Of a DNA stretch of 64,000 nt, positions 1 to 64,000 are shown piece after piece. The notes beneath the pieces are model-generated. The model saw only the letters and a program-made list of their open reading frames with translations. It was not told where the DNA came from and ran no database searches. How positions within the stretch are numbered: the first letter of the stretch is position 1; every line of letters begins with the position of its first letter. Origin of the DNA: Fusibacter paucivorans (GTDB lineage: Bacteria; Bacillota; Clostridia; Peptostreptococcales; Acidaminobacteraceae); the NCBI RefSeq assembly GCF_018390735.1, contig NZ_JAHBCL010000013.1:1-64000 (forward strand), written 5' to 3'. Position numbers and translations under genes: made by a program.

Positions 1-112
1 TCAATACATATATGCTATATGTATTGTAACAAATGACTACGGCAAAACAAGGGAGCTATTTCACCGTGGCATTGACAAAGACAAAGAGCAAGGCAAAGTC
101 AAATCACGTGGA

Positions 113-325
113 CTAAAACATTCGATTGCGCCAGCTATTTTCAAATATGCGGACTTCTTCTTTTGCAAGCGCTCTGGAAAGGCCATACTCTTTTTCCAGC
201 ATGTCGATTAAAACATCTTCCTGATTAAAAACTTGGTCGAGATTGGCATTGTCCAAACGTTGCCATTTTGCTTGCATTTCATGTCTGATTTGTTCCCATT
301 TGCTTTTAACATCATTGAGTAACAT
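113..325 (-). CDS. CsbD-like stress protein
   Basis: A 70-residue hydrophilic protein resembling the CsbD family of small general-stress proteins. The family pattern is visible: an N-terminal K.KW.Q.R segment, a second KW..L, a D-L-D-x-x dipeptide region near residue 30, then L...YG.S...A..EV..F near the C-terminus. Length matches the family (about 60-70 residues). The biochemical role of CsbD proteins is unknown; in Bacillus csbD is under general-stress sigma factor control. The start has a GGGAG ribosome-binding site about 8 nt upstream. The gene stands alone downstream of rnpB, with a SigB-like promoter candidate at 450-474. The match is by motif recognition, not a search. Confidence 0.72.
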   Translation of the reverse strand: MLLNDVKSKWEQIRHEMQAKWQRLDNANLDQVFNQEDVLIDMLEKEYGLSRALAKEEVRIFENSWRNRMF

Positions 326-449
326 TTTATAACACTCCCTTCGTTAATTAACTCTAATTGTGAAGGTATTATGCTATAGTCTATCTTTCTGATGTAATAC
401 AAGATTATGTGACCATGAGGGTTTACATAATACTCGTTCTATTTGTTAG

Positions 450-474
450 ATACCCGAATAGAATGACATATAAC
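450..474 (-). promoter_or_regulatory. candidate SigB-type promoter for csbD-like gene
   Basis: On the minus strand GTTATA, 13 bp, then GGGTAT, close to the SigB consensus (GTTTAA-N12-15-GGGTAT), about 125 bp before the csbD-like start. A vegetative alternative, TTGTAT-N18-TATAGC, lies nearer the gene (about 375-405). Inference only. Confidence 0.3.
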
Positions 475-530
475 CCTGTAAACGTGACTAAATCGTAAAA
501 GAATTGTGAATAAATTATGTAAACTAAAAT

Positions 531-581
531 CAAAAACACCTGAAAATGCAGCTTTTTAAGTTATTGCATCTTCAGGTGTTT
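531..581 (-). terminator. rnpB intrinsic terminator
   Basis: Inverted repeat AAACACCTGAA / TTCAGGTGTTT (534-544 and 571-581), with further pairing of GATGCA and TGCAT inside, followed on the minus strand by a T-rich run. It begins 15 nt downstream of the RNase P RNA 3' end. Confidence 0.85.
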
Positions 582-595
582 CTATTAGAATTGGT

Positions 596-920
596 GAGTA
601 AATCTATAAGCCGAGTTCTGTATTGGATAATCATCTATCTAGGCCCATCGTTGCCGAAGGGCTCAAGCGACCTACCATTAGGGCGGGACGAGCCGTCCCT
701 TTTTAAAGCCCGTTCTTGGTCTTGCTCCGGGTGGGGTTTACAGAGCCGCAAAGTCGCCAGTGCGCTGGTGAGCTCTTACCTCGCCTTTCCATCCTTACCC
801 TTTCGGGCGGTCTATTTCTGTTGCACTATCCTTGGAGTCGCCTCCACTGGGGATTACCCAGCACCCTTGCTCTATGGAGCTCGGACTTTCCTCGTTTTCA
901 CGCGATTATCTGATTTACTC
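596..920 (-). ncRNA. rnpB: RNase P RNA (M1-type ribozyme)
   Basis: Catalytic RNA subunit of RNase P, which removes 5' leaders from pre-tRNAs. The minus strand carries the diagnostic 5' segment GAGGAAAGTCCGAGCTCC and the 3' segment ACAGAACTCGGCTTAT, which pair across the molecule as helix P4. The outer helix P1 is GAGTAAATC (912-920) pairing with GATTTACTC (596-604), which fixes both ends. The length of about 325 nt fits a compact bacterial RNase P RNA. It has its own promoter just upstream and a terminator just downstream, so it is a single-gene unit. Confidence 0.96.
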
Positions 921-927
921 AACGACC

Positions 928-956
928 ATTATACAGCATTTCAAAGGATGTCACAA
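928..956 (-). promoter_or_regulatory. rnpB promoter
   Basis: TTGTGA (951-956), 17 bp spacer, TATAAT (928-933) on the minus strand. Initiation about 7 nt after the -10 box would give the first base of helix P1. Confidence 0.85.
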
Positions 957-1057
957 GCATTTTGCCATGACTGAATATTTGGTCATTTATAATTTCTTTT
1001 TTTCTTTTTTTATGCTTTATAGCTTGTGCATGACGCAGTATGATCTAGAAAGTGAGG

Positions 1058-1861
1058 CTACACCGTATACAGCACGGGTTTTGACTGCTCTGAAACCATG
1101 GTCATGACATCGTAGCCCTGAGACATGATTTGCATATCGAGTTTTTCTTTCAGTTTTTGAAGATAAAACACTTCGCTTTCATAGTGACCAACATCGATGA
1201 GCACGAGATCGGTATTTTCCACTTGCTGTGCTTCATGGTATTTTAAGTCACCGAGAATAAACACATCTGCTTTGGCGTTGATGGCATCGCTGATAAAATC
1301 TGCAGACGCCCCGCTGGAAACGGCAATGCGCTGCACCTTTTCTTTCGGCTGGTAATCGGTGATTTTCAGCGTCTCTATTTCAAAAATCTGTTTGGTCAAA
1401 TGGATAAAAGCATCGAGGCTAATCGGTTCAGGCAGCTTACCCACGACGCCAAATCCCACGCCTTCGACTTCCGGCACGAGGAGTGTCGTCGATTCTAGTT
1501 CAAAGGCTTCGCCAATGGCTTGGTTAATCCCGTGTTCGCCTGATTTATCGAGGTTCGTATGAGCTGAAATGACGGCAATGTCGTTTTCAATGCACTGAAT
1601 GACTTTTCTGCCGACAGGGTCTTCTGTGGTTACGTGTTTTAAACCCTTAAAGATCGGTGGATGGTGTGTGATGATGAGATCAATGCTTTCTTCAATGGCC
1701 TCGCTAATCACGTCGTCACTTAAATCAAGTGCGAGCATAATGCGCGTCGTCTGTTTAGACGGATTGCCGATAATCATCCCGACATTGTCCCACGATTCCG
1801 CGGTTTCAAATGGGGCAAGCTGATCCAGTATTTTCATGATCTTTGAAATAGACGTTACCAT
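1058..1861 (-). CDS. Nif3-like dinuclear metal centre protein
   Basis: A 267-residue member of the NIF3/YqfO (DUF34) family, annotated elsewhere as GTP cyclohydrolase 1 type 2 homologue. Seen: N-terminal ETAESWDNVG, then IITHHPPIF, SAHTNLDKS and C-terminal DVGHYESE, which supply the His/Asp/Glu ligands of the dinuclear site. The length is that of the short form without the PII-like insert found in the roughly 370-residue Bacillus protein. The ATG has a clear GGAGG site and starts 13 nt after trmK stops, so the two are probably co-transcribed, as in Bacillus (yqfN-yqfO). The physiological substrate is not established. Confidence 0.9.
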   Translation of the reverse strand: MVTSISKIMKILDQLAPFETAESWDNVGMIIGNPSKQTTRIMLALDLSDDVISEAIEESIDLIITHHPPIFKGLKHVTTEDPVGRKVIQCIENDIAVISAHTNLDKSGEHGINQAIGEAFELESTTLLVPEVEGVGFGVVGKLPEPISLDAFIHLTKQIFEIETLKITDYQPKEKVQRIAVSSGASADFISDAINAKADVFILGDLKYHEAQQVENTDLVLIDVGHYESEVFYLQKLKEKLDMQIMSQGYDVMTMVSEQSKPVLYTV

Positions 1862-1874
1862 AAGTGCCTCCTAT

Positions 1875-2822
1875 TCAAATCACGCCATCTACATACTTTA
1901 TGATGCATGTAATGGCTTCAAGGTTTTGGTGACATGCATGACGTGCTGATTCTGAAACGTTATTGGAACGTTTTAAACCGTTCAAAATTTTTTCGTATTT
2001 AAGCTTTTTCTTATGCAGAAATCGCTGATAGTCCGGTAGCGTCTGCTTGGCAATACAGTGTCCGAATTCCAGCATATCGGCATTTATCATATTGGTACCC
2101 AGCATATCGGCAACCATAATGAATGCTTCTGATAAACTGCTCTTTTCAATTCTTACAGAAGTATCTGCCTGCGAAATAGTATGATGTGTGAGCGTGGACT
2201 GTTGCGACTGTGTATGATCGCTGCTTTCTTTTGGTGTCACATGTGTTGCACCAAGGTCAATGGCAATGACTTCATACATTTTATTGCCTTCGGCGGCAAA
2301 ATAGTCGGTAAAGACAATCCCTTTCTGCACGAGCCATGATCTGAGTGCGGCTTGCTCGGTCATTGGCTGCAAAACGACGTAATCAGCACTTTGAAACACG
2401 GCTGGGGACGCTTCGAGCAGCGATTGAATTAAGCTGCCGCCCATCCCTGCAATGGCTATCATTTTGGCTTCACCCGGGGCTAGAACCGATAAGCCTGAAC
2501 CCAGTCGGTATTCGATATGCTCTGTAAACGGACTGCCGGCAAAGGTATGTGCTGCGTTATCCAGCGGCCCTTGGTTGATGTCACACAGATAAGCACGGTC
2601 GATCTTTCCTTCACACATGAGCACATAAGGAAGATAGCCGTGATCCGTACCGATATCGGCAAAAGTTTTGGCAGTATCAAGTGCTCTAACCGTATCAACA
2701 GTGTTTTTCGTATGAGGCTGAGACGTATAACTATCAGCAGTCTCATACTTGATCTTTACGCTATTATCGGCGAGGATATCTGCAATGAGCCGCAGTCTTG
2801 GTGTTAAAGTGATTTGACGCAT
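1875..2822 (-). CDS. trmK: tRNA (adenine22-N1)-methyltransferase
   Basis: TrmK/YqfN methylates N1 of A22 in tRNA using SAM. The start LTPRLRLIADIL, the SAM motif ADIGTDHGYLP and the IAGMGG loop are diagnostic. At 315 residues it is longer than the usual 230-240: extra polar segments sit between the N-terminal helix and motif I (about residues 20-50) and again near residues 205-240 (Ser/Thr/Gln/His-rich). It lies directly downstream of rpoD, as in Bacillus. The rpoD terminator ends only about 20 nt before its start codon, so expression must use read-through or a promoter in that gap. Confidence 0.93.
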   Translation of the reverse strand: MRQITLTPRLRLIADILADNSVKIKYETADSYTSQPHTKNTVDTVRALDTAKTFADIGTDHGYLPYVLMCEGKIDRAYLCDINQGPLDNAAHTFAGSPFTEHIEYRLGSGLSVLAPGEAKMIAIAGMGGSLIQSLLEASPAVFQSADYVVLQPMTEQAALRSWLVQKGIVFTDYFAAEGNKMYEVIAIDLGATHVTPKESSDHTQSQQSTLTHHTISQADTSVRIEKSSLSEAFIMVADMLGTNMINADMLEFGHCIAKQTLPDYQRFLHKKKLKYEKILNGLKRSNNVSESARHACHQNLEAITCIIKYVDGVI

Positions 2823-2839
2823 TTTTTAGTACCTCTTAC

Positions 2840-2867
2840 AAAAAAGAAATTCGCCGAAGCGAATTTC
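2840..2867 (-). terminator. rpoD terminator
   Basis: Perfect 9-bp stem GAAATTCGC / GCGAATTTC closed by a TTCG tetraloop on the minus strand (2846-2867), followed by six T. It sits between rpoD and trmK. Confidence 0.9.
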
Positions 2868-2954
2868 TGAAATTTTAGGATTCTGTTACGGCTTGTGTTC
2901 AGTCATCTAACTTAATCGTTAAGATGTAGCAATTTTGAGCTTGATCTACTTCGC

Positions 2955-4178
2955 TTATTCGAGATAATCCTTAAGCTTTTTGCTTCGGCTAGGATGTTTG
3001 AGCTTGCGAAGTGCTTTGGCTTCAATTTGGCGAATACGCTCTCTGGTGACGTCGAATTCTTTTCCGACTTCTTCAAGTGTGCGCGCTCTGCCGTCTTCGA
3101 GACCGAAACGGAGTTTCAGCACTTTTTGTTCTCTCGGCGTAAGGGTTTCCAGTACTTCCATCAGTTGTTCCTTTAGCATGGAGAATGCTGCTGCATCAGC
3201 CGGTGCCGGTGCATCGTTGTCCGGAATGAAATCGCCGAGGTGTGAATCTTCTTCCTCGCCAATTGGTGTTTCCAGCGAAACGGGCTCCTGTGCAATTTTA
3301 AGAATTTCGCGTACTTTTTCAACCGGCATATCCATTTCCTTTGCAATTTCTTCAGGAAGCGGTTCTCTGCCGAGCTCTTGCAGGAGTTGTCTTTGAACGC
3401 GAATAAGTTTATTAATGGTTTCAACCATATGCACAGGGATACGAATCGTTCTCGCCTGATCGGCAATGGCGCGTGTAATCGCCTGACGAATCCACCAAGT
3501 GGCATAGGTAGAAAATTTAAAGCCTTTTGTCCAGTCGAATTTTTCTACGGCTTTGATCAATCCCAGATTACCCTCTTGGATAAGGTCTAGAAAGAGCATG
3601 CCGCGGCCGACGTATTTTTTAGCAATACTGACCACGAGTCGCAAGTTGGCTTCACAGAGCTTTTTCTTAGCATCTTCATCGCCGTCTGCCATTCGTTTTG
3701 CCAGTTCAACTTCTTCTTCACCGGAAAGGAGCGCAACTTCACCGATTTCCTTAAGGTACATTCTGACTGGGTCGTCGATATTAATACCTTTTGGAAGTGA
3801 CAAGTCGATGGTGACCTCTTCTTCCTCATCATCAGAGCTGCTGTCATCATCGGAGGCGCTGTCAATATCGTCATCAATATCGTCAATATCTTCGTCGATG
3901 TTTTCAAGATCTTCAAGTTCATCTAAATCTTCAATATCAATATCGTCGAGATCTTCATCTTCATCGTCCTCATCGTCATCACTGTCCTCTGAATTGGTGA
4001 TAACGGTAATATTCATATCGGAAAAAGCTTCGTAGATCTCATCAATCTGATCTTTGTCGAGCTCGAATTCCGATAGTTTTTCCTGAATTTCTTCGATGGT
4101 TAAGGAACCTTGTTTTTTCCCTTTTTTAATCAGCGCTTTTACGGTTTCCTGATGACTGGCATTCAATTTATCGTTCAA
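2955..4178 (-). CDS. rpoD: RNA polymerase primary sigma factor
   Basis: The housekeeping sigma-70 factor (SigA). Seen in order: region 1.1-like N-terminus (1-60), a very acidic linker (about 63-121), region 1.2 ([12 protein letters not shown]), region 2 with core-binding and -10 recognition helices ([18 protein letters not shown]), region 3, and region 4 with the -35 helix-turn-helix ([20 protein letters not shown]), ending in KLKDYLE. Length is 407 residues; typical SigA is 370-390, the excess being the Asp/Glu linker. The start is TTG at 4176-4178 with AAAGGAGG 8 nt upstream; no ATG is available nearby. It follows dnaG by 40 nt, the classical dnaG-rpoD macromolecular synthesis arrangement. 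Confidence 0.98.
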
Positions 4179-4218
4179 TTGAATGGCCTCCTTTCAATCT
4201 TTTTCTCTAACATTAAAT

Positions 4219-5988
4219 TTATCTTTTCAATTGTGTCTGTCGTTTGATTTGATTGCGTTTCAGTATCAGCGACTGCCATTTGGCCTTGGTCGCCTGATCC
4301 GGGTTTTGTGCCATATCTGCATTGAGTTTCTCGATTTTTTCATCTAAATTCATGAGCAAGACGAGATTCATGATATGTTCAATATCAATGTGTTCCGGAG
4401 CCTGTTCGCTCAAATCCAACAGTTCAATAAGTTGTCTGGCGATTTCAATATCGGCATTTTCAATAATATCCTGCCTTGAAAAAACCTCGTGCGTTTTAAA
4501 ATACGAGCTGAGATAATCCATAAGCGGCTGTATGCTGCCGGAATATTGGAACATCTCAATAAGCTGCCGTTGTTCGGCAAGCAGTTCTCCAATGTTTTTA
4601 ATGTAATAGGTCAGCATTTGCTGTTCGAGAACTGTTTTCCTGTCTTTCGGCTGATTGGAAGCCTTTTTTTGCGACCCGGTAAAGCCATAGCGTATGCGCT
4701 CGTCGTACTGCTCCTGATAAGCTTCGCGTGCGATGAGTTCTGCATTGATGTTCAGGTCACGGCTCAGGTGTTCAATATAAAGATTTTTTTCGAATTCGTT
4801 GGAAACGCCCTTCAAGATTTTTACCGCTTTTGAGATGTACTCAATCTTTTGCGTTTCGTCGCCGAGGTTATAATCCTGTTTGAGGTTTTCCAGACGATAT
4901 TCGGTGCTCGACATTGCCTGATCCAGCTTTGCCTGCATGCGTTCGACGCCGTATTTCTTAATGTATTCATCGGGGTCGAGGTTTTCGCCGAGTTTGATGA
5001 CTTTAATCTTATCGATAATGCCCTCTAAAACGTCTAAACTTCTAAGCGTTGCCTTTTGACCTGCGAAGTCAGAATCATAGCAAATGATGATTTCTTCGGC
5101 ATATCGTTTCATCAGTCGCCCGTGCTCTTTGGTAAGTGCGGTTCCAAGCGTTGCAACGGCTTGGTTAAACCCGTTCATATGCATGGCGATGACATCCATA
5201 TACCCTTCTGTGATAATCAGTCGTTTCTTATCTGCCAGATTGTTTTTCGCGAGATTTAACCCGTAGAGTGTCTGACTCTTGTTAAACACATCTGTTTCAG
5301 GAGAATTTAAGTACTTTGGCAGTGAATCGTCCATGACGCGCCCGCCAAAACCAACGACCTTTCCCTTTGGATTGATGATGGGAAAAATAATGCGGTTTCG
5401 AAATCGATCATAAAGCCGTTTCTGATCTTTGCCTCGTGTGGCAAGGCCTGCCTTTTCCAATGTGTCTGCGCCGTATTTTCCGACGAGCAGATTGGTGACA
5501 TCCTGCCATGCATCATTGGCATAACCGAGGCCGAATTGCTTAATAACGTCAAAACCGATCCCGCGTCTGTCCAAATAAGACAGTGCCGACTGGGCAGTCC
5601 TTAAATTCTTATAATAATAAATTGCCGCATCTCTTAATATATCATATAATCCTGTCAAATTGCCAGTATTTTTTTTATCCCCCTTCTTAAAAGCGGAAAT
5701 ATCAATATGATAGCGATCTGCCAGCAATTCTACGGCATCAATGTAATCGAGATTTTCATACTGCATGATAAAGTTGATGGCATTGCCTGCAACGCCGCAA
5801 CCGAAGCAGTGAAAAAGCTGCTTATCTTCCGAGATGATAAATGAGGCGGTTTTTTCATTGTGAAATGGACAAAGCGCTTTATGGTTTCGGCCTGCCCTTT
5901 CTAAATGGATGTAGTGTGACAAAACATCAACGATGTTTACCTGATCCAAGATATATTCAAATATGTTGCCGCCGGAATTGTTTTGCAT
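4219..5988 (-). CDS. dnaG: DNA primase
   Basis: DnaG lays RNA primers for chromosome replication. Domains: CHC2 zinc finger (C40, H43, C61, C64, in ALCPFHNEKTASF...HCFGC), catalytic core with TOPRIM motif (ITEGYMDV, E261; CYDSDFAG, D305 and D307), and a C-terminal helicase-binding helical region. The 589 residues match the family. AAAGGG precedes the ATG. It heads the dnaG-rpoD pair, with dgt 97 bp upstream in the same direction, an arrangement common in Clostridia. Confidence 0.98.
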   Translation of the reverse strand: MQNNSGGNIFEYILDQVNIVDVLSHYIHLERAGRNHKALCPFHNEKTASFIISEDKQLFHCFGCGVAGNAINFIMQYENLDYIDAVELLADRYHIDISAFKKGDKKNTGNLTGLYDILRDAAIYYYKNLRTAQSALSYLDRRGIGFDVIKQFGLGYANDAWQDVTNLLVGKYGADTLEKAGLATRGKDQKRLYDRFRNRIIFPIINPKGKVVGFGGRVMDDSLPKYLNSPETDVFNKSQTLYGLNLAKNNLADKKRLIITEGYMDVIAMHMNGFNQAVATLGTALTKEHGRLMKRYAEEIIICYDSDFAGQKATLRSLDVLEGIIDKIKVIKLGENLDPDEYIKKYGVERMQAKLDQAMSSTEYRLENLKQDYNLGDETQKIEYISKAVKILKGVSNEFEKNLYIEHLSRDLNINAELIAREAYQEQYDERIRYGFTGSQKKASNQPKDRKTVLEQQMLTYYIKNIGELLAEQRQLIEMFQYSGSIQPLMDYLSSYFKTHEVFSRQDIIENADIEIARQLIELLDLSEQAPEHIDIEHIMNLVLLMNLDEKIEKLNADMAQNPDQATKAKWQSLILKRNQIKRQTQLKR

Positions 5989-6085
5989 GAAAAGCCCTTT
6001 CTAATGGATAATAGTCATATTCGCCAAAGATGCTCGAAATCCTTTATTAATTGACAAAAAAATTGACGAATTTTTTTAAAAAATT

Positions 6086-7099
6086 TTAATATAGCCAAAA
6101 TTTAGGAATAAAGAGCTCTTTATACTTGTTGACAGCATAGCGATCTGACATGCTGGCGACGTAGTCCTTAATAGATTCGATCCCCTCGCCCTCCTGATAA
6201 TCTTCATAGCGTTCTTCCGGCATATGAGACGGATTCTCAGTATAGTACGTATAAAGTGCTTCAACAATGTGCTCTGCGCGCTTTTCTTCTTTTTTGGCTT
6301 CTTTGTTTAAATAGACGTGTTCGAACATAAATTTTCGCAATGCGTTAAAGGCTTCCATGCGTTCGTCGCTTAGAGCGATAACGTCTTGTTCATAGCTGTT
6401 TTCAATCAGATCCAAAATAAGTGTGTTAATGCGTTCGCCGTGTGAGGCACCTAATGTATCATTAAATGTCGTTGGCAGATCCTCAGGTTTTAAGACACCT
6501 GCTCTAATCGCATCATCAATGTCGTGATTGAGGTAGGCAATGCGGTCACAGATTTTAACGATTTGCCCTTCAAGTGTGAGCGGCTTGCCGGAACCGTTGT
6601 GGTTCAGAATGCCGTCGCGCACTTCATGGGTCAAATTGAGCCCATACTTGCTGTTATGGCGCCTTTCGAGAAAATCAACGACGCGAAGACTCTGTTCATT
6701 ATGCTTAAAGCCCTTAGGGTGAATACGGTTAAGACGTGCTTCACCGCAGTGTCCAAATGGCGTATGGCCTAAATCATGACCAAGCGCAATGGCCTCAGTT
6801 AAATCATTGTTGAGATTTAATGCACCGGAGATCGTGCGCGATATCTGTGAAACTTCCAGTGTATGTGTTAAGCGCGTCCGATAATGATCGCCCTCCGGTG
6901 ATAAAAAGACCTGCGTCTTATGCTTTAATCGCCTAAATGATTTGGAATGAAGGATGCGGTCGCGGTCGCGCTGATAATCGGTACGAATGGGACATTGTTC
7001 TTCATCCATGCGTCGACCTTTGGAATCCAGTACGCACATGGCACTTTCAGAGAGGTGTTCGCGTTCAAATGCTTCATGTTGTTCTCGCAGCTTAATCAT
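6086..7099 (-). CDS. dgt: deoxyguanosinetriphosphate triphosphohydrolase-like protein
   Basis: HD-domain dNTP triphosphohydrolase, which cleaves dNTP to deoxynucleoside and triphosphate. Seen: SFRRLKHKTQVF, RTRLTHTLEVSQI (metal His), and the HD motif GHDLGHTPFGH, followed by FKHNEQSLRVV. 337 residues is the normal length of the short Gram-positive class. GAGG lies about 7 nt before the ATG; a TATAAT-like -10 (7160-7165) is upstream, with a poor -35. It sits immediately before dnaG, as in many Clostridia, suggesting coupling of nucleotide pools to replication (inference). Confidence 0.93.
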   Translation of the reverse strand: MIKLREQHEAFEREHLSESAMCVLDSKGRRMDEEQCPIRTDYQRDRDRILHSKSFRRLKHKTQVFLSPEGDHYRTRLTHTLEVSQISRTISGALNLNNDLTEAIALGHDLGHTPFGHCGEARLNRIHPKGFKHNEQSLRVVDFLERRHNSKYGLNLTHEVRDGILNHNGSGKPLTLEGQIVKICDRIAYLNHDIDDAIRAGVLKPEDLPTTFNDTLGASHGERINTLILDLIENSYEQDVIALSDERMEAFNALRKFMFEHVYLNKEAKKEEKRAEHIVEALYTYYTENPSHMPEERYEDYQEGEGIESIKDYVASMSDRYAVNKYKELFIPKFWLY

Positions 7100-7292
7100 C
7101 TATACCTCCTTTACACAAGATACCCATATTTTATGGCAGATAGACTGCTGTAAGACTATATTATACAAAAAATTTGAAAATCCTTTATATTTTGTATTAA
7201 AGTTATATTACAAAAATATTTCGACAGGCGCTGTATTTAAAAAAGTGAAAAATCAGCGTTTTATCCATCGCATTTAATCCATATGGAAATTT

Positions 7293-7313
7293 GGATAATG
7301 CAATTTCCTGAAT
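7293..7313 (+). repeat. dispersed intergenic motif, copy 1
   Basis: GGATAATGCAATTTCCTGAAT, a copy of a motif with consensus near ATGATGTAATTTCCTCAATT found in several intergenic regions. It shares the 13-mer AATGCAATTTCCT with the copy at 9131-9152, so the two flank thiC and its riboswitch. Here it lies between dgt and thiC inside a 364-bp gap; the preceding bases can form a hairpin (GCATT..ATCCA with TTGGAT-AATGC). Confidence 0.5.
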
Positions 7314-7318
7314 ACGGT

Positions 7319-7356
7319 AAAAAAGCATGAGCCACCTATTCAATAGATGACTCATG
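7319..7356 (-). terminator. thiC terminator
   Basis: A 15-bp stem with two G-U pairs in RNA (CATGAG..., 7326-7356) followed on the minus strand by six T. It ends the thiC transcript about 110 nt after the stop codon. Confidence 0.85.
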
Positions 7357-7394
7357 ATGTTTAGATGATGACAGCGTTTAGCCGATGAAATTTT

Positions 7395-7439
7395 TAGATA
7401 ACACTGAACAGCGCGGTTGTTTAACCGAACTGTTATCTA
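7395..7439. repeat. nested inverted repeat after thiC
   Basis: Outer arms TAGATAACA / TGTTATCTA (7395-7403, 7431-7439) enclose an inner hairpin CGGTT-gttt-AACCG (7414-7427). No T-run follows on either strand, so it is not an intrinsic terminator. Possibly an mRNA 3' stabiliser or a cruciform. Confidence 0.5.
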
Positions 7440-7463
7440 GTCGAATGGTTTTGCGCGCTGATC

Positions 7464-8768
7464 CTATAAAATATCGATGTGCTCATTGGCCAGTGCTTTG
7501 TTCATGCTGCGGACAGCACAGAATTTCCCGCACATGGAGCATGTGTCCTCGTGTTCCGGCATTCTGTCGGCACGAATGGCTTTGGCGGTTTCGGGGTCGA
7601 TGGCGCATGACCACTGCCCTTCCCAGTCCAGATTGCGTCTCGCCTCTGCCATACGGTCGTCAATGGCTCTGGCACCGCGAACGCCTTTGGCGATATCAGC
7701 CGCATGAGCGGCAATTTTCGATGCGATAATGCCTTGCTTGACATCGTTGACATTAGGTAGTGCCAAGTGTTCTGCCGGCGTTACGTAACAGAGGAATGCA
7801 GCACCGGCTGATGCGGCAATAGCACCGCCGATGGCGCCGGTGATATGGTCATAACCCGGTGCGATGTCCGTGACGAGCGGGCCTAAGACATAGAACGGCG
7901 CACCGCCGCAAAGCGTTTCCTGAATTTTCATATTGGCGGCGATCTGGTCCAGCGGCATATGACCGGGCCCTTCTACCATAACCTGTACATCGCGTTCCCA
8001 GGCGCGCTTGGTAAGTTCACCGAGGCGAACGAGTTCTTCAATCTGACAGACGTCTGAGGCATCGGCGAGGCATCCAGGGCGACAGGCATCCCCCAGTGAT
8101 ATGGTGACATCGTATTCGCGGCAGATCTCTAAAATATCGTCATAGTATTCATAAAATGGATTTTCTTCACCTGTCATGCACATCCATGCGAAGACCAGTG
8201 AACCGCCTCTGGAGACGATATTGGTTTTACGCTTGTGCTTTCTGATTTGATCAATGGTCTTGCGCGTGATGCCGCAGTGCAGGGTAACAAAATCGACACC
8301 GTCTTCTGCATGCAGGCGGACGACGTCAATAAAATCTTTTGCCGTGAGTGTGCTGAGATCGCGCTGGTAGTGAATGACGGAATCGTAAACGGGTACGGTG
8401 CCGATCATGGCCGGGCATTCGGCGGTGAGTTTTCGTCTGAACGGGATGGTATTGCCGTGAGAAGACAGATCCATAATGGCGTGTGCGCCCATTTTAACTG
8501 CTTCCATGACCTTCTCAAGCTCGACGTCATAATCCTTGCAGTCTTTAGAAATCCCGAGATTGACATTGATTTTTGTTTTCAGCATTGAACCAATGCCTTC
8601 TGGATTGATGACCTTATGGTTTTTATTGGCGCAGATGACCACTTTGCCCGACGCCACCAGCGGCATGAGCTCGTCAACGCGCATCAATTCCTTTTCGGCT
8701 ACTTTTTCAATGGCTTCCGTTACAATGCCTTTTCTGGCGGCTTCCATTTGTGTCGCATAATGCTTCAT
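7464..8768 (-). CDS. thiC: phosphomethylpyrimidine synthase
   Basis: ThiC is a radical-SAM-type enzyme that rearranges aminoimidazole ribotide to HMP-P, the pyrimidine half of thiamine. Seen: [48 protein letters not shown], and the C-terminal iron-sulfur motif CSMCGKFC (CxxCxxxxC). 434 residues is the usual length of the short bacterial form. It is a single-gene unit under a TPP riboswitch; no other thiamine genes are in the window. It interrupts the backbone between dgt and ppdK, so it belongs to the accessory block. Confidence 0.98.
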
Positions 8769-8843
8769 GTAAAATCTCCTTTTCTAATCATTTGCTGATG
8801 CTTCGCCATAGGCGCAGGAAGCACATGATCGCATTACGAAATA

Positions 8844-8892
8844 ATGAAAAAAAGACTGCCCCATATACCACGTTCGTATATGAGCAGTCTTT
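8844..8892 (-). terminator. terminator of TPP riboswitch expression platform
   Basis: Stem AAAGACTGC / GCAGTCTTT with an inner CATATAC / GTATATG hairpin, followed by seven T on the minus strand, between the TPP aptamer and thiC. An alternative hairpin GAGCA (8900-8904) with TGCTC (8882-8886) would use the 5' arm and could be the antiterminator (inference). Confidence 0.85.
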
Positions 8893-8934
8893 CAGTCTTT
8901 GCTCGTTCGTAAAACAAAATGTGTCTCTACGAAA

Positions 8935-9025
8935 TATATCCCTACGTTGGCATTATCCATATCAGGTTATGGGTCTAAGCAAATCAGCTTACTCTCAGCC
9001 TGCTTTAAGCAAGCTCCCCTTTTAC
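8935..9025 (-). promoter_or_regulatory. TPP riboswitch (thi box)
   Basis: The minus strand shows the conserved thi-box pieces in order: GGGGAGC, GGCTGAGAGT, GACCCATAACCTGAT and GGATAATGCCAACGTAGGGA. Binding of thiamine pyrophosphate would favour the downstream terminator and shut off thiC. About 90 nt, normal for the class. Confidence 0.97.
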
Positions 9026-9130
9026 AGACTAATGAAAATTGTGTCATCGCCTTTAATTGATCCATTACGGCAATCTGTTGAATGCCTGTCGTGTGAAAGG
9101 CATCATTATTGCGGCGAAAGGATCAAAATA

Positions 9131-9152
9131 AAAGAATGCAATTTCCTCATTT
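9131..9152 (+). repeat. dispersed intergenic motif, copy 2
   Basis: AAAGAATGCAATTTCC followed by TCATTT. It lies upstream of the thiC riboswitch, between it and the ydjG-like gene, and pairs with the copy at 7293-7313 to flank thiC. Confidence 0.5.
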
Positions 9153-9251
9153 AAAAAGTCTGCGTTATGCAATTGTTTTTTGGTTCCTCTATCATTATAG
9201 CGTAATAAGATTGAAAAGCAATGCCATTGACAATATTTGATCTTCAATTGA

Positions 9252-10409
9252 TTATGAACGCGTTGCCATTACGTAGTAGATTCCTGCGATGACAGCGATT
9301 CCCAGCAGCACGAGTAATGCGATTTTTAATGCACTCTTTGGATACTGCCCCTGAACTTCACCTGTTTGACCGTTAATCATAAAATGATAGAGTTTTTCTT
9401 TATAGCGGAAACTGGAAAGCCATACGGGCAGCAGAATATGTTTAAACATTACATCGTTATACTGCGTTTGGATATTGAGAGAACTTACCGTATCACCGCC
9501 GATTTTGCGAATGACGGCCTGCTCAATGTCGGTATCAATAATTTGAACCGCGTCTTGCCAGCCGTCTTCCAGTGAAACACTGTAGCGTTCTGCAAAGAAG
9601 CCGGAGAGAAATGCCGGCTGATATTCAGTTAAAGCATCGAGATGAAAAGGCTGAACTTCGCGAATCAGTTTGTCATCTACTTTATTGGAAGCGCGTACCA
9701 GCACATCATCAAAGAAGTGACTGTAATCGCCGCGGACTGGCGTCCAGCGCGTGTGGCGCTCCTGATAAGTTTCAGTCTTGCCGTTTACCGTACGCGTGCG
9801 CGTTACATAGTAATAATCGCCGCGCAAGGCTGTATAAAAGGCATAGATATTTGTATCATATGTCCAGTGCGGCACATAAGTGCCGAGCAGACGATCGTTG
9901 CGGTAAGTTTCTTTTAAATCTTTTGGTGCCAGCCATCGCTTGCTGATCCACGTGTGAAACCGTTCTCCGGCAGATTTCGAAGTAATGCTGAAAGGCACGA
10001 GATAGTGCGGTGGAATGGTTTGCTCACTAGCTTGTTCAACAATGTGCGATGAACCGCAGTAATTGCAAAACTGTGCCTGTGCATCTGGTGAAACGACAAT
10101 TTCCGCCCCGCAGTTCTTACAGGAAAAGGTTCGGATGTCATCATCATTCCATGTACGAACGCCCTCTGCCAGAGCCGTTTTAAAGCAGTTTTCGATAATT
10201 TCTGTCGTATTGGTTTCAATGGCTTTCGTCGTGCCGCAATATGCACATTTCAGTTCACCTGATTCCGGGTCAAAAGCCATGTTGCCACCACAGGAAGGAC
10301 AAGTGGTTACAATGGTTTGATCCATTTGATCTTCAATGGTATCAACGACGTAATCGTCAGCGGTTTCGTTTAAAGTTTCGTTTAATGTCTCATTTAATGT
10401 CTCTTTCAT
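9252..10409 (-). CDS. YdjG-like zinc-ribbon membrane protein
   Basis: A 385-residue protein with a short ETLN tandem repeat at the N-terminus (four copies of a 12-bp unit), two TFIIB-like zinc ribbons (CPSCGG...CAYCG and CKNCG...CNYCG, about residues 38-110), a middle domain with HTRW and YYYVTRTRTV, and one C-terminal membrane helix (about 362-380). This matches Bacillus YdjG, encoded with the phage-shock protein PspA and the SPFH protein YdjI. It starts 12 nt after the SPFH gene, so the two form an operon; the start has only a weak GGCGGGG site. No pspA or ydjH homologue is next to it. Role inferred: a membrane anchor or partner for the SPFH protein in envelope stress. Confidence 0.75.
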   Translation of the reverse strand: MKETLNETLNETLNETADDYVVDTIEDQMDQTIVTTCPSCGGNMAFDPESGELKCAYCGTTKAIETNTTEIIENCFKTALAEGVRTWNDDDIRTFSCKNCGAEIVVSPDAQAQFCNYCGSSHIVEQASEQTIPPHYLVPFSITSKSAGERFHTWISKRWLAPKDLKETYRNDRLLGTYVPHWTYDTNIYAFYTALRGDYYYVTRTRTVNGKTETYQERHTRWTPVRGDYSHFFDDVLVRASNKVDDKLIREVQPFHLDALTEYQPAFLSGFFAERYSVSLEDGWQDAVQIIDTDIEQAVIRKIGGDTVSSLNIQTQYNDVMFKHILLPVWLSSFRYKEKLYHFMINGQTGEVQGQYPKSALKIALLVLLGIAVIAGIYYVMATRS

Positions 10410-10421
10410 TTTGAACCCCGC

Positions 10422-11567
10422 CTATTCCGTCTTATTGCCGCAGTGCGGGCAGAATTTAGCACCTGCTTCAACGACCTCACCGCAATTGGTACAGTGTTTT
10501 TCCGTTACTTGTGAAGCGCCGCACTCTGTACAAAATTTAGAACCGGATGGCAGTTCTTTGCCGCATTGAATGCATTTGGCCATAAAGCTGTAGCCGCAGT
10601 TCGAACAGAACTTTGAACCTTCGGGAACGGTTGTGTGACAAGTTGGACATGCGATTCCAGATGGCTGAGTGTTTCCCTGATTGGATGGTGCAGACGCTTG
10701 TTGGTCATCTGTCATCATATCTGTCATCATTTTGCCAATGCCCATGCCCGCACCCATGCCTGCGCCCATACCAGCCATGCCGCCGCCTGGATTTTGTGCT
10801 GCATCGCGAATGGCTTCAGCTGTTTGAAACTTCATGTATTGATTTAAATTGCCGAGGGCACCCATTTGTGTGCGCTTGTCAATTGCCTGTTCAACAGACT
10901 CTGGGAGCGACAGGTTTTCAATGGCAAAATCGGTAATGGTCAGACCATAGACGTCAAAGCGGTCATTGATTCTCGCCATGGCCAGACTGCCGATCTCATC
11001 GTATTGTGTGGCTAAATCCATTGCCGGAATTTTTGCTTCGGCAATGACGTCGGTAATGCTGGAAACAATGAGACTTTTAAGGTATTCATTGATTTGATCA
11101 ACGGTAAAAAACTTATTGGAGCCAAAGATTTCTTTTAAGAACTGAACGGCCTCTTTGACGCGAAAAGCATAGACGCCGAAACCGCGAAGTCTGAGCATGC
11201 CAAAATCAGCATCTCGCATCATAATTGGATTAATGGTTCCCCACTTTTGGTTGGTAAACTGTTTCGTGTTAATAAAATAAACATCTGTTTTAAAATGGTT
11301 TTCAAAGAGGTTTTTCCAGTTCGAAAGCGATGTGAAGATGGGCATCGTATCTGTATGTAGTGTGTACTTGCCGGGTTCAAAGACATCGGCAATTTGACCT
11401 TCATAGACAAAAATTGCCACTTGGGAAGGCCTGACGACGAGTTGCGCCCCCTCTTTAATTTGCTGCTTACTGGTCAACGGGAATTTGTAAACCATTGTAT
11501 CTTGTGAATCGTCCTCCCAATGAACGACTTCAATAAATTCACCTTTAAGAAAATTTAAAAGTCCCAT
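10422..11567 (-). CDS. YdjI-like SPFH-domain protein with zinc ribbons
   Basis: A 381-residue soluble SPFH/band-7-like protein of the YdjI ('virion core protein') family: N-terminal MGLLNFLKGEFIEVVHW, VVRPSQVAIFVYEGQ, and a coiled SPFH core to about residue 255. A Gly/Met-rich linker follows (GMGAGMGAGMG), then three zinc ribbons in a row (CPTCH...CSNCG, CIQCG...CTECG, CTNCG...CPHCG). Bacillus YdjI is shorter. AAAGGAG lies 7 nt before the ATG. It heads a two-gene operon with the YdjG-like gene, supporting a joint membrane-associated complex. The molecular activity of this family is not settled. Confidence 0.8.
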   Translation of the reverse strand: MGLLNFLKGEFIEVVHWEDDSQDTMVYKFPLTSKQQIKEGAQLVVRPSQVAIFVYEGQIADVFEPGKYTLHTDTMPIFTSLSNWKNLFENHFKTDVYFINTKQFTNQKWGTINPIMMRDADFGMLRLRGFGVYAFRVKEAVQFLKEIFGSNKFFTVDQINEYLKSLIVSSITDVIAEAKIPAMDLATQYDEIGSLAMARINDRFDVYGLTITDFAIENLSLPESVEQAIDKRTQMGALGNLNQYMKFQTAEAIRDAAQNPGGGMAGMGAGMGAGMGIGKMMTDMMTDDQQASAPSNQGNTQPSGIACPTCHTTVPEGSKFCSNCGYSFMAKCIQCGKELPSGSKFCTECGASQVTEKHCTNCGEVVEAGAKFCPHCGNKTE

Positions 11568-11666
11568 GCAATGCTCCTTTATTGTTATTCGGTACTTCTA
11601 TTCTAACATTTAAAGATTATCATTGCATTAAGAATACCTTAATCATTGTGAAAGTATCAACACGCA

Positions 11667-11915
11667 TCAACCGCCGCCGCATACGGGGAAAAAACAAACC
11701 TTATCATCCGGTGTGACACTTGTCTGATAACCCTTCATCTTGAGGATGTTAAAGGTATTGATTGTAATCAGGCTTGATTTCGCCTGCTTTTTCGCTTGTT
11801 TGCCATAGGCTTTCTCAATGTGTTGTAACACATCCTGTATCGTTTTTACATCGATGAATTCATCGCTTTTCTGAACCAGATCGCGTAATTCACCGTAATA
11901 GAATATTTGCGCCAT
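11667..11915 (-). CDS. MoaD/ThiS-like sulfur-carrier protein
   Basis: An 82-residue beta-grasp protein ending in CGGG, the flexible Gly-Gly tail that MoaD and ThiS proteins use to carry a thiocarboxylate. MoaD inserts dithiolene sulfur into molybdopterin, the ligand of the tungsten or molybdenum cofactor. It is 69 bp downstream of the AOR gene with the same orientation, and AOR enzymes need a tungsten-bispyranopterin, so a dedicated MoaD for this operon is the likely role. GGAGG precedes the ATG. A ThiS role for thiC upstream is less likely because thiC is a separate unit. Confidence 0.8.
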   Translation of the reverse strand: MAQIFYYGELRDLVQKSDEFIDVKTIQDVLQHIEKAYGKQAKKQAKSSLITINTFNILKMKGYQTSVTPDDKVCFFPVCGGG

Positions 11916-11984
11916 GTGGCCTCCTTCAATGCTGACCGCCTAAGTAAATTATTTATCACGAGCAATACTTATTATGAGCAATGC

Positions 11985-13868
11985 TTATAGCCCGAGTTGA
12001 CGTCTTTTTTGCGGTGTAGGAATACCGTGCGCATCCCATCCCCTGACCCGGTAATAAATGGGAAGCATGGCTTTTAAATTGACGACGGTGGTTTTGTCGT
12101 CTTTATCCTGCGGTTCCATTGTCAAGCGATCCGGCAAACTGTCGTCGGCATCGGTGAGGCCTTCGCGCAGATTGAAAAGGCGTTCGATATTATAGCCGCG
12201 CTCACCGATTTGAAGAAGCTGTCCGACGGTCATGCGCATGCCTGTTGAAAGCTCAATGGCTTTTGCCTGAGGCAAAATGGGCATGGCGTGAATGGGCATA
12301 ATGTCCGGCATCAATTTCCAGACTGGCCTCAGAACAAACCGTGAGGCAATGGCGGCCTTGTTCACAAACTGCGTTATGGGATGTGCAGGCCCTAACCGAT
12401 AGAATATTCCCGGAATGGTCGCCTGCGCAGTAAAAAGACAGAGGCCTGCTGCGGATACGGCTTCCATCATATTTTGAAAGAAAACCGTTAGTTCCGGCTT
12501 GCCCTTTGGCGTCTGACTGTCTACAGCCAGTACGCCGACGGATTCAATGAGTGCAAGGTAGCCGCCGTTGAGATGGCAGCCGCCGCGGTTAGAAGTGGCA
12601 TAACCAAGCCCCATGCCTACGGAACGCCGAGGTTCATATGCGGCGAGTTCCATGCCCTTTGCATGCATGGCAAAAGATTCGCCGCCGTACTTTTCAGAAA
12701 GCCATTTACTGCCCATGCCGAGTTCGGCACAGTTGCCTTTGCCGTGCGCAATTTGACGAATGACGCGAAGCAGGCCGTCTGTATTGCCAAAGGAAAGGCC
12801 AAAATCTGCAATGCCGCGTTCCTGAAGCTCCATGGCAAAGGCGATGGTACCGCCCAGTGAGATAGTGTCGAGTCCCAGAATATCGGCTTCGTAATTGACG
12901 GCGTTAATCCACGAAAGATCCGCATTGTCAATATTGGCGCCAAATAGTCCCACGGTTTCGTATTCCGGCCCTTTTACTTCTTTGTCGTTGACCATGACGC
13001 GCCGCTCGCAGCGGATGGGACAACTGATACAGCCGCTGTTTTTAACGAGCAGTGTTTCCGCCAGCGTTTCACCGCTGATGGCGTCAGCGTGCTCAAAATG
13101 TCCGCGTTTAAAATTATGTGTCGGCAGTGCATTATTGGCATTGGCGATATTGACAAGCCCTGCAGAGCCGTATCGGCCGAGTGTTCTGCCCGTCATAGGA
13201 TGGCTTTTCAGAAAATGAACCCATTGTTTGACATAACGATCAAAAGCGGGCTTATTGTAAATTGGCTGCTTTTTTGTACCGAAGGCGACAAGCGCCTTAA
13301 TGCGCTTCGACCCCATGAGTGCCCCTGCGCCGCCGCGACCGGCTACGCGCTCACCCGAAACGGCACAGGCATAGTGTACGCCGTTTTCACCGGCTGGCCC
13401 TATGACGAGTTTGCCGTACTGTTTGTGAAAATGTGTTTGTACTGCTTCTGTATCCAGTCCCCACAAAGCGGTTGCATCGGTAAAGGTTACTTCGCCGTCG
13501 ACGATAGCAATTGTAACGGGTTTTTCTGAACGACCGGTGATGATGAGCCCGTCGACACCTGCCCTTTTCAGCATGACGCCAAATTGACCGCCGCAGTTTG
13601 AAGACGCAATACCGCCGGTAAGTACGTTTTTAAAGGTCATGTTAAAGCGGCTTGACGAGGGTGCGCCGGTTCCGTTCATCGGGCCCGTATTGACGATGAG
13701 CACGGCATCGGGAGACAACGGATCGAGGCCTGTGGGCAGTAAATCATAGAGCAGCTTTGCACCGAGAATTTTACCGCCGAGATATTGCGAGAACATCGCT
13801 TCATCAATTGGGAAAGGCACCACGCTTTGATCATCTAAATTGATTTTTAAATAATGCGGCAAGTACAT
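11985..13868 (-). CDS. aor: aldehyde:ferredoxin oxidoreductase (tungsten type)
   Basis: AOR-family enzyme, which interconverts aldehydes and carboxylic acids using ferredoxin electrons and a tungstopterin. Seen: N-terminal domain with YLGGKILGAKLLYDLLP and TGPMNGTGAPSSSRF, the ASSNCGG loop, AGRGGAGALMGSK, the [4Fe-4S] ligands CISCPIRC, and GPEYETVGLFG followed by NGGYLAL in the cofactor region. 627 residues matches AOR (about 605-630). The start codon overlaps the stop of the ferredoxin gene by one base (TGATG), so they are translationally coupled. With the alcohol dehydrogenase two genes upstream it makes an acid/aldehyde/alcohol module. The exact substrate cannot be told from sequence. Confidence 0.93.
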   Translation of the reverse strand: MYLPHYLKINLDDQSVVPFPIDEAMFSQYLGGKILGAKLLYDLLPTGLDPLSPDAVLIVNTGPMNGTGAPSSSRFNMTFKNVLTGGIASSNCGGQFGVMLKRAGVDGLIITGRSEKPVTIAIVDGEVTFTDATALWGLDTEAVQTHFHKQYGKLVIGPAGENGVHYACAVSGERVAGRGGAGALMGSKRIKALVAFGTKKQPIYNKPAFDRYVKQWVHFLKSHPMTGRTLGRYGSAGLVNIANANNALPTHNFKRGHFEHADAISGETLAETLLVKNSGCISCPIRCERRVMVNDKEVKGPEYETVGLFGANIDNADLSWINAVNYEADILGLDTISLGGTIAFAMELQERGIADFGLSFGNTDGLLRVIRQIAHGKGNCAELGMGSKWLSEKYGGESFAMHAKGMELAAYEPRRSVGMGLGYATSNRGGCHLNGGYLALIESVGVLAVDSQTPKGKPELTVFFQNMMEAVSAAGLCLFTAQATIPGIFYRLGPAHPITQFVNKAAIASRFVLRPVWKLMPDIMPIHAMPILPQAKAIELSTGMRMTVGQLLQIGERGYNIERLFNLREGLTDADDSLPDRLTMEPQDKDDKTTVVNLKAMLPIYYRVRGWDAHGIPTPQKRRQLGL

Positions 13869-14293
13869 CAGGCATCACCTCCTGCGGTCATGGTAATAAC
13901 ATTGAGCGGACACGCTTCTTCACAGAGCCGGCATCCGACACATTTTGCAGGCATCGCCAATTGTGCATAGACGTTTAAGTCACCTTTAAAAGCAGGCGTT
14001 GAAATGGCAATGCAGTCAAAATGACAAATGTCGACACAAATGCTGCAAGCACTGCAATTTTCAGTTTTAAAAGCAGGTTTTAACCATTCGCGCCTAGGCT
14101 GCTTTATGGCGGTTTTACCGCTGTCATTATGAATGGCGCCAGCCGGACAGACTTTCCCGCAAACACCGCAAGAAACACAGCGCTTTGCATTGATTTGATG
14201 CTGTGCTTTGCGCTCGCCGGTGATGGCCATAACGGGACAGACATTTTGACATGCTGTACAGCCTATGCACTGGTCATCAATTGAAAATGCCAT
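13868..14293 (-). CDS. four-cluster ferredoxin subunit of AOR
   Basis: A 141-residue iron-sulfur protein with four CxxCxxCxxxC motifs, implying four [4Fe-4S] clusters: CIGCTACQNVC, CVSCGVCGKVC, CSACSICVDIC and CVGCRLCEEAC. The third lacks the Pro that usually follows the last Cys. Such polyferredoxin subunits shuttle electrons to and from AOR. Its stop overlaps the aor start by one base and its end carries the GGAGG site for aor; the alcohol dehydrogenase stops 9 nt upstream of it. A clear member of the same operon. Confidence 0.93.
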   Translation of the reverse strand: MAFSIDDQCIGCTACQNVCPVMAITGERKAQHQINAKRCVSCGVCGKVCPAGAIHNDSGKTAIKQPRREWLKPAFKTENCSACSICVDICHFDCIAISTPAFKGDLNVYAQLAMPAKCVGCRLCEEACPLNVITMTAGGDA

Positions 14294-14302
14294 TTTTGCC
14301 TC

Positions 14303-15502
14303 CTATATGCTAATCATCTGATAGAGTTTGAACATGTCTTCTTCTTTAAAGAGCTTTGGCACAGGATACAGCGGATGCGCCTCTGACATGGCGCGTTTTA
14401 CCATTAATGGGATGTCCGATTCGCGAATACCTTCAATGCCCAGTGGAATTTGCATGCGTTTATTCATGTCTTTCACGGCGTCGATAAATTTCACAGCTTT
14501 ATCTTTTTCAGGATCACCAGGTGCAGTGATACCAACGAGATCTGCTAATTCAGAAAGCGGTTTGTAGACGGCATCGCCAAAATAGTCGAGAACGTAAGGG
14601 AGAATAACGGCGTTTGCAAGGCCGTGCGGCGTGCCATAAAAGCCGCCGAGCGTATGTGCGATGGCATGGACGTAGCCGACATAAGCTCTGGTAAAAGCAA
14701 TCCCTGCATAATGAGATGCTTTTAACATTTCCGTTCTCGCTTCGATATTGCTGCCGTTGGCATAAGCCTCATAGAGATTGTCAAAGATGAGCTTAACGGC
14801 TTTTCGGCTGTACAGATGCGTTTCTTTTGTATTGCTTTGGCCGATATAAGCTTCAACAGCATGGGTTAGCGCATCCATGCCAGTGGTGGATGTGATATGC
14901 GGCGGCAGTCCCGTGGTAAGCATTGGATCGAGAATGGCATAATGCGGAATGAGCGCCATGTCATTTAACGGATATTTTTCGTGCGTCTGGCTGTTTGTTA
15001 CAACGGCGGCAATGGTGGTCTCACTTCCCGTCCCGGCAGTTGTCGGAATGGCAAAGAGCGTTGGAATGGTTTTTCGAACTTTAAGAACACCTTTCATCTG
15101 TGGAATACTTTTATTGGGTCTGGCGATTCTGGCGCCAACAGCTTTGGCGCAGTCCATTGATGAACCCCCGCCAAATGCGATGAGTGCAGTACACTGATTG
15201 GCTTTGTACAGCGTCAGCGCTGCTTCGATATTGTCAATGGTTGGATTGGGCACCGTTTTATCATAGACGGCGTAATGAATGCCGGCGTCTTTCAATGCGC
15301 TCAGCAAACCGTTCATCAGTCCCAGTTTAGCGATTCCGGAATCCGTAACGACGAGTATTCGATCAAGCCTCTTGGCTTTAATCACTTCCGGTAATTTTAA
15401 AACGCTGTTTACGCCTTCGATCATTTCTGGCTTGCGCCACGGCAAAAAATTCGACCCAACTCTAAAACCAGCCTGGTAAAGTCTGCAATATGCTGCATTC
15501 AT
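14303..15502 (-). CDS. iron-containing alcohol dehydrogenase
   Basis: Group III (Fe-dependent) NAD(P)H alcohol dehydrogenase, reducing aldehydes to alcohols. Seen: NAD-binding GGGSSMDCAKA and PTTAGTGSE, and metal ligands in TGMDALTHAVEAY and HAIAHTLGGFYGTPHG. 399 residues is normal. It is the first gene of the ADH-ferredoxin-AOR-MoaD operon, which suggests it acts on the aldehyde made by AOR. The start has an AGGAAAGGG-type site. Its promoter region holds six 22-bp direct repeats, so expression is probably regulated. Confidence 0.93.
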   Translation of the reverse strand: MNAAYCRLYQAGFRVGSNFLPWRKPEMIEGVNSVLKLPEVIKAKRLDRILVVTDSGIAKLGLMNGLLSALKDAGIHYAVYDKTVPNPTIDNIEAALTLYKANQCTALIAFGGGSSMDCAKAVGARIARPNKSIPQMKGVLKVRKTIPTLFAIPTTAGTGSETTIAAVVTNSQTHEKYPLNDMALIPHYAILDPMLTTGLPPHITSTTGMDALTHAVEAYIGQSNTKETHLYSRKAVKLIFDNLYEAYANGSNIEARTEMLKASHYAGIAFTRAYVGYVHAIAHTLGGFYGTPHGLANAVILPYVLDYFGDAVYKPLSELADLVGITAPGDPEKDKAVKFIDAVKDMNKRMQIPLGIEGIRESDIPLMVKRAMSEAHPLYPVPKLFKEEDMFKLYQMISI

Positions 15503-15600
15503 GCCCTTTCCTCGCTTTCTCTCATTGTAGTATTTTATGGTAAATGGTTAGGGATTTGTGTTTTTATGTGATTGGAAAATCGTTACGGTATTTGTCAGTT

Positions 15601-15629
15601 ATTATAAGCGATATGTTTTCGTGCTGTGG
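15601..15629 (-). promoter_or_regulatory. candidate promoter of ADH-AOR operon
   Basis: A consensus TATAAT -10 box (15601-15606, minus strand) about 100 bp upstream of the ADH start, with no good -35 box at the 17-bp position (15624-15629). The first 22-bp repeats begin exactly there, the geometry expected of an activator-dependent promoter. Inference. Confidence 0.45.
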
Positions 15630-15768
15630 ATGTCTAATCTAAATGCCTATTATTTATGTTGCGAATGCTTATTTGTTATGTTGCGAATGCCTATTCCTTG
15701 TGCTGTGAATGTCTATTCCATATACTGCAAATGTCTATTCTATATACTGTGTATGACGGTTTGATGCT
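15624..15768. repeat. array of 22-bp direct repeats (iterons)
   Basis: Six degenerate copies at an exact 22-bp period start at 15637, 15659, 15681, 15703, 15725 and 15747, with a further off-phase half at 15624. Plus-strand consensus near TTGCGAATGCCTATTCCTTAT. They fill the gap between the tetR stop and the ADH-operon promoter. About two helical turns per unit would put a bound protein on one face of the DNA. Confidence 0.8.
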
Positions 15769-15772
15769 GCGG

Positions 15773-16324
15773 TTATGACAGTTCAGCCAAAATCTTTGCG
15801 ATTCCATCAAGCGGCAGCGGTTCTCTGCTGAACATGCGCTGTACGATTAGGCCATCGAGTGTTGCCAATATAAGGTATGAAAGCATTTCACAGTTCACAC
15901 ATCTGTCTTTCAAGACGAGTTTTAAGCCATGCGCCAGTGTTTTGCGCCAGTCTTCGTATTTTTCAATAAAGCGATCGCGAAGCGCTTCGTTATCTGTAAT
16001 GGCATTGGCGATTAAATAAAAGTGAAATTTGCCGCGCGTTTCAGCGTAGACGATTTTCTCAAGGATAACTTTAAAAATTTGCTCTGTGGTATTGGTTGAT
16101 ACAGCGGCTTCGTGTTCAATCCAATACAACAGCTGATCGTTGATTTGATTTAAATGTGCATCGGCGAGATCATAGATGATGTCTTCTTTTGCGGCATAGT
16201 GGTAGTAGAGTGTTCCCTTGCTGATGCCGACGGTTGACGCGATATCTTTTAGACTTGTTCCCTTAATGCCCTTTTCAATCATCAAATCACTGGCTGATGT
16301 TAGAATTTGATTTCGGATATCCAA
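15773..16324 (-). CDS. TetR/AcrR-family transcriptional regulator
   Basis: A 183-residue TetR repressor. The N-terminal helix-turn-helix is clear (SLKDIASTVGISKGTLYYHYAAKED, residues about 24-48); the C-terminal ligand-binding half resembles the YsiA/FadR-like type. The start is TTG (16322-16324) with AAAGGTGG 7 nt upstream. It lies upstream of the ADH-AOR operon in the same direction, with a palindrome just upstream of its own start (16365-16395), so autoregulation and control of the operon by fatty-acid-like or aldehyde ligands are plausible but unproven. Confidence 0.88.
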   Translation of the reverse strand: MDIRNQILTSASDLMIEKGIKGTSLKDIASTVGISKGTLYYHYAAKEDIIYDLADAHLNQINDQLLYWIEHEAAVSTNTTEQIFKVILEKIVYAETRGKFHFYLIANAITDNEALRDRFIEKYEDWRKTLAHGLKLVLKDRCVNCEMLSYLILATLDGLIVQRMFSREPLPLDGIAKILAELS

Positions 16325-16364
16325 CGCTTGTCCACCTTTCTTAAGGATTTAAAAGCTCAATGAC

Positions 16365-16395
16365 TGTTATCGGTCGGTCGACCGACTCGATAACA
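16365..16395. promoter_or_regulatory. TetR operator palindrome
   Basis: A perfect 14-bp core GTCGGTCGACCGAC (16373-16386) with near-symmetric flanks TGTTATCG (16365-16372) and CGATAACA (16388-16395). It lies 41 bp upstream of tetR and has the form typical of TetR-family operators. Confidence 0.8.
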
Positions 16396-16568
16396 TGAAA
16401 ATATCATAAAACGCTGCTATTTTCAATGCGCATTAGCGCTGTTTGGCGCTATGAGTGAAAATTCGCACATATGTTAGCCGGATGTATACAGAATGATGAT
16501 GACATGCTGCGTCGCGCATGATGAACAATGTGGAATGTGGAAATGCAATGGTGAATAAGATGGTATGG

Positions 16569-16630
16569 AAAAGATAGAAAAAGATAGAAAAAGATAAATG
16601 AAGATAAATAGAGATAAATAAAATAAATAA
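16569..16630. repeat. 10-bp tandem purine-rich repeats
   Basis: Six consecutive 10-bp units based on AAGATAGAAA / AAGATAAATA / GAGATAAATA. The period equals about one helical turn, so the A-tracts are in phase, which predicts curved DNA. It lies in the 455-bp gap between tetR and the PPC gene; nothing coding is seen there. Confidence 0.75.
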
Positions 16631-16703
16631 AACATCAAAAGCATCAAATAGAAATAATCAATATCCAGTATAACAATCAATTTTTGGAAAGTAATCAGAT
16701 ATG

Positions 16704-16736
16704 ATAAAACAATGCCCAAGGAAATTTTGGGCATTG
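16704..16736 (-). terminator. terminator of PPC-domain gene
   Basis: Stem CAATGCCCAA / TTGGGCATTG (16710-16736), then TTTTAT on the minus strand, about 45 nt after the stop codon. Confidence 0.85.
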
Positions 16737-16746
16737 CTAAAAAAGA

Positions 16747-16769
16747 AAATGATGTAATTTCGTTCATTA
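16747..16769 (+). repeat. dispersed intergenic motif, copy 3
   Basis: AAAATGATGTAATTTC followed by GTTCATT, in the 3' untranslated region of the PPC gene. Contains the exact 11-mer ATGATGTAATT shared with copies at 22629, 42469 and 52734. Confidence 0.5.
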
Positions 16770-16779
16770 AGATGATTGG

Positions 16780-17199
16780 CTAAAAAGCATAGAGATTGAG
16801 ACCAACGCCTTCATTAAAGGTGCGCTCAACAGTACCGTCAATGGCGTCAATGACCAGTTCGCAGGTGCCGCTAATCCAGCATTCGTTTAAATGACCGCCA
16901 AAGGCATGAAATGATGCATCGCCAAGTGTAATGTGTAGATGCAGGTATGGTTCCCCTTCCTTCGTCGATATATTGCCAGTCAGGTTGGTGATCTCGAAAT
17001 CACCAGTTAGCGTTTCCTTATGGTATTGTTTTTCAGCGACATTAAAAAGTCCTATGGTAACACGATCTGTTGCACCGAGCCCGCTGATGCTGCCAAGTGA
17101 AATATGCTCTGCTTTGCAAAAGGCCATTAGCGAAGCGACGACTTCTTCCCCGCGGTCTATTCTGATGATATACTTGTCGTTAAACTTTTTAAATTCCAT
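16780..17199 (-). CDS. PPC (DUF296) domain protein
   Basis: A 139-residue single-domain PPC/DUF296 protein. Seen: FCKAEHISLGSISGLGATD at the start of the fold and the conserved GEPYLHLHITLGD...AFGGHL with the HxH metal-ligand pair. In plants the domain accompanies AT-hooks; bacterial members are stand-alone trimers, proposed to bind DNA, with unknown partners. GGAGG precedes the ATG. It lies 125 bp downstream of the large AAA+ gene in the same direction and may be co-transcribed with it. No specific role can be assigned. Confidence 0.88.
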   Translation of the reverse strand: MEFKKFNDKYIIRIDRGEEVVASLMAFCKAEHISLGSISGLGATDRVTIGLFNVAEKQYHKETLTGDFEITNLTGNISTKEGEPYLHLHITLGDASFHAFGGHLNECWISGTCELVIDAIDGTVERTFNEGVGLNLYAF

Positions 17200-17323
17200 T
17201 TTATTGCCTCCTTTGAAAAAAGAGATGAAACTGACTAATGATCACATTTTAAAAGATGCCTCTAAAATAGTCAGTATATGGCAGCGCTCAATGGCTTTCG
17301 TTACATTAAATTCTCAATTTCCG

Positions 17324-20300
17324 CTAAGTGTTCTTTTCAATAAACCGCTTTTTCGCACTAGTGATGTCAATGGCGTCAATGACCATGAGGTTGTCGAGTC
17401 CTTCTTTTTCATCGAATATCCGTACGGATTGCATTCTGATGATATAATCGAGGAACTGCTTTGCCAAGAGGCCGTTTTTCAGCAGCATGAATTTATTTTG
17501 CTGCAGCTCTTCCAACGCCTCTTTTAAAATATCACCGGTCTCATTTTCAAAGGCATACCCTCTTACAGCCAATTCGTTTGCAACAAGCGAATAGAGTTCG
17601 GATGGCGTATAGTTTTCAAAGTGAATGTGTACGGGAAAACGGTATGCCAGTGACGGATAGCTGGCGAATAGGTTTTGAACACCATCGGTACTGCAATTCA
17701 GGATAAAATAGGTTCTGGTGCGGTTCTTATCAATAAATTTGATAAAGGCTGACATCATGCTTTGAAATTTATCATACGTTGTCAGTTGGTCGGCATTGTC
17801 GATGAGAATGACGCGGCCGATGCCCTTGGCAAAGGTGTCTTCAAGTGATTGTCCGCGATCCAGATTGACGATAATTTCCTCGAAGTTGAGTTCATATGGG
17901 AATTTTGATTTGGTAAGGCCGAAATTCGTCAACAGTTCGCCAAGCAGGTCAATCATCTTGTGCTTTCCGGTGCCCATTTCGCCTGTAAAGACCAGATTGT
18001 TGTATTTGTTGAGATCGACCGTATAACCGAATCGCTTGCGAAGGTCGTTGATCTTCAAGAGTTTATACATATCATTCAGGTATTGTTTTGATTCAGAATT
18101 GCCTGAGTACGTTTCCAGCATCGCATTAAAGTTATAGTCCTGATTGCGGTCAGAAAAGTTATAGCGTTCAATATCATTGTCTTTGATTAAATTCATTTCA
18201 TGAGCGCTGGCATGTTCTTCGGCGATTCGAATACTCTGAATACGTATAAGGTTTTCTACGTAATTGCGGACAAGCCTGCCGTTGCCCGATTGCATATCGG
18301 CGTTTTCATAGATATCGATGAAATTTTTTGCCATTTCCTGCTCCGCTCTTTCGGAGATTCGAAAGCCCTTTTGCTTGAAGAGATGTTTTGCCATAGCCAA
18401 AAGCTCATCCGGTTTATAATCCTTAAAGGTTGTCCAAAGCGGAAAGCGTGAGCGAAGGCCGATGTTGACATCAAAGAAGGCTTCCATATCTTCTGTATAG
18501 CCGGCTAAGATGACGATGACTTCCTTGGAATAGTCTTCAATGAGTTTTAACAGCGTTTCAATGGCTTCGCGCCCGATCGCATCGTTTGCCAGTGTGTAGG
18601 CTTCATCAATAAAAAGGATGCCGCCGAGCGCTTCTTTAAATTTTTGCTCTGTTTTCTTTGGCGTTTCTCCGGGGATGTCGGATACAAATCCCGAGCGATC
18701 CGTTTCAATTAACTGCCCCTTGCGAAGAAAGCCCATGGTGCGCAGCATCTCAGCGACAAGGCGCGCGATACTCGTTTTGCCCGTTCCGGGATTTCCGGCA
18801 AAGACCATATTGAGGTTTTGTTCGATTTCTGTATGCACGCCGACAGAGCGGCGCTTTTCCTGAGCAATCAGCAGTTTGTACTGAGCGCGTAGGAGGTTTT
18901 TGACGTCATCAAGGCCGATGATATTGGCCAGTCGCGATTCGAGGTCAAAATCGATGCTGAAATTGAAATTAAAATGCTGTTTTGACAGCGTATCCAGCGG
19001 CTGATCGGGATTGTAAAGATAGTTCTTGCGCAGTTCAGCAATGGCGCGGTCGATGACGTTGCGGACGAAACGCGCATTGCCAAGGCCTTTCTTCTCTTTA
19101 ATCTGTGTTTGGTCAAAGAGATCGATCAGTGATTCTCTGACGTTGGGATCAATGCTATAGCCCTGTTGTTTCGCATAGGTTACAGCCATTTCATACATCT
19201 CATTTGGCGTATAGTCGGTGAAGTGTACGCGATTAGGAAAAACATCCGCCAATGCATTTTCCTGCAGCATTTGGAGCATGCCGTCATCTTTGCCGGATAA
19301 GATCATCACAATCTGGCTGCCGTATGCGGCATAGCCATCGCTGAGGGCATTGATAAAGGCTTCGCTTTCTTCCGTGCCGAATATGGAAGCGATTTCATCA
19401 ATAAAGAGAACGCCTCCCCTTGCCTTTTCAAAGAGTGCGGTGAGGTTGTCATTTAGTTTTTCAACATCGCCTGTCATAAAATCTGATTGACTGACGCAGA
19501 CAAAGGTATCCTTTTCTAAAATGGCTAGTGCCAGCAAGTAGTCATACATCAGTTCAGCAGATTCACTTTTGCCGGTGCCGGCATTGCCTGTAAAGACTGT
19601 GTTGAGATTGACGGGAATCGTCTTGAGTCCCATTTGTCTGCGAATGGCCTGAACTTTGTGGTTGTTTTCGATCTGCGTCATGAAGGTTTTAAAAGCCTTT
19701 AATCCCGTATGAGCATGCAGGCGGTATTTCACTTCTGAGAGACTGGCTGTTACATAGGCGCTGAGGTTATAGCGCTCTTCTCTGATGCGGCAGTAAATAT
19801 CATTATTTGTAACATAGAGATAAATGGACTCACCTGGATAATCTACGGTATTCAGAAGTCTTTCGAGTGGGTCACCCAGTTTATAACGCGTATATTCCAT
19901 AAAGGTAAAGTTTTCGCGTTCTTCAAAGCTGGAGATGTATTTGTAAAGCCGTTTGACAGGTGTCTTGCCGCTTTGCGAATCGGTGTTCAGCTGAATCTTT
20001 ACGTGGTGTGCGGCTTCAATGTCCTTGAGTACTTTATTGAGTATGCGTTCCATCATTGCAAGCTTTTCTGCTTTTGTGAGGGCTCTCGTGTACAAGACGG
20101 TATCACGCTGCGGCAGTTCATTTTCTAAAAACTGCGGCAGTGTATCGTTTGGCCGACGATTGTAATTAAAGATATAGAATTTTTTAGGGCAATTGATCAC
20201 TTCTATTTTTTCATCGTCGATAATTTCAGCTGCATTTTTATCAACTTCAACCATAAACATATCCCTAGTGGTGTATGGTTTTTCGAGTTTTATGACACCA

Positions 20301-20824
20301 CCCGGTGTGATCTTCGAAAGAACGGTGTGCATCTGATCAGTTGCAAGTTCGACATTTTTAAAAATGATGCCTTTTGCACCCCCCGCAAATACTTTCATCA
20401 AATCCGTTAAAAAGACATTGAAACCCAAGCTGAAAAGATAGTGTCCCATGTCCATTTCAACCAATTCAAAACGTCCGAGTAGTCCAGAGGCGTCAATATG
20501 GCTAAAGATTGATTTTACACTATTTTTCTTAAATGTATTTGGTTCGCCGACGAGCAGCAGACTGCCAAATTCACCTGCTTGAAGTTTTGAAAGAAAATAT
20601 TGACACAGCGCTTCAAAATAGGATTCCTGTCCGATAAAATCTGTGTTGAGTTCTGTTGAGATCGTTTCGAATAGTGTTCCAATGGCATGTTGTTTATTAT
20701 CATGATTGTTTGCATTATTATGGTTGTTCAAATGATCGCCTTGATGAATAGTTTGATGGTTATTTTGATGGTTATTTTGATGGTTGTCTTTATGATGATC
20801 TTGGTTGTTTTTCTGATTAATCAT
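17324..20824 (-). CDS. four-module AAA+ ATPase (CbbX/SpoVK-like)
   Basis: About 1166 residues (numbering below is from the ATG 22 codons upstream at 20890). After a His/Asn-rich tail (24-68) come four AAA+ modules. Module 1 (about 82-300) is ClpA/B-like but lacks usable Walker motifs (GEPNTFKKNS at 115; GIIFKN). Module 2 has GNAGTGKS (435) and VLFIDE (494). Module 3 has GNPGTGKT (699), ILFIDE (758) and GLRSRF (811). Module 4 is damaged (GEMGTGKH at 970, VILIDN at 1027). So two intact CbbX-type ATPases are flanked by two pseudo-ATPases. The start at 20824 is chosen because GGAG lies 6 nt before it, whereas 20890 has no site. CbbX relatives remodel protein complexes; the client here is unknown. 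Confidence 0.9.
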   Translation of the reverse strand: MINQKNNQDHHKDNHQNNHQNNHQTIHQGDHLNNHNNANNHDNKQHAIGTLFETISTELNTDFIGQESYFEALCQYFLSKLQAGEFGSLLLVGEPNTFKKNSVKSIFSHIDASGLLGRFELVEMDMGHYLFSLGFNVFLTDLMKVFAGGAKGIIFKNVELATDQMHTVLSKITPGGVIKLEKPYTTRDMFMVEVDKNAAEIIDDEKIEVINCPKKFYIFNYNRRPNDTLPQFLENELPQRDTVLYTRALTKAEKLAMMERILNKVLKDIEAAHHVKIQLNTDSQSGKTPVKRLYKYISSFEERENFTFMEYTRYKLGDPLERLLNTVDYPGESIYLYVTNNDIYCRIREERYNLSAYVTASLSEVKYRLHAHTGLKAFKTFMTQIENNHKVQAIRRQMGLKTIPVNLNTVFTGNAGTGKSESAELMYDYLLALAILEKDTFVCVSQSDFMTGDVEKLNDNLTALFEKARGGVLFIDEIASIFGTEESEAFINALSDGYAAYGSQIVMILSGKDDGMLQMLQENALADVFPNRVHFTDYTPNEMYEMAVTYAKQQGYSIDPNVRESLIDLFDQTQIKEKKGLGNARFVRNVIDRAIAELRKNYLYNPDQPLDTLSKQHFNFNFSIDFDLESRLANIIGLDDVKNLLRAQYKLLIAQEKRRSVGVHTEIEQNLNMVFAGNPGTGKTSIARLVAEMLRTMGFLRKGQLIETDRSGFVSDIPGETPKKTEQKFKEALGGILFIDEAYTLANDAIGREAIETLLKLIEDYSKEVIVILAGYTEDMEAFFDVNIGLRSRFPLWTTFKDYKPDELLAMAKHLFKQKGFRISERAEQEMAKNFIDIYENADMQSGNGRLVRNYVENLIRIQSIRIAEEHASAHEMNLIKDNDIERYNFSDRNQDYNFNAMLETYSGNSESKQYLNDMYKLLKINDLRKRFGYTVDLNKYNNLVFTGEMGTGKHKMIDLLGELLTNFGLTKSKFPYELNFEEIIVNLDRGQSLEDTFAKGIGRVILIDNADQLTTYDKFQSMMSAFIKFIDKNRTRTYFILNCSTDGVQNLFASYPSLAYRFPVHIHFENYTPSELYSLVANELAVRGYAFENETGDILKEALEELQQNKFMLLKNGLLAKQFLDYIIRMQSVRIFDEKEGLDNLMVIDAIDITSAKKRFIEKNT

Positions 20825-21063
20825 GTACATCTCCAATAGTATTTTCGTTTTGTAGACTGCATTTTGGGTAATTTCTACAGTTTGCTGCATCGTTTATATT
20901 GAAGTAATTACCCATTAATTATACCCCTGTCATTGTATCATCAAACACGGATGCGAGAAAGTAAAGGTTCTATTAAATTGATTGTCGCCTGCCATGACTG
21001 TAAATAATTTTGTTTATAATTGATGAAGTGCTAGAAAAAATCTGTAGATGTGCTCAAAGGATT

Positions 21064-21096
21064 AAAAAATCCTCTGACCGTAGAGGAACAGAGGAT
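21064..21096 (-). terminator. second mtnK terminator
   Basis: Stem ATCCTCTG / CAGAGGAT (21069-21096) followed by T6 on the minus strand. It lies directly behind the first mtnK terminator. The rest of 20825-21216 holds only the AAA+ leader region and no gene. Confidence 0.8.
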
Positions 21097-21117
21097 ACTT
21101 TTAAAATGGTTACAAAT

Positions 21118-21162
21118 GAAAAAACAGGCTATTGCCTTCATAAGATGAGGCAATCCCCTGTT
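21118..21162 (-). terminator. first mtnK terminator
   Basis: Stem AACAGG-ATTGCCT / AGGCAAT-CCTGTT (21123-21162) followed by T6 on the minus strand, 55 nt after the mtnK stop codon. Confidence 0.9.
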
Positions 21163-21216
21163 CAAATCCATATATTTCTCAAATCTAGTTGTACTTCTTA
21201 TGCGCAATGATACATT

Positions 21217-22488
21217 TTAAATTGCTTGACGATTTTCAAATGCTTCAGAAACCAAATCGTAAACAACTGTCGTTAAAGTCAGTGCTTCCATTGCTGAGAG
21301 AAAATCTTCAATTGAATTAAAATTGGATCTGTTGAGGAGTAGATACTTTGTAAGTTTAATGATAAATCTTCGTCCTTTTACCTGTTCTTCAAGGTTGTCT
21401 GTTTGCTTGAAGTCAAAAGTCAGATTATAATCGTAAACCCTGGAAAAGCTTGAACATGCAGCAAATCCAATGGTGTCTTTAATCGTTGAATCCATGTACC
21501 CTTTTAGGTTTTGATCTTTATGATGCTTTTGACAAAGCTCAATAAATGACCTTTCAAAGGTGTGATACATCTCTGATATCACTTTGAAGACATACGCTTG
21601 GTAGTCTTGTCGCTTTTCTTCAGAAATTCGCTTGATGCCGATTAAAGAAGCATAATTTGTTACAAAGCTTCCGATGAGTAAACCGATATCATAAGCAACA
21701 GGGCCATAGTGGGCATACTCCCCATCAAAGACTTTCATGTTCTTTTCATCGACAAAAATATTGGAGGTATGTAGGTCTGCGTGGATCAAGGCCTGTTTCT
21801 TGTTTATAAAAATGTCTTTAAGAATCGCCACTTCTGCTAACACTTTAGGATTATTGCATATATCATCAATATCCTTTTGCAGCGCATGGTAGATTTCCCG
21901 ATCTTTATAATTCTTGAATGGCGCTTCGAAGATTAAGTTTTCAAAAATACAACCATCATTATTGAATTCAAAGATATGCGCTAAGCTCATTTTTTCATTT
22001 TTACTCAAGAAGCGCTCAGAGGTGAAAAAAGCAGATCGTCCCAAGAATTCGCCGAGTTGACGCGGAAAATCAGAAAACTGCTTCATTTTGATCATTTCAT
22101 TTCTTAAAATCTTCATCTCACTGAGGTCTTCCATAATGACGATACTGTTTGCTTCATCCCAGAGGTGGATTGTGGGAACTGCACCCGGTATGATTTCGTC
22201 AAGTAATTTTGCGTAATAGACTTCTGTATTGATTCTCGCAAGTTTCATGGGCAAAACAATGCCGCGGTCTTTAAGTGCCCTGACATAGGGCATCATTTGC
22301 TTCAAAACGACGGAATGACCAGTCGTCATAGACTTAACAAGTACTAAATGATTGCAAAGCCCATCGACACTTTGTCTGTTGCCATCAAATACTTTAGCCG
22401 TTAAAATTTCAGATTTTGAGAAAATACTTGTTTTATTTTTTACATATTCAATGGCTGTCTCAGCCGTTAATGTAACATGATTATCCAT
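21217..22488 (-). CDS. mtnK: methylthioribose kinase
   Basis: Phosphorylates 5-methylthioribose to its 1-phosphate in methionine salvage. A 423-residue aminoglycoside-phosphotransferase/choline-kinase-fold protein. Seen: catalytic loop HADLHTSNIFV, metal-binding DGEYAHYGPVAYDIG, and N-terminal VVLKQMMPYVR (ATP-site Lys) with IVIMEDLSEM at the hinge. These match MtnK more closely than other kinases in the fold. The usual partner mtnA and the rest of salvage are not nearby, so the gene stands alone with tandem terminators behind it. GGAAGGG precedes the ATG. The substrate is inferred from motif resemblance. Confidence 0.82.
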   Translation of the reverse strand: MDNHVTLTAETAIEYVKNKTSIFSKSEILTAKVFDGNRQSVDGLCNHLVLVKSMTTGHSVVLKQMMPYVRALKDRGIVLPMKLARINTEVYYAKLLDEIIPGAVPTIHLWDEANSIVIMEDLSEMKILRNEMIKMKQFSDFPRQLGEFLGRSAFFTSERFLSKNEKMSLAHIFEFNNDGCIFENLIFEAPFKNYKDREIYHALQKDIDDICNNPKVLAEVAILKDIFINKKQALIHADLHTSNIFVDEKNMKVFDGEYAHYGPVAYDIGLLIGSFVTNYASLIGIKRISEEKRQDYQAYVFKVISEMYHTFERSFIELCQKHHKDQNLKGYMDSTIKDTIGFAACSSFSRVYDYNLTFDFKQTDNLEEQVKGRRFIIKLTKYLLLNRSNFNSIEDFLSAMEALTLTTVVYDLVSEAFENRQAI

Positions 22489-22628
22489 CAGGCGCCCTTC
22501 CTAAAATGACATGAACTATTATGTCATAATCGTACTATATCTGTCCGCTATGGATAAGTGAATTAATTCCTTTTTACGGATACTATTTTTATGAATTTAA
22601 GTGCATTAAAGCTGAATTAAAGAAATTT

Positions 22629-22650
22629 GGATGATGTAATTTTCTCAATT
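22629..22650 (+). repeat. dispersed intergenic motif, copy 4
   Basis: GGATGATGTAATTTTCTCAATT would be the motif read from 22629; it lies 20 bp beyond the stop of the 46-codon ORF and at the right border of the accessory block. Preceding bases GAAATTTGGAT resemble those before copy 1. Confidence 0.5.
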
Positions 22651-22670
22651 AAGAATTAATGACTTTAACA

Positions 22671-22811
22671 TCATTTAACAAGTGAAATAGACATACCATC
22701 AAAACCATTACCACTTGCATTGGTAATAATGGTTGTAGTAGAGCGGTCATCTTCTTCAGAAAATAAATCAGCGATATAAGTATCTATTGCATTAAAATCA
22801 ATTTGACTCAT
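22671..22811 (-). CDS. 46-residue ORF, possible O-methyltransferase remnant
   Basis: An ORF too short for most gene callers, with an excellent GGAGGT site 6 nt before the ATG. It begins MSQIDFNAIDTYIADLFSEE and ends GMSISLVK. The ID-x-YI-x-DLF-x-x-ED pattern followed by G...SIS resembles the first 45 or so residues of class I (caffeoyl-CoA type) O-methyltransferases, which run to about 220 residues. No frame downstream continues the family, so it is either a truncated remnant or a genuine small protein or leader peptide. It lies between the ppdK terminator and mtnK. Confidence 0.5.
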   Translation of the reverse strand: MSQIDFNAIDTYIADLFSEEDDRSTTTIITNASGNGFDGMSISLVK

Positions 22812-22943
22812 ATTGACCTCCATCTATTCTTTATTCATATGGATATTTAACGCGACGCTAGCATGCCCTTACTATTTGATTAATCATAAAAAGAATGCAC
22901 ATCATGATTGAAACCATATTGAAACCATGATTGAAATAGGCAT

Positions 22944-22977
22944 AAAAAGGGACATCCGTTTGCATATGGATGTCCCT
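22944..22977 (-). terminator. ppdK terminator
   Basis: Perfect 10-bp stem AGGGACATCC / GGATGTCCCT (22948-22977) followed by five T on the minus strand, about 95 nt after the ppdK stop. Confidence 0.9.
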
Positions 22978-23069
22978 CATTGATTAGATTACTCAAAGTG
23001 ACTGGCAATTAATTTTAAAACAATTTTCGCATGAAGCATTTTCATTAAGCATTAATAACGAGTACGTTT

Positions 23070-25694
23070 TTACTTGTTCTTAATAACTGCCTGCGCCGCA
23101 GCAAGACGTGCAATCGGCACGCGGAACGGTGAACAAGAAACATAGTTGAGGTCTGTTTTGTAGCAGAACTCAATGGATTTCGGTTCGCCGCCATGCTCGC
23201 CGCAAATACCGAGTTTAAGATCGGATTTTACGCCTCGACCGAGTTCGGCAGCCATTTTAACGAGCTTGCCAACACCGGTTTGGTCGATGGATTCAAACGG
23301 ATCTTTTTCAAAGACTTCTTTCTTCATGTATTCGCCAATGAATTTGCCGGCGTCATCACGAGAGAAACCAAGTGTCATCTGTGTTAAGTCATTGGTACCG
23401 AATGAGAAGAAATCTGCATGTTCAGCAATTTGATCAGCAATCAGCGCTGCTCTAGGCACTTCAATCATTGTACCGACTTTGTAAGACAATTCAATGCCGG
23501 ATTCTTTGATAATCGGATCGGCAATATCGTGAACGAGTTTTTTAAGAATCGTAAACTCTTTAAGATGTCCAACGAGCGGGATCATGATCTCAGGATCAAC
23601 TTGGATACCGAGGTTTTTCTTGCAGTGAACAGCTGCTTCAACGATAGCGCGAACTTGCATTTCATAGATTTCCGGATAAGTAATTGCCAGACGACATCCT
23701 CTGTGACCGAGCATTGGGTTGAATTCACTAAGGCTCATGACTTTTGTCTTCAGGATATCAAATGGGACTTCGAGTTCTTTTGAAAGTACTTGAATATCTT
23801 CATCTTTATGCGGCAGGAATTCATGAAGCGGTGGATCTAAGAGTCTGATGGTAACAGGTCTTTCACCCATCGCTTGATAAATGCCGATAAAGTCATCTTT
23901 TTGGAATGGCAACAGTTTATCCAGTGCGTTAACACGATCATCCTTTGTTGAAGAAAGAATCATTTGACGTACGTATAAAATACGCTCTTCATCGAAGAAC
24001 ATGTGCTCCGTACGGCAAAGGCCAATCCCTTCAGCGCCGAATTTTACAGCTGTTTCAGAATCCATTGGATTATCTGCATTGGTTCTAATTTTAAGCGTTC
24101 TCACATCATCAGCCCAGCCCAATACTTTGGCAAAATCACCTGTCATGCCGACTTCTACTGTTTCGACTTGTCCAAGGTAAACATTACCTGTATTACCATC
24201 CAGAGAAATAAAATCCCCTTCTTTATAAACTGAATTATTGACGACAAAGACGCGTTCATCTTCACTGACTTTGATTTCACCGCAGCCTGCAACACAGCAT
24301 TTACCCATGCCTCTGGCAACGACGGCAGCATGAGAAGTCATCCCGCCTCTTGACGTTAAGATCCCTTCTGCACCAACCATTCCTTCAATATCTTCTGGCG
24401 ATGTTTCGGTTCTGACGAGAATAGTTTTTAAACCTTTATCTTTATATTTGATAACATCCTCAGAGTGGAAAACAACTTGACCACAAGCTGCACCTGGGGA
24501 TGCCGGAAGCCCTTTTGCCAAGAGTTCAGCCGCTTTTAATGACTGTTCATTAAAAGTAGGATGAAGCAATTGATCCAATTGCTGAGGTGAAATCCTCATA
24601 AGTGCTTCTTCTTTTGAGATAACCCCTTCTTCTTCCATGTCAACCGCCACTTTTAATGCCGCAAAAGCAGTACGTTTACCCGTTCGCGTTTGGAGCATAT
24701 AGAGCTTGCCGCGTTCGACAGTGAACTCGATATCCTGCATATCACGGTAATGCGCTTCCAAAGTGTTTGAGACATTAATGAATTCTTCATAGACATTAGG
24801 CATAACATCTTTGAGTTCATCAATTTTCTGTGGCGTACGAATACCGGCAACAACATCTTCACCCTGTGCATTCATTAAGAATTCACCAAAGAGCCTTGCT
24901 TCACCAGTAGATGGGTTCCTTGTAAAGGCAACGCCTGTACCGGAAGTGTTCCCCATGTTGCCGAAGACCATAGACTGAACGTTGACAGCTGTTCCGAGAT
25001 CATGTGGAATTTCATTGTAGTTACGATAAATAATGGCACGATCGTTGTTCCACGAGTTAAAGACTGCCTCTATTGCCATCATGAGCTGTTCTTTAGGCGC
25101 TTGTGGGAAGTCAAAACCCATTTCTGTTTTGACGATGCCTTTATAAGCTTCAATGATTGACTGAAGATCTTCAACGGTGAGCTCCGTATCGGACTCAATA
25201 CCTTTTGCTTCTTTCTGCCCTTCTAGGACGCGATCGAATTTGTACTTTGGAATTTCCAAAACGACATCACTGAACATTTGGATAAACCGACGATAACAAT
25301 CGTAGGCAAATCGTTGGTTCTCTGTTAATGCCGCAAGACCTTCCACTGAAATATCGTTGAGCCCAAGGTTAAGTACTGTGTCCATCATTCCAGGCATGGA
25401 TATGACGGCACCTGATCGAACGCTTACGAGAAGCGGGTTCCCCGTATCCCCAAGCTTCTTTTGAGTCTTTTCTTCAAGCTCAACCAGCTTTGCTTCAATT
25501 TGTTGAACAATCGAAGCAGCGATTTTCTTGCCGTCGACATAATATTGGTTACAAGCTTCCGTTGAGATCGTAAAACCATCCGGTACCGGTAATCCAATTT
25601 TTTTCATTTCGGCAAGATTGGCTCCTTTCCCACCAAGGAGATCTTTCATTTCTTTACACCCTTCTTCAAAAGCGTAAACGTATTGTTTCATCAT
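23070..25694 (-). CDS. ppdK: pyruvate, phosphate dikinase
   Basis: Interconverts pyruvate + ATP + Pi and PEP + AMP + PPi. At 874 residues it has the full domain set: ATP-grasp nucleotide domain (LLGGKGANLAEM; SVRSGAVISMPGMMDTVLNLGLN), phospho-histidine swivel domain (GILTSRGGMTSHAAVVARGMG) and C-terminal PEP-binding TIM barrel (GICGEHGG; SFGTNDLTQMT). The Thr-x-His of the swivel loop is the site regulated by PpsR, encoded just upstream. GAGGGAAGG lies 6 nt before the first of two ATGs. A promoter at 25807-25835 and a terminator in the leader suggest attenuation control. Confidence 0.98.
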   Translation of the reverse strand: MMKQYVYAFEEGCKEMKDLLGGKGANLAEMKKIGLPVPDGFTISTEACNQYYVDGKKIAASIVQQIEAKLVELEEKTQKKLGDTGNPLLVSVRSGAVISMPGMMDTVLNLGLNDISVEGLAALTENQRFAYDCYRRFIQMFSDVVLEIPKYKFDRVLEGQKEAKGIESDTELTVEDLQSIIEAYKGIVKTEMGFDFPQAPKEQLMMAIEAVFNSWNNDRAIIYRNYNEIPHDLGTAVNVQSMVFGNMGNTSGTGVAFTRNPSTGEARLFGEFLMNAQGEDVVAGIRTPQKIDELKDVMPNVYEEFINVSNTLEAHYRDMQDIEFTVERGKLYMLQTRTGKRTAFAALKVAVDMEEEGVISKEEALMRISPQQLDQLLHPTFNEQSLKAAELLAKGLPASPGAACGQVVFHSEDVIKYKDKGLKTILVRTETSPEDIEGMVGAEGILTSRGGMTSHAAVVARGMGKCCVAGCGEIKVSEDERVFVVNNSVYKEGDFISLDGNTGNVYLGQVETVEVGMTGDFAKVLGWADDVRTLKIRTNADNPMDSETAVKFGAEGIGLCRTEHMFFDEERILYVRQMILSSTKDDRVNALDKLLPFQKDDFIGIYQAMGERPVTIRLLDPPLHEFLPHKDEDIQVLSKELEVPFDILKTKVMSLSEFNPMLGHRGCRLAITYPEIYEMQVRAIVEAAVHCKKNLGIQVDPEIMIPLVGHLKEFTILKKLVHDIADPIIKESGIELSYKVGTMIEVPRAALIADQIAEHADFFSFGTNDLTQMTLGFSRDDAGKFIGEYMKKEVFEKDPFESIDQTGVGKLVKMAAELGRGVKSDLKLGICGEHGGEPKSIEFCYKTDLNYVSCSPFRVPIARLAAAQAVIKNK

Positions 25695-25725
25695 TATAAC
25701 CTTCCCTCACAAAGATTTTTTATAT

Positions 25726-25755
25726 AAAAACCCATAGCACGTGGATGCTATGGGT
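25726..25755 (-). terminator. terminator within ppdK leader (possible attenuator)
   Basis: A perfect 10-bp stem ACCCATAGCA / TGCTATGGGT followed by T5 on the minus strand. It ends only about 32 nt before the ppdK start codon, leaving no room for a promoter behind it. GGTCAT (RNA 5' end, 25794-25799) can pair with ATGACC (25753-25758), overlapping the stem base. Confidence 0.8.
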
Positions 25756-25806
25756 CATTATCAAAGCTTAGAGCCTTAAATCATACATTCATTATGACCT
25801 TTAAAT

Positions 25807-25835
25807 AGCATACAACGAAAACTTCAAATTGTAAA
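25807..25835 (-). promoter_or_regulatory. candidate ppdK promoter
   Basis: TTTACA (25830-25835), 17 bp, TATGCT (25807-25812) on the minus strand. It would start transcription near 25800, ahead of the leader terminator. Confidence 0.5.
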
Positions 25836-25850
25836 ATCATTATTGTGACA

Positions 25851-26669
25851 TCACTTAAATTTCGTATTGAGTCCAGTGATTTCCATAATAATGCTTGCCG
25901 TTTCTTCGATTGCCTTGTTCGCGACGTTTATAATTGGGCAGCCTAACTGCTTATAAACGCGATCGGCATATTCAAGTTCTTGTAAGATGCGGTCGTAATT
26001 AGCGTATTCGACATCGGATGACAGCCCAAGGGCTTTTAGTCTTTCGATTCGGATCTCATTTAATTTTTCTGGACTGTTAGTCAGCCCGATCAGTTTGTGT
26101 TTCGGCACTTGGAAAATTTCTTTTGCAAGTGGTATTTCAGGCACCAGCGGGACATTGGCGACTTTGATATTCTTGTGGGACAGATACATGCTCAGTGGTG
26201 TCTTTGATGTCCTGCTGATACCGAGCAGTACCACGTCGGCATGTTTTAGCCCACGCATGTCCTTGCCGTCATCGTACTTGACGGCAAATTCAATTGCCGC
26301 TACCCGTTCGAAGTAATCATCATCGAGCTTATACATCGTCCCCGGCGTGGCCATTGGCTTATCGTCAAAGAACTGAGAAAACTGATCCAAGATCGGCGTC
26401 AGTATGTCGTGATACTGTATTTTAAAGCGATCGCACTCATCAATGATAATCCGTTTTAAATCGTCCATGACGGTTGTAAATAGAATAATTGACTTGTGCT
26501 TGGAGGCTTCGACGACAATTTCTTTAACAGCATCTGCATCCCTGACGTAATTGTACTTCTTAACGATATAATTTTTATTCAGATACTGATTCATTGCTGC
26601 CTTAGCAACGTGTGATGCGGTTTCACCCAGTGAATCAGATACTATAAAAACATAGTATTGATAATCCAT
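25851..26669 (-). CDS. ppsR: PPDK regulatory protein (kinase/pyrophosphorylase)
   Basis: DUF299/PSRP family, a bifunctional enzyme that inactivates PPDK by ADP-dependent phosphorylation of the swivel-loop Thr and reactivates it by Pi-dependent dephosphorylation. Seen: YYVFIVSDSLGETA at the N-terminus and the P-loop-like GISRTSKTPLS (about residue 155), followed by PLVPEIPLP-type region. About 272 residues, normal. The ATG at 26669 is preferred: GGGGGC lies 6 nt before it, while the ATG four codons upstream has no site. Next to ppdK, its target. Confidence 0.95.
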   Translation of the reverse strand: MDYQYYVFIVSDSLGETASHVAKAAMNQYLNKNYIVKKYNYVRDADAVKEIVVEASKHKSIILFTTVMDDLKRIIIDECDRFKIQYHDILTPILDQFSQFFDDKPMATPGTMYKLDDDYFERVAAIEFAVKYDDGKDMRGLKHADVVLLGISRTSKTPLSMYLSHKNIKVANVPLVPEIPLAKEIFQVPKHKLIGLTNSPEKLNEIRIERLKALGLSSDVEYANYDRILQELEYADRVYKQLGCPIINVANKAIEETASIIMEITGLNTKFK

Positions 26670-26825
26670 TTGTGCCCCCATTGTTTAATTTTTAGTGCTT
26701 ATACCCAAATTATAACATAATCACTAGTTTTTTAAATGTGATTACGCAATTTAGGGTGATATAAATTCTAAAAGATACAGCGTGCAAATGAAACAGAGAG
26801 CAGCTGTACAGAAGATTCATCGTAT

Positions 26826-28214
26826 TTAGAAACGCAGACGTTTTTGTATATAGTCTGTCAAGTCGGCTATTTTAACGCGTTCCTGTGTCATGGTGTCGCG
26901 ATCGCGAATGGTAACGCTTTCGTCTTCTTCTGATTCGAAATCATACGTAATACAGAAAGGCGTTCCAATTTCGTCGTGTCTTCGATAGCGCTTGCCGATG
27001 CTGCCGGAATCGTCAAAGTCAACATTAAAGTTTTCATTCAGCATGCTGAAAACTTCTTCCGCTTTATCGTTGAGCTTTTTAGAAAGCGGGAATATAGCCG
27101 CTTTAAACGGTGCCAAAGCCGGGTGAAACTTCATGACGATACGCGTTGTACCATCTTCAAGTTCTTCTTCATTAAAAGCATCGACCAAAAAGGCCAACGT
27201 TACACGGTCTGCTCCCAATGAAGGCTCAATACAGAATGGGACATACTTCTCATTGGTCATCGGATCTTGATATCTTAAATCGACGCCTGAATGTTCGATA
27301 TGCGCCTTGAGGTCAAAGTCAGTTCGGTCAGCAATACCCCAGAGTTCACCCCAGCCAAATGGGAATTTATATTCGATATCGGTGGTTGCATTGGAATAGT
27401 GCGATAACTCTTCTTGCTCGTGATCTCTGAACTTGACGTTATCAGCATTCATGCTGAGTCTTAAGAGCCAATTCATACAGAATTCTTTCCAGTAGGCAAA
27501 CCATTTGAGGTCTTCACCCGGTTCACAGAAAAATTCCAATTCCATTTGTTCGAATTCCCGCGTCCTAAAAGTAAAGTTCCCCGGTGTAATCTCGTTACGG
27601 AATGACTTACCGATTTGGCCGATGCCGAACGGTACCTTCTTTCTGGCAGCTCTTTGAACCGCTTTAAAATTGACAAATATGCCTTGTGCTGTTTCAGGTC
27701 TAAGGTAAATCTGTGTTGAAGAATCTTCAACGACACCTTGGAATGTTTTAAACATTAGGTTGAATTGTCGGATATTTGTAAAGTCATGTGAACCGCAGTT
27801 TTCACACTTGATGTCGTTCTCTGCAATAAACTGTTCCATGCGTTCATTGCCCCAAGCATCGATAGCTTCTGGCGTTTCACCTTTTGCGATCAGAAATTCT
27901 TCAATGAGTTTATCAGCGCGGTATCGCGTTTTACATTTTTTGCAGTCCATTAGCGGGTCATTAAAACCGCCGACGTGGCCTGATGCTACCCATGTTTGCG
28001 GATTCATAAGGATGGCGCTGTCGAGACCGACATTATAGGGTGATCCTTGAATAAACTTTTGCCACCAAGCGCGTTTAACATTGTTCTTAAGTTCCACGCC
28101 AAGCGGACCGTAATCCCACGTGTTAGCCAATCCACCATAAATATCAGAACCCGGAAAAATAAAACCCCTTGATTTTGCCAATGAAACGATTTTGTCCATG
28201 GTTACTTGCTTCAT
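26826..28214 (-). CDS. glyS: glycyl-tRNA synthetase (homodimeric type)
   Basis: Class II synthetase of the alpha2 type (GlyQS/GlyS), charging tRNA-Gly. Seen: [14 protein letters not shown] at the start, motif 2 region [28 protein letters not shown], and motif 3 region [19 protein letters not shown]...CENCG insertion is visible near residues 90-145. 462 residues is the normal length. GGGAGG precedes the ATG. Its leader is a T-box riboswitch with a glycine specifier, so it responds to uncharged tRNA-Gly. Confidence 0.97.
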
Positions 28215-28339
28215 ATAAAAGCCTCCCTATCCTCTTTCTTCTTTAAAATGTACGTTGATAACATGATCGGTGTCATAAGTTGCATTTTCACGGTAAAATA
28301 ACGATAAGAATACCCAACGTTTAAATTTTCTTTCAAAAA

Positions 28340-28534
28340 TAAAAAAACTTCCATCCCTACATTACGTAGGGACGAAAGATTTCCGCGGTTCCACCCTTAT
28401 TGGCATTAAGCCCACTTGCTCATGTATTAACTCCAAAGCGCCTTCAGTGTTGATTCCTGTCAATTTCCACCAGCCATTGACTCGCTATAAGGAACGCTCA
28501 CTTACTACTCTTTATCAACGTCACCGATATATTT
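28340..28534 (-). promoter_or_regulatory. T-box leader of glyS (tRNA-Gly sensing)
   Basis: The minus strand carries the T-box AAGGGTGGAACCGCGG (28383-28398), Stem I elements (GAGTAGTAAGTGAG, AGCGAGTCAATGGCTGGTGG) and a specifier loop with CTGAAGGCGCTTTGGAG, in which GGC is a glycine codon. A terminator hairpin CCCTAC / GTAGGG with T7 (28341-28372) follows. Uncharged tRNA-Gly would stabilise the antiterminator. Confidence 0.95.
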
Positions 28535-28540
28535 TTAATG

Positions 28541-28569
28541 ATTTTAACATAAAAAAGTTGCGCTGTAAA
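28541..28569 (-). promoter_or_regulatory. glyS leader promoter
   Basis: TTTACA (28564-28569), 17 bp, TAAAAT (28541-28546) on the minus strand; start about 28534, at the 5' end of the T-box leader. Confidence 0.75.
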
Positions 28570-28623
28570 TAGTTTAATACTGTAATTCACTTAAGCCATA
28601 TATTGCAAAATAAATTTAGCAGC

Positions 28624-29166
28624 TTAGCTTTGATACCATTCGTCTTTTTCTTCATCGTTTTTTTCAACAGTTTCTTCTGGATATATTTCTGTTGCTTCTT
28701 CATCTGATTCTTCGGATTCTTCTGTTTTATGACTTTTAAAGACTTGGTCAAACTTTTCTTGTGTAAATTCATTGATGTTGACGATATCGCCGTCTTCTTT
28801 GACAATCTTAATCGTACATCCGGTTGCGACGGCTGCAATAATGCCCGCTACGGTTGGCACTGTAAAAATAACAGCTGTTAATGCGCCAGCAACAACGGGA
28901 ATATCCAATACTTTTCGATCATTGCGTTCAATGATAATTTGTGTCACGATGCCCTCGTTGACAAGTGCTTTTAATTTGTTGACAATTTCTTGGCCGTTGA
29001 GTCTGCGGTCAGCTTTTGGTTCTGAAGTTTCTGTCTTTAAATCCTCCATATATACCAGTGCTTTTAGGATATCGCCATCACAAGCTTCAAGTGCTTCTTT
29101 CGCTTCTTTATAAGTTGCGCCGGTACGGTTGATAATTTCGTCTACCATTTCAAGTGTAATTTGCAT
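28624..29166 (-). CDS. UBA-like / DUF4342 domain protein
   Basis: A 180-residue protein with an N-terminal UBA/TS-N-like helical bundle (residues 1-42: EIINRTGATYKEAKEALEACDGD), a DUF4342 middle (about 57-135) with a hydrophobic VVAGALTAVIFTVPTVAGIIAA stretch that may be membrane-associated, and a Glu-rich tail. The combination is common in Clostridia; function unknown. GAGGTGATC lies just before the ATG. It stands between recO and the glyS T-box leader. The UBA-like part resembles elongation factor Ts, so it could bind a translation component, but that is a guess. Confidence 0.8.
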   Translation of the reverse strand: MQITLEMVDEIINRTGATYKEAKEALEACDGDILKALVYMEDLKTETSEPKADRRLNGQEIVNKLKALVNEGIVTQIIIERNDRKVLDIPVVAGALTAVIFTVPTVAGIIAAVATGCTIKIVKEDGDIVNINEFTQEKFDQVFKSHKTEESEESDEEATEIYPEETVEKNDEEKDEWYQS

Positions 29167-29332
29167 TTGATCACCTCATTTTAATCATTACGATTCATCG
29201 TCGCCCTATATGTACTATGAATCGGTTTTTATAAGTTTCATTGATTGCTTATCCATATTATATCACTCGTCTGTTAATAAAAAACCTGGATTCCTAAACC
29301 TTAGTTGAATTTTAATGAAATCTTAATGCATC

Positions 29333-30079
29333 TTATTCAATGAGAGAATTGAGAAAATCCAGGGCATTTATTTTATATATTTGATTATGATATTGATGAT
29401 AGGACTCAAACAGATTGATTAATTTTGATAAATAGCCTTCATGTATTTTCGTTTTGGCACTAATGCGGATGTCTTTGATATGCAAATAGTTGATGACATC
29501 AATAAAGGCGCGATTTAGCTTGGTTACCTGTTTACCTTCCTTACGGCAGTGTTCACAAATGAGTCCGCCGTCTTCAATGGAGAAATAAAAATCGTCTATT
29601 TCAGATTGACAGACTGTACATTGATTACTTAAGTTAGGAAAGTGTCCAGTAAACTGTGTGAGTTTAATCAGATAGGCGCAGCGCATGATCCGATAATTGC
29701 CTTGCTGCTTTGCCAAGAGATCAATGATTTCTGCCAGAAGCTGAAAGTGTTCGATGTCAGACATATTGTCTCGAATGGTATAATTGCAAAGTTCCAGAAA
29801 ATAATAGCCATATGCCAGCGTATTTAAGTCATCCGTAATGCGAAAATGTGAATCATAAATGCTTACGTTCTGAACTTTAGGTGTCTTTGACTTTGTATTA
29901 AGGACAAACTGACCAAATACAAATGGTTTTGAAGCTGCTGCCAAATGATTGCGCGAACTCTTTGCGCCCATGGCAACAGCTTCCATTTTTCCGGCTTTTT
30001 TTGTAAAGAGCGTCAGAAATATATCATTGTTTTGTGCCTTCACCGTTTTAATCACGATGGCATCGGTTTCAAAGTACAT
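29333..30079 (-). CDS. recO: DNA repair protein RecO
   Basis: RecO loads RecA onto SSB-coated single-stranded DNA in the RecFOR pathway. Seen: N-terminal OB fold (ETDAIVIKTVKAQNNDIFLTLFT), AKSSRN, and the zinc site CTVCQSE...CEHCRKEG (about residues 151-180). 248 residues is normal. GAGGG precedes the ATG. Located between era/mgtE and glyS, the usual Firmicute neighbourhood. Confidence 0.95.
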   Translation of the reverse strand: MYFETDAIVIKTVKAQNNDIFLTLFTKKAGKMEAVAMGAKSSRNHLAAASKPFVFGQFVLNTKSKTPKVQNVSIYDSHFRITDDLNTLAYGYYFLELCNYTIRDNMSDIEHFQLLAEIIDLLAKQQGNYRIMRCAYLIKLTQFTGHFPNLSNQCTVCQSEIDDFYFSIEDGGLICEHCRKEGKQVTKLNRAFIDVINYLHIKDIRISAKTKIHEGYLSKLINLFESYHQYHNQIYKINALDFLNSLIE

Positions 30080-30199
30080 TGCTGCCCTCTTTGCTTTCTT
30101 ATCGAAAGGTTTTCAAATCGCTTAAGATCTGCGAAAAAAACGCAATAGATTTGTATAAAATACGTATTAGGTCTGCGTAAAATGCGTATTGGATCTGCA

Positions 30200-31570
30200 T
30201 TATAAGTTAGCAATCATCATGGTTGCCAGCGTGAAGTAGATGGTTAAACCAGTGAGGTCAATCGTCGTCGTAATAAATGGTGCTGATGCAACCGCCGGAT
30301 CAACGCCGATGCGCTTAAAGATTAACGGCACGATTGTGCCGATGGTAGCAGCTGTAACCATATTGGCGCACATTGAAATGCCGACGATAATGGCAATATG
30401 ATATTCAGCATGCATAAAGAGTGCCGCAGTACCGACGATTATCGCACAAAACATACCGACGAGCATACCGACAGAGATTTCGTGAATAAGTGTTCTTAAG
30501 ATATCGGCACCTTCAATCATATGTGTTGCTATATTTCGGACAGTGATGGTAGAAGACTGGGTTCCGACGTTCCCGCCCATTCCTGCCAGTAACGGCATGA
30601 ACATCGCCAGTGATGCATTAGCGCTAATGGTCGTTTGATAAGATGCCAGCACTTTTGCTGAAAGCAAACCGCCAAAGATCGTAATAACCAACCATGGCAG
30701 TCTTGAACGAACGGAGTTTTTAACACGATCAAACAGTGTGTCGTCGTGTTCGTATACTTCTTCGTCGGAAGTACCGGCAAATTTATAGATATCTTCTGTT
30801 GCCTCTTCTTCAATGACATCCAAGACGTCATCAATGGTAATGATCCCGTGCATCACATTCCCATTATCCACGACTGGAACTGCTAAGAGGTCATATTTGG
30901 AAACAATGCGTGCAACTTCTTCCTGATCGTCGTTTATATTCACCGTAATGACATTTTCGTTCATTACAGATTCAACCGAACGATTCGGTGAGGCAATGAT
31001 CAGCTCTCTTAGGGAAATAACCCCTACTAAGCGCTCAGCATCGTCTACGACATATATATAGTAGATTGTTTCCGCATCCGGCGCAATGGCACGGAGAGTT
31101 TCAATCGCATAGTAAATGGAATAGTCTTTTTGAATGGACACGTAGTCCTTCGTCATGATCCCGCCGGCAGTATCTTCTTCATAAAGAAGCAGGTCTTTGA
31201 CATCAGCAGCATCCTCGTAATCGAGGAATGCGATAATTTCTTTCTGACGGCTTTCCGGCAGTTCGTTAAGTTTATCGACAATATCATCTTGCGACATTAA
31301 GTCGAGGAGTGTTACTTTCTTTTCATAAGTCAATGCTTTAATGAGTTCACTAAAGTCATCGGAGTTCAATTCTTCAAGAACTTCGGTTGCTTTTTCATCC
31401 GTTAGCAAGCCGAAAACTTGACGCTGCTCATCGGATTCGAGGTTTTCCAGAACCTCTGCAATGTCAGCAGCATGCATGGCGTCGAGATAGTTATGAAGGC
31501 CAATGTCATCGTGTTTTTCTATTAGCGCTTCTATCCTTGATAAATATTCATAAAACATCAACAAACCCAT
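30200..31570 (-). CDS. mgtE: magnesium transporter MgtE
   Basis: Mg2+ channel. N-terminal alpha-superhelical domain (ADIAEVLENLESDEQ), two CBS domains (about 140-260; YAIETLRAIAPDAETIYYIYVVD), a connecting helix, and five C-terminal membrane helices with PLLAGMGGNVGTQSSTITVR, the pore signature. 456 residues is normal. AGGAGGTG is 6 nt before the ATG. It sits 35 bp downstream of era in the same direction, probably in the era-cdd operon. No M-box riboswitch is seen. Confidence 0.95.
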   Translation of the reverse strand: MGLLMFYEYLSRIEALIEKHDDIGLHNYLDAMHAADIAEVLENLESDEQRQVFGLLTDEKATEVLEELNSDDFSELIKALTYEKKVTLLDLMSQDDIVDKLNELPESRQKEIIAFLDYEDAADVKDLLLYEEDTAGGIMTKDYVSIQKDYSIYYAIETLRAIAPDAETIYYIYVVDDAERLVGVISLRELIIASPNRSVESVMNENVITVNINDDQEEVARIVSKYDLLAVPVVDNGNVMHGIITIDDVLDVIEEEATEDIYKFAGTSDEEVYEHDDTLFDRVKNSVRSRLPWLVITIFGGLLSAKVLASYQTTISANASLAMFMPLLAGMGGNVGTQSSTITVRNIATHMIEGADILRTLIHEISVGMLVGMFCAIIVGTAALFMHAEYHIAIIVGISMCANMVTAATIGTIVPLIFKRIGVDPAVASAPFITTTIDLTGLTIYFTLATMMIANL

Positions 31571-31605
31571 GTTGCCACCTCCTATTTAAATCATATTTTT
31601 TATGG

Positions 31606-32496
31606 CTATTCTTTATAGCCATAATTCTTTAAGAGCCCTGTGTGATCACGCCACCCCTCTCTTACTTTGACCCATAACTGGAGATTGACTTTTGTACGCA
31701 GAAATCGTTCAATTTCTTCACGTGCACTCTTGCCAATGCCCTTCAATTTGCGGCCGTTCTTGCCAATGATAATGCCTTTATGTGAATTTTTTTCACAAAT
31801 AATGTTCGCTTCAATGTCAATAATATCCTTGTTCGGTCGCTGTTTAAAGCTTTGAATTTCAACGGCGACACCATGCGGCACTTCTTCATCCAAGTACCGA
31901 AGCAGTTTTTCACGGATAATCTCTGAGACGATAGTGCGCTCGGTTTGATCTGTCATTGTGTCTGTTGGATAGTAAGGCGGACCGGCAGGTAGACTCTCTT
32001 TAATAGAAGCAATCAGTGCATCGACGCCTTTTTGGTTGATGGCAGACAAACCGATCACATCAATAACAAAATCAAATGCGCAATAAGTGTCATAAATGGT
32101 TTTAAACGCTTCTGGCGTTATCAAATCCGTTTTATTAATGGCTAAAATAACCTTTGTCTTTGACGTTTTGACTAAATCAATAAGATACTGATCACCGGGG
32201 CCTATTTTCAAAGATTCATCCACCATTAGAATGACGACATCGACGTCTTTCATGGCACTGATGGCGCTGTTTACCATAATATCGCCGAGTTTATTTTTAG
32301 GCTTGTGAATACCGGGGGTATCGACAAAAATAATCTGACTGTCTTCATCGTTATACATCGCCGTTATCTTATGACGCGTCGTTTGGGGCTTGTCCGACAT
32401 AATGGCAATTTTCTCGCCGATGATACCGTTTAATAGTGTTGATTTACCGACATTTGGTCTTCCGATAATGGTGACGAAACCGGATTTAAACGTCAT
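31606..32496 (-). CDS. era: GTPase Era
   Basis: Essential GTPase that binds the 3' end of 16S rRNA during 30S assembly. G1 GRPNVGKSTLLN, G3 DTPGIHKPKN, G4 NKTD, and a C-terminal KH domain (IIGKNGRKLKGIGKSAREEIE). 296 residues from the ATG at 32496, chosen because GGAGG lies 4 nt before it and the family begins about eight residues before G1; the open frame extends 20 codons further without support. Confidence 0.97.
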   Translation of the reverse strand: MTFKSGFVTIIGRPNVGKSTLLNGIIGEKIAIMSDKPQTTRHKITAMYNDEDSQIIFVDTPGIHKPKNKLGDIMVNSAISAMKDVDVVILMVDESLKIGPGDQYLIDLVKTSKTKVILAINKTDLITPEAFKTIYDTYCAFDFVIDVIGLSAINQKGVDALIASIKESLPAGPPYYPTDTMTDQTERTIVSEIIREKLLRYLDEEVPHGVAVEIQSFKQRPNKDIIDIEANIICEKNSHKGIIIGKNGRKLKGIGKSAREEIERFLRTKVNLQLWVKVREGWRDHTGLLKNYGYKE

Positions 32497-32586
32497 AGAT
32501 CCTCCGTTTCTCAATGGCTGCCGCAGCAGCGCTGCTTGCATACTACATTTGCACAATAGGCAATGATTTTGTGTTTAGCTACTTTG

Positions 32587-32976
32587 TTATTTGATATCAA
32601 TCTGTGTAAAAGAATGCGGCAATAAGTCATCAATTTTATAGACTTCATAATCATAATCCTTACTAATAATGATGTCAATATCTTTTGAGAACTCAACAAT
32701 GACTTGTCGGCAGATACCGCAAGGATAGGTGTAATCATGGCTCGAAGACACAATGGCAATTGCGGTAAAGTCGTGCTCACCTTCTGATATTGCTTTAAAA
32801 ATGGCGGTTCGTTCAGCGCAGTTAGTAGCGCCAAATGATGCAATTTCAATATTACAGCCGGTATAAACCTTGCCGCTCTTCGTCAGAAGCGCCGCACCGA
32901 CTTTGAATTTAGAATACGGCACATAGGCCATTTCAGCTGCTTCATATGCCTTTTCAACTAAAGCTTTGTAGTCCAT
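32587..32976 (-). CDS. cdd: cytidine deaminase
   Basis: Deaminates cytidine and deoxycytidine for pyrimidine salvage. Zinc site CAERTAIFKA and YPCGICRQVI are the HAE/CAE...PCxxC signature; TGCNIE is conserved. 129 residues from the ATG at 32976, which has AGGAGG 7 nt upstream; the frame runs ten codons further. The ybeY-cdd-era order is standard, though dgkA, usually between ybeY and cdd, is missing here and a DUF3048 lipoprotein stands in its place. Confidence 0.96.
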   Translation of the reverse strand: MDYKALVEKAYEAAEMAYVPYSKFKVGAALLTKSGKVYTGCNIEIASFGATNCAERTAIFKAISEGEHDFTAIAIVSSSHDYTYPCGICRQVIVEFSKDIDIIISKDYDYEVYKIDDLLPHSFTQIDIK

Positions 32977-33002
32977 GATTTGCCTCCTAGATGTATTGTG
33001 TA

Positions 33003-34157
33003 TCAAGGTGAAACCGTTTCAGTTTTGCCTTTTGGCATTATCTGAAACCACGTTTTACCCGGATTAAGCTTAATGGCATTGTTATCTGCATCTTTAAAAT
33101 AGGTAGTTGCATATGAATCTGCTTTTGACCATGTAACAGGGATTCCTTTTCCGCCAGTGTAATACATACCCTTCCCTTCACCGACTAATCCCAGTTGTAA
33201 ACGCCCTTCGCTGTCGAGCACTTTTTGACTGGCGTACTGCACGAGAATATTGGTTGCATACAGCTGTTCACCGGTATCCTCATCAATATGCGGTTTGCCG
33301 TTTGTATGACGCATATAAAGTGTTGTCTCAGGATCATAAACATAGGTTGTAAAATAACCTACTTTATCAGAAGATGTGGGTGCTTTATATAAAAACTTGA
33401 TGGTATTGGCATCCGTACCATCTTTCGGGATGAGAAACGCATCGTTAAAATCAAGAAAGTCAATGTCTACTTTTTCATAGTATTGTCTGCGATTAGCATC
33501 TTTGATCAGTGTGCTTGCTTCGGTGTACATATTGTGTGGGATCTTCTTGTGCGATTCACGATGAAAGGCGCCGCTGGATAGACCGTCAATATCTGCCATT
33601 TTATAGGTTTTTATATCACTGAGCGCCTGCATGGAACCACCGACGTGAACATAATACGGATTGTATTCAAGCGCCTTTTGTAGATAATAGGGCCTTGCAC
33701 TTCGAACAGGACCAATATGTTCCGGTTGGCTGCTGTAGAAAATCCCCATGTACCTTGTAATAAGACCTTCTACCAGCATTTCATAGGCAACATCGGCTTC
33801 AATAAGTCCCGCTTGAGGACGGGCACTATATTGGTTGTCGAGCATAACGGCAATCGGTCTTCCCAGTGTCCCCGCTTCAACATATTCACCTGTTAAGGGA
33901 TTGATGATCCCATCATTTTCGCTGGTGTTGATTTCATCAGCAACTGTACTTTCATCTAATTCATCTTCAACTTCATTCTCAACTGTATTTTCAAGATCTG
34001 TATCAATCGTCTCGGGAACAGTCTCAGCAAGATCAGCTTTATTGTTTTCACTAAGTGTTGCGGCAGCAGGTGCGCTGATCTCGTTATTTGACTGGCACGC
34101 TGTTAAAATCATGATGCCCAATATCAGGCACAGCCATAATCGTAATCGCTTTTTCAA
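33003..34157 (-). CDS. DUF3048 (YerB-like) lipoprotein
   Basis: A 384-residue exported lipoprotein: signal peptide with lipobox LTAC (Cys near residue 21), an acidic low-complexity linker to about 80, then the DUF3048 domain (RPIAVMLDNQYSARPQAGLIEADVAYEML, then GPVRSARPYY). Bacillus YerB is the model; function unknown, a periplasmic-side cell-wall role is possible. The start codon is TTG (34155-34157) with AGGAGG 7 nt upstream. It lies 27 bp from ybeY on one side and 27 bp from cdd on the other, so it is part of the operon. Confidence 0.88.
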   Translation of the reverse strand: MKKRLRLWLCLILGIMILTACQSNNEISAPAAATLSENNKADLAETVPETIDTDLENTVENEVEDELDESTVADEINTSENDGIINPLTGEYVEAGTLGRPIAVMLDNQYSARPQAGLIEADVAYEMLVEGLITRYMGIFYSSQPEHIGPVRSARPYYLQKALEYNPYYVHVGGSMQALSDIKTYKMADIDGLSSGAFHRESHKKIPHNMYTEASTLIKDANRRQYYEKVDIDFLDFNDAFLIPKDGTDANTIKFLYKAPTSSDKVGYFTTYVYDPETTLYMRHTNGKPHIDEDTGEQLYATNILVQYASQKVLDSEGRLQLGLVGEGKGMYYTGGKGIPVTWSKADSYATTYFKDADNNAIKLNPGKTWFQIMPKGKTETVSP

Positions 34158-34183
34158 GTGTGAACCTCCTATGTGTCAATGCG

Positions 34184-34654
34184 TTATTTAAAAATACCTA
34201 GATGCTTTAAAGCACTTTTCTCTTTCTCGCGCATGATACGCTTGTCGGTTTCTTCCATATGGTCGCACCCCAACAAATGCAGGACACTGTGTACGACGAG
34301 ATAAAAAATTTCGCGTTCAAGTGAATGACCAAAGGATTCAGCCTGCTGGGAGGCTTGTTCAAGAGAAATAACGATATCCCCTAAATAGAGAAAGACCGGC
34401 ATGTCACTTAGCGCATAGAGATCATCGTACTGTGGGAAAGACAGTACGTCTGTCGGTGTATCCTTTTGGCGGTATTCGGCGTTGAGCGCTTGAATGCCAA
34501 CATTGTCGGTGAACAGCACACTGACTTCACCATCGACATCAAAGCCTTCTTGTTCAAGAACTGCCGAAACAACTTCTTCAATCCGTGCATTAATGAATGC
34601 CGGCAATGCTAGTTCGGTTTCGTTTGACAGTTCAATATTCATCTTATGCTTCAT
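34184..34654 (-). CDS. ybeY: endoribonuclease YbeY
   Basis: Metal-dependent RNase in 16S rRNA 3'-end maturation and ribosome quality control. The zinc motif HSVLHLLGCDH (HxxxHxxxxxH) and TDVLSFP are diagnostic; 156 residues is normal. The start is uncertain: ATG at 34654 overlaps the pgpH stop by 11 nt with a weak AGG site, or ATG at 34642 lies one base after that stop. Either way it is coupled to pgpH. Confidence 0.96.
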   Translation of the reverse strand: MKHKMNIELSNETELALPAFINARIEEVVSAVLEQEGFDVDGEVSVLFTDNVGIQALNAEYRQKDTPTDVLSFPQYDDLYALSDMPVFLYLGDIVISLEQASQQAESFGHSLEREIFYLVVHSVLHLLGCDHMEETDKRIMREKEKSALKHLGIFK

Positions 34655-36878
34655 TATGACCTGGGTTTCCTTCCTGATCTGAACTGATCTCTTTATGTTT
34701 TGTATAATTATCTTTCACATTCTCTTTTACATTATCTTTCAAGTTGCTGTTCAAGCTTTCTTTCGTTTTGCTACTATCATTTTGATGCGCTGTTGTGTTC
34801 TCTTCTTCTTTATCTCTTTGCGGCAGCGTCACATCCGGATAAGCAATCCGTTCATGAAAAATACCGCTGAGTACTCTGATAAAGCTTTCTTTAACGGTTT
34901 CGAGTTCTTTTAAGGTAATATTAGATTCGTTAAGCTGCCCCTCTTCACGTTTTTGATCAACAATTTTATCAATTAATGCACGGACCGTGGGTTTTGTCGG
35001 ACTGTCCAACGTTCTAACGGCGGCTTCAACGGAATCGGCCAGCATTATAATGACTTCTTCACGTGTTACGGGTTTCGGTCCGTCATAGGCAAATATTTTA
35101 TAGTCGACGTGTTCATTCTTCTGCTGTTCAAGATGATAGAAATATTTAATAATCGATGTACCGTGATGTGATGTAATAACCTTTTGAATTTCAATAGGCA
35201 GCTTGTGACGTTTTGAAAGTGCAAGACCATGTGCAACATGTTGTTTAATAATGCCGGCACTAATTTGCGGCGGCAGCATATCATGTGGATTTTCACCTGC
35301 AATTTGGTTCTCTTTAAAGTAATATGGACGCTCTAGTTTGCCAATATCATGATAAAAAGACGCCACGCGAGCGAGCACGTTATCTGCGCCAATATCATGT
35401 GCAGCGGTTTCGGCCATATTGCCGACGAGAATACTGTGATGATATGTCCCCGGTGCTTCCAGCATTAGTCTTTTTAGAATATCGCGATTCGGGTTAGAAA
35501 GTTCCAAAAGACGCAAAGGTGTTAAGATCCCAAAGAGCGATTCAAATATCGGCATCACACCAATCGTAATGATGGCACTAATAATCCCATTGGCCATTGT
35601 CATCAATAATGTAATCAGCAGTGTGTTTAAATCCATTCGGTTAAAGAGTACCCAAGCGCTGATAAAAAAAGTCATCACAAGCGATGTATAAACGCCATTC
35701 ATCATAAGCTGTGACCGCTGACGTATATTTTTAGAAAGCAGTGTACTGAAGATCAGTCCGAGCAGGTACATAATGGATAATCCAACAGAAAGATTGTGCC
35801 AAAGTGTCACGATGATTAACAAGCCAATGCCAAAAGGGACAGCAACTGCCGGATTTAGCATAATACTGATTAGCATGCTGAATAGCGGCAATGGAATGAG
35901 GTATGGTGATACATTATTAAAAAATGGCGTTAGCAACAGGACAAAAGTGAACGTCGCCATGAGCAAGCCATATTTTTTAACGGTGAACAATACGGGTGGA
36001 TAATATTCATAAAGGTAAAAATGCATAATTAACCAAAGCAATATCACGATTAAGCCAATGCCCAAGAAAATCATCCAAGCATAATCAATTGAAGCATAGA
36101 GCATTTCACCGTCGGAGAGAATCTGGTACTGTTTCTCAGTCAGCATTTCCCCCTTGTAAGCTAGCGGTGTCCCTTTCTTATAAATGACATCGCTTACTTG
36201 TTCTGCGGCAGCACTCTGTTTATCCTTTGTGGCTTCAATGTCTATAAATCGATTAACGGTCAATGCCCCGTGTACCAATTTTTTTAGAATTGTCTGCTCA
36301 ACTTCTCTCAAATCTGTCAGTTCTGCTATGAAACGGTCAATATTGGCGGATGCTTCTATAATACCGTCATTTGATATCCCGTTTGCCATATTTTCCGAGG
36401 TAATGTCAACGGCATAATTTTGGAGCACTGCCGTACGTTCCTGACTGAGAAGTGCCATTGTATGGAGTTCATCTTCTGTTAAGGCAAATGCATTGTCTTT
36501 TTCAATGCCGGCATAAACCCTCGTTAATAGTTCGCGGTCTTCTGCATAGGTTTCTTTAATTTCACCAAGCGTTGTAAAGTAATCCGTTAATTTTTTCTTG
36601 GCTTCAACGAGTTTAGAAAAGTCAATATAAGTAACCGGCTCGGTTTTATCAATCGCCTGCGCTCTCAAAGCTTCCGTTTCAAGTGTATCGACAACATCTG
36701 ATTTTAAATAGATGTCTTCTTTTACCTCGCTGCCGACTTCATAATTATAGAGCCCCGACAAGACCGCACGCGTCAGCAGAAAAAAAACGAGGCATAATGA
36801 ACACGCCATCACGACACCGTTGATTAGTTTTGGATTCTGTTGCAATCGTTTGTAGTGATGTTTGAGCGTAAAGTTCAT
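34644..36878 (-). CDS. pgpH: 7TM-HD phosphodiesterase (PgpH, c-di-AMP)
   Basis: Membrane c-di-AMP phosphodiesterase of the YqfF/PgpH family. Order: N-terminal membrane helix (about 20-40), an extracellular 7TMR-HDED domain (to about 270), seven membrane helices (about 280-480), then a cytoplasmic HD domain (TYHHSILVGNMAETAA; FYHDIGKLERPYYF; HHGT). The C-terminal tail is Lys/Asn/Asp-rich (about residues 705-744). 744 residues, normal for the family. GGAGG precedes the ATG. Gene order phoH-pgpH-ybeY is conserved. Confidence 0.95.
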   Translation of the reverse strand: MNFTLKHHYKRLQQNPKLINGVVMACSLCLVFFLLTRAVLSGLYNYEVGSEVKEDIYLKSDVVDTLETEALRAQAIDKTEPVTYIDFSKLVEAKKKLTDYFTTLGEIKETYAEDRELLTRVYAGIEKDNAFALTEDELHTMALLSQERTAVLQNYAVDITSENMANGISNDGIIEASANIDRFIAELTDLREVEQTILKKLVHGALTVNRFIDIEATKDKQSAAAEQVSDVIYKKGTPLAYKGEMLTEKQYQILSDGEMLYASIDYAWMIFLGIGLIVILLWLIMHFYLYEYYPPVLFTVKKYGLLMATFTFVLLLTPFFNNVSPYLIPLPLFSMLISIMLNPAVAVPFGIGLLIIVTLWHNLSVGLSIMYLLGLIFSTLLSKNIRQRSQLMMNGVYTSLVMTFFISAWVLFNRMDLNTLLITLLMTMANGIISAIITIGVMPIFESLFGILTPLRLLELSNPNRDILKRLMLEAPGTYHHSILVGNMAETAAHDIGADNVLARVASFYHDIGKLERPYYFKENQIAGENPHDMLPPQISAGIIKQHVAHGLALSKRHKLPIEIQKVITSHHGTSIIKYFYHLEQQKNEHVDYKIFAYDGPKPVTREEVIIMLADSVEAAVRTLDSPTKPTVRALIDKIVDQKREEGQLNESNITLKELETVKESFIRVLSGIFHERIAYPDVTLPQRDKEEENTTAHQNDSSKTKESLNSNLKDNVKENVKDNYTKHKEISSDQEGNPGHNEA

Positions 36879-36890
36879 AAGACCTCCGAA

Positions 36891-37916
36891 TTAACGATTC
36901 CTGCGAGACATATTTTTATTTTTTTGCGTGGTCTTTGTTTCAAATGACTTTTGTTTTTGTTCATATGAGTCATAACTCTTTATGATTTTCTTAACGAGTT
37001 CATGTCTGACAACATCGCGTTCAGTCAAATACATAAAACTAATGCCCTTAACGTGTTTCAGGACTTCAATGGCATTTTTTAAACCTGATTTTTTACCAGA
37101 TGGTAGGTCGATTTGTGTGATATCACCGTTGACGACAACTTTTGAGCCAAAGCCGAAGCGTGTCAAAAACATCTTCATTTGTTCTTTTGTCGTATTCTGT
37201 GCTTCGTCTAGTATAATAAAGGAATTGTCAAGAGTACGACCGCGCATATAGGCAAGCGGCGCTACTTCAATTAATCCGCGTTCTCTAAAATTATTATAGG
37301 TATCCGCTCCCAATATTTCATAAAGCGCGTCGTAAAGCGGTCTTAAATAAGGATCGACTTTCATTTGGAGATCACCCGGCAAGAAGCCTAAGCTTTCGCC
37401 TGCTTCAACCGCTGGTCTGGTGATGATAATTCGATTGACTTCATTATTTTTAAAGGCGCGAACGGCCATCGCAACTGCTAGGAATGTTTTTCCCGTTCCG
37501 GCTGGGCCAATGCCAAAAGTGACATCGTTTTCCTGTATTGCTTTAATATAAGCATTTTGACCAAGCGTTTTCGGTTTAATGTATTTGCCTTTTGTCGTCA
37601 CCACGATAAAAGACTTACTGAGATCTTCAATGCGCGATCCCTCACCGACTTTTACGGTTGAAATCACGTAATTGACCTTTTGCTGATCGATTACTTCTCC
37701 TGCTTGAATGGCTCTAATAAGAATTTGTATAATCTCTTCGACTGCGGAAATATGGTTGGGATCACCCTTTACGATAATTTCACCATCACGCGAAGCGATA
37801 TTGACGTCAAAGTGCTTCTCGATTGTTTTTATATTTTCATCCAGATTGCCAAACAGGATGTGCAGTGCGCTGAAATCGTTTAAAACGATGCGCTTAACCA
37901 TGCCTTCAGTTACCAT
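36891..37916 (-). CDS. phoH: PhoH-like ATPase
   Basis: Cytoplasmic PhoH/YqfE-type P-loop NTPase, often proposed to act on RNA. Seen: N-terminal KH-like region (about 1-90), Walker A GPAGTGKTFLA, Walker B FIILDEAQN, and GSKVVVNGDITQIDLP. 341 residues, normal; the C-terminus is a short basic tail. GAGGTG lies 6 nt before the ATG. Followed 12 bp later by pgpH, with probable co-transcription through ybeY, cdd and era. Confidence 0.95.
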   Translation of the reverse strand: MVTEGMVKRIVLNDFSALHILFGNLDENIKTIEKHFDVNIASRDGEIIVKGDPNHISAVEEIIQILIRAIQAGEVIDQQKVNYVISTVKVGEGSRIEDLSKSFIVVTTKGKYIKPKTLGQNAYIKAIQENDVTFGIGPAGTGKTFLAVAMAVRAFKNNEVNRIIITRPAVEAGESLGFLPGDLQMKVDPYLRPLYDALYEILGADTYNNFRERGLIEVAPLAYMRGRTLDNSFIILDEAQNTTKEQMKMFLTRFGFGSKVVVNGDITQIDLPSGKKSGLKNAIEVLKHVKGISFMYLTERDVVRHELVKKIIKSYDSYEQKQKSFETKTTQKNKNMSRRNR

Positions 37917-38087
37917 TCAGTCACCTCAATTTTGCATTTTCTTTCATTATTTTAGCACAAAAATATTTTAATGTAAAAATGTTCAACGCCGTCGAAAGAG
38001 TATTCTCAAAAAAGGTTTTTCTGCCCAGTGATTAACCAAATGAATATGCCCACATAACGGTTTCACAGTGGCAAACAGCTATTTTTG

Positions 38088-38123
38088 AGAAAATTAAAGG
38101 CACTTCCCAAGTTGGAAAGTGCC
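38088..38123 (-). terminator. rpsU-yqeY terminator
   Basis: Stem GGCACTT-CC / GG-AAAGTGCC with one bulged base (38099-38123), then TTTAATTTT on the minus strand, 26 nt after the yqeY stop. Confidence 0.75.
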
Positions 38124-38148
38124 AAGGTTAACTGTTTTTCAACAGAAG

Positions 38149-38595
38149 CTATTTAACCAAAGACTTTTTAACCATATCCGCAATGCGCTTATTATCAGCT
38201 TGACCTTTCGTCTTGCCAGTAACAATGCCCATAACTTTGCCCATATCTTTAATCGTTGATGCACCCGTTGATTGAATCGCATCGGCGACAATCGCTTCAA
38301 GTGCCTCGTCAGACAATTGCTCAGGCATATAGTTCATTAGGATGTCGATTTCCGTTTTCGTCAAATCGACGAGATCTTCACGACCCCCGTTTGTAAAATC
38401 TTCAATAGCGTTGTTTTTCTGCTTGACCTGTTTTGCAATGATATCAAGGATTTCATCGTCAGTAAGCTCTTTACGTTCGTCAACTTCGATCTGTTTAATA
38501 GCAGCACGAAGCATCGTAACCGTTGATTTCTTGACTTGATCCTTAGATTTCATAGCGCTTTTGAGGTCTTCAGTCAGCTTATCCTTTAGTGACAT
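38149..38595 (-). CDS. yqeY: GatB/YqeY domain protein
   Basis: A 148-residue protein resembling the C-terminal tRNA-binding tail of GatB. Seen: LKDKLTEDLKSAMKSKDQVKKST at the N-terminus and the C-terminal GKVMGIVTGKTKGQAD. The role is not established; a link to tRNA-dependent amidation is inferred from the family. It lies 15 nt after rpsU, the conserved rpsU-yqeY pair. An AAGGGTGA site precedes the ATG. Confidence 0.95.
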   Translation of the reverse strand: MSLKDKLTEDLKSAMKSKDQVKKSTVTMLRAAIKQIEVDERKELTDDEILDIIAKQVKQKNNAIEDFTNGGREDLVDLTKTEIDILMNYMPEQLSDEALEAIVADAIQSTGASTIKDMGKVMGIVTGKTKGQADNKRIADMVKKSLVK

Positions 38596-38610
38596 GATCT
38601 CACCCTTTCA

Positions 38611-38793
38611 TTAAGACTGACGTTTCTTTTTCTTTCTTGCAGCTTCAGATTTTTTCTTACGTCTTACGCTAGGCTTTTCGTAATGTCTTCTTTTCTTAAT
38701 CTCAGCCATTACGCCAGCTTTTGAAGTTTCCCTCTTAAATCTTTTTAAAGCACTATCAATGCTTTCATTTTCTCCTACTTTGATGCCAGACAT
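38611..38793 (-). CDS. rpsU: 30S ribosomal protein S21
   Basis: A 60-residue basic protein with the S21 pattern: [19 protein letters not shown] followed by a Lys/Arg-rich tail. S21 helps mRNA selection in initiation. GGAGGGAATG precedes the ATG. Standard position next to yqeY. Confidence 0.97.
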
Positions 38794-38908
38794 TCACATT
38801 CCCTCCCTCCGTTAATAGATTCTTAAATAGTACAGAGGAATGTACCTAGAACATACTAAAACAGTATACACTAATCCAATTGAAAAATCAATAGATTATT
38901 CCTCAAAT

Positions 38909-39250
38909 TTAGCCGGGTGGCCATTGTAATTGGCGGCCGCCAAGCAAATGGTAATGTAGGTGATGAACGCTTTGTCCACCATCTTCACCAATGTTGGTTA
39001 CGAGTCGATAGCCGGTTTCGTCAATATTTTTATCGCGAGCAATTTCCGCAGCGATGAGATGTAAATGTCCAATGAGGTTTTTATGTGAAATCGTCAGTGC
39101 TTTCACGGATTCGATGTGCTCCTTCGGAACAATAATGACATGAACCGGCGCTTCAGGATTGATGTCTTCAAAGGCGTAGACAAATTCGTCTTCATAAACC
39201 TTTGTAGATGGAATTTCTCCTTTTATAATCTTACAAAATATACAATCCAT
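38909..39250 (-). CDS. HIT-family nucleotide-binding protein (HinT-like)
   Basis: Histidine-triad hydrolase of nucleoside phosphoramidates. Seen: CIFCKIIKGEIPS at the start and the triad HHLHYHLLGGRQL near the C-terminus. 113 residues from the ATG at 39250, chosen for the AAGGAGGTGG site upstream and family length; the frame extends 39 codons further without support. Sits between mtaB and rpsU as in many Clostridia. A TATAAT box lies just behind the mtaB terminator, so it may have its own promoter. Confidence 0.95.
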   Translation of the reverse strand: MDCIFCKIIKGEIPSTKVYEDEFVYAFEDINPEAPVHVIIVPKEHIESVKALTISHKNLIGHLHLIAAEIARDKNIDETGYRLVTNIGEDGGQSVHHLHYHLLGGRQLQWPPG

Positions 39251-39287
39251 TTTTACCACCTCCTTCATGCGTATATACTTTATTATA

Positions 39288-39320
39288 TCAAAAAACACCG
39301 CCTCTTTGCGATGTTTTTTT
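39288..39320 (-). terminator. mtaB terminator
   Basis: Stem AAAACATCGC / GCGGTGTTTT (with a G-U pair) followed by a T-run on the minus strand, between mtaB and the HIT gene. Confidence 0.8.
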
Positions 39321-39344
39321 GGTACAATATGATAATTTCGAGGA

Positions 39345-40670
39345 TTATGATGCTTGGACAGATGCAATTAGTTTGCCATCTGCAATGGTTTCAATCTTAG
39401 CAGATACAATACTTCCAGCGTAAACGAACGGCGTACTGTCTTTTAAATATAGTTTTAAATAATTGGTTGTATGCCCAATCCAAAAACCGTCTTTAAACTC
39501 TTCAATAAGAACATCTAATGTATGCCCGACAAATGCTGTTTGATAAGCTTCTGTATTTTGGCGTCCTTTTGCAATAAGTTTTTCGCTGCGTTCTTTTTTG
39601 AGGTCTCCAGAGCATTGTTCATCCATCTTGGCGGCGGGTGTTCCCTTTCGCGGTGAAAAAGGAAAAACGTGTAATTCGCTGAAAGCGACGGTATCAACAA
39701 TATCAAGTGACTGTTCGAAGTCTTTCTCGGTTTCACCGGGAAAGCCAACAATAATATCGGTTGTAATTGCGGGTGCATTATAAAGCTGCTTTAATCGACG
39801 GACACTCGCCAAGAAATCTTCACGGGTATATTTGCGGTTCATTTTTTTTAAAACTTGATTCGAACCGCTTTGCAGGGATAAGTGGAAATGATCGCATACT
39901 TTATCCAGCTTAGACAGCCGGTGGACAAAGGCGTCATCAATGAGTCGTGGTTCCAATGATCCGAGGCGGATGCGTTTAACACCGTTAATGGCATTGAGTG
40001 CTTCGATGAGATCAATTAATGAGGTTTCATCTTTAAAGTCAATCCCATACGATCCAATGTGGATTCCGGTAAGCACAAATTCAACGTAACCTGATGCGAC
40101 GAGTTTTTTCACCTCGCTGACCACAGCATCTAGCTTCCTTGAACGGACACGACCTCTGGCATATGGAATAATACAGTAACTGCAAAATTGATTGCATCCT
40201 TCTTGTATCTTTATAAATGCACGTGTATGTGTATAGACCTTTGAAACGGTTAATTCTTCAAACTGTGTGACTTTGCTAATATCTTCAACGATAACGATTG
40301 GTACATCCGGCTTTTCCGTAGATACTGCTGCAATGTGCTTTAAAATGCTATGACGATCATTGGTGCCGAGAACGAGATCGACACCTTCCAACGCTGCTAT
40401 TTCATCCGGTGAAATTTGAGCGTAACACCCCATCGCCACAGTAATGGCATCGGGATTGTGCTTCTTAGCACGGCGAATCATCTGGCGTGATTTTCGATCA
40501 CTAACTTGTGTAACTGTACAAGTATTGATGATGTATAAATCAGCTATTTCATCGAAGTCTACAATGAGGTCGCCGTTTTTATGAAAAAGATCCATTAATG
40601 CATCAGTTTCGTATTGATTTGTTTTGCACCCAAGGGTTGCAAAAGCAACGCGTTTCATAGTCTTGCTCAC
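39345..40670 (-). CDS. mtaB: tRNA t6A37 methylthiotransferase
   Basis: Radical-SAM MtaB converts t6A37 to ms2t6A in tRNAs. Seen: N-terminal UPF0004 domain (FATLGCKTNQYETDAL; NTCTVTQVSDRKSRQ; MGCYAQ), the radical-SAM cluster CNQFCSYCIIPYARGRVRSR, and a C-terminal TRAM domain. 441 residues, normal. Start uncertain: GTG at 40670 with an AGAAAG site, or ATG at 40658, which is where homologues usually begin. About 85 bp after rsmE, in the same direction. Confidence 0.95.
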   Translation of the reverse strand: MSKTMKRVAFATLGCKTNQYETDALMDLFHKNGDLIVDFDEIADLYIINTCTVTQVSDRKSRQMIRRAKKHNPDAITVAMGCYAQISPDEIAALEGVDLVLGTNDRHSILKHIAAVSTEKPDVPIVIVEDISKVTQFEELTVSKVYTHTRAFIKIQEGCNQFCSYCIIPYARGRVRSRKLDAVVSEVKKLVASGYVEFVLTGIHIGSYGIDFKDETSLIDLIEALNAINGVKRIRLGSLEPRLIDDAFVHRLSKLDKVCDHFHLSLQSGSNQVLKKMNRKYTREDFLASVRRLKQLYNAPAITTDIIVGFPGETEKDFEQSLDIVDTVAFSELHVFPFSPRKGTPAAKMDEQCSGDLKKERSEKLIAKGRQNTEAYQTAFVGHTLDVLIEEFKDGFWIGHTTNYLKLYLKDSTPFVYAGSIVSAKIETIADGKLIASVQAS

Positions 40671-40754
40671 TTTCTGTAATGATCTATAAGGTTACGGCAG
40701 TCAAAATGGAAAGTATACCGCGAACTGACTGCAATGGGTTTACGGAATAGACGA

Positions 40755-41495
40755 CTAGGACAAATCGCCGATTTCATATTGAATGCAGGCAATTGCCGCC
40801 ATCCCCGCTGTTTCTGTACGAAGAATACGATTGCCAAGCGTGATAATTTCAGCGCCGCTATCTTTCAGCAATGCGATTTCATTAGGGTCAAAGCCGCCTT
40901 CGGGACCGACTATAACAGCAATATTGCCAAAAACATTTTTTTTAAGAAGCGGCTTCAGTGTCTGATGGCGTTCATCTTCATAAAGGACGATAATAAGATC
41001 ATAACTTTGAAGCCTATCCGTTAATGCTTTCAATGGTAAAATGCCATCGACGTCAGGCACCATGAGCCGTTTTGACTGCTTTGCCGCCTCTTCCGCAATT
41101 TTTCGATAGCGCAAAAGCTTCTTTTCGACGTCCTTATGTTTGAAATCGACAACGCATCGCTTAGCGTCGACGAGATAAATTGCATGAATACCGAGTTCAA
41201 CGTTTTTTTGTATGATGAGTTCGAGTTTCTGCCCCTTTGGCAGACATTGGTAGAGATCAATGTCAATGGGTGATTCGTAAGCACGGTCGATTGTCGACAG
41301 GATATTTAGCTCGATTGCAGCATCATGAAAACTTACGATTTCAGAATGATAGGCCATGTGATTCGCAATGACTTCACATTGCTCGCCAACAGGCATTCTC
41401 AGCACGTTTAGCATATGATGGCGTGTTGCCTCATGGTAAATGATAATATGATTTTGTTCAATTTGATCGTGTTCGGATAGGAAAAACCGGTGCAT
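40755..41495 (-). CDS. rsmE: 16S rRNA m3U1498 methyltransferase
   Basis: SPOUT-class enzyme. Seen: MHRFFLSE at the start and the knot motifs VIVGPEGGF, LGNRILRTETA. 246 residues. The ATG at 41493-41495 overlaps the prmA stop (TAATG) by one base and has GAGGGG 5 nt upstream, so the longer open frame is rejected. Translationally coupled to prmA. Confidence 0.96.
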   Translation of the reverse strand: MHRFFLSEHDQIEQNHIIIYHEATRHHMLNVLRMPVGEQCEVIANHMAYHSEIVSFHDAAIELNILSTIDRAYESPIDIDLYQCLPKGQKLELIIQKNVELGIHAIYLVDAKRCVVDFKHKDVEKKLLRYRKIAEEAAKQSKRLMVPDVDGILPLKALTDRLQSYDLIIVLYEDERHQTLKPLLKKNVFGNIAVIVGPEGGFDPNEIALLKDSGAEIITLGNRILRTETAGMAAIACIQYEIGDLS

Positions 41496-42436
41496 TATGC
41501 CCCTCTTTTCTGAGCTGTTATGGCAACCCATTCCCCTTTTTCGACGATTTCTTTGACGACAAACCCCTTGTCAGACAAGGCGTCCAATACCATTTGACTT
41601 TTGGTGTTGATAATGCCGGAACAAATGAACGTCGCTTCAGGCTTTAATACTTTCTCAATATCACCAAGTAGGATGAGTATAATTTCTGCAATAATGTTGG
41701 CAACGACGAGGTCGCCTTGCTCATCAACAACTTCAATGAGATTGCCGTGTCGTACACTGGCAATCTCACCGAGACCATTATTGGCAAGATTGTCTCTAGC
41801 AGTATAAACGGCTGTTTCGTCAATATCAACGGCAATTAGCGACGAGGCGCCGAGTTTACCGGCTGCAATGGCGAGAATGCCGCTGCCGCATCCAACATCA
41901 ATAACTGTTTTACCTTGCGGCTGGTATTTCTCTATCTGCTCAATACACATGGATGTTGTTTCATGTGTTCCGGAGCCAAAGGCATTTCCGGGATCAATTT
42001 CAATTAGAATGTCGTCAGGTGCGAGTTCAAACGATTCCCAAGATGGTTTGACAACCATATGACGTCCCAAGCGAAAAGGTTTAAAATATTTTTTCCATTC
42101 ATTTTCCCAATCACTTGAGTTTACAGGTGATGCGGTTACTTCTGCAAGACCGATATCGAGGCCGAATGCCGTCAGTCCTTTTATTTTAGTTTCTAAGTCT
42201 TCTAATACCGGCTCGATTGATTCTTTATCCAGATAGGCGGTAATTAATACGCCGTCAAAATCAAGTTTAATATTTTGTGGATCGTAAAAGTCCCATTTGC
42301 CCTCATCTTGATTGGTAAAATCCGGATCATTTGGATTTAGAATCATAACGCCATTGGCTCCGGCTTCCGTTAAGATATATGTAACGGCATCAATACTCAT
42401 TTCAGCTGTTTTAACTTTAATTTCATACCACTGCAT
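41495..42436 (-). CDS. prmA: ribosomal protein L11 methyltransferase
   Basis: PrmA trimethylates L11. N-terminal substrate-recognition domain (about 1-95), then the SAM domain with DPGNAFGSGTHETTSMC, VIDVGCGSGILAIAAGKLGA and NIIAEI. 313 residues, normal. It normally follows dnaJ directly; here an EamA transporter gene on the other strand lies between. A promoter candidate (TGGACG-N16-TATAAT, 42520-42547) is upstream. Confidence 0.96.
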   Translation of the reverse strand: MQWYEIKVKTAEMSIDAVTYILTEAGANGVMILNPNDPDFTNQDEGKWDFYDPQNIKLDFDGVLITAYLDKESIEPVLEDLETKIKGLTAFGLDIGLAEVTASPVNSSDWENEWKKYFKPFRLGRHMVVKPSWESFELAPDDILIEIDPGNAFGSGTHETTSMCIEQIEKYQPQGKTVIDVGCGSGILAIAAGKLGASSLIAVDIDETAVYTARDNLANNGLGEIASVRHGNLIEVVDEQGDLVVANIIAEIILILLGDIEKVLKPEATFICSGIINTKSQMVLDALSDKGFVVKEIVEKGEWVAITAQKRGA

Positions 42437-42468
42437 TGTTTATTCCTTCCATCCAGTTTGCAATATAA

Positions 42469-42490
42469 ATTGAGGAAATTACATCATTTA
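42469..42490 (-). repeat. dispersed intergenic motif, copy 5
   Basis: On the minus strand AAATGATGTAATTTCC followed by TCAATT, 32 bp upstream of prmA in its leader and at the prmA/eamA border. Confidence 0.5.
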
Positions 42491-42519
42491 ATTTTAATCA
42501 TGTTTGAAATAACAATCGA

Positions 42520-42547
42520 TTATAGCATATATTCGCCTTTTCGTCCA
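42520..42547 (-). promoter_or_regulatory. candidate prmA promoter
   Basis: TGGACG (42542-42547), 16 bp, TATAAT (42520-42525) on the minus strand. Needed because eamA separates prmA from the heat-shock operon. Confidence 0.5.
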
Positions 42548-42570
42548 TGAATGTCCTTGAAATTATAACG

Positions 42571-42599
42571 TTGTGATTTTGGTATAAAAGGCATATAAT
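42571..42599 (+). promoter_or_regulatory. eamA promoter
   Basis: TTGTGA (42571-42576), 17 bp, TATAAT (42594-42599), 30-40 bp before the gene; the same boxes as the rnpB promoter. Divergent from the prmA promoter. Confidence 0.75.
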
Positions 42600-42636
42600 C
42601 CATATAGAAATCAATTTTATGAAAGTGAGTTATATC

Positions 42637-43491
42637 ATGAGTTTAGATAGACGAAATGCCGTGCTCTTCTTAATTATGACCAGTTTTCTGTGGAGTTTTG
42701 GCGGCCTTTTTATTAAAATTATACCATGGTCTCCGTTTGTGATTGCAGGTATTCGCAGTTGGATTTCCGCAATTGTCTTTTTCGTCTATATGCGTGGGAA
42801 AGTCAAACGACTGAACAAAAAACTTATTATCGGTGCGCTGATCTATACGGCAACATTGGTTTGTTATGTGACGGCGACAAAGCTGACAACCTCTGCTAAT
42901 GCGATTTTATTGCAGTATACTGCGCCGATTTGGGCAGCTGTTTTTGGTTACCTCTTTTTTAAAGAACGTATTACAAAACTCGATATATTTTCGCTGACGT
43001 TTGTCGGCATCGGTATCATCCTCTTTTTTATGTCAAGTATTGACGGCGGTATGATGATCGGCAATGTGATTGCACTGCTCAGTGGTGTTGCCTTTGCAGG
43101 CATTCCAATGAGTTTAAAGCGCATGCCCGCTGGCAGCGACCTCAGCATGGTTTTTTACGGCAACCTTTTAACCGGTTTTTTTGCTGTCCCGGGGCTCATG
43201 CATACAACGGTTACGCTGCCAAGCATCGGCGGAATCCTTTTTCTCGGTATCTTTCAGCTTGGTATCTCATACATTCTCTATACCAAGGCAGTCAAACATG
43301 TATCTGCGATTGATGCGGTTTTAATTCCTATTATTGAACCGCTTTTTAATCCTCTTTGGGTTTTTATGGCGACAAGCGAACGTCCAGGTATTCTGGCGGT
43401 TTATGGTGGTGTCATTGTTCTGGCAACGATTGTTTTCAGAAGTCTTTATCTCATTCGACAGTCCGCTTCAAAAGCGCATCGTTTTGTTTAG
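42637..43491 (+). CDS. EamA-family (DMT) transporter
   Basis: An integral membrane protein of about 284 residues with ten predicted hydrophobic segments and the two EamA repeats (SFLWSFGGLFIKIIPWSPF; later LLQYTAPIWAAVFGYLFFKERI and IDAVLIPIIEPLFNPLWVF). DMT transporters export metabolites or amino acids; the substrate cannot be told. The ATG at 42637 is preferred for an AAGTGAG site; an ATG six codons upstream is also possible. It is one of only two plus-strand protein genes here, sits between dnaJ and prmA, and has its own promoter and terminator, indicating insertion into the conserved operon. Confidence 0.88.
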   Translation: MSLDRRNAVLFLIMTSFLWSFGGLFIKIIPWSPFVIAGIRSWISAIVFFVYMRGKVKRLNKKLIIGALIYTATLVCYVTATKLTTSANAILLQYTAPIWAAVFGYLFFKERITKLDIFSLTFVGIGIILFFMSSIDGGMMIGNVIALLSGVAFAGIPMSLKRMPAGSDLSMVFYGNLLTGFFAVPGLMHTTVTLPSIGGILFLGIFQLGISYILYTKAVKHVSAIDAVLIPIIEPLFNPLWVFMATSERPGILAVYGGVIVLATIVFRSLYLIRQSASKAHRFV

Positions 43492-43543
43492 TCTGAAATG
43501 AATCAAGAAAGGGATCAGCATTGAGTTCATACAAACACAAAAT

Positions 43544-43580
43544 AAAAGGTTGCTCAAGTAATATTGAAGCAACCTTTTTT
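43544..43580 (+). terminator. eamA terminator (probably bidirectional)
   Basis: Stem AAAAGGTTGCT / AGCAACCTTTT followed by TTTT on plus; the minus strand also ends in a T-run, so it may stop the dnaJ transcript too. Confidence 0.85.
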
Positions 43581-43652
43581 GATTAAAATATGATATAACG
43601 TGTACTGAGCGATTCAGAATGGTTAATATTTTTTTGTTTACCTCAATTTTGT

Positions 43653-44831
43653 CTAGCTCAATGCATCCTTCATTTTGTCGAAGAACGTTTTATCGTCTTT
43701 TTTTTTTCCCTTTGTTGACTTGGAAGAATCTGTTGAAACGCCTGTACTTTTACCGGTCATCTCTTCGTCAAAGGCTTCTAACAATTCCTTTTGGCGCTTT
43801 GTTAGCCCTTTAGGGATTTCAACGTTGACTTTGACATACTGATCGCCTCGACCGAAGCCGTTAAGCACCGGAATACCCTTGCCTTTTAATTTGAACTGTC
43901 TTCCGTTTGGCGTTCCTTCCGGAATGGTAAATTTCGCTTTGCTTTCCAACGTAGGCACCAACACCTCTGCACCTAAAACTGCCTGCGAATAGCTGATCCA
44001 CAAATCGTAATAGATATCATTGCCGTCACGCTTAAAGTGCTCATGCGGTGTCACGCGAAGGACGATAATGACATCGCCGCGAGGGCCGTTGTTGCTGCCT
44101 AAATCACCTTCATTACGGATTTGCATATTGGCGCCATGGAAAACACCAGCGGGAATTTCAATGGTTTTTGAAAAACGTTTTTTAATCTTGCCATGTCCTT
44201 TACATTGATGACATGGTGTGTCAAAGACTTCACCTTGCCCTTTACAAGTTGGACAAGGCTTGACGCTGATCGACTCACCGAATAGTGAACGCTGAGCGTA
44301 TCGCACTTCGCCAGTACCGTTACAAGTCGTACACTTATGTTTATCCGTACCAGGCTCTGCACCAGACCCATGGCATACATCACAATCTTCAGTTCTTAAA
44401 AACTCAATATCCTTGCTCGTTCCAAAAGCTGCTTCTTCAAAAGAAAGCGTTAAATCAACGCGAATATCACGGCCTTTTCGCGGGCCATTTCTTCTACCGG
44501 ATGAAAAACCGCCACCGCCGAAGCCGCCGAACATTTCATTGATGATATCTTCAAACCCGCCAAAACCATCAAAACCTGAAAATCCACCGCCTGCGCCTCC
44601 GTTTTGATTGACGCCAGCATGACCGAACTGGTCATAAAGCCGTCTCTTTTCAGAATCGCTTAATACTTCATAAGCCTCATTTATTTCTTTAAACTTAGCC
44701 TCAGCTTCCTTATTGTCTGGATTTCTGTCCGGATGGTATTGCATCGCAAGTTTTCGGTAGGCTTTCTTCAGCTCTGCCTCGTCAGCACCCTTCTGGACGC
44801 CAAGGACTTCATAATAATCCTTTTTACTCAC
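43653..44831 (-). CDS. dnaJ: chaperone DnaJ
   Basis: Hsp40 co-chaperone. J domain with HPD (YHPDRNPDN), Gly/Phe-rich linker ([14 protein letters not shown]), four CxxCxGxG-type zinc repeats ([32 protein letters not shown]), and C-terminal substrate domains. 392 residues, normal. Last gene of the hrcA operon, 75 bp after dnaK, with a GAAA-loop hairpin between them. Confidence 0.98.
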
Positions 44832-44880
44832 TTCAATACCGCCTTTCTATACGTACATGATAAAATGTTGTTCGTAATTT

Positions 44881-44905
44881 GGAAAGGCACCGAAAGGTGC
44901 CTTCC
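44881..44905 (-). other. hairpin between dnaK and dnaJ
   Basis: GGAAGGCACC / GGTGCCTTTCC with a four-base loop, just after the dnaK stop and followed by a short T-poor tail. It may be a partial attenuator or an mRNA-processing or stabilising element that sets the DnaK:DnaJ ratio. Confidence 0.5.
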
Positions 44906-44906
44906 A

Positions 44907-46721
44907 CTAGTCTACCACTTCGTAATCTGCTTCGTCAACATTATCATCTGCGTCTGAATCCATATTTGGCGCTTCACCGGATGCTTGTGTTTTAGCATAG
45001 AGCTTCTGTGCCAACGGTTGGAAGGCGTTCGTCAATGCTTCAAAGTCGCTCTTGATTTTATCAACATCATCAGCGTTCATTGATGTTCTAAGCGCCTCGA
45101 TTTTAGCGTTGATGTCTGCTTTTTCACTTTCTGAAGCTTCATCGCCAAGTTCTGTCAATGATTTTTCGATTTCGTAGATCATGTTATCTGCTTTATTTTT
45201 TTCTTCAATCAATTCTTTGCGTTTTTTATCATCATCAGCATGTGCTTCCGCTTCTTTGACTTTTCTTTCGATTTCTTCATCCGAAAGATTCGTAGAAGCA
45301 GTAATGGTAATGTGCTGTTCTTTGCCTGTACCCAAGTCTTTTGCCGATACGTTGACGATACCATTCGCATCAATATCAAATGTTACTTCAACTTGTGGGA
45401 CACCTCTTCTTGCCGGTGGGATACCATCTAGTTGGAAACGGCCTAATGTTGCGTTGTCCTGTGCCATTTGGCGTTCACCTTGAAGCACGTGGATATCAAC
45501 GGCTGTTTGATTATCAGCAGCTGTTGAGAACACTTGACTTTTCTTAGAAGGAATGGTTGTATTGCGTTCAATGAGTTTTGTAAAGACGCCGCCGAGTGTT
45601 TCGATACCAAGTGAAAGCGGTGTAACATCTAGCAGGAGAACGTCTTTGACGTCGCCGGATAAGACGCCGCCTTGGATTGCTGCCCCTAATGCAACACATT
45701 CGTCTGGGTTAACACCTTTATGCGGATCTTTATTGGTAAATTTTTTAACGGCTTCTTGTACAGCTGGAATTCTCGTAGAACCGCCGACAAGGATAACTTG
45801 ATCAATATCGGTTGGTGATAGAGCGGCATCTTTTAACGCTTTTTTTGTTGGTTCCATTGTCATATCAACGAGTTTTTTCGTTAATTGTTCGAATTTAGAA
45901 CGCGTTACGTCGATGTTAAGATGCAGCGGGCCATCTGCTGTCGCTGTGATAAACGGCAGGTTGACATTCGTTGATTGCGTTGAAGAAAGTTCTTTTTTAG
46001 CTTTTTCAGCAGCTTCTTTTAAACGTTGGAGTGCCATTTTATCATTTCGAAGATCAACGCCGTGTTCAGCTTTGAATGTTTCAGCCAAGTGATCCATTAC
46101 CACTTTGTCAAAGTCGTCGCCGCCGAGGTGGTTATTGCCGTTTGTCGCCAATACTTCAAAAACACCATCGCCTATTTCGAGAATAGAAACGTCGAATGTA
46201 CCGCCGCCTAAGTCAAATACCATAATTTTTTGTTGTTGTTCTGTTTTATCAAGACCATATGAAAGTGATGCAGCAGTCGGTTCATTGATAATACGTTTTA
46301 CATCGAGTCCGGCAATTTTTCCGGCGTCTTTTGTTGCTTGTCTTTGAGCATCTGTAAAGTAAGCCGGTACTGTGATGACGGCTTCTGTGACGCCTTCGCC
46401 TAAATAGCTTTCAGCATCCGCTTTAAGTTTTTGAAGAATCATTGCTGAAATTTCCTGTGGTGTATATGTTTTGTCATCAACTTTCACTTTGTGGTCTGTA
46501 CCCATTTCACGTTTGATTGAAATAATGGTTCTGTCCGGATTTGTGATCGCTTGTCTTTTGGCAGTTTCACCGACGAGTCTTTCGCCTGTTTTTGTAAATG
46601 CAACTATTGACGGTGTTGTTCTGTTACCTTCGGCATTAGGGATAACAACGGCTTCGCCGCCCTCCAGTACCGATACACATGAATTAGTAGTTCCTAAGTC
46701 AATACCTATTATTTTACCCAT
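44907..46721 (-). CDS. dnaK: chaperone DnaK (Hsp70)
   Basis: Hsp70 with ATPase domain ([37 protein letters not shown]) and substrate-binding domain from about residue 370. 604 residues is the Gram-positive length. Strong AAGGAGG site. Third gene of the CIRCE-controlled operon. Confidence 0.99.
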
Positions 46722-46763
46722 TTTAATGGCCTCCTTATTGTTTTCATCATTTATTTTGAACGG

Positions 46764-47405
46764 TTATTTCGTAACCTTAACCATGCTTGGACGAATGACT
46801 TTTTCATTGAGTGCATAGCCTTCTTGAAAGATTTCGATGACTGTTTCAACCTCGAAGTCGTCTGAGTCTTCACTCATGACGGCATGATGTTTATCGGGAT
46901 CAAAAGGCGCATGCATTGCTTCAATTTTTTTGACGCCGTTTTTCTCAAAGAATTCATCAAGTGATTTCTTGATGAGTTTTACACCGCTGAGTACTTTATC
47001 ATCTGCTTGGCTTTCATCAGCAGCAGAAAGTGCACGTTCAAAGTTGTCCATAATCGGCAGCATTTCGACAAGCAGTTTTTCATTGCCGAATTTAAAAATA
47101 TCATTTTTTTCCTTTTCAACGCGTTTGCGATAGTTTTGGAACTCTGCGTTAAGCCTTAAATATTTGTCATTGAGTTCATCATAAGCAGCTTGAAGCTTTA
47201 TTAAAGCAGATTCCGGCGTTACGATTTCCGCTTCAGTTTTAGCGTCATCGGTTGCCGTTTCCGTTGTGTTTTCATTGCTGGCTTCTGTTTCAGAAACAGC
47301 TTCTTCTACATTCGGCACTTCATTTTCAGGCATTTCTTTTTCTGATGTTTGTTTCGTCATATCGTCATTTTCCTCTTTTATTTCTTTTTTCTTCCTTGGA
47401 CTCAA
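46764..47405 (-). CDS. grpE: nucleotide exchange factor GrpE
   Basis: Exchanges ADP for ATP on DnaK. An acidic disordered N-terminus (about 1-65), long coiled coil (YLRLNAEFQNYRKRVEKEK), then beta-domain ending GYALNEKVIRPSMVKV. 213 residues. The start is TTG (47403-47405) with AAAGGAG about 8 nt upstream; an ATG 15 codons later has a poorer site. Confidence 0.97.
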   Translation of the reverse strand: MSPRKKKEIKEENDDMTKQTSEKEMPENEVPNVEEAVSETEASNENTTETATDDAKTEAEIVTPESALIKLQAAYDELNDKYLRLNAEFQNYRKRVEKEKNDIFKFGNEKLLVEMLPIMDNFERALSAADESQADDKVLSGVKLIKKSLDEFFEKNGVKKIEAMHAPFDPDKHHAVMSEDSDDFEVETVIEIFQEGYALNEKVIRPSMVKVTK

Positions 47406-47419
47406 ACTGAATCACTCCT

Positions 47420-48445
47420 TTACAAATTGATACCGGAGAATAGTTCGGATAGTGTATTGCTGATGTAATTGACGATGGAAATGACGTTGCCATAGTCCAT
47501 ACGCTTCGGCCCGATGACGAGGATTTTACCGTCGCTCTTCCCGTCTACCTTGTAAGAAGAAGTGATTATACTACAGGCCTCCAGCACGTCAATGCCAATC
47601 TCGCTGCCAATTTTTATAGAGATGCGGTTGGGGTCAACGGTTTTTAAAAGCTCTAACAGTGATTCTTCACTTTTAAAAAAGTTAAAGAGCTGTCTCGCCT
47701 TATCAGAATCATTAAACTCAGAGATGGTCAATAGGTTCTCTTCACCTTTGAGGTAGAGTTCCGTTTCGTTTAATCCTTTAAGTGCATCACGTAAAATTGG
47801 AATGAGGTAATCGACAATATTGCCAAACCCCTGAAGCTTTTCCTTCATTTTTAAAATGGACCGAACATCAATATTCTCAATGGTTTCACCAATTAAACTG
47901 TTGAGCAGCGTGTCGGAAATTTTATCGAGAATAAACTGATCCGTATTGGTAAGCGCGAGCTGCAAGCTCTTGACGACCCCTGTGTTTGTGACTAGAATCA
48001 GCAGTACTTTTGCATCGGTAATCTTCATCATTTTAAGATTGGCCAGTTTGCATTTATTGAACTGCGGAATAGTAACAATCGAAACGAGGTGCGTGAAATT
48101 TGCAATGAGCTCGGAAGCTTGGTTTGCGACGTCTGTAGCTTCAATGATCTTATGCAGCAGCAGTGATTGAATGAGTTCCTTTTCTTCCACGCTGATAGAA
48201 TGCGGATTGATCAAAGAGTCGACGTACAGGCGATAGCCTAAATCAGAAGGAATACGCCCGGCAGAAGTATGCGGTTGCTGCAAATATCCGAGTTCTTCCA
48301 AATCAGCCATTTCATTGCGTATAGTTGCTGAACTGATGCCCAACGGATACTTTTTTGAAATGGTTCGCGATCCGACGGGCTGCGCCGTATCAATAAAGTC
48401 ATTGATAATGGCTTTTAAGATGCGTAGCTGTCGATCTGAAATCAT
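47420..48445 (-). CDS. hrcA: heat-inducible repressor HrcA
   Basis: Represses class I heat-shock genes by binding CIRCE. N-terminal winged helix (LRILKAIINDFIDTAQPVGSRTI; SSATIRNEMADLEELGYL) and C-terminal GAF-like domain. 341 residues from the ATG at 48445, which has AAAGGAGGC upstream; the longer frame would start inside CIRCE. First gene of hrcA-grpE-dnaK-dnaJ. Confidence 0.97.
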   Translation of the reverse strand: MISDRQLRILKAIINDFIDTAQPVGSRTISKKYPLGISSATIRNEMADLEELGYLQQPHTSAGRIPSDLGYRLYVDSLINPHSISVEEKELIQSLLLHKIIEATDVANQASELIANFTHLVSIVTIPQFNKCKLANLKMMKITDAKVLLILVTNTGVVKSLQLALTNTDQFILDKISDTLLNSLIGETIENIDVRSILKMKEKLQGFGNIVDYLIPILRDALKGLNETELYLKGEENLLTISEFNDSDKARQLFNFFKSEESLLELLKTVDPNRISIKIGSEIGIDVLEACSIITSSYKVDGKSDGKILVIGPKRMDYGNVISIVNYISNTLSELFSGINL

Positions 48446-48462
48446 TTTATCGCCTCCTTTTG

Positions 48463-48489
48463 TTAGCACTCACATATCACGAGTGCTAA
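48463..48489. promoter_or_regulatory. CIRCE operator
   Basis: A perfect TTAGCACTC-N9-GAGTGCTAA, the HrcA binding site, lying between the promoter and the hrcA start codon. Confidence 0.99.
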
Positions 48490-48499
48490 TCCTATATAT

Positions 48500-48528
48500 A
48501 ATATAATGCGAAGACCGCAGTTTGTCAA
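48500..48528 (-). promoter_or_regulatory. hrcA operon promoter
   Basis: TTGACA (48523-48528), 17 bp, TATATT (48500-48505) on the minus strand, placing the start at or within CIRCE. Confidence 0.9.
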
Positions 48529-48735
48529 CGCTTTTTCTAATTATTCATAGGTTATTCATAATTCCTTTACGGCATTTTTGACGATACGCTTCTTGAAAGC
48601 TGCCTGTAAAAAAATAACGGCAAAAAATAAACGAACCTTTTCGCATGTTAAAATACCGCGCATACGTCAAATAGCTCGTCTATGTTTTTTAGATATTTTG
48701 ATTTTTAAGGCTTACTCAGATTTCAATAACAGTCG

Positions 48736-49920
48736 TTAATCCTTCATAAAGGCAACGAAAACTCTATTGGAAACGTCCATTCCCAAGGGGGTTAAACGAA
48801 TATTGTGTTTCGTTTGATCAACTTCAATGAGCGCTTCTGCCGATAGAGATGTGATTTCACTGGCATATGCATCTAAAAAGTCAATGCCGTATCGATCGTT
48901 AAGGGATTGATAATCAAGACCATTCGTCAATCGGAGTCCTAACATAATCGTTTCAAAAAGATCTTCTTTTTCATCAATATATGCAGCTTCATAAGTGATC
49001 AGCGACGCTGCTTTTTTTTGAATAACGTTTGCTTTCACTTGATAATCTTCAAGGTATTGATCAATTGATAAAGCATTGTGGTAACGCGTTTGGTGCATTT
49101 TGCTGTGTGCTGAAACACCGAGTCCAATATACGGTGTATTTTGCCAATAGATTAAGTTATGCCGTGATTCATAGTGCGGCAGTGCAAAGTTCGAAATTTC
49201 ATATTGATGGTAGCCAAGAAGCGTCAGTTCACGCTGTAAAGTATGATACATCGCGCGTTCTGTCTCTTCATCCGGCAATGTAATCTTTCCCTTTCGGTGT
49301 GCTTCAAAAAGCGGTGTTCCCTCCTCCAGCTTTAACGCATAGGCTGAAATATGTTTTGGTTTAACCGCCCCGATAAATTTTATGGTGTGTTCAAGTTGCT
49401 CAATACTTTGACCGGGAAGTCCAAACATAATATCAACGTTTATATTGTCAATGCCTTCTTCTACGAGGCCTTGATAAGATGTCAGAAAATCATTGACATT
49501 GTGTATACGTCCAATTGTCTTCAACAGTTTTGGGTCAGATGTCTGGAGTCCCAAACTGACGCGATTAATGCCAGAGGCAAGGTATTGGTTAATCTTTTCT
49601 TGAGACAGGGTTCCAGGGTTAGCCTCAAGCGTTATTTCTGCATCTTTCGTCAATGTCGCCATTTGTTTGATTTGCTGCATTATACCAGCAATGTGCTTGG
49701 CATTGACGCTGCTCGGCGTCCCGCCGCCGAAAAAAATGCTTTTAACAGAATATTGTGCCAGTTCTTCGGCATAACAGGATAGTTCCCTGCTGAGTGCCTG
49801 AAAATACGCTTCTATAAGATCGTCTTTCATCTTTGAAAATGAGATAAAATCACAGTAAAGACATTTTTGAATGCAAAAGGGAACGTGAATATAAATACCA
49901 ATGCTTTGATTTGCTTTCAT
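48736..49920 (-). CDS. hemW: radical-SAM heme chaperone HemW
   Basis: HemN-like radical-SAM protein; homologues transfer heme and lack coproporphyrinogen oxidase activity. Cluster motif CIQKCLYCDF (CxxxCxxC), FFGGGTPS, LEANPGT, and a HemN C-terminal domain. 394 residues, normal. GAGGTGATCC precedes the ATG. Upstream of hrcA as usual, but separated from lepA by the NifX/MinD cluster. Confidence 0.93.
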   Translation of the reverse strand: MKANQSIGIYIHVPFCIQKCLYCDFISFSKMKDDLIEAYFQALSRELSCYAEELAQYSVKSIFFGGGTPSSVNAKHIAGIMQQIKQMATLTKDAEITLEANPGTLSQEKINQYLASGINRVSLGLQTSDPKLLKTIGRIHNVNDFLTSYQGLVEEGIDNINVDIMFGLPGQSIEQLEHTIKFIGAVKPKHISAYALKLEEGTPLFEAHRKGKITLPDEETERAMYHTLQRELTLLGYHQYEISNFALPHYESRHNLIYWQNTPYIGLGVSAHSKMHQTRYHNALSIDQYLEDYQVKANVIQKKAASLITYEAAYIDEKEDLFETIMLGLRLTNGLDYQSLNDRYGIDFLDAYASEITSLSAEALIEVDQTKHNIRLTPLGMDVSNRVFVAFMKD

Positions 49921-50034
49921 AGGATCACCTCAATTCTATTATATAGGAAGATAGCATGTGAACCTATGTCAAAAATCGATAAAATTATGTAAAAGTTTAA
50001 TCATTTATTAAGACGCTGATGCAATGCCTTCCAT

Positions 50035-50086
50035 AATTGATTACAAAAATTGATTACAAAAATTGATTACAAAAATTGATTACAAA
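50035..50086. repeat. 13-bp tandem repeat, four copies
   Basis: AATTGATTACAAA repeated four times without gaps, between the terminator of the NifX/MinD cluster and hemW. Too short a unit and no spacers, so not CRISPR. Confidence 0.85.
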
Positions 50087-50139
50087 AAATAAACGCCAAT
50101 GCCAGCTTGCAGTGTGGGAAACTGCAAACGGCACTGGCG
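50085..50139 (-). terminator. terminator of NifX/MinD cluster
   Basis: Long imperfect stem CGCCAGTGCC..TTGCAGT / ACTGCAA..GGCATTGGCG (50094-50139), then TTTATTTTTT on the minus strand. Confidence 0.85.
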
Positions 50140-50155
50140 ACTAGGTGGTTAGCGG

Positions 50156-50509
50156 TTAGCAATCACCGTGATGCTGATGTTCATGGCAGACTGATCCAGT
50201 TGACTTTAGCGAACCATTTAAATAGTTCGCAGCAGCTTGTGCTGCATCGCCTGTGGCGCCGGTTACGACTTCAATGCCCTTTTCATTAAAAATATCAATG
50301 GCACCACCGCCCATGCCGCCAGAAATAATAACATTGACATTGAGATCATTTAAGTAATTTGGCAAGAAGCCAGGTCGATGACCGGGATTGGGAACGGAAG
50401 AACTCTTTGTAATCTTCTGTCCTTCCGATTCATAGATGTTGAAATTCTCACAATGGCCAAAGTGCCCTGTGACGATGCTACCTTCAGATGCTACTGCAAT
50501 TTTTAACAT
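50156..50509 (-). CDS. NifX/MTH1175-family protein with His/Cys tail
   Basis: About 117 residues of the NifX/NifY/NifB-C-terminal fold that in nitrogen fixers binds FeMo-cofactor precursors; stand-alone members such as MTH1175 occur in many anaerobes. Seen: KIAVASEGSIVTGHFGHCENF and VIISGGMGGGAIDIF. The C-terminus CHEHQHHGDC looks metal-binding. The ATG at 50509 is chosen for the upstream GGAGGT. Last of four genes with two MinD-ferredoxins and a second NifX-like protein. No nif structural genes are in the window. Confidence 0.9.
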   Translation of the reverse strand: MLKIAVASEGSIVTGHFGHCENFNIYESEGQKITKSSSVPNPGHRPGFLPNYLNDLNVNVIISGGMGGGAIDIFNEKGIEVVTGATGDAAQAAANYLNGSLKSTGSVCHEHQHHGDC

Positions 50510-50561
50510 ATGATAATACCTCCAGAATTTATTGACGTTCAATAGACGCCGAGTTTTTTAT

Positions 50562-51506
50562 TTATTGAAGAGCCGTAATGGATTTGACAATGCCAGTATC
50601 GCTGGTCGGCTGTTCATTTAAAGCTTTGACTGCTTTTAGATATATTTGTTTGACAGCGTTGCCTGCATTGTTGGCGCTGTCGATGATTGAAAACCCTTCA
50701 TTAATAAGATGCGGAACTTGTTCATCAAACGGAATAGCGCCAAAGTATGGGATAGCATTCGTCTCGCAATACCTTTCAATTTCTGCACCAATCTTCTCAT
50801 TCACATCATACTTATTAATGCATACCGCTGCACGTGTGCCCATCTTCTTAGAAGTTTCTAGAATTCGAAGCATATCACTCATACCGGAGAGTGTAGGCTC
50901 TGCAACGACAAGTACCATGTCAACGCCGCTGATTGAGGCGATAACCGGACATCCAATCCCTGGTGAGCCATCGATTATGACGATTTCTTCACCTTTTTGA
51001 TCTGAGTAATTGGCAGTTGTACCGTTTTTTATTGAATCTTTCAACTGTGTTTTAACAGCTGTAACGAGCTTTCCGGATGTACCGCTGCCAACACTTAATT
51101 TCGCCGTGGAAAATGCTTTCGCTTCATCTTGATAGAGCTTTAACGTCCCGTCAACCATGGCAGTCATCTGAACGGCATTAACTGGACACTGGTATTCACA
51201 GACTCCGCATCCTTCACAGGCAAAGGCATTAACGTGATAGTTCGGGTCAACAGCAATGGCATCAAATCGGCAGTGCTCATAACATAGTCCGCATGAAATG
51301 CACAGTTCCTGATTGATAACTGCTTTTGGCATACCCGAGTAATCTGATTGTGTTGGTGTACGATCACGCATCATCAGCAAATGAAGATTTGGCGCATCGA
51401 CATCGCAGTCAGCAAAGAATCGCGCTCGGGATAATTTGATAAAAGCACTTGCAACGGTTGTCTTGCCAGTGCCGCCTTTTCCGCTAAGAATTAGCATTTG
51501 TTTCAT
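50562..51506 (-). CDS. MinD-family ATPase with ferredoxin insert (copy A)
   Basis: A 314-residue SIMIBI ATPase: deviant Walker A LSGKGGTGKTTVA, two [4Fe-4S] motifs inserted after about residue 65 (CISCGLCYEHC and CEGCGVCEYQC), then IIDGSPGIGCPV. Related proteins insert or scaffold metal clusters. The start overlaps the upstream paralogue by 23 nt, supported by a GGGAGGTG site, so the two are coupled. Substrate unknown. Confidence 0.9.
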   Translation of the reverse strand: MKQMLILSGKGGTGKTTVASAFIKLSRARFFADCDVDAPNLHLLMMRDRTPTQSDYSGMPKAVINQELCISCGLCYEHCRFDAIAVDPNYHVNAFACEGCGVCEYQCPVNAVQMTAMVDGTLKLYQDEAKAFSTAKLSVGSGTSGKLVTAVKTQLKDSIKNGTTANYSDQKGEEIVIIDGSPGIGCPVIASISGVDMVLVVAEPTLSGMSDMLRILETSKKMGTRAAVCINKYDVNEKIGAEIERYCETNAIPYFGAIPFDEQVPHLINEGFSIIDSANNAGNAVKQIYLKAVKALNEQPTSDTGIVKSITALQ

Positions 51507-52332
51507 GCGACACCTCCCAAATGATTTTATCCAATAATCCTTTGAAAAACAATTGATAGTATGTTAATTGACGTACGGCAATTTTGCCCTCAGAACCCAA
51601 TTTACCCAAAATCGGATCATAGGTGATTTTACCGAGAATTGTAATCGCTTCGCTTTGGCAAAAAGCCTCAGCAGGGTTTTTATCCGCGGTGCACTTATTA
51701 AGTACAACGCCAAGAGGCTTATGCATCCCTTCAACCAATTCGTAAACCATCTTCAAATTGTGGACGCCAAATGTTGTCGGTTCTGCAACCAAAACACAGT
51801 AGTCCGCATCTTCAATACTTTCAATGACGCTGCATGCACTGCCAGGTGGGCAGTCTACAACGGTTAATTCTGATCGAAATGTGTTCAGGGCTTTGATAAT
51901 GGGAACTCCAGAAATCTTACCGATATCCATCATCCCCGTTACTACGCTAACGTTTTCAGAATGTCCGAGGGTATAGACACCGAGGCGATCGTCTCTTTCA
52001 GTAATAGCGTGTTCAGGACAGACTAAAGCGCAACCGCCGCAGCTGTGACATATGTCGTCAAAGACCATGACGCCTTTTTTCACATATGCAAGGGCATTAA
52101 AATTACAAAATTCAACACATGCTTGACAGCCAATGCACTTGTCATTATCGACAACAGGGCGCTTAACGTTGACGACATGGGTTTCATCTACAACTGGGTT
52201 AAAAAACAAGTGGCCATTTGGCGCTTCAACATCACAGTCTACATATTGCGCACTAGAGGCAGCAGACGCGAGATTAACGGCGACAAATGTTTTGCCTGTT
52301 CCACCCTTTCCGCTTAAAACGGCAATTTTCAT
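51484..52332 (-). CDS. MinD-family ATPase with ferredoxin insert (copy B)
   Basis: A 282-residue paralogue of the neighbouring gene: Walker A LSGKGGTGKTFVAV, YVDCDVEAPNGHLFF, cluster motifs CIGCQACVEFC and CHSCGGCALVC, and VVDCPPGSACSV. In similar clusters the two ATPases may form a heterodimer. Starts 2 nt after the NifX-like gene stops. Confidence 0.9.
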   Translation of the reverse strand: MKIAVLSGKGGTGKTFVAVNLASAASSAQYVDCDVEAPNGHLFFNPVVDETHVVNVKRPVVDNDKCIGCQACVEFCNFNALAYVKKGVMVFDDICHSCGGCALVCPEHAITERDDRLGVYTLGHSENVSVVTGMMDIGKISGVPIIKALNTFRSELTVVDCPPGSACSVIESIEDADYCVLVAEPTTFGVHNLKMVYELVEGMHKPLGVVLNKCTADKNPAEAFCQSEAITILGKITYDPILGKLGSEGKIAVRQLTYYQLFFKGLLDKIIWEVSHETNANS

Positions 52333-52334
52333 GC

Positions 52335-52703
52335 TTATTTGCCCCCATGATTATGAAAACCTTCGTGAATAGCACTCAGCGGTGATAAGCCATCATTTAA
52401 GTATAAGGCAACGTTATCTTTGCCAAGTCCTTTTTTTGACTGATACATTTGAATATCTGCAGCTTTGAGGACATCTGCAGCGTTTTCACCGCATCTTGGC
52501 GTAATCAAAACTTCGACACCTTGATTGACAATAGACTGAGACGCTTTAATCCCTGCCCCGCCAGAACTAGCGGCAGCGCTGTTATCGAGAAAGTCATATT
52601 GTTTTGATGTCGTATCGTAAATCATAAAAAAAGGCGCGCGGCCAAATGAAACACAAACGGTTGTGTTGAGATCTTTTTCATCAACGGGTATGGCAATTTT
52701 CAT
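52335..52703 (-). CDS. NifX/MTH1175-family protein
   Basis: About 122 residues: KIAIPVDEKDLNTTVCVSFGRAPFFMIYD and the conserved ITPRCGENA. Same fold as the last gene of this cluster but without its His/Cys tail, ending GFHNHGGK. The ATG at 52703 has GGAGG directly upstream; the ATG four codons earlier overlaps that site and is rejected. First gene of the operon. Confidence 0.9.
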   Translation of the reverse strand: MKIAIPVDEKDLNTTVCVSFGRAPFFMIYDTTSKQYDFLDNSAAASSGGAGIKASQSIVNQGVEVLITPRCGENAADVLKAADIQMYQSKKGLGKDNVALYLNDGLSPLSAIHEGFHNHGGK

Positions 52704-52733
52704 TTTTACCTCCATATAGATATATGTTTTGAC

Positions 52734-52879
52734 AATTAAGGGAATTACATCATTGCCTTCTTGGGTCCTTCACTAAAATATCATGAATGCTCATATGATG
52801 AAAATCATCCATATATAAGTAGAATAATTATAAACAGCATTTGGAAAGATTTAAAACGGCATAATGTAATTTTTAAATT
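52734..52879. repeat. MITE-like 146-bp segment with inverted ends
   Basis: Ends are inverted copies of the dispersed motif: AATTAAGGGAATTACATCAT at 52734-52753 and, on the opposite strand, AATTTAAAAATTACATTATGC at 52859-52879. AT-rich, no ORF, no clear target-site duplication. It lies in the 508-bp gap between the NifX operon and lepA; the rest of the gap holds the lepA terminator and nothing else I can name. Confidence 0.45.
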
Positions 52880-53077
52880 AAAAGGCAAATCGCCTTAAGA
52901 TAAGAAGCAAATGTTCTTTATAATACTATCATACGCTATTATGGGCATATGTCAATTAAAAAATCATCTGTAAACGATTATTTTTCTTGTCACTAAAGTG
53001 TATGCTATCCAGCTGTATAGAAAGGCAGGCAATTTCTTTGAAAACTTCGTTTTAAAAATGCATCAAAGCATACAATC

Positions 53078-53114
53078 AAAAAAACACTCAAATGATCAAA
53101 TGTCAATTGAGTGC
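53078..53114 (-). terminator. lepA terminator
   Basis: Stem CACTCAA / TTGAGTG (53086-53114) followed by T7 on the minus strand, about 100 nt after the stop. Confidence 0.85.
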
Positions 53115-53211
53115 TTTGCTTTTAATGCTACTGATTCTTTTTTTGTCATGTTTCTGCTTTATCAATAAACAGCATTAAATAGAAAAAACGCCATCTTTCA
53201 AATTTTAATCC

Positions 53212-55023
53212 TTAATTATCATCAAATTTGAGAACAGAGAGAAAGGCTTGCTGCGGTACTTCAACATTACCAAATTGCCGCATGCGCTTCTTCCCTTCCT
53301 TTTGTTTTTCGAGCAGTTTCTTCTTACGCGAGATATCACCGCCGTAGCATTTTGCCAAGACATCTTTTCGAAGGGCACTGATCGATTCGCGCGCAATAAT
53401 TTTATTGCCGATTGCAGCTTGGATCGGAATCATAAACATCTGTCTCGGAATGACATCTTTGAGGCGTTCACAGATCTGTCTGCCTCTCGATTCAGCTTTT
53501 GTTCGGTGAACAATCATCGAAAAGGCATCAATCAATTCTTTATTTAATAAGATATCCATTTTTACCAAATCTGATTCACGGTATTCTTTAAACTCATAAT
53601 CTAATGAGCCGTAGCCTCGTGTTTTTGATTTAATGGCATCGAAGAAGTCGTAAATAACCTCATTCAGCGGCATATCATAATGCAGAATAACACGTCTTGG
53701 ATCAAGGTAATCCATATGCAGCATGACGCCTCGTCTGTTTTGGCAAAGCTCCATGATATTGCCAACGTACTCATTCGGCACGATAATGCGCGCTTCTACG
53801 ATTGGTTCTTCAAACATTTGAATCTCCGTTGGATCCGGTAAGTTAGAAGGGTTTTGAATCATTTGAACTTCATCAGAGGTGGTTGTAACGCGATAAATAA
53901 CACTTGGTGCCGTCGCAATGATGTCGAGATCAAATTCACGTTCCAAACGCTGCTCTATGATTTCCAGATGTAATAATCCCAAGAAGCCACATCGGAAGCC
54001 AAATCCAAGGGCGACTGAAGTCTCCGGTTCAAAGGAGAGTGCCGCATCGTTAAGTTGCAGTTTTTCAAGTGCATCACGCACTTCATCATAGCTTTCACCT
54101 TCAGCTGGATAAATACCGCAGAAGACCATCGAAGTCGCTTTTTTATATCCCGGCAGTGCTTTTGCGGTTGGTCGACTTGCAAATGTAATGGTATCTCCGA
54201 CACGACAGTCTATAACGTTTTTAATGCTGGCAGTGATGTATCCAACATCACCTGCACTCAGTACATCAAGCGGCATCGTCCCAGGTACAAATACGCCGAC
54301 TTCAGTGACTTCAAAACGTTTATTGGCCGCCATCATTAAAATCTTATCGCCTTTTTTGACACTGCCTTCGACGATGCGCACGTAAGCAACGGCTCCTTTA
54401 TAGCTATCATAATAGGAATCAAAGATTAATGCCTTAAGCGGTGCATCTTCATCGCCATTCGGCGCCGGAATCGACTTGACTATTTTTTCGAGGACATCTT
54501 CAATATTGATGCCGTCGCGTGCGGAAATACGCGGTGCATCTTCTGCAAGAATGCCGACAACCTCTTCTATTTCTTCAATGATTTCTTCCGGTCTTGCACT
54601 TGGCAAGTCTATTTTATTGAGGACCGGTACAATTTCAAGTCCTTGCTCATCAGCTAAATGAACATTGGCGAGTGTCTGAGCCTCGACGCCTTGCGTTGCA
54701 TCAACGACGAGAACGGCGCCTTCACAGGCGGCCAGCGATCTCGAAACTTCATAGGTGAAGTCGACGTGTCCCGGCGTGTCAATGAGGTTAAGCATATATT
54801 CATGGCCATCTACTGCTTTGTAAACGAGTCGCGTTGTCTGCAATTTTATTGTAATACCACGTTCACGTTCCAAGTCCATGCTGTCGAGGATTTGATCCTT
54901 CATCTCGCGCTGCGTTAAAAGACCTGTCTTTTCAATCAGGCGATCTGCCAGTGTGGATTTACCGTGGTCAATATGTGCAATAATTGAAAAATTTCTAATA
55001 TATTTTTGTCTGTCGCTGGACAT
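53212..55023 (-). CDS. lepA: elongation factor 4 (LepA)
   Basis: Ribosome-bound GTPase that back-translocates stalled complexes. G1 [35 protein letters not shown], then EF-G-like domains and the LepA-specific C-terminus ([21 protein letters not shown]). 603 residues, normal. GGAGG precedes the ATG. It is divergent from rpsT, with no gpr between them as there is in Bacillus. Confidence 0.98.
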
Positions 55024-55108
55024 AAAATGCCTCCTCCAAAATTACTCATCAATTATAACACAGTCTTTATGCCGACTCAAATACTTCCTTGTTAGGATGA
55101 AAAAAAAC

Positions 55109-55137
55109 TTGATTAACGCAATCTATCATGATAAAAT
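55109..55137 (+). promoter_or_regulatory. rpsT promoter
   Basis: TTGATT (55109-55114), 17 bp, TAAAAT (55132-55137), about 38 bp before the rpsT start. Confidence 0.8.
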
Positions 55138-55174
55138 TAGTCTGTTGAAAATCTACCGGGGAGGTGAATCACAA

Positions 55175-55441
55175 ATGGCTAATATTAAATCTGCTAAAAA
55201 AAGAATTAATGTCATCAACAAAAAAACTGCAGTTAATAAATCTAGAAAATCAGCACTCAAAACAGCTGAAAAGAGATTTTTAGAAGCTTTAGCGGCTGGA
55301 GATGTACAAACTGCAACGCAAAGAATGGTATTCTTTGAAAAGAAAATGGCACAAGCTGCTGCAAAAGGCACTTACCATGCAAATGCAGCATCAAGAAAAA
55401 TTTCAAGATTGAAAAAGAAATTAAACGCTGCGGCTGAATAA
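55175..55441 (+). CDS. rpsT: 30S ribosomal protein S20
   Basis: 88 residues, MANIKSAKKRINVINKKT at the start and a Lys-rich helical remainder, as in S20. The ATG at 55175 has GGGGAGGTG 9 nt upstream; the longer open frame is spurious. Alone on the plus strand between holA and lepA, as in Bacillus. Confidence 0.97.
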   Translation: MANIKSAKKRINVINKKTAVNKSRKSALKTAEKRFLEALAAGDVQTATQRMVFFEKKMAQAAAKGTYHANAASRKISRLKKKLNAAAE

Positions 55442-55490
55442 TCGTTTAATTTTGGATTTAACTTGAATCCCCGATATGAGACCGTGTTCA

Positions 55491-55514
55491 TTTAATATTT
55501 GATCAAATATTAAA
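55491..55514. repeat. 24-bp perfect palindrome after rpsT
   Basis: Fully self-complementary: TTTAATATTTGA at 55491-55502 and its mirror TCAAATATTAAA at 55503-55514, with GATC-like centre TGATCA. It lies 50 bp after the rpsT stop and abuts the terminator stem. No loop, so more likely a protein site or a secondary hairpin in RNA. Confidence 0.85.
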
Positions 55515-55550
55515 AGCGTGCAATTTAGATTGCACGCTTTCGTCTTTTTT
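55512..55550 (+). terminator. rpsT terminator
   Basis: Stem AAAGCGTGCAA / TTGCACGCTTT followed by CGTC and T6. Confidence 0.9.
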
Positions 55551-55646
55551 GCTTTATTACTTTATAAAACACTATAAAGAACACTGACTTCCTTTTTTGT
55601 TTTTCCGATCTTCTCTCACTTCTTTTTTTATTACTTCATTCTTGCC

Positions 55647-55958
55647 TCAGAAGAGTCCGCCATTGTATCTTTTCTGTGCCATCAAAATCATCGTAAACCC
55701 AAAGACAAAACATACGACAAAACAAAGCCATCCAATAGAAGAAACAGTTATATAATTGATGAGGCCGCATAGAGCCAATCCGATTCCAATTACAATACAG
55801 GCCTTACCCATTTTCTCTGCATAAGCTTTTCGATCTTTTTTTGAAACTTTCTTATAGTGATAACGATGGATCAGAGTCAGTTGTTCATGTTTCCAAATAC
55901 GCCATCCGATTATACAAAATGCTGCTCCTAGAACCAAAAAAATAATAAAATCAAACAT
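55647..55958 (-). CDS. DUF3784-like membrane protein
   Basis: About 103 residues with three hydrophobic helices (near residues 3-18, 50-72 and 78-98) and a cytoplasmic RYHYKKVSKKDRKAYAEKMGKA loop, the pattern of DUF3784 proteins. Function unknown. ATG at 55958 chosen for AGAGGT just upstream; an ATG five codons earlier contains that site. It faces rpsT tail to tail. Confidence 0.75.
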   Translation of the reverse strand: MFDFIIFLVLGAAFCIIGWRIWKHEQLTLIHRYHYKKVSKKDRKAYAEKMGKACIVIGIGLALCGLINYITVSSIGWLCFVVCFVFGFTMILMAQKRYNGGLF

Positions 55959-56168
55959 AATAACCTCTTTCATTCATCAAATTGATAAGCCATCGTCTTT
56001 ATAAAATCATTAATAATGCGATCATCGGTAACAATAGTACATGCAGTAGTACATTTAATAATGTCATTTCCTGCACTATGGTATATTAATTGATCATCCA
56101 AACGCTTATAAGTAATACGAAAATCAGTCTATTGATTGAATAATCAGCGTACACATTAAGTGATACCT

Positions 56169-57077
56169 TTACTTAGCCAGTGATTGTAAATAAGCAGTCA
56201 ATGCGTTTGAAAAGTCTGTCTCGTGCTCATACCCTAACACCGTATAATCATTTGGACTTGCCATGTATGTCTTATATTTTAAATAATCCATATCGAAGCA
56301 TTCTTCAATGATGAACTTAGCCTTATAACCAGCTAAGTTATACTGCATTCTTATCTGATCACCCTCTCCTTGATAAGTGATGATATTGACAACATTTGTT
56401 GGGATATCGTCAGTTGAAAAATCTTTTAACTGATCGGCCAAGTAATATGCCAAACCTTCTCTGATATCCAGTGTATTACTTGGCAGCAAAATATGAACAA
56501 GTTCATGTACAGGCACTTTCAGCATGTCTGCTTCCGATTTTATACTGATATCTGTCGGTGATGTCAAATGCACAATATTTTCCACGTGATTGGCAAAGCC
56601 GGTTGTGATACCGTTATTTTCACCGCCAAAAACACGTTCCCAAAATTCCTTTTGATCCTTATAGATTTTAAAGGTTATATCACTGTCAAAAGTCATTTCA
56701 AAATCATCTGTTAGCTTTTGATAAGCTTGGTTGACGATTTTTTCAATACGCGCATCTCTTTCTGTATCAATATATTCAAATTTCAGATTAGCAGCTATTG
56801 GAATGGCATCATCATCAGATTCCCCGATTTCTTGAGCAGGATCCAAAACATTTTCATCATTACCCTCAGCGGCTGTTGACGTCGCTGGGGATACTTCTAT
56901 TGCATCGTCTTGTTCATCGATATTTTCTTTTATCGCGTTTTCAGATTTTAAATCAGTTGCTGTTTGATTACTGTTAATCTTTGAATCTGCTGTATTTGTT
57001 AGATCAGTATCTTTCGTACAGCCAATGACTAACGAGCAGATAAACAGTAACATTATTACTTTTTTATGGATGATCAT
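56169..57077 (-). CDS. lipoprotein with HExxH metallopeptidase motif
   Basis: A 302-residue exported lipoprotein: lipobox LVIGC (Cys20), an acidic Ser/Thr/Asn-rich linker to about 95, then a domain with HELVH (191-195) and REGLAYYLA (Glu207), the arrangement of a gluzincin zinc peptidase of the peptidase-MA type. I do not recognise a specific family. It probably acts at the outer face of the membrane. It lies 84 bp downstream of holA. Confidence 0.75.
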   Translation of the reverse strand: MIIHKKVIMLLFICSLVIGCTKDTDLTNTADSKINSNQTATDLKSENAIKENIDEQDDAIEVSPATSTAAEGNDENVLDPAQEIGESDDDAIPIAANLKFEYIDTERDARIEKIVNQAYQKLTDDFEMTFDSDITFKIYKDQKEFWERVFGGENNGITTGFANHVENIVHLTSPTDISIKSEADMLKVPVHELVHILLPSNTLDIREGLAYYLADQLKDFSTDDIPTNVVNIITYQGEGDQIRMQYNLAGYKAKFIIEECFDMDYLKYKTYMASPNDYTVLGYEHETDFSNALTAYLQSLAK

Positions 57078-57160
57078 CTAAACCTGCTTTCTAATAAATT
57101 TAATGGCTCCATTGTTATCATCTACCCACTTAATCTCTTTAATCGTGCCATTTAATTCTT

Positions 57161-58186
57161 TTAACGATGAAGTTCACTGTTCTTTTTCGCCATGTAGATT
57201 TCTAGAATCCCCTTTTCGATAATCAATTGTGACCGAACACCGCTTGATTTTAAATCACGATCCATCTTTTCTAAAATTGACATGATCTTTGTCAAGGTCT
57301 CATTGCTGAATTGGCCTGCAAAATGAGATGCTTTTTTAGCAACGTAAGGATGAATGCCAAGCTTTGAAGCAATACTGGCACTGGAGTGCCCTGCGGCCAT
57401 TAATTGCTTGCATTTATAGATATTGCGGAATTGTGAGCTCATCATAAAAAAGATTTTGATTTCCGCTTCGCCGTTTTCGACAAGGTGATTAAAAATAAAG
57501 AGCACTTCTTTCATCTTATTAGAACTGAGGGCATCCATCATCTTAAAAATGTTATTCTCAATTGGAATTTCCACATATTGATCAACCAGTTTTTGTGTAA
57601 TAGGTTCTTTTAAATTGGATAGTGCATTAATATATTGCTCAACTTCATAAAGATTTCTCGACGATTCAGGATTAAGATAATTCACCATTTCAATAAAATA
57701 ATTGAGTGTATGGGAATCGATGGCACCCTGGTGTTCTTTAAACTTTTTACCTGTCCATTTTTGAAACTCCTTTTGTGACAGTTTTTCGAAATTGACAACA
57801 CAGCCGGCTTTATCAATGGTCTTGAAGAGTTTCTTGCGTTTGTCCACTTCTTTTTCAATAAACAAAAGGTAAACGCCATCTGGGATATCAGCTAATAAAT
57901 CAAAAAGCTTTTTATCTACTTCCTGTTTGAAACACTGCGCATTTCGGATAATAATAAGCCTCGCATTATCAAAGAATGGCAGCGCTGAAATGAGTGCTGA
58001 TAGTTCATCTACGTTTAAATTGCCTTCCATGATGGAAAGATTCATATCCTTATAAGTAGGATTCAAATAGTTTGTTTCAATATATTTAACAGAATTGTCA
58101 AGCAGATAGCGTTCAAAGCCATATAGTAAATTAAGTTTAGGCAATTGCTGTGTTGAAATGCGTTTATAATAACTAAAAAAGTCCAT
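57161..58186 (-). CDS. holA: DNA polymerase III delta subunit
   Basis: Clamp-loader subunit that opens the beta clamp. Seen: LLYGFERYLLDNSVKYIE, SALPFFDNARLIIIRNA, and C-terminal LGIHPYVAKKASHFAGQFS. 341 residues, normal. GAAGGAG precedes the ATG. 45 bp after comEC, the conserved comEC-holA order. Confidence 0.95.
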   Translation of the reverse strand: MDFFSYYKRISTQQLPKLNLLYGFERYLLDNSVKYIETNYLNPTYKDMNLSIMEGNLNVDELSALISALPFFDNARLIIIRNAQCFKQEVDKKLFDLLADIPDGVYLLFIEKEVDKRKKLFKTIDKAGCVVNFEKLSQKEFQKWTGKKFKEHQGAIDSHTLNYFIEMVNYLNPESSRNLYEVEQYINALSNLKEPITQKLVDQYVEIPIENNIFKMMDALSSNKMKEVLFIFNHLVENGEAEIKIFFMMSSQFRNIYKCKQLMAAGHSSASIASKLGIHPYVAKKASHFAGQFSNETLTKIMSILEKMDRDLKSSGVRSQLIIEKGILEIYMAKKNSELHR

Positions 58187-58231
58187 ATAACTCCTTCATA
58201 TAAATAAGATATAAGAATTTAGAAGCCGCGT

Positions 58232-60355
58232 TTAATCATCAATGATGATATCGTCCTTGCTGCCTAAATAGGTTTGAATGTGTACTTGATCATCGTCAAC
58301 AGTCAATTGTATATTGCCGTCATTAAAAGTAGTATAAAGCTTAGCACCAATGCGCTGATAGGCTTCGACGACTTTACTCGATGGCATATGATAACGTCGG
58401 TTCTGAGAGAATACTGCCACATCAACATGATGCTCATTGAAAAACGTTTCATCGTATCCAGTTGCAGAACCGTGATGCGGCACTTTGAGCAGATCAATAT
58501 CACTTGGCAGCATGAACTGATTCAGCGTATGACCAGAGAGATCACCTGTGAAAACGGCATTAAAATCGCGATGTGTTAACAGCATCAAAGTACTATTATT
58601 ATTGGGGTCCGAATCTGAAAGCGCATAGTGATAGGTCAGCTTGAGATCCTTATAGACGATTTCACCGGATGGCGGCAAAAATCGACATGTTATCCCTTCT
58701 GATTCTATCATATCTTTAACATCAGATAAACAAATGACTGCTTCGACATCCAATTTTTTTGAAATCATGGTTAAGCCGCCAATATGATCATCGTGCCGGT
58801 GAGAGATGACGAGATAGTCGATGTGATTAATATGATTTGCCAAAAGATAAGTATAAACATTGGCATATGCAGTTCCGCAGTCTACTAAGATATTTAGGCC
58901 ATCATACTGTATTAGCGATGAATCGCCATGTCCAACATCAATGGCGGTTATTTTTAAGGTATCATCAGCTCTATGATACCATTCCCCTGTCAGCGTCAAT
59001 ACGAGAACCATCTGAATTCCAATGTATAATACATGTCGTCTGTAAGGTCGACAATTCTTTAGCGCAATGGCAGCTGTAAAAAGAAAAAACAGTATCAATA
59101 AGCAGAAAATGTCACTGTTTTGAAGACCATAAAATGCGATGGTTTTAATGGGAAGATAACCTACTGCATATTCCATAATGCCAAGAAGTAGATTGAGTAC
59201 TTTGCCGATAAGCATCATTAAAAAATTTTTTGGCAATGCTGCAAACATAAAAAAATAAGCCGTAAGTATCGGCATTAAAAAACCGTATACGGGAATCAAC
59301 AATGCATTGGCAATAAAACTAAATAGGTTAAATGTCTGAAAGACATATAGGGTGATGGGAATCAAATAAACCTGTACGGCGATATATTGCAGCAGATACT
59401 GCCCCACTTTATGCTTGATAAGTTTTTCTGTATAAATCGAAATATAGCGGTTAAACTTTGGCAGTATGTAGGCAACGCCGATATAGGCATAAAAGGAAAG
59501 TGCATAGGCGGCTGTTAAAATGACACGCGGCATCGTCAACATAATGATCATATTGGTGACAATCATCATATTCAAACGATCGACGGGACGCTTAATAATA
59601 CTGGCGGCTACAGTATAACCAGCCATTAACAACGCTCTAAGACTTGCAACGCCGCCGCCTATCAGCAAATAGAAAAGCAGCATGACCAACGCTGTCAACA
59701 ACTTTCTGACGCGAATATCACCTATGCAAAAAAGACGGTTGAACATGATATAAAGCACGCCAAAATGCAGTCCCGAAATGGTAAACAGATGCAAAACGCC
59801 CAATTCACGGTAGGTTTCGTATGTTGAAAGCGCCTCTGCTTCACCAAAGAATAACGCTGTTAGGATACTGCTTAAGTGAGGCAATTTTAGATTTTTTAAT
59901 CCAAGATAAACGCGGTTCCGAAAACCTAAAATACCATGTGGTGCTATCTGATCCGGCATGTAATTTTCATATGTATAGCACCCTTCAATATGACTGGCAA
60001 ATAAATAGCGATCGTAATCAAAGACATTTGGATTTTTTGTCGATGTCCACTGTGCTTCATTTGCATCAATCGAAATCGTCCCATGATTATCAGAATGCAG
60101 CATTGATTCAAAATCAGTCTCTGGTATTTTGACAATCAGCCACTGAATGCCGTCGTCTGTTTTAAACCTTACGGTTTGCTTAGCATAATCATAACTGGTG
60201 ATCCTGCCGTGAACTGCTTTTAATACCATATCTCTCTGAATATTTGATGGATAGGCCACACGACTTTCTACAATCATATGACTGTATTGATTTTGAAGTA
60301 AAAACCATAGTAAAATCCACAATACATGATGCAATAGTACTAACTTACGCGACAT
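58232..60355 (-). CDS. comEC: DNA internalisation channel ComEC/Rec2
   Basis: Forms the channel for single-stranded DNA uptake in transformation. Short N-terminal membrane part and DUF4131-like domain, the competence domain (about 190-450: GLLHLFTISGLHFGVLY-type motif HLFTISGLHFG, several membrane helices), and a C-terminal metallo-beta-lactamase domain with SHRHDDHIGG. 707 residues from the ATG at 60355, which follows GGGAGG; the ATG four codons upstream overlaps that site. The ribosome-binding site lies inside a strong inverted repeat (60358-60411). No obvious frameshift, so it looks functional. Confidence 0.95.
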   Translation of the reverse strand: MSRKLVLLHHVLWILLWFLLQNQYSHMIVESRVAYPSNIQRDMVLKAVHGRITSYDYAKQTVRFKTDDGIQWLIVKIPETDFESMLHSDNHGTISIDANEAQWTSTKNPNVFDYDRYLFASHIEGCYTYENYMPDQIAPHGILGFRNRVYLGLKNLKLPHLSSILTALFFGEAEALSTYETYRELGVLHLFTISGLHFGVLYIMFNRLFCIGDIRVRKLLTALVMLLFYLLIGGGVASLRALLMAGYTVAASIIKRPVDRLNMMIVTNMIIMLTMPRVILTAAYALSFYAYIGVAYILPKFNRYISIYTEKLIKHKVGQYLLQYIAVQVYLIPITLYVFQTFNLFSFIANALLIPVYGFLMPILTAYFFMFAALPKNFLMMLIGKVLNLLLGIMEYAVGYLPIKTIAFYGLQNSDIFCLLILFFLFTAAIALKNCRPYRRHVLYIGIQMVLVLTLTGEWYHRADDTLKITAIDVGHGDSSLIQYDGLNILVDCGTAYANVYTYLLANHINHIDYLVISHRHDDHIGGLTMISKKLDVEAVICLSDVKDMIESEGITCRFLPPSGEIVYKDLKLTYHYALSDSDPNNNSTLMLLTHRDFNAVFTGDLSGHTLNQFMLPSDIDLLKVPHHGSATGYDETFFNEHHVDVAVFSQNRRYHMPSSKVVEAYQRIGAKLYTTFNDGNIQLTVDDDQVHIQTYLGSKDDIIIDD

Positions 60356-60357
60356 AA

Positions 60358-60411
60358 AACCTCCCATATATTACCATTATTGTAACATAAAATGGAAATA
60401 TATGGGAGGTT
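60358..60411 (-). promoter_or_regulatory. inverted repeat sequestering comEC RBS
   Basis: Perfect 15-bp arms AACCTCCCATATATT (60358-60372) and AATATATGGGAGGTT (60397-60411), with five more pairs inside (CCATT/AATGG). The 3' arm of the RNA holds the GGGAGG site of comEC and TTTT follows, so the stem could hide the site or end transcription. A TACAAT box (60379-60384) lies in the loop. Confidence 0.85.
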
Positions 60412-60421
60412 GAAATTATCA

Positions 60422-61849
60422 TTAATAAACTTCTGAAATTTTATCGCTGAAAACAATCTTATTCCCCTCGATGTAAGCAGCTATGGTCATATAATCAGGA
60501 GAAAGGACGATTTTTGACAATGTGCCCTCAAAATCCATTAACTTCATAGTACCGAGATGATCATATCGATAAACAGCATTGCCATATGCGATAATAAAGC
60601 CTTTTTCATATGGTAAATAATATTGCTGGACTGCCATTGACGTATCAAATGGCTGCAACCCCGTCAGTGTTGTGAGGTTTTGATCTTCAAGGTGATAGAA
60701 CAACGTATCTCCTTCAGGTGTAGACAACAGCATCAGATGATCTCTTACAATCACCGGCGAATTAATTTTAATATGTGTCCCTGCCATCGAGACGGCAGTC
60801 ACCTTTTCTTTTGTAGAAGGATCATAAACTTCTATCGAATCGATAATAAACGTCATGTCATCGACGATACCGTTAATATATAGAACCGCATCAGAATCAG
60901 GAATAGTCGTAATGCTAATATGGTATTGCTCATCATCTTCGGCAGTATCATACTGAATATTGCCATTGCTAAGGTCAACAATCCCAAACTGGCGACCAGC
61001 AAAATCACCTGACATGGCCCCTTCATAAAAATAATATAGATAACCGTCATTTTCAGAAAAAGTTGGATTGATGCCCATAAAGCCGTCAACATAAGCCTTG
61101 GCACTGTCAGCCCCGTAGACATAAATAAGTTTTTCATCATCTTCAAAGAGCACATACCCGCCAAGTGGTGAGATGACAATGTAATCTTGCAAGTGGTTTA
61201 ATTGATCCAACGTTAGTGACCGTTGAATAATTTTCTTTTTATTCGTTATAAAATCATATGTGACGATGCGATTTGTCCCCGTCTCAAAATAAACGAGTTT
61301 TGTACCGTTATCAGACACGATGGTATAAGGCTGATCATTCTCACTGACAGCCATTCGCTTGGATATTTGATAGACATTTCCCTCTGAATCAATTTTATAG
61401 AGACCGCGCAGTGCATCATCGGCGATATAATACATGCTGTAGAGATCGTTATAATAAAGCAGTGTGACATTCTCAGGTGACTGATTCTGTATGGTCAGCT
61501 CAGTAGTTGTGATGGGTTCATCACCATCAACATCGCCTCTTAACGTTAAGTTTTGGAGATCGACTTCATAAAGTGCCTCCCCTTTTTTAGCGTGCGTACC
61601 CTTAAAAATAAACGTTTGATCATCGACAAACCGAAACTGTCCGTTAATGGTCTGAATATCATTAACATCAATGATAGCGCCGTCACGTTCTACTTCCTCA
61701 GGAATGAAAGGCGTAATGACAACTTCCTGCGGTGTTACTTCAACGTTGGGCTTCAACTGCCAGTATGCAAAGACGAGTAGTAATAACACAGCAATAATTT
61801 TTGCTGGCTTATGCCATTTTGGCGTCTTTTTCTTAATGATGATTTTCAT
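60422..61849 (-). CDS. membrane-anchored protein of unknown function
   Basis: About 475 residues: a basic N-terminus (KIIIKKKTPKWHKPAK), one membrane helix (about 17-31), then a long extracytoplasmic part of repeating beta-strand units (TIVSDNGTKLVYFETGTN; DDEKLIYVYGADS; GFIIAYGNAVYRYDHLG) like a beta-propeller of the WD40/TolB kind. I do not recognise the family. The start at 61849 has AGGAGAG and overlaps the methyltransferase stop by 17 nt, so it is translationally coupled to it; comEC follows. Confidence 0.7.
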   Translation of the reverse strand: MKIIIKKKTPKWHKPAKIIAVLLLLVFAYWQLKPNVEVTPQEVVITPFIPEEVERDGAIIDVNDIQTINGQFRFVDDQTFIFKGTHAKKGEALYEVDLQNLTLRGDVDGDEPITTTELTIQNQSPENVTLLYYNDLYSMYYIADDALRGLYKIDSEGNVYQISKRMAVSENDQPYTIVSDNGTKLVYFETGTNRIVTYDFITNKKKIIQRSLTLDQLNHLQDYIVISPLGGYVLFEDDEKLIYVYGADSAKAYVDGFMGINPTFSENDGYLYYFYEGAMSGDFAGRQFGIVDLSNGNIQYDTAEDDEQYHISITTIPDSDAVLYINGIVDDMTFIIDSIEVYDPSTKEKVTAVSMAGTHIKINSPVIVRDHLMLLSTPEGDTLFYHLEDQNLTTLTGLQPFDTSMAVQQYYLPYEKGFIIAYGNAVYRYDHLGTMKLMDFEGTLSKIVLSPDYMTIAAYIEGNKIVFSDKISEVY

Positions 61850-63743
61850 ATAATCTCTCCTGAATATAGGCAATTTCATCGTCTGACAATGTCAGCGCAT
61901 CAAATAATATTTGATCGACAGCCTGAATAATGCGATAAACTTGATTGCCCTTTGCGTCTTTTGCGGATGTTTTAAGCTGCTCGAGCTGCAATAACGATTG
62001 TGTATCAAAACTGAATATCGGCATGGCTTTCAGCGGCGTGGCATAAAGTTCCAACATTGTTCCCTTACGCTTTCCCTGCAGATAGAGCCAAAACCGAATG
62101 ACACTTGAGTTTAAAACGAGCATAAGAATATCCAGCGGCATAATTGTATTAGTATGACTGTTATCAACATTATAAGCCAATTTGTTTTTAATGTAATAAA
62201 CATCAGCAGACGCATAAAAGTCACTTTCAACATAGGCGAATGCATTGGTATCTCTTCGCTGCGGCACAACGATTTTAGGTCCTTTAAAAAGGTCTTCATC
62301 TCTGGGCCACGTCAATTGATACCATGCACGGACACCATTTTTCACTTCGCGACGCTTCTCAAGCAAGGTGCGATACGGTTCAAAGTGCTCAATCAACTCT
62401 ATAGGCATTGTCGCTTCTGTTGCCTGGTCATCCAAATAGTAAATAAAATAGTCCGCTGTGGATTCTGTGGTAAAATGCCTGATCTGACTGTTTTTAAAAA
62501 ATGGGCGCAGCCATTTCCGCATTGCTTGCGTTGTTTCAGCAGCTTCTTCATGAGAGAGGACAAAAATACCGCTGCGCGATTTAGATCGGTCTGCACCGCT
62601 TACAATCCCTTGTCGGACAACGTAGCGATCAGCAAGTTCGCAGACTTGGCAATTTCTTATTTTGGTCAAAATCGCATTCGCCACATCCGAAGCAATAAAC
62701 TGAATTTGCTCACGATCGTTAAAAGCCATGTCATATGGCAACTGTTTCGGACTCGTCTGTAGATCGCGATAGAGATCAATATGCGTCGGTTTTGCTTTGG
62801 CGACTGCATAAAGACATGCGTGCAGCCGCCTGGATTGGAATACGGTTCTCTCATCAAAGTTTAGCATATTTTGCAGATAAAACCTAGTTTTAAGGAAATG
62901 CCTTAGTTTCTTGGCGCCATCCGCTGTAAAAAAGTAATTGGAAGTTAAATAGCAGAGTGTGCCGCCATCTTTTAAGCATTCATAGCCCCGATAGATAAAA
63001 AAATAGAAATAATCCATTTTGCCTTCATAATAAAGTTGCCCAAACGTCGTTTCTTTAATGGGTTTAAAAAGCGCGAGGTGCCCTTTTTCGCCAATATATG
63101 GAGGATTGCCAATAATGAGGTCAAATGATGCCATGTCGTGTAAAAGGCTGTTGCCGACAATGAGATTAAGCCTTTCAGGGCATTCCAGTTTAAAAGACAT
63201 CAAAAATAATTTCAGTAATTGATTGAAAGCGACAATCGCATCCTCATTGATATCAAATGCATAAACATTATTCGCAATATAATCGTAGATGAGCTGCACG
63301 CGTGAACACTGTTTTAATATAAAAGCAAGCCATTCTAAATAGGCCAGTATCAGCATACCTGAACCGCAACACGGATCTAAAATACTTTTTTTTAAAAGCC
63401 AATCGGCAAGCATGCGGACTTCTTCTGTTGTGGTTTCCTCAATTGCTTTTATCTTACATTCAATATTGATTCCCTTTTTCTTCTGTTCTCCTTGAGCCGC
63501 CTCTGTTCTATGGGCAGAATACTGATCTGCGTAGACATCACTTTGGACATATTGACACCAAATGTGTTTAAAAGGTGCCATTAGATCCGGTCTATTTTGC
63601 TTAATATGCGCAGACAACAGCAAGTAAACCATTTCCTGCTGTTGTTCAGCTGGCGTATAAACAGTACCAGCCTCACCTTTTGGGACAATGGCGGATTCAT
63701 GCGCGTATTTTGCCTTTAGTGTTAGATAATTCTCAGAAAACAT
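61833..63743 (-). CDS. N6-adenine DNA methyltransferase (TaqI/Eco57I-like)
   Basis: A 636-residue gamma-class DNA adenine methyltransferase. Motif X GTVYTP (26-31), motif I LDPCCGSGMLILAYLEW (from 122), motif IV IIGNPPYIG (NPPY 213-216), then YLTSNYFFTADGAKKLR and a C-terminal half like the TaqI target-recognition domain. The N-terminus before motif I is only about 120 residues, too short for the fused nuclease of type IIG enzymes. No restriction gene is visible here, so it is probably an orphan, but upstream genes lie beyond the window. GGGAGG precedes the ATG. Confidence 0.85.
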   Translation of the reverse strand: MFSENYLTLKAKYAHESAIVPKGEAGTVYTPAEQQQEMVYLLLSAHIKQNRPDLMAPFKHIWCQYVQSDVYADQYSAHRTEAAQGEQKKKGINIECKIKAIEETTTEEVRMLADWLLKKSILDPCCGSGMLILAYLEWLAFILKQCSRVQLIYDYIANNVYAFDINEDAIVAFNQLLKLFLMSFKLECPERLNLIVGNSLLHDMASFDLIIGNPPYIGEKGHLALFKPIKETTFGQLYYEGKMDYFYFFIYRGYECLKDGGTLCYLTSNYFFTADGAKKLRHFLKTRFYLQNMLNFDERTVFQSRRLHACLYAVAKAKPTHIDLYRDLQTSPKQLPYDMAFNDREQIQFIASDVANAILTKIRNCQVCELADRYVVRQGIVSGADRSKSRSGIFVLSHEEAAETTQAMRKWLRPFFKNSQIRHFTTESTADYFIYYLDDQATEATMPIELIEHFEPYRTLLEKRREVKNGVRAWYQLTWPRDEDLFKGPKIVVPQRRDTNAFAYVESDFYASADVYYIKNKLAYNVDNSHTNTIMPLDILMLVLNSSVIRFWLYLQGKRKGTMLELYATPLKAMPIFSFDTQSLLQLEQLKTSAKDAKGNQVYRIIQAVDQILFDALTLSDDEIAYIQERLYENHH

Positions 63744-63767
63744 GTAAAATGCCCTCCCAATTATGAT

Positions 63768-63783
63768 TTGTATTGCAATACAA
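63768..63783. promoter_or_regulatory. 16-bp perfect palindrome upstream of methyltransferase
   Basis: TTGTATTGCAATACAA, self-complementary, 25 bp before the methyltransferase start and after the terminator of the preceding gene. A candidate operator; it overlaps any promoter in this short gap. Confidence 0.6.
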
Positions 63784-63820
63784 TGCCACGCAAATGCCTT
63801 ACTTAACTTTCAAATATTCT

Positions 63821-63856
63821 AAAAAAAAAATTTTAGTACAACGTACTAAAATTTTT
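63821..63856 (-). terminator. terminator of partial gene at window end
   Basis: Stem AAATTTTAGTAC / GTACTAAAATTT with a three-base loop, followed by a long T-run on the minus strand (63821-63830). The gene's stop codon is inside the stem. Confidence 0.85.
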
Positions 63857-64000
63857 GTCTTCTATATTTACCGTAGCCGATTTTCTCTACACCGTCAATG
63901 CTTAGAATAATATTATCAACCAATAGGTCAAAATCGGGGATGGTGATGTCGATACCTTTCTTTTTCAGATACTTCATGATTGTAATCAATCGGATGTGAT
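63846..64000 (-). CDS. C-terminal part of unidentified protein
   Basis: The last 51 or so codons of a gene that continues past the window edge: HIRLITIMKYLKKKGIDIT, then DFDLLVDNIILSIDGVEK and a basic end KYRRQKF. I do not recognise it. The pattern KKKGIDIT..DFDLLV is faintly like the C-terminus of LLH-type phage holins, but this is weak. The stop is TAG at 63846-63848, in the terminator stem. Confidence 0.6.
   Translation of the reverse strand, partial: HIRLITIMKYLKKKGIDITIPDFDLLVDNIILSIDGVEKIGYGKYRRQKF

Follow-up and report, generated by a model that had tools for sequence, protein, structure and literature searches.

A four-module AAA+ protein of Fusibacter paucivorans with two CbbX-type modules set between modules that lack hydrolysis residues

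How might a single chain that carries four AAA+ modules, of which the first and last have lost the residues needed for ATP hydrolysis, be assembled and put to use? The question is raised by a coding sequence at positions 17324–20824 on the reverse strand of the window (the whole 64,000-nucleotide stretch of Fusibacter paucivorans DNA analysed here). The gene encodes a protein of 1166 aa if, as is probable from the sequence, its start codon is the ATG at 20824, preceded six bases upstream by GGAG; the longest ORF (17324–20890, reverse strand) encodes 1188 aa, and residue numbers follow this longer ORF. Its translation bears out the four AAA+ modules, motifs and coordinates reported by the initial annotation, given the ATG at 20824. 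In the translation the protein begins with an Asn/His/Gln-rich extension (20681–20824, reverse strand), which contains a 12-base tandem repeat (20741–20785) and has no counterpart in five aligned relatives. All module and motif coordinates below are likewise on the reverse strand.

Four modules of two lineages

Modules 2 (19022–19738, residues 385–623) and 3 (18167–18952, residues 647–908) are of the CbbX/SpoVK type and score 31.4 and 67.6 bits respectively against Pfam PF00004 (cut-off 21.2 bits) when the modules are scanned apart. Module 2 has the Walker A motif GNAGTGKS (19565–19588) and module 3 GNPGTGKT (18773–18796), and in both the Walker B motif is LFIDE (19394–19408 and 18602–18616). 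The site of module 3 is intact by sequence, with Walker A, Walker B, sensor 1, arginine finger (R815 in SRFP, 18446–18448) and sensor 2 all in place; module 2 keeps Walker A and B and has lost the finger (LADVFP), which is kept in 17 of 20 aligned relatives. Passages of PMC10659427 give a sensor-1 GY and a sensor-2 arginine as the signature of the SpoVK/CbbX/EccA clade, and module 3 carries both (ILAGY and GNGR); in module 2 a GK replaces the GY, and GNAR is kept. Alignment of all 20 relatives establishes that modules 2 and 3 lack the aromatic residue of the SpoVK pore-loop Tyr column. Both modules have a Phe four residues ahead of the lost aromatic, and this residue may grip substrate, which would count against the non-threading model proposed below.

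Module 4 (17360–18139, residues 918–1177) is a CbbX-type module without hydrolysis residues, which scores 21.7 bits when scanned alone, barely over the PF00004 cut-off, and has neither the sensor-1 GY nor the sensor-2 Arg. Its Walker remnants read GEMGTGKH (17960–17983) and LIDN (17795–17806). The Walker A Thr/Ser is missing from all 20 relatives (K in 15, H in 2, N in 2 and Q in 1), as is the Walker B Glu (K in 12, R in 6 and N in 2), so these losses reflect more than chance. GxxGTGK is kept in 18 of the 20, and the finger Arg (R1084 in YRFP, 17639–17641) in 16; among 13 non-redundant rows outside one genus (g302), this Arg is one of 36 invariant positions in 259 columns.

Module 1 (19739–20659, residues 78–384, bounds approximate) has a degenerate HSP100/Clp D2-type AAA+ domain followed by a D2-small-like part. 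The remnant of Walker A is GEPNTFKK (20525–20548, residues 115–122; GEPNTFKKNS in its longer context) and that of Walker B is IIFKN (20354–20368, residues 175–179; GIIFKN). An intact module 1 is not found among 28 aligned rows, an alignment that omits B_G121 and the family A rows G477, G517 and G513, in which module 1 is short or missing. Read by eye, all 28 rows, sister families included, lack the Walker B Glu (four have an E one position before its column), and just two retain the Walker A Thr/Ser.

Scanned alone, module 1 of the window gives no Pfam AAA match even at an E-value of 10. A profile built from the 28 rows matches solved AAA+ domains, among them ClpC (3pxi) at 5.1e-20; of the 60 matches listed, the first 48 include 47 with HSP100-type names, the exception being 8xon. 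When aligned with hhalign to D2 modules taken from four Clp proteins that the window's genome encodes, module 1 matches at 99.7 % across 300 columns (another run gave 99.2 % across 275), and SpoVK-type profiles are matched over 22–23 columns only, at the overlapping end. As a control, the profile of CbbX-type module 2 matches the same D2 profile at 97.7 % over 245 columns, so AAA+ lineages do cross-match; module 1 nevertheless scores above that control with D2, and with SpoVK it matches at the end only. By these profile comparisons module 1 is a degenerate HSP100 (ClpB/ClpC) D2-type module and is not CbbX-like, and it is the one module of the chain of which this can be said. The four modules of the initial annotation are of two kinds, with modules 2–4 in the CbbX/SpoVK lineage. 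Both the large and the small parts of the HSP100/Clp D2 (ClpB, ClpC, Hsp104) are matched by module 1; unlike these proteins it lacks the Walker B Glu, its Walker A and B remnants fall short of a catalytically competent D2, and no D1 or N-domain is seen in the window protein.

Relatives, sister families and the SpoVK/CbbX/EccA clade

Relatives with the same live/dead pattern span eleven genera, and the window protein thus belongs to a real protein family, here called family A (20 aligned relatives, the window protein included). Searches at class, order and phylum level scored only two candidates per genome, and the numbers of carriers are therefore minima. The arrangement first described, in which modules 1 and 4 without hydrolysis residues flank modules 2 and 3 with intact Walker motifs, is conserved in these relatives, although as a dead-live-live-dead layout it is not fixed: in relative G020 the Walker B Glu of module 2 is also lost, and module 3 alone therefore looks live. 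In a module tree that includes 14 of the 20 family A proteins, modules 2, 3 and 4 each form a group of their own (support 98–100), and the positions in the chain have thus retained separate roles. No conserved neighbour near the gene is shared among six of the 20 family A loci by all-against-all blastp of ORFs of at least 90 aa; in the window one member of an ORF pair (45 %) lies about 12 kb from the gene, and the other member is elsewhere in L093.

A sister family (family B) has the same module order, with homologous modules 1 and 2: the same dead module 1 is followed by two to four live CbbX modules. All 29 CbbX modules of 10 family B proteins are intact, and 28 of the 29 have the pore-loop Tyr. 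Family B coexists with the window's family in three genomes (G420, G477 and G513), and at six of seven loci examined its gene is followed by genes for a protein of about 130–160 aa with a hydrophobic start and one of about 200–230 aa. The last module of family B does not group with module 4 of family A (AU test, p 0.014), a result in which long branches meet, the group was named only after the tree had been viewed, and 76 of 88 modules were used, with long or odd rows (A_G547, A_G020, B_G121, S_L049 and viral ones) omitted. The initial annotation had named homologues with intact modules 1 and 4 as evidence against its reading; intact last modules do exist, in the sister family only. Two further chains (C_G435 and C_G010) consist of module 1 and a single CbbX module. 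Among 30 chains with a detected module 1, a count enriched for the window's family by the way in which it was gathered, there is one CbbX module in two, two in two, three in 25 and four in one. The earlier statement that CbbX/SpoVK proteins have one module does not hold, since family B has two to four live ones and a tandem SpoVK-family ATPase is described in passages of PMC11090510.

By sequence relation the protein belongs with the SpoVK/CbbX/EccA clade: the window ORF matches TIGR02881 at 1.6e-125 and CbbX (3zuh) at 5.9e-42, modules 2–4 align end to end with clade members, the catalytic motifs and sensor-1 GY are still present in module 3, and the modelled module 3 superposes on CbbX 3syk (Z 26.3, rmsd 4.5, 276 residues). 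It differs from the clade in having three CbbX-type modules per chain, one of them dead, in the loss of the pore-loop aromatic and in its fusion to an inactive HSP100 D2-type module. It is not assigned to any of the named members. Its TIGR02881 score of 417.4 bits, summed over three stretches, is below the cut-off of 422.95 for SpoVK proper, from which it also differs in its 1188-aa ORF and in a genome with no spoIVA match; the scores for EccA of type VII secretion (TIGR03922, 322.4 bits, cut-off 466.65) and for the rubisco activase CbbX (TIGR02880, 301.5 bits, cut-off 459.25) are lower than required. The anti-phage protein IteA/IetA was also considered and rejected (NF042959, 30.4 bits, cut-off 510); the defence-related matches, with PADLOC IetA at best at 7.1e-8 (residues 675–797), are weak P-loop matches only.

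A close published parallel in design is the tandem SpoVK-family ATPase of Type III-A CoCoNuT systems, in which, as described in parts of PMC11090510, Walker A and B are present in the C-terminal domain only. Compared by that description, it is like the window protein a dead-plus-live chain, and differs in its two ATPase domains, in the LRR and biotin-carrier-like domains at its C-terminus and in its TerY/restriction context.

How the modules may be arranged

AlphaFold models modules 2–4 well individually and gives no reliable arrangement of them (pTM 0.37; 0.40 for modules 2–4 alone); pLDDT is below 50 across most of residues 32–380, the region of module 1, and is 64–92 in 10-residue blocks of module 4. 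The pattern of arginine fingers lends modest support to modules that would meet side by side, with exceptions in genus g302 (G581, G541, G604 and G547), in which modules 3 and 4 have altered or missing fingers although both Walker motifs of modules 2 and 3 look intact.

We tentatively propose an ATP-driven remodeller of the SpoVK/CbbX/EccA clade whose single chain carries a dead HSP100-D2-type module at the N terminus and three CbbX-type modules after it. Two such chains would pair, so that two sets of three CbbX modules form a six-membered ring that reads live-live-dead twice. The module that follows along the chain would supply the arginine finger that completes each ATP site, and the dead module 4 would be kept partly as finger donor to module 3. 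ATP hydrolysed by module 3, and in most relatives by module 2 too, would drive movement of the two inert end modules (1 and 4), which may serve as scaffold and as platform for a substrate or partner, and a dedicated target would be pulled or twisted with no polypeptide threaded through the pore. That the protein is a non-threading remodeller whose two chains build a six-module CbbX ring is a possible reading that we would stop short of calling probable. Published work on the clade (PMC10659427) sees its members as chaperones with narrow targets, and the counts of one, two and three CbbX modules per chain all divide six. Several observations count against a two-chain ring: no finger-pairing scheme that we tried explains the pattern in g302; the module 2 finger, for all its conservation, would serve the partner's dead module 4; the finger loss in the window's clade accompanies a drifted module 2, which a homotypic ring explains equally well; and the family B chain G403 carries four CbbX modules, all of them live, a number that does not divide six.

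Tandem AAA+ modules within one chain often stack, as in p97, and homotypic rings of six chains, stacked as in p97 or ClpB with inert tiers of modules 1 and 4 around two live ones, are the most serious rival, although we regard them as rather doubtful. Drift of a module and of its own finger goes hand in hand for module 2 in the window's clade and for module 3 in G547, as would be expected of homotypic tiers; hexamers are also assumed for the tandem SpoVK-family ATPase by its authors, in passages of PMC11090510. A dead tier of module 4 would, however, need no finger, and yet the Arg persists in most relatives, and overlays of p97, Cdc48 and NSF that span modules 3–4 (for chains of up to 3,000 residues) have rmsd values of at least 10.4 Å among those listed, in a model whose arrangement is unreliable.

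The initial annotation had favoured a lone chain as a partial, pseudo-symmetric ring of four modules, in which modules 1 and 4 would serve as regulatory subunits built into the chain. Dead positions are conserved at both ends of the chain and the side-by-side logic of the fingers fits, and there is a precedent in dynein, which according to passages of PMC4047620 has six modules on one chain, no nucleotide sites in AAA5 and AAA6, and its AAA4 site in the cleft between AAA4 and AAA5. Module 1 is, however, of a different AAA+ lineage and is also present in the chains with one CbbX module, which could not form such a ring alone, and we consider this design unlikely. Dynein (parts of PMC4047620) and Rea1/midasin resemble the window protein in having several AAA+ modules per chain, some of them dead, with sites at module–module clefts; they are eukaryotic, have six modules and belong to another AAA+ clade, so that the likeness is in logic only.

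A sporulation-specific stand-in for SpoVK is very improbable. All 15 carriers of family f3 in the order sample have spoIVA, as do 17 of the 20 family A carriers, and carriers in the order sample have no TIGR02881 match below 1e-115, the level of stand-alone SpoVK proteins. The 29 genomes with a stand-alone SpoVK are all in families f2 and f11, however, so the exclusion may be one of phylogeny; 39 of 54 spoIVA-positive f3 genomes in the order sample lack the gene, and G017, G020 (68 % complete) and G001 are, with the window's genome, without a spoIVA match. A general link to sporulation was therefore rejected. That the gene is merely decaying, its motifs lost from a protein no longer in use, we regard as the least credible reading. 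In its favour, an in-frame TAG interrupts the module 1 region of two of 20 relatives (G477 and G517), and modules 1 and 4 have diverged rapidly: their mean pairwise identities are 0.41 and 0.43, whereas modules 2 and 3 reach 0.68 and 0.72. Against it, module 3 shows strong conservation, the replacements in module 4 are uniform (K, R or N for Glu; K at 15 of 20 Thr/Ser positions), and the ORF is uninterrupted, as far as the contigs reach, in the window and in 17 of the other 19 aligned relatives.

Implications of a fixed pattern of live and dead sites

A SpoVK-family tandem ATPase with one dead and one live domain has already been described (PMC11090510). Neither CbbX modules fused to an HSP100 D2-type module nor a dead last CbbX-type module was found in the literature searched, which lies largely outside subscription journals. 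AAA+ rings have mostly been studied as assemblies of identical subunits, with the order of firing inferred from mixed mutants. In the window protein a single chain dictates which sites are live and which dead, and its relatives include chains with one to four CbbX sites, all of them live; how the ring is ordered, how fingers pair and what dead sites are used for can therefore be tested directly. It is conceivable, if unlikely on the present comparisons, that the protein forms a fixed asymmetric ring, live-live-dead twice, with an inert HSP100-type tier as a cap, and acts as a dedicated remodeller without threading. Such an asymmetric ring would be a natural bacterial counterpart to the specialised ring of dynein, and its sister families, whose chains carry between one and three live CbbX modules, would show the symmetric versions.

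The gene and its surroundings

The four-module AAA+ protein is encoded on the minus strand by an ORF at 17324-20890 of 1188 residues, for which the likelier start is the ATG at 20824, preceded six bases before by GGAG and giving 1166 residues. In ORF numbering, module 1 is an AAA+-like region of about residues 78-384, and HMM boundaries place the CbbX-type modules 2, 3 and 4 at residues 385-623, 647-908 and 918-1177; every motif that the initial annotation listed for the four modules is present in the translation. AlphaFold2, run on the full protein with an alignment of the window and viral-contig rows, gave pLDDT values mostly of 75-94 (in 10-residue blocks) for modules 2-4 and mostly under 50 for module 1, the latter because relatives of module 1 were absent from that alignment. 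The pTM was 0.37 for the full chain and 0.40 for modules 2-4 modelled alone, and the module arrangement is not firm in either model; modelled module 3 matches CbbX 3syk with Z 26.3 (rmsd 4.5, 276 residues).

A twelve-base tandem repeat (20741-20785, 3.8 copies) encodes an N-terminal Asn/His-rich stretch, possibly a metal-binding tail, that was seen in none of five aligned relatives. The AAA+ gene is flanked on its own strand by an APH-like kinase gene upstream and, downstream, by a PCC-domain gene and one for a TetR protein. There is an upstream terminator-like site at 21087-21070, and the region contains seven such sites compared with 4.4 (SD 2.0) expected from shuffles. Elsewhere in the window, genes for an aldehyde ferredoxin oxidoreductase, a ferredoxin and an Fe-alcohol dehydrogenase form a single run (11667-15502), beside which is encoded a small protein with a GGG C-terminal end; at 9252-11567 an SPFH/Band 7 protein with zinc ribbons is adjoined by another that matches a zinc ribbon weakly and has a hydrophobic stretch at its C-terminus.

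Lineage and motifs of module 1

Scanned alone against Pfam, the window's module 1 has no AAA match. An alignment of 28 rows was assembled from 17 members of the window's own family (family A), nine sister chains with two to four live CbbX modules (family B) and two with a single CbbX module (type C). Against solved structures this profile matched ClpC (3pxi) at 5.1e-20, and 47 of its first 48 matches carry HSP100-type names (best 60 of 121, E up to 10), with ClpX and ORC4 weak below them. Pfam ClpB_D2-small was matched by eight of the 28 members scanned singly (best 1.2e-7, limit E 10). Local hhalign of module 1 against D2 domains from four Clp proteins encoded by the same genome gave 99.7 % over 300 columns, and 99.2 % over 275 columns in a second run, compared with 97.7 % over 245 columns for a control in which the CbbX module 2 profile was aligned to that D2 profile; module 1 with ClpX gave 7 %, and with SpoVK-type profiles only end matches of 22-23 columns. 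Because of these structure-profile, Pfam and hhalign matches, we assign module 1 on sequence grounds to the AAA+ class, closest to the HSP100/Clp D2 lineage. Inspection by eye showed none of the 28 rows to have the Walker B Glu (four have an E at the preceding position) and two to have the Walker A Thr/Ser; no D2 arginine finger was seen. By these losses module 1 is an old pseudo-ATPase, dead even where the other modules of its relatives are live.

Relatives, motif conservation and module history

The searches covered 41 genomes of relatives, 41 from the family, 391 from the class, 297 from the order and 398 from the phylum, and homologues with the same four-module order were found in three families (f1, f3 and f51) and eleven genera, with at least 19 carriers in the order, four in the class and two in the phylum sample; these counts include the window's own genome. 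The motif alignment was built from twenty loci, and G001 (98 % identical, ending at a contig edge) was excluded from it. Module 1 is short or missing in three rows: genome G513, whose locus ends at a contig edge, and genomes G477 and G517 (loci L121 and L126), where an in-frame TAG lies within the module 1 region. Within the window's genome AAA_lid_6 matches are confined to this gene, and no CbbX-type companion was found elsewhere. Further long clostridial proteins (in L071, L072 and L073) have two to four CbbX modules and no detected module 1; one in L072 is 1278 aa with four.

Module 2 retains Walker A in 20/20 rows, the Walker B Glu in 19 (gone in G020) and the arginine finger in 17 (gone in the window, G017 and G020). 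Module 3 keeps both Walker motifs throughout and the finger Arg in 16 rows, with Lys in three and a loss in G547. The initial annotation's reading that module 4 has lost both the Thr/Ser and the catalytic Glu extends to the aligned relatives, both residues being absent from all 20 rows and the Glu being replaced by K (12), R (6) or N (2). Its finger Arg nevertheless persists in 16; the losses are confined to one genus (g302), whose four members are the same four with an altered module 3 finger. The SpoVK pore-loop Tyr, which from work on CbbX we take to be the pore aromatic, has no aromatic counterpart in modules 2 and 3 in any row or in module 4 in 16; modules 2 and 3 have a Phe four residues earlier. 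In family B (10 proteins) Walker A, Walker B, sensor 1, finger and sensor 2 are kept in 29/29 CbbX modules and the pore-loop-column Tyr in 28; both type C modules keep the same five motifs.

In a tree of 88 modules each family A chain position forms its own group (support 98-100). Module 2 joins its counterparts in families B and C (support 99; 99.9 in a reduced tree) and module 4 lies beside module 3 (94; 90.6), while a clade joining module 4 with the last module of family B is disfavoured (AU p 0.014), although long branches meet here. We read the ancestral unit as probably module 1 plus CbbX, with more CbbX modules added later, and the last family A module, perhaps a copy of module 3, as having lost catalysis. 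AAA+ proteins with several modules, or with some modules dead, are already known, among them a dead-plus-live tandem ATPase of the SpoVK family described in PMC11090510; no fusion of HSP100 D2-type and CbbX modules ending in a dead module appeared in the excerpts of the literature surveyed.

Genomic associations and a possible mode of action

No shared neighbours were seen near the family A gene in six loci compared. The sporulation marker spoIVA is present in 17 of the 20 carriers (not found in the window's genome, G017 and G020) and in 135/297 genomes of the order sample, where the family A gene was not found in 39 of 54 spoIVA-positive genomes of family f3; because of these two kinds of exception, the gene has no strict link with spore formation. 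Family B multi-CbbX genes are followed by genes for a conserved protein of ~130-160 aa with a hydrophobic start and one of ~200-230 aa in six (L084-L089) of seven loci examined, out of ten; in two loci scanned neither has a Pfam match above cut-off. At L089 there is in addition a gene for a DUF4236 protein, which has a 54 % relative in L087. The type C protein of G010 (L082:503-3898) adjoins a gene with a weak, below-cut-off XpaC-type Halogen_Hydrol match, and a similar gene in G015 adjoins one that is TelA-like by eye (L008).

The sequences show the motifs, their conservation and the homology of the modules; a ring, the pairing of fingers and the kind of target are inferred. A homotypic stack of modules would have no need for a finger on dead module 4. 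In side-by-side rings one module's finger completes its neighbour's site (PMC4047620). The finger-bearing module 4 beside live module 3 would fit such a ring, the evidence being modest because about one in seven module 4 columns is invariant anyway (36/259 across the 13 non-redundant rows outside genus g302) and g302 itself departs from the pattern. The number of CbbX modules in 30 chains with a detected module 1, a set enriched for family A and counted apart from the window (one in two chains, two in two, three in 25 and four in one), suggests rings of six built by six, three or two chains. The SpoVK/CbbX/EccA clade is held to serve dedicated targets (PMC10659427). For the family A protein we favour two chains forming one ring, which would remodel a single target without threading it.
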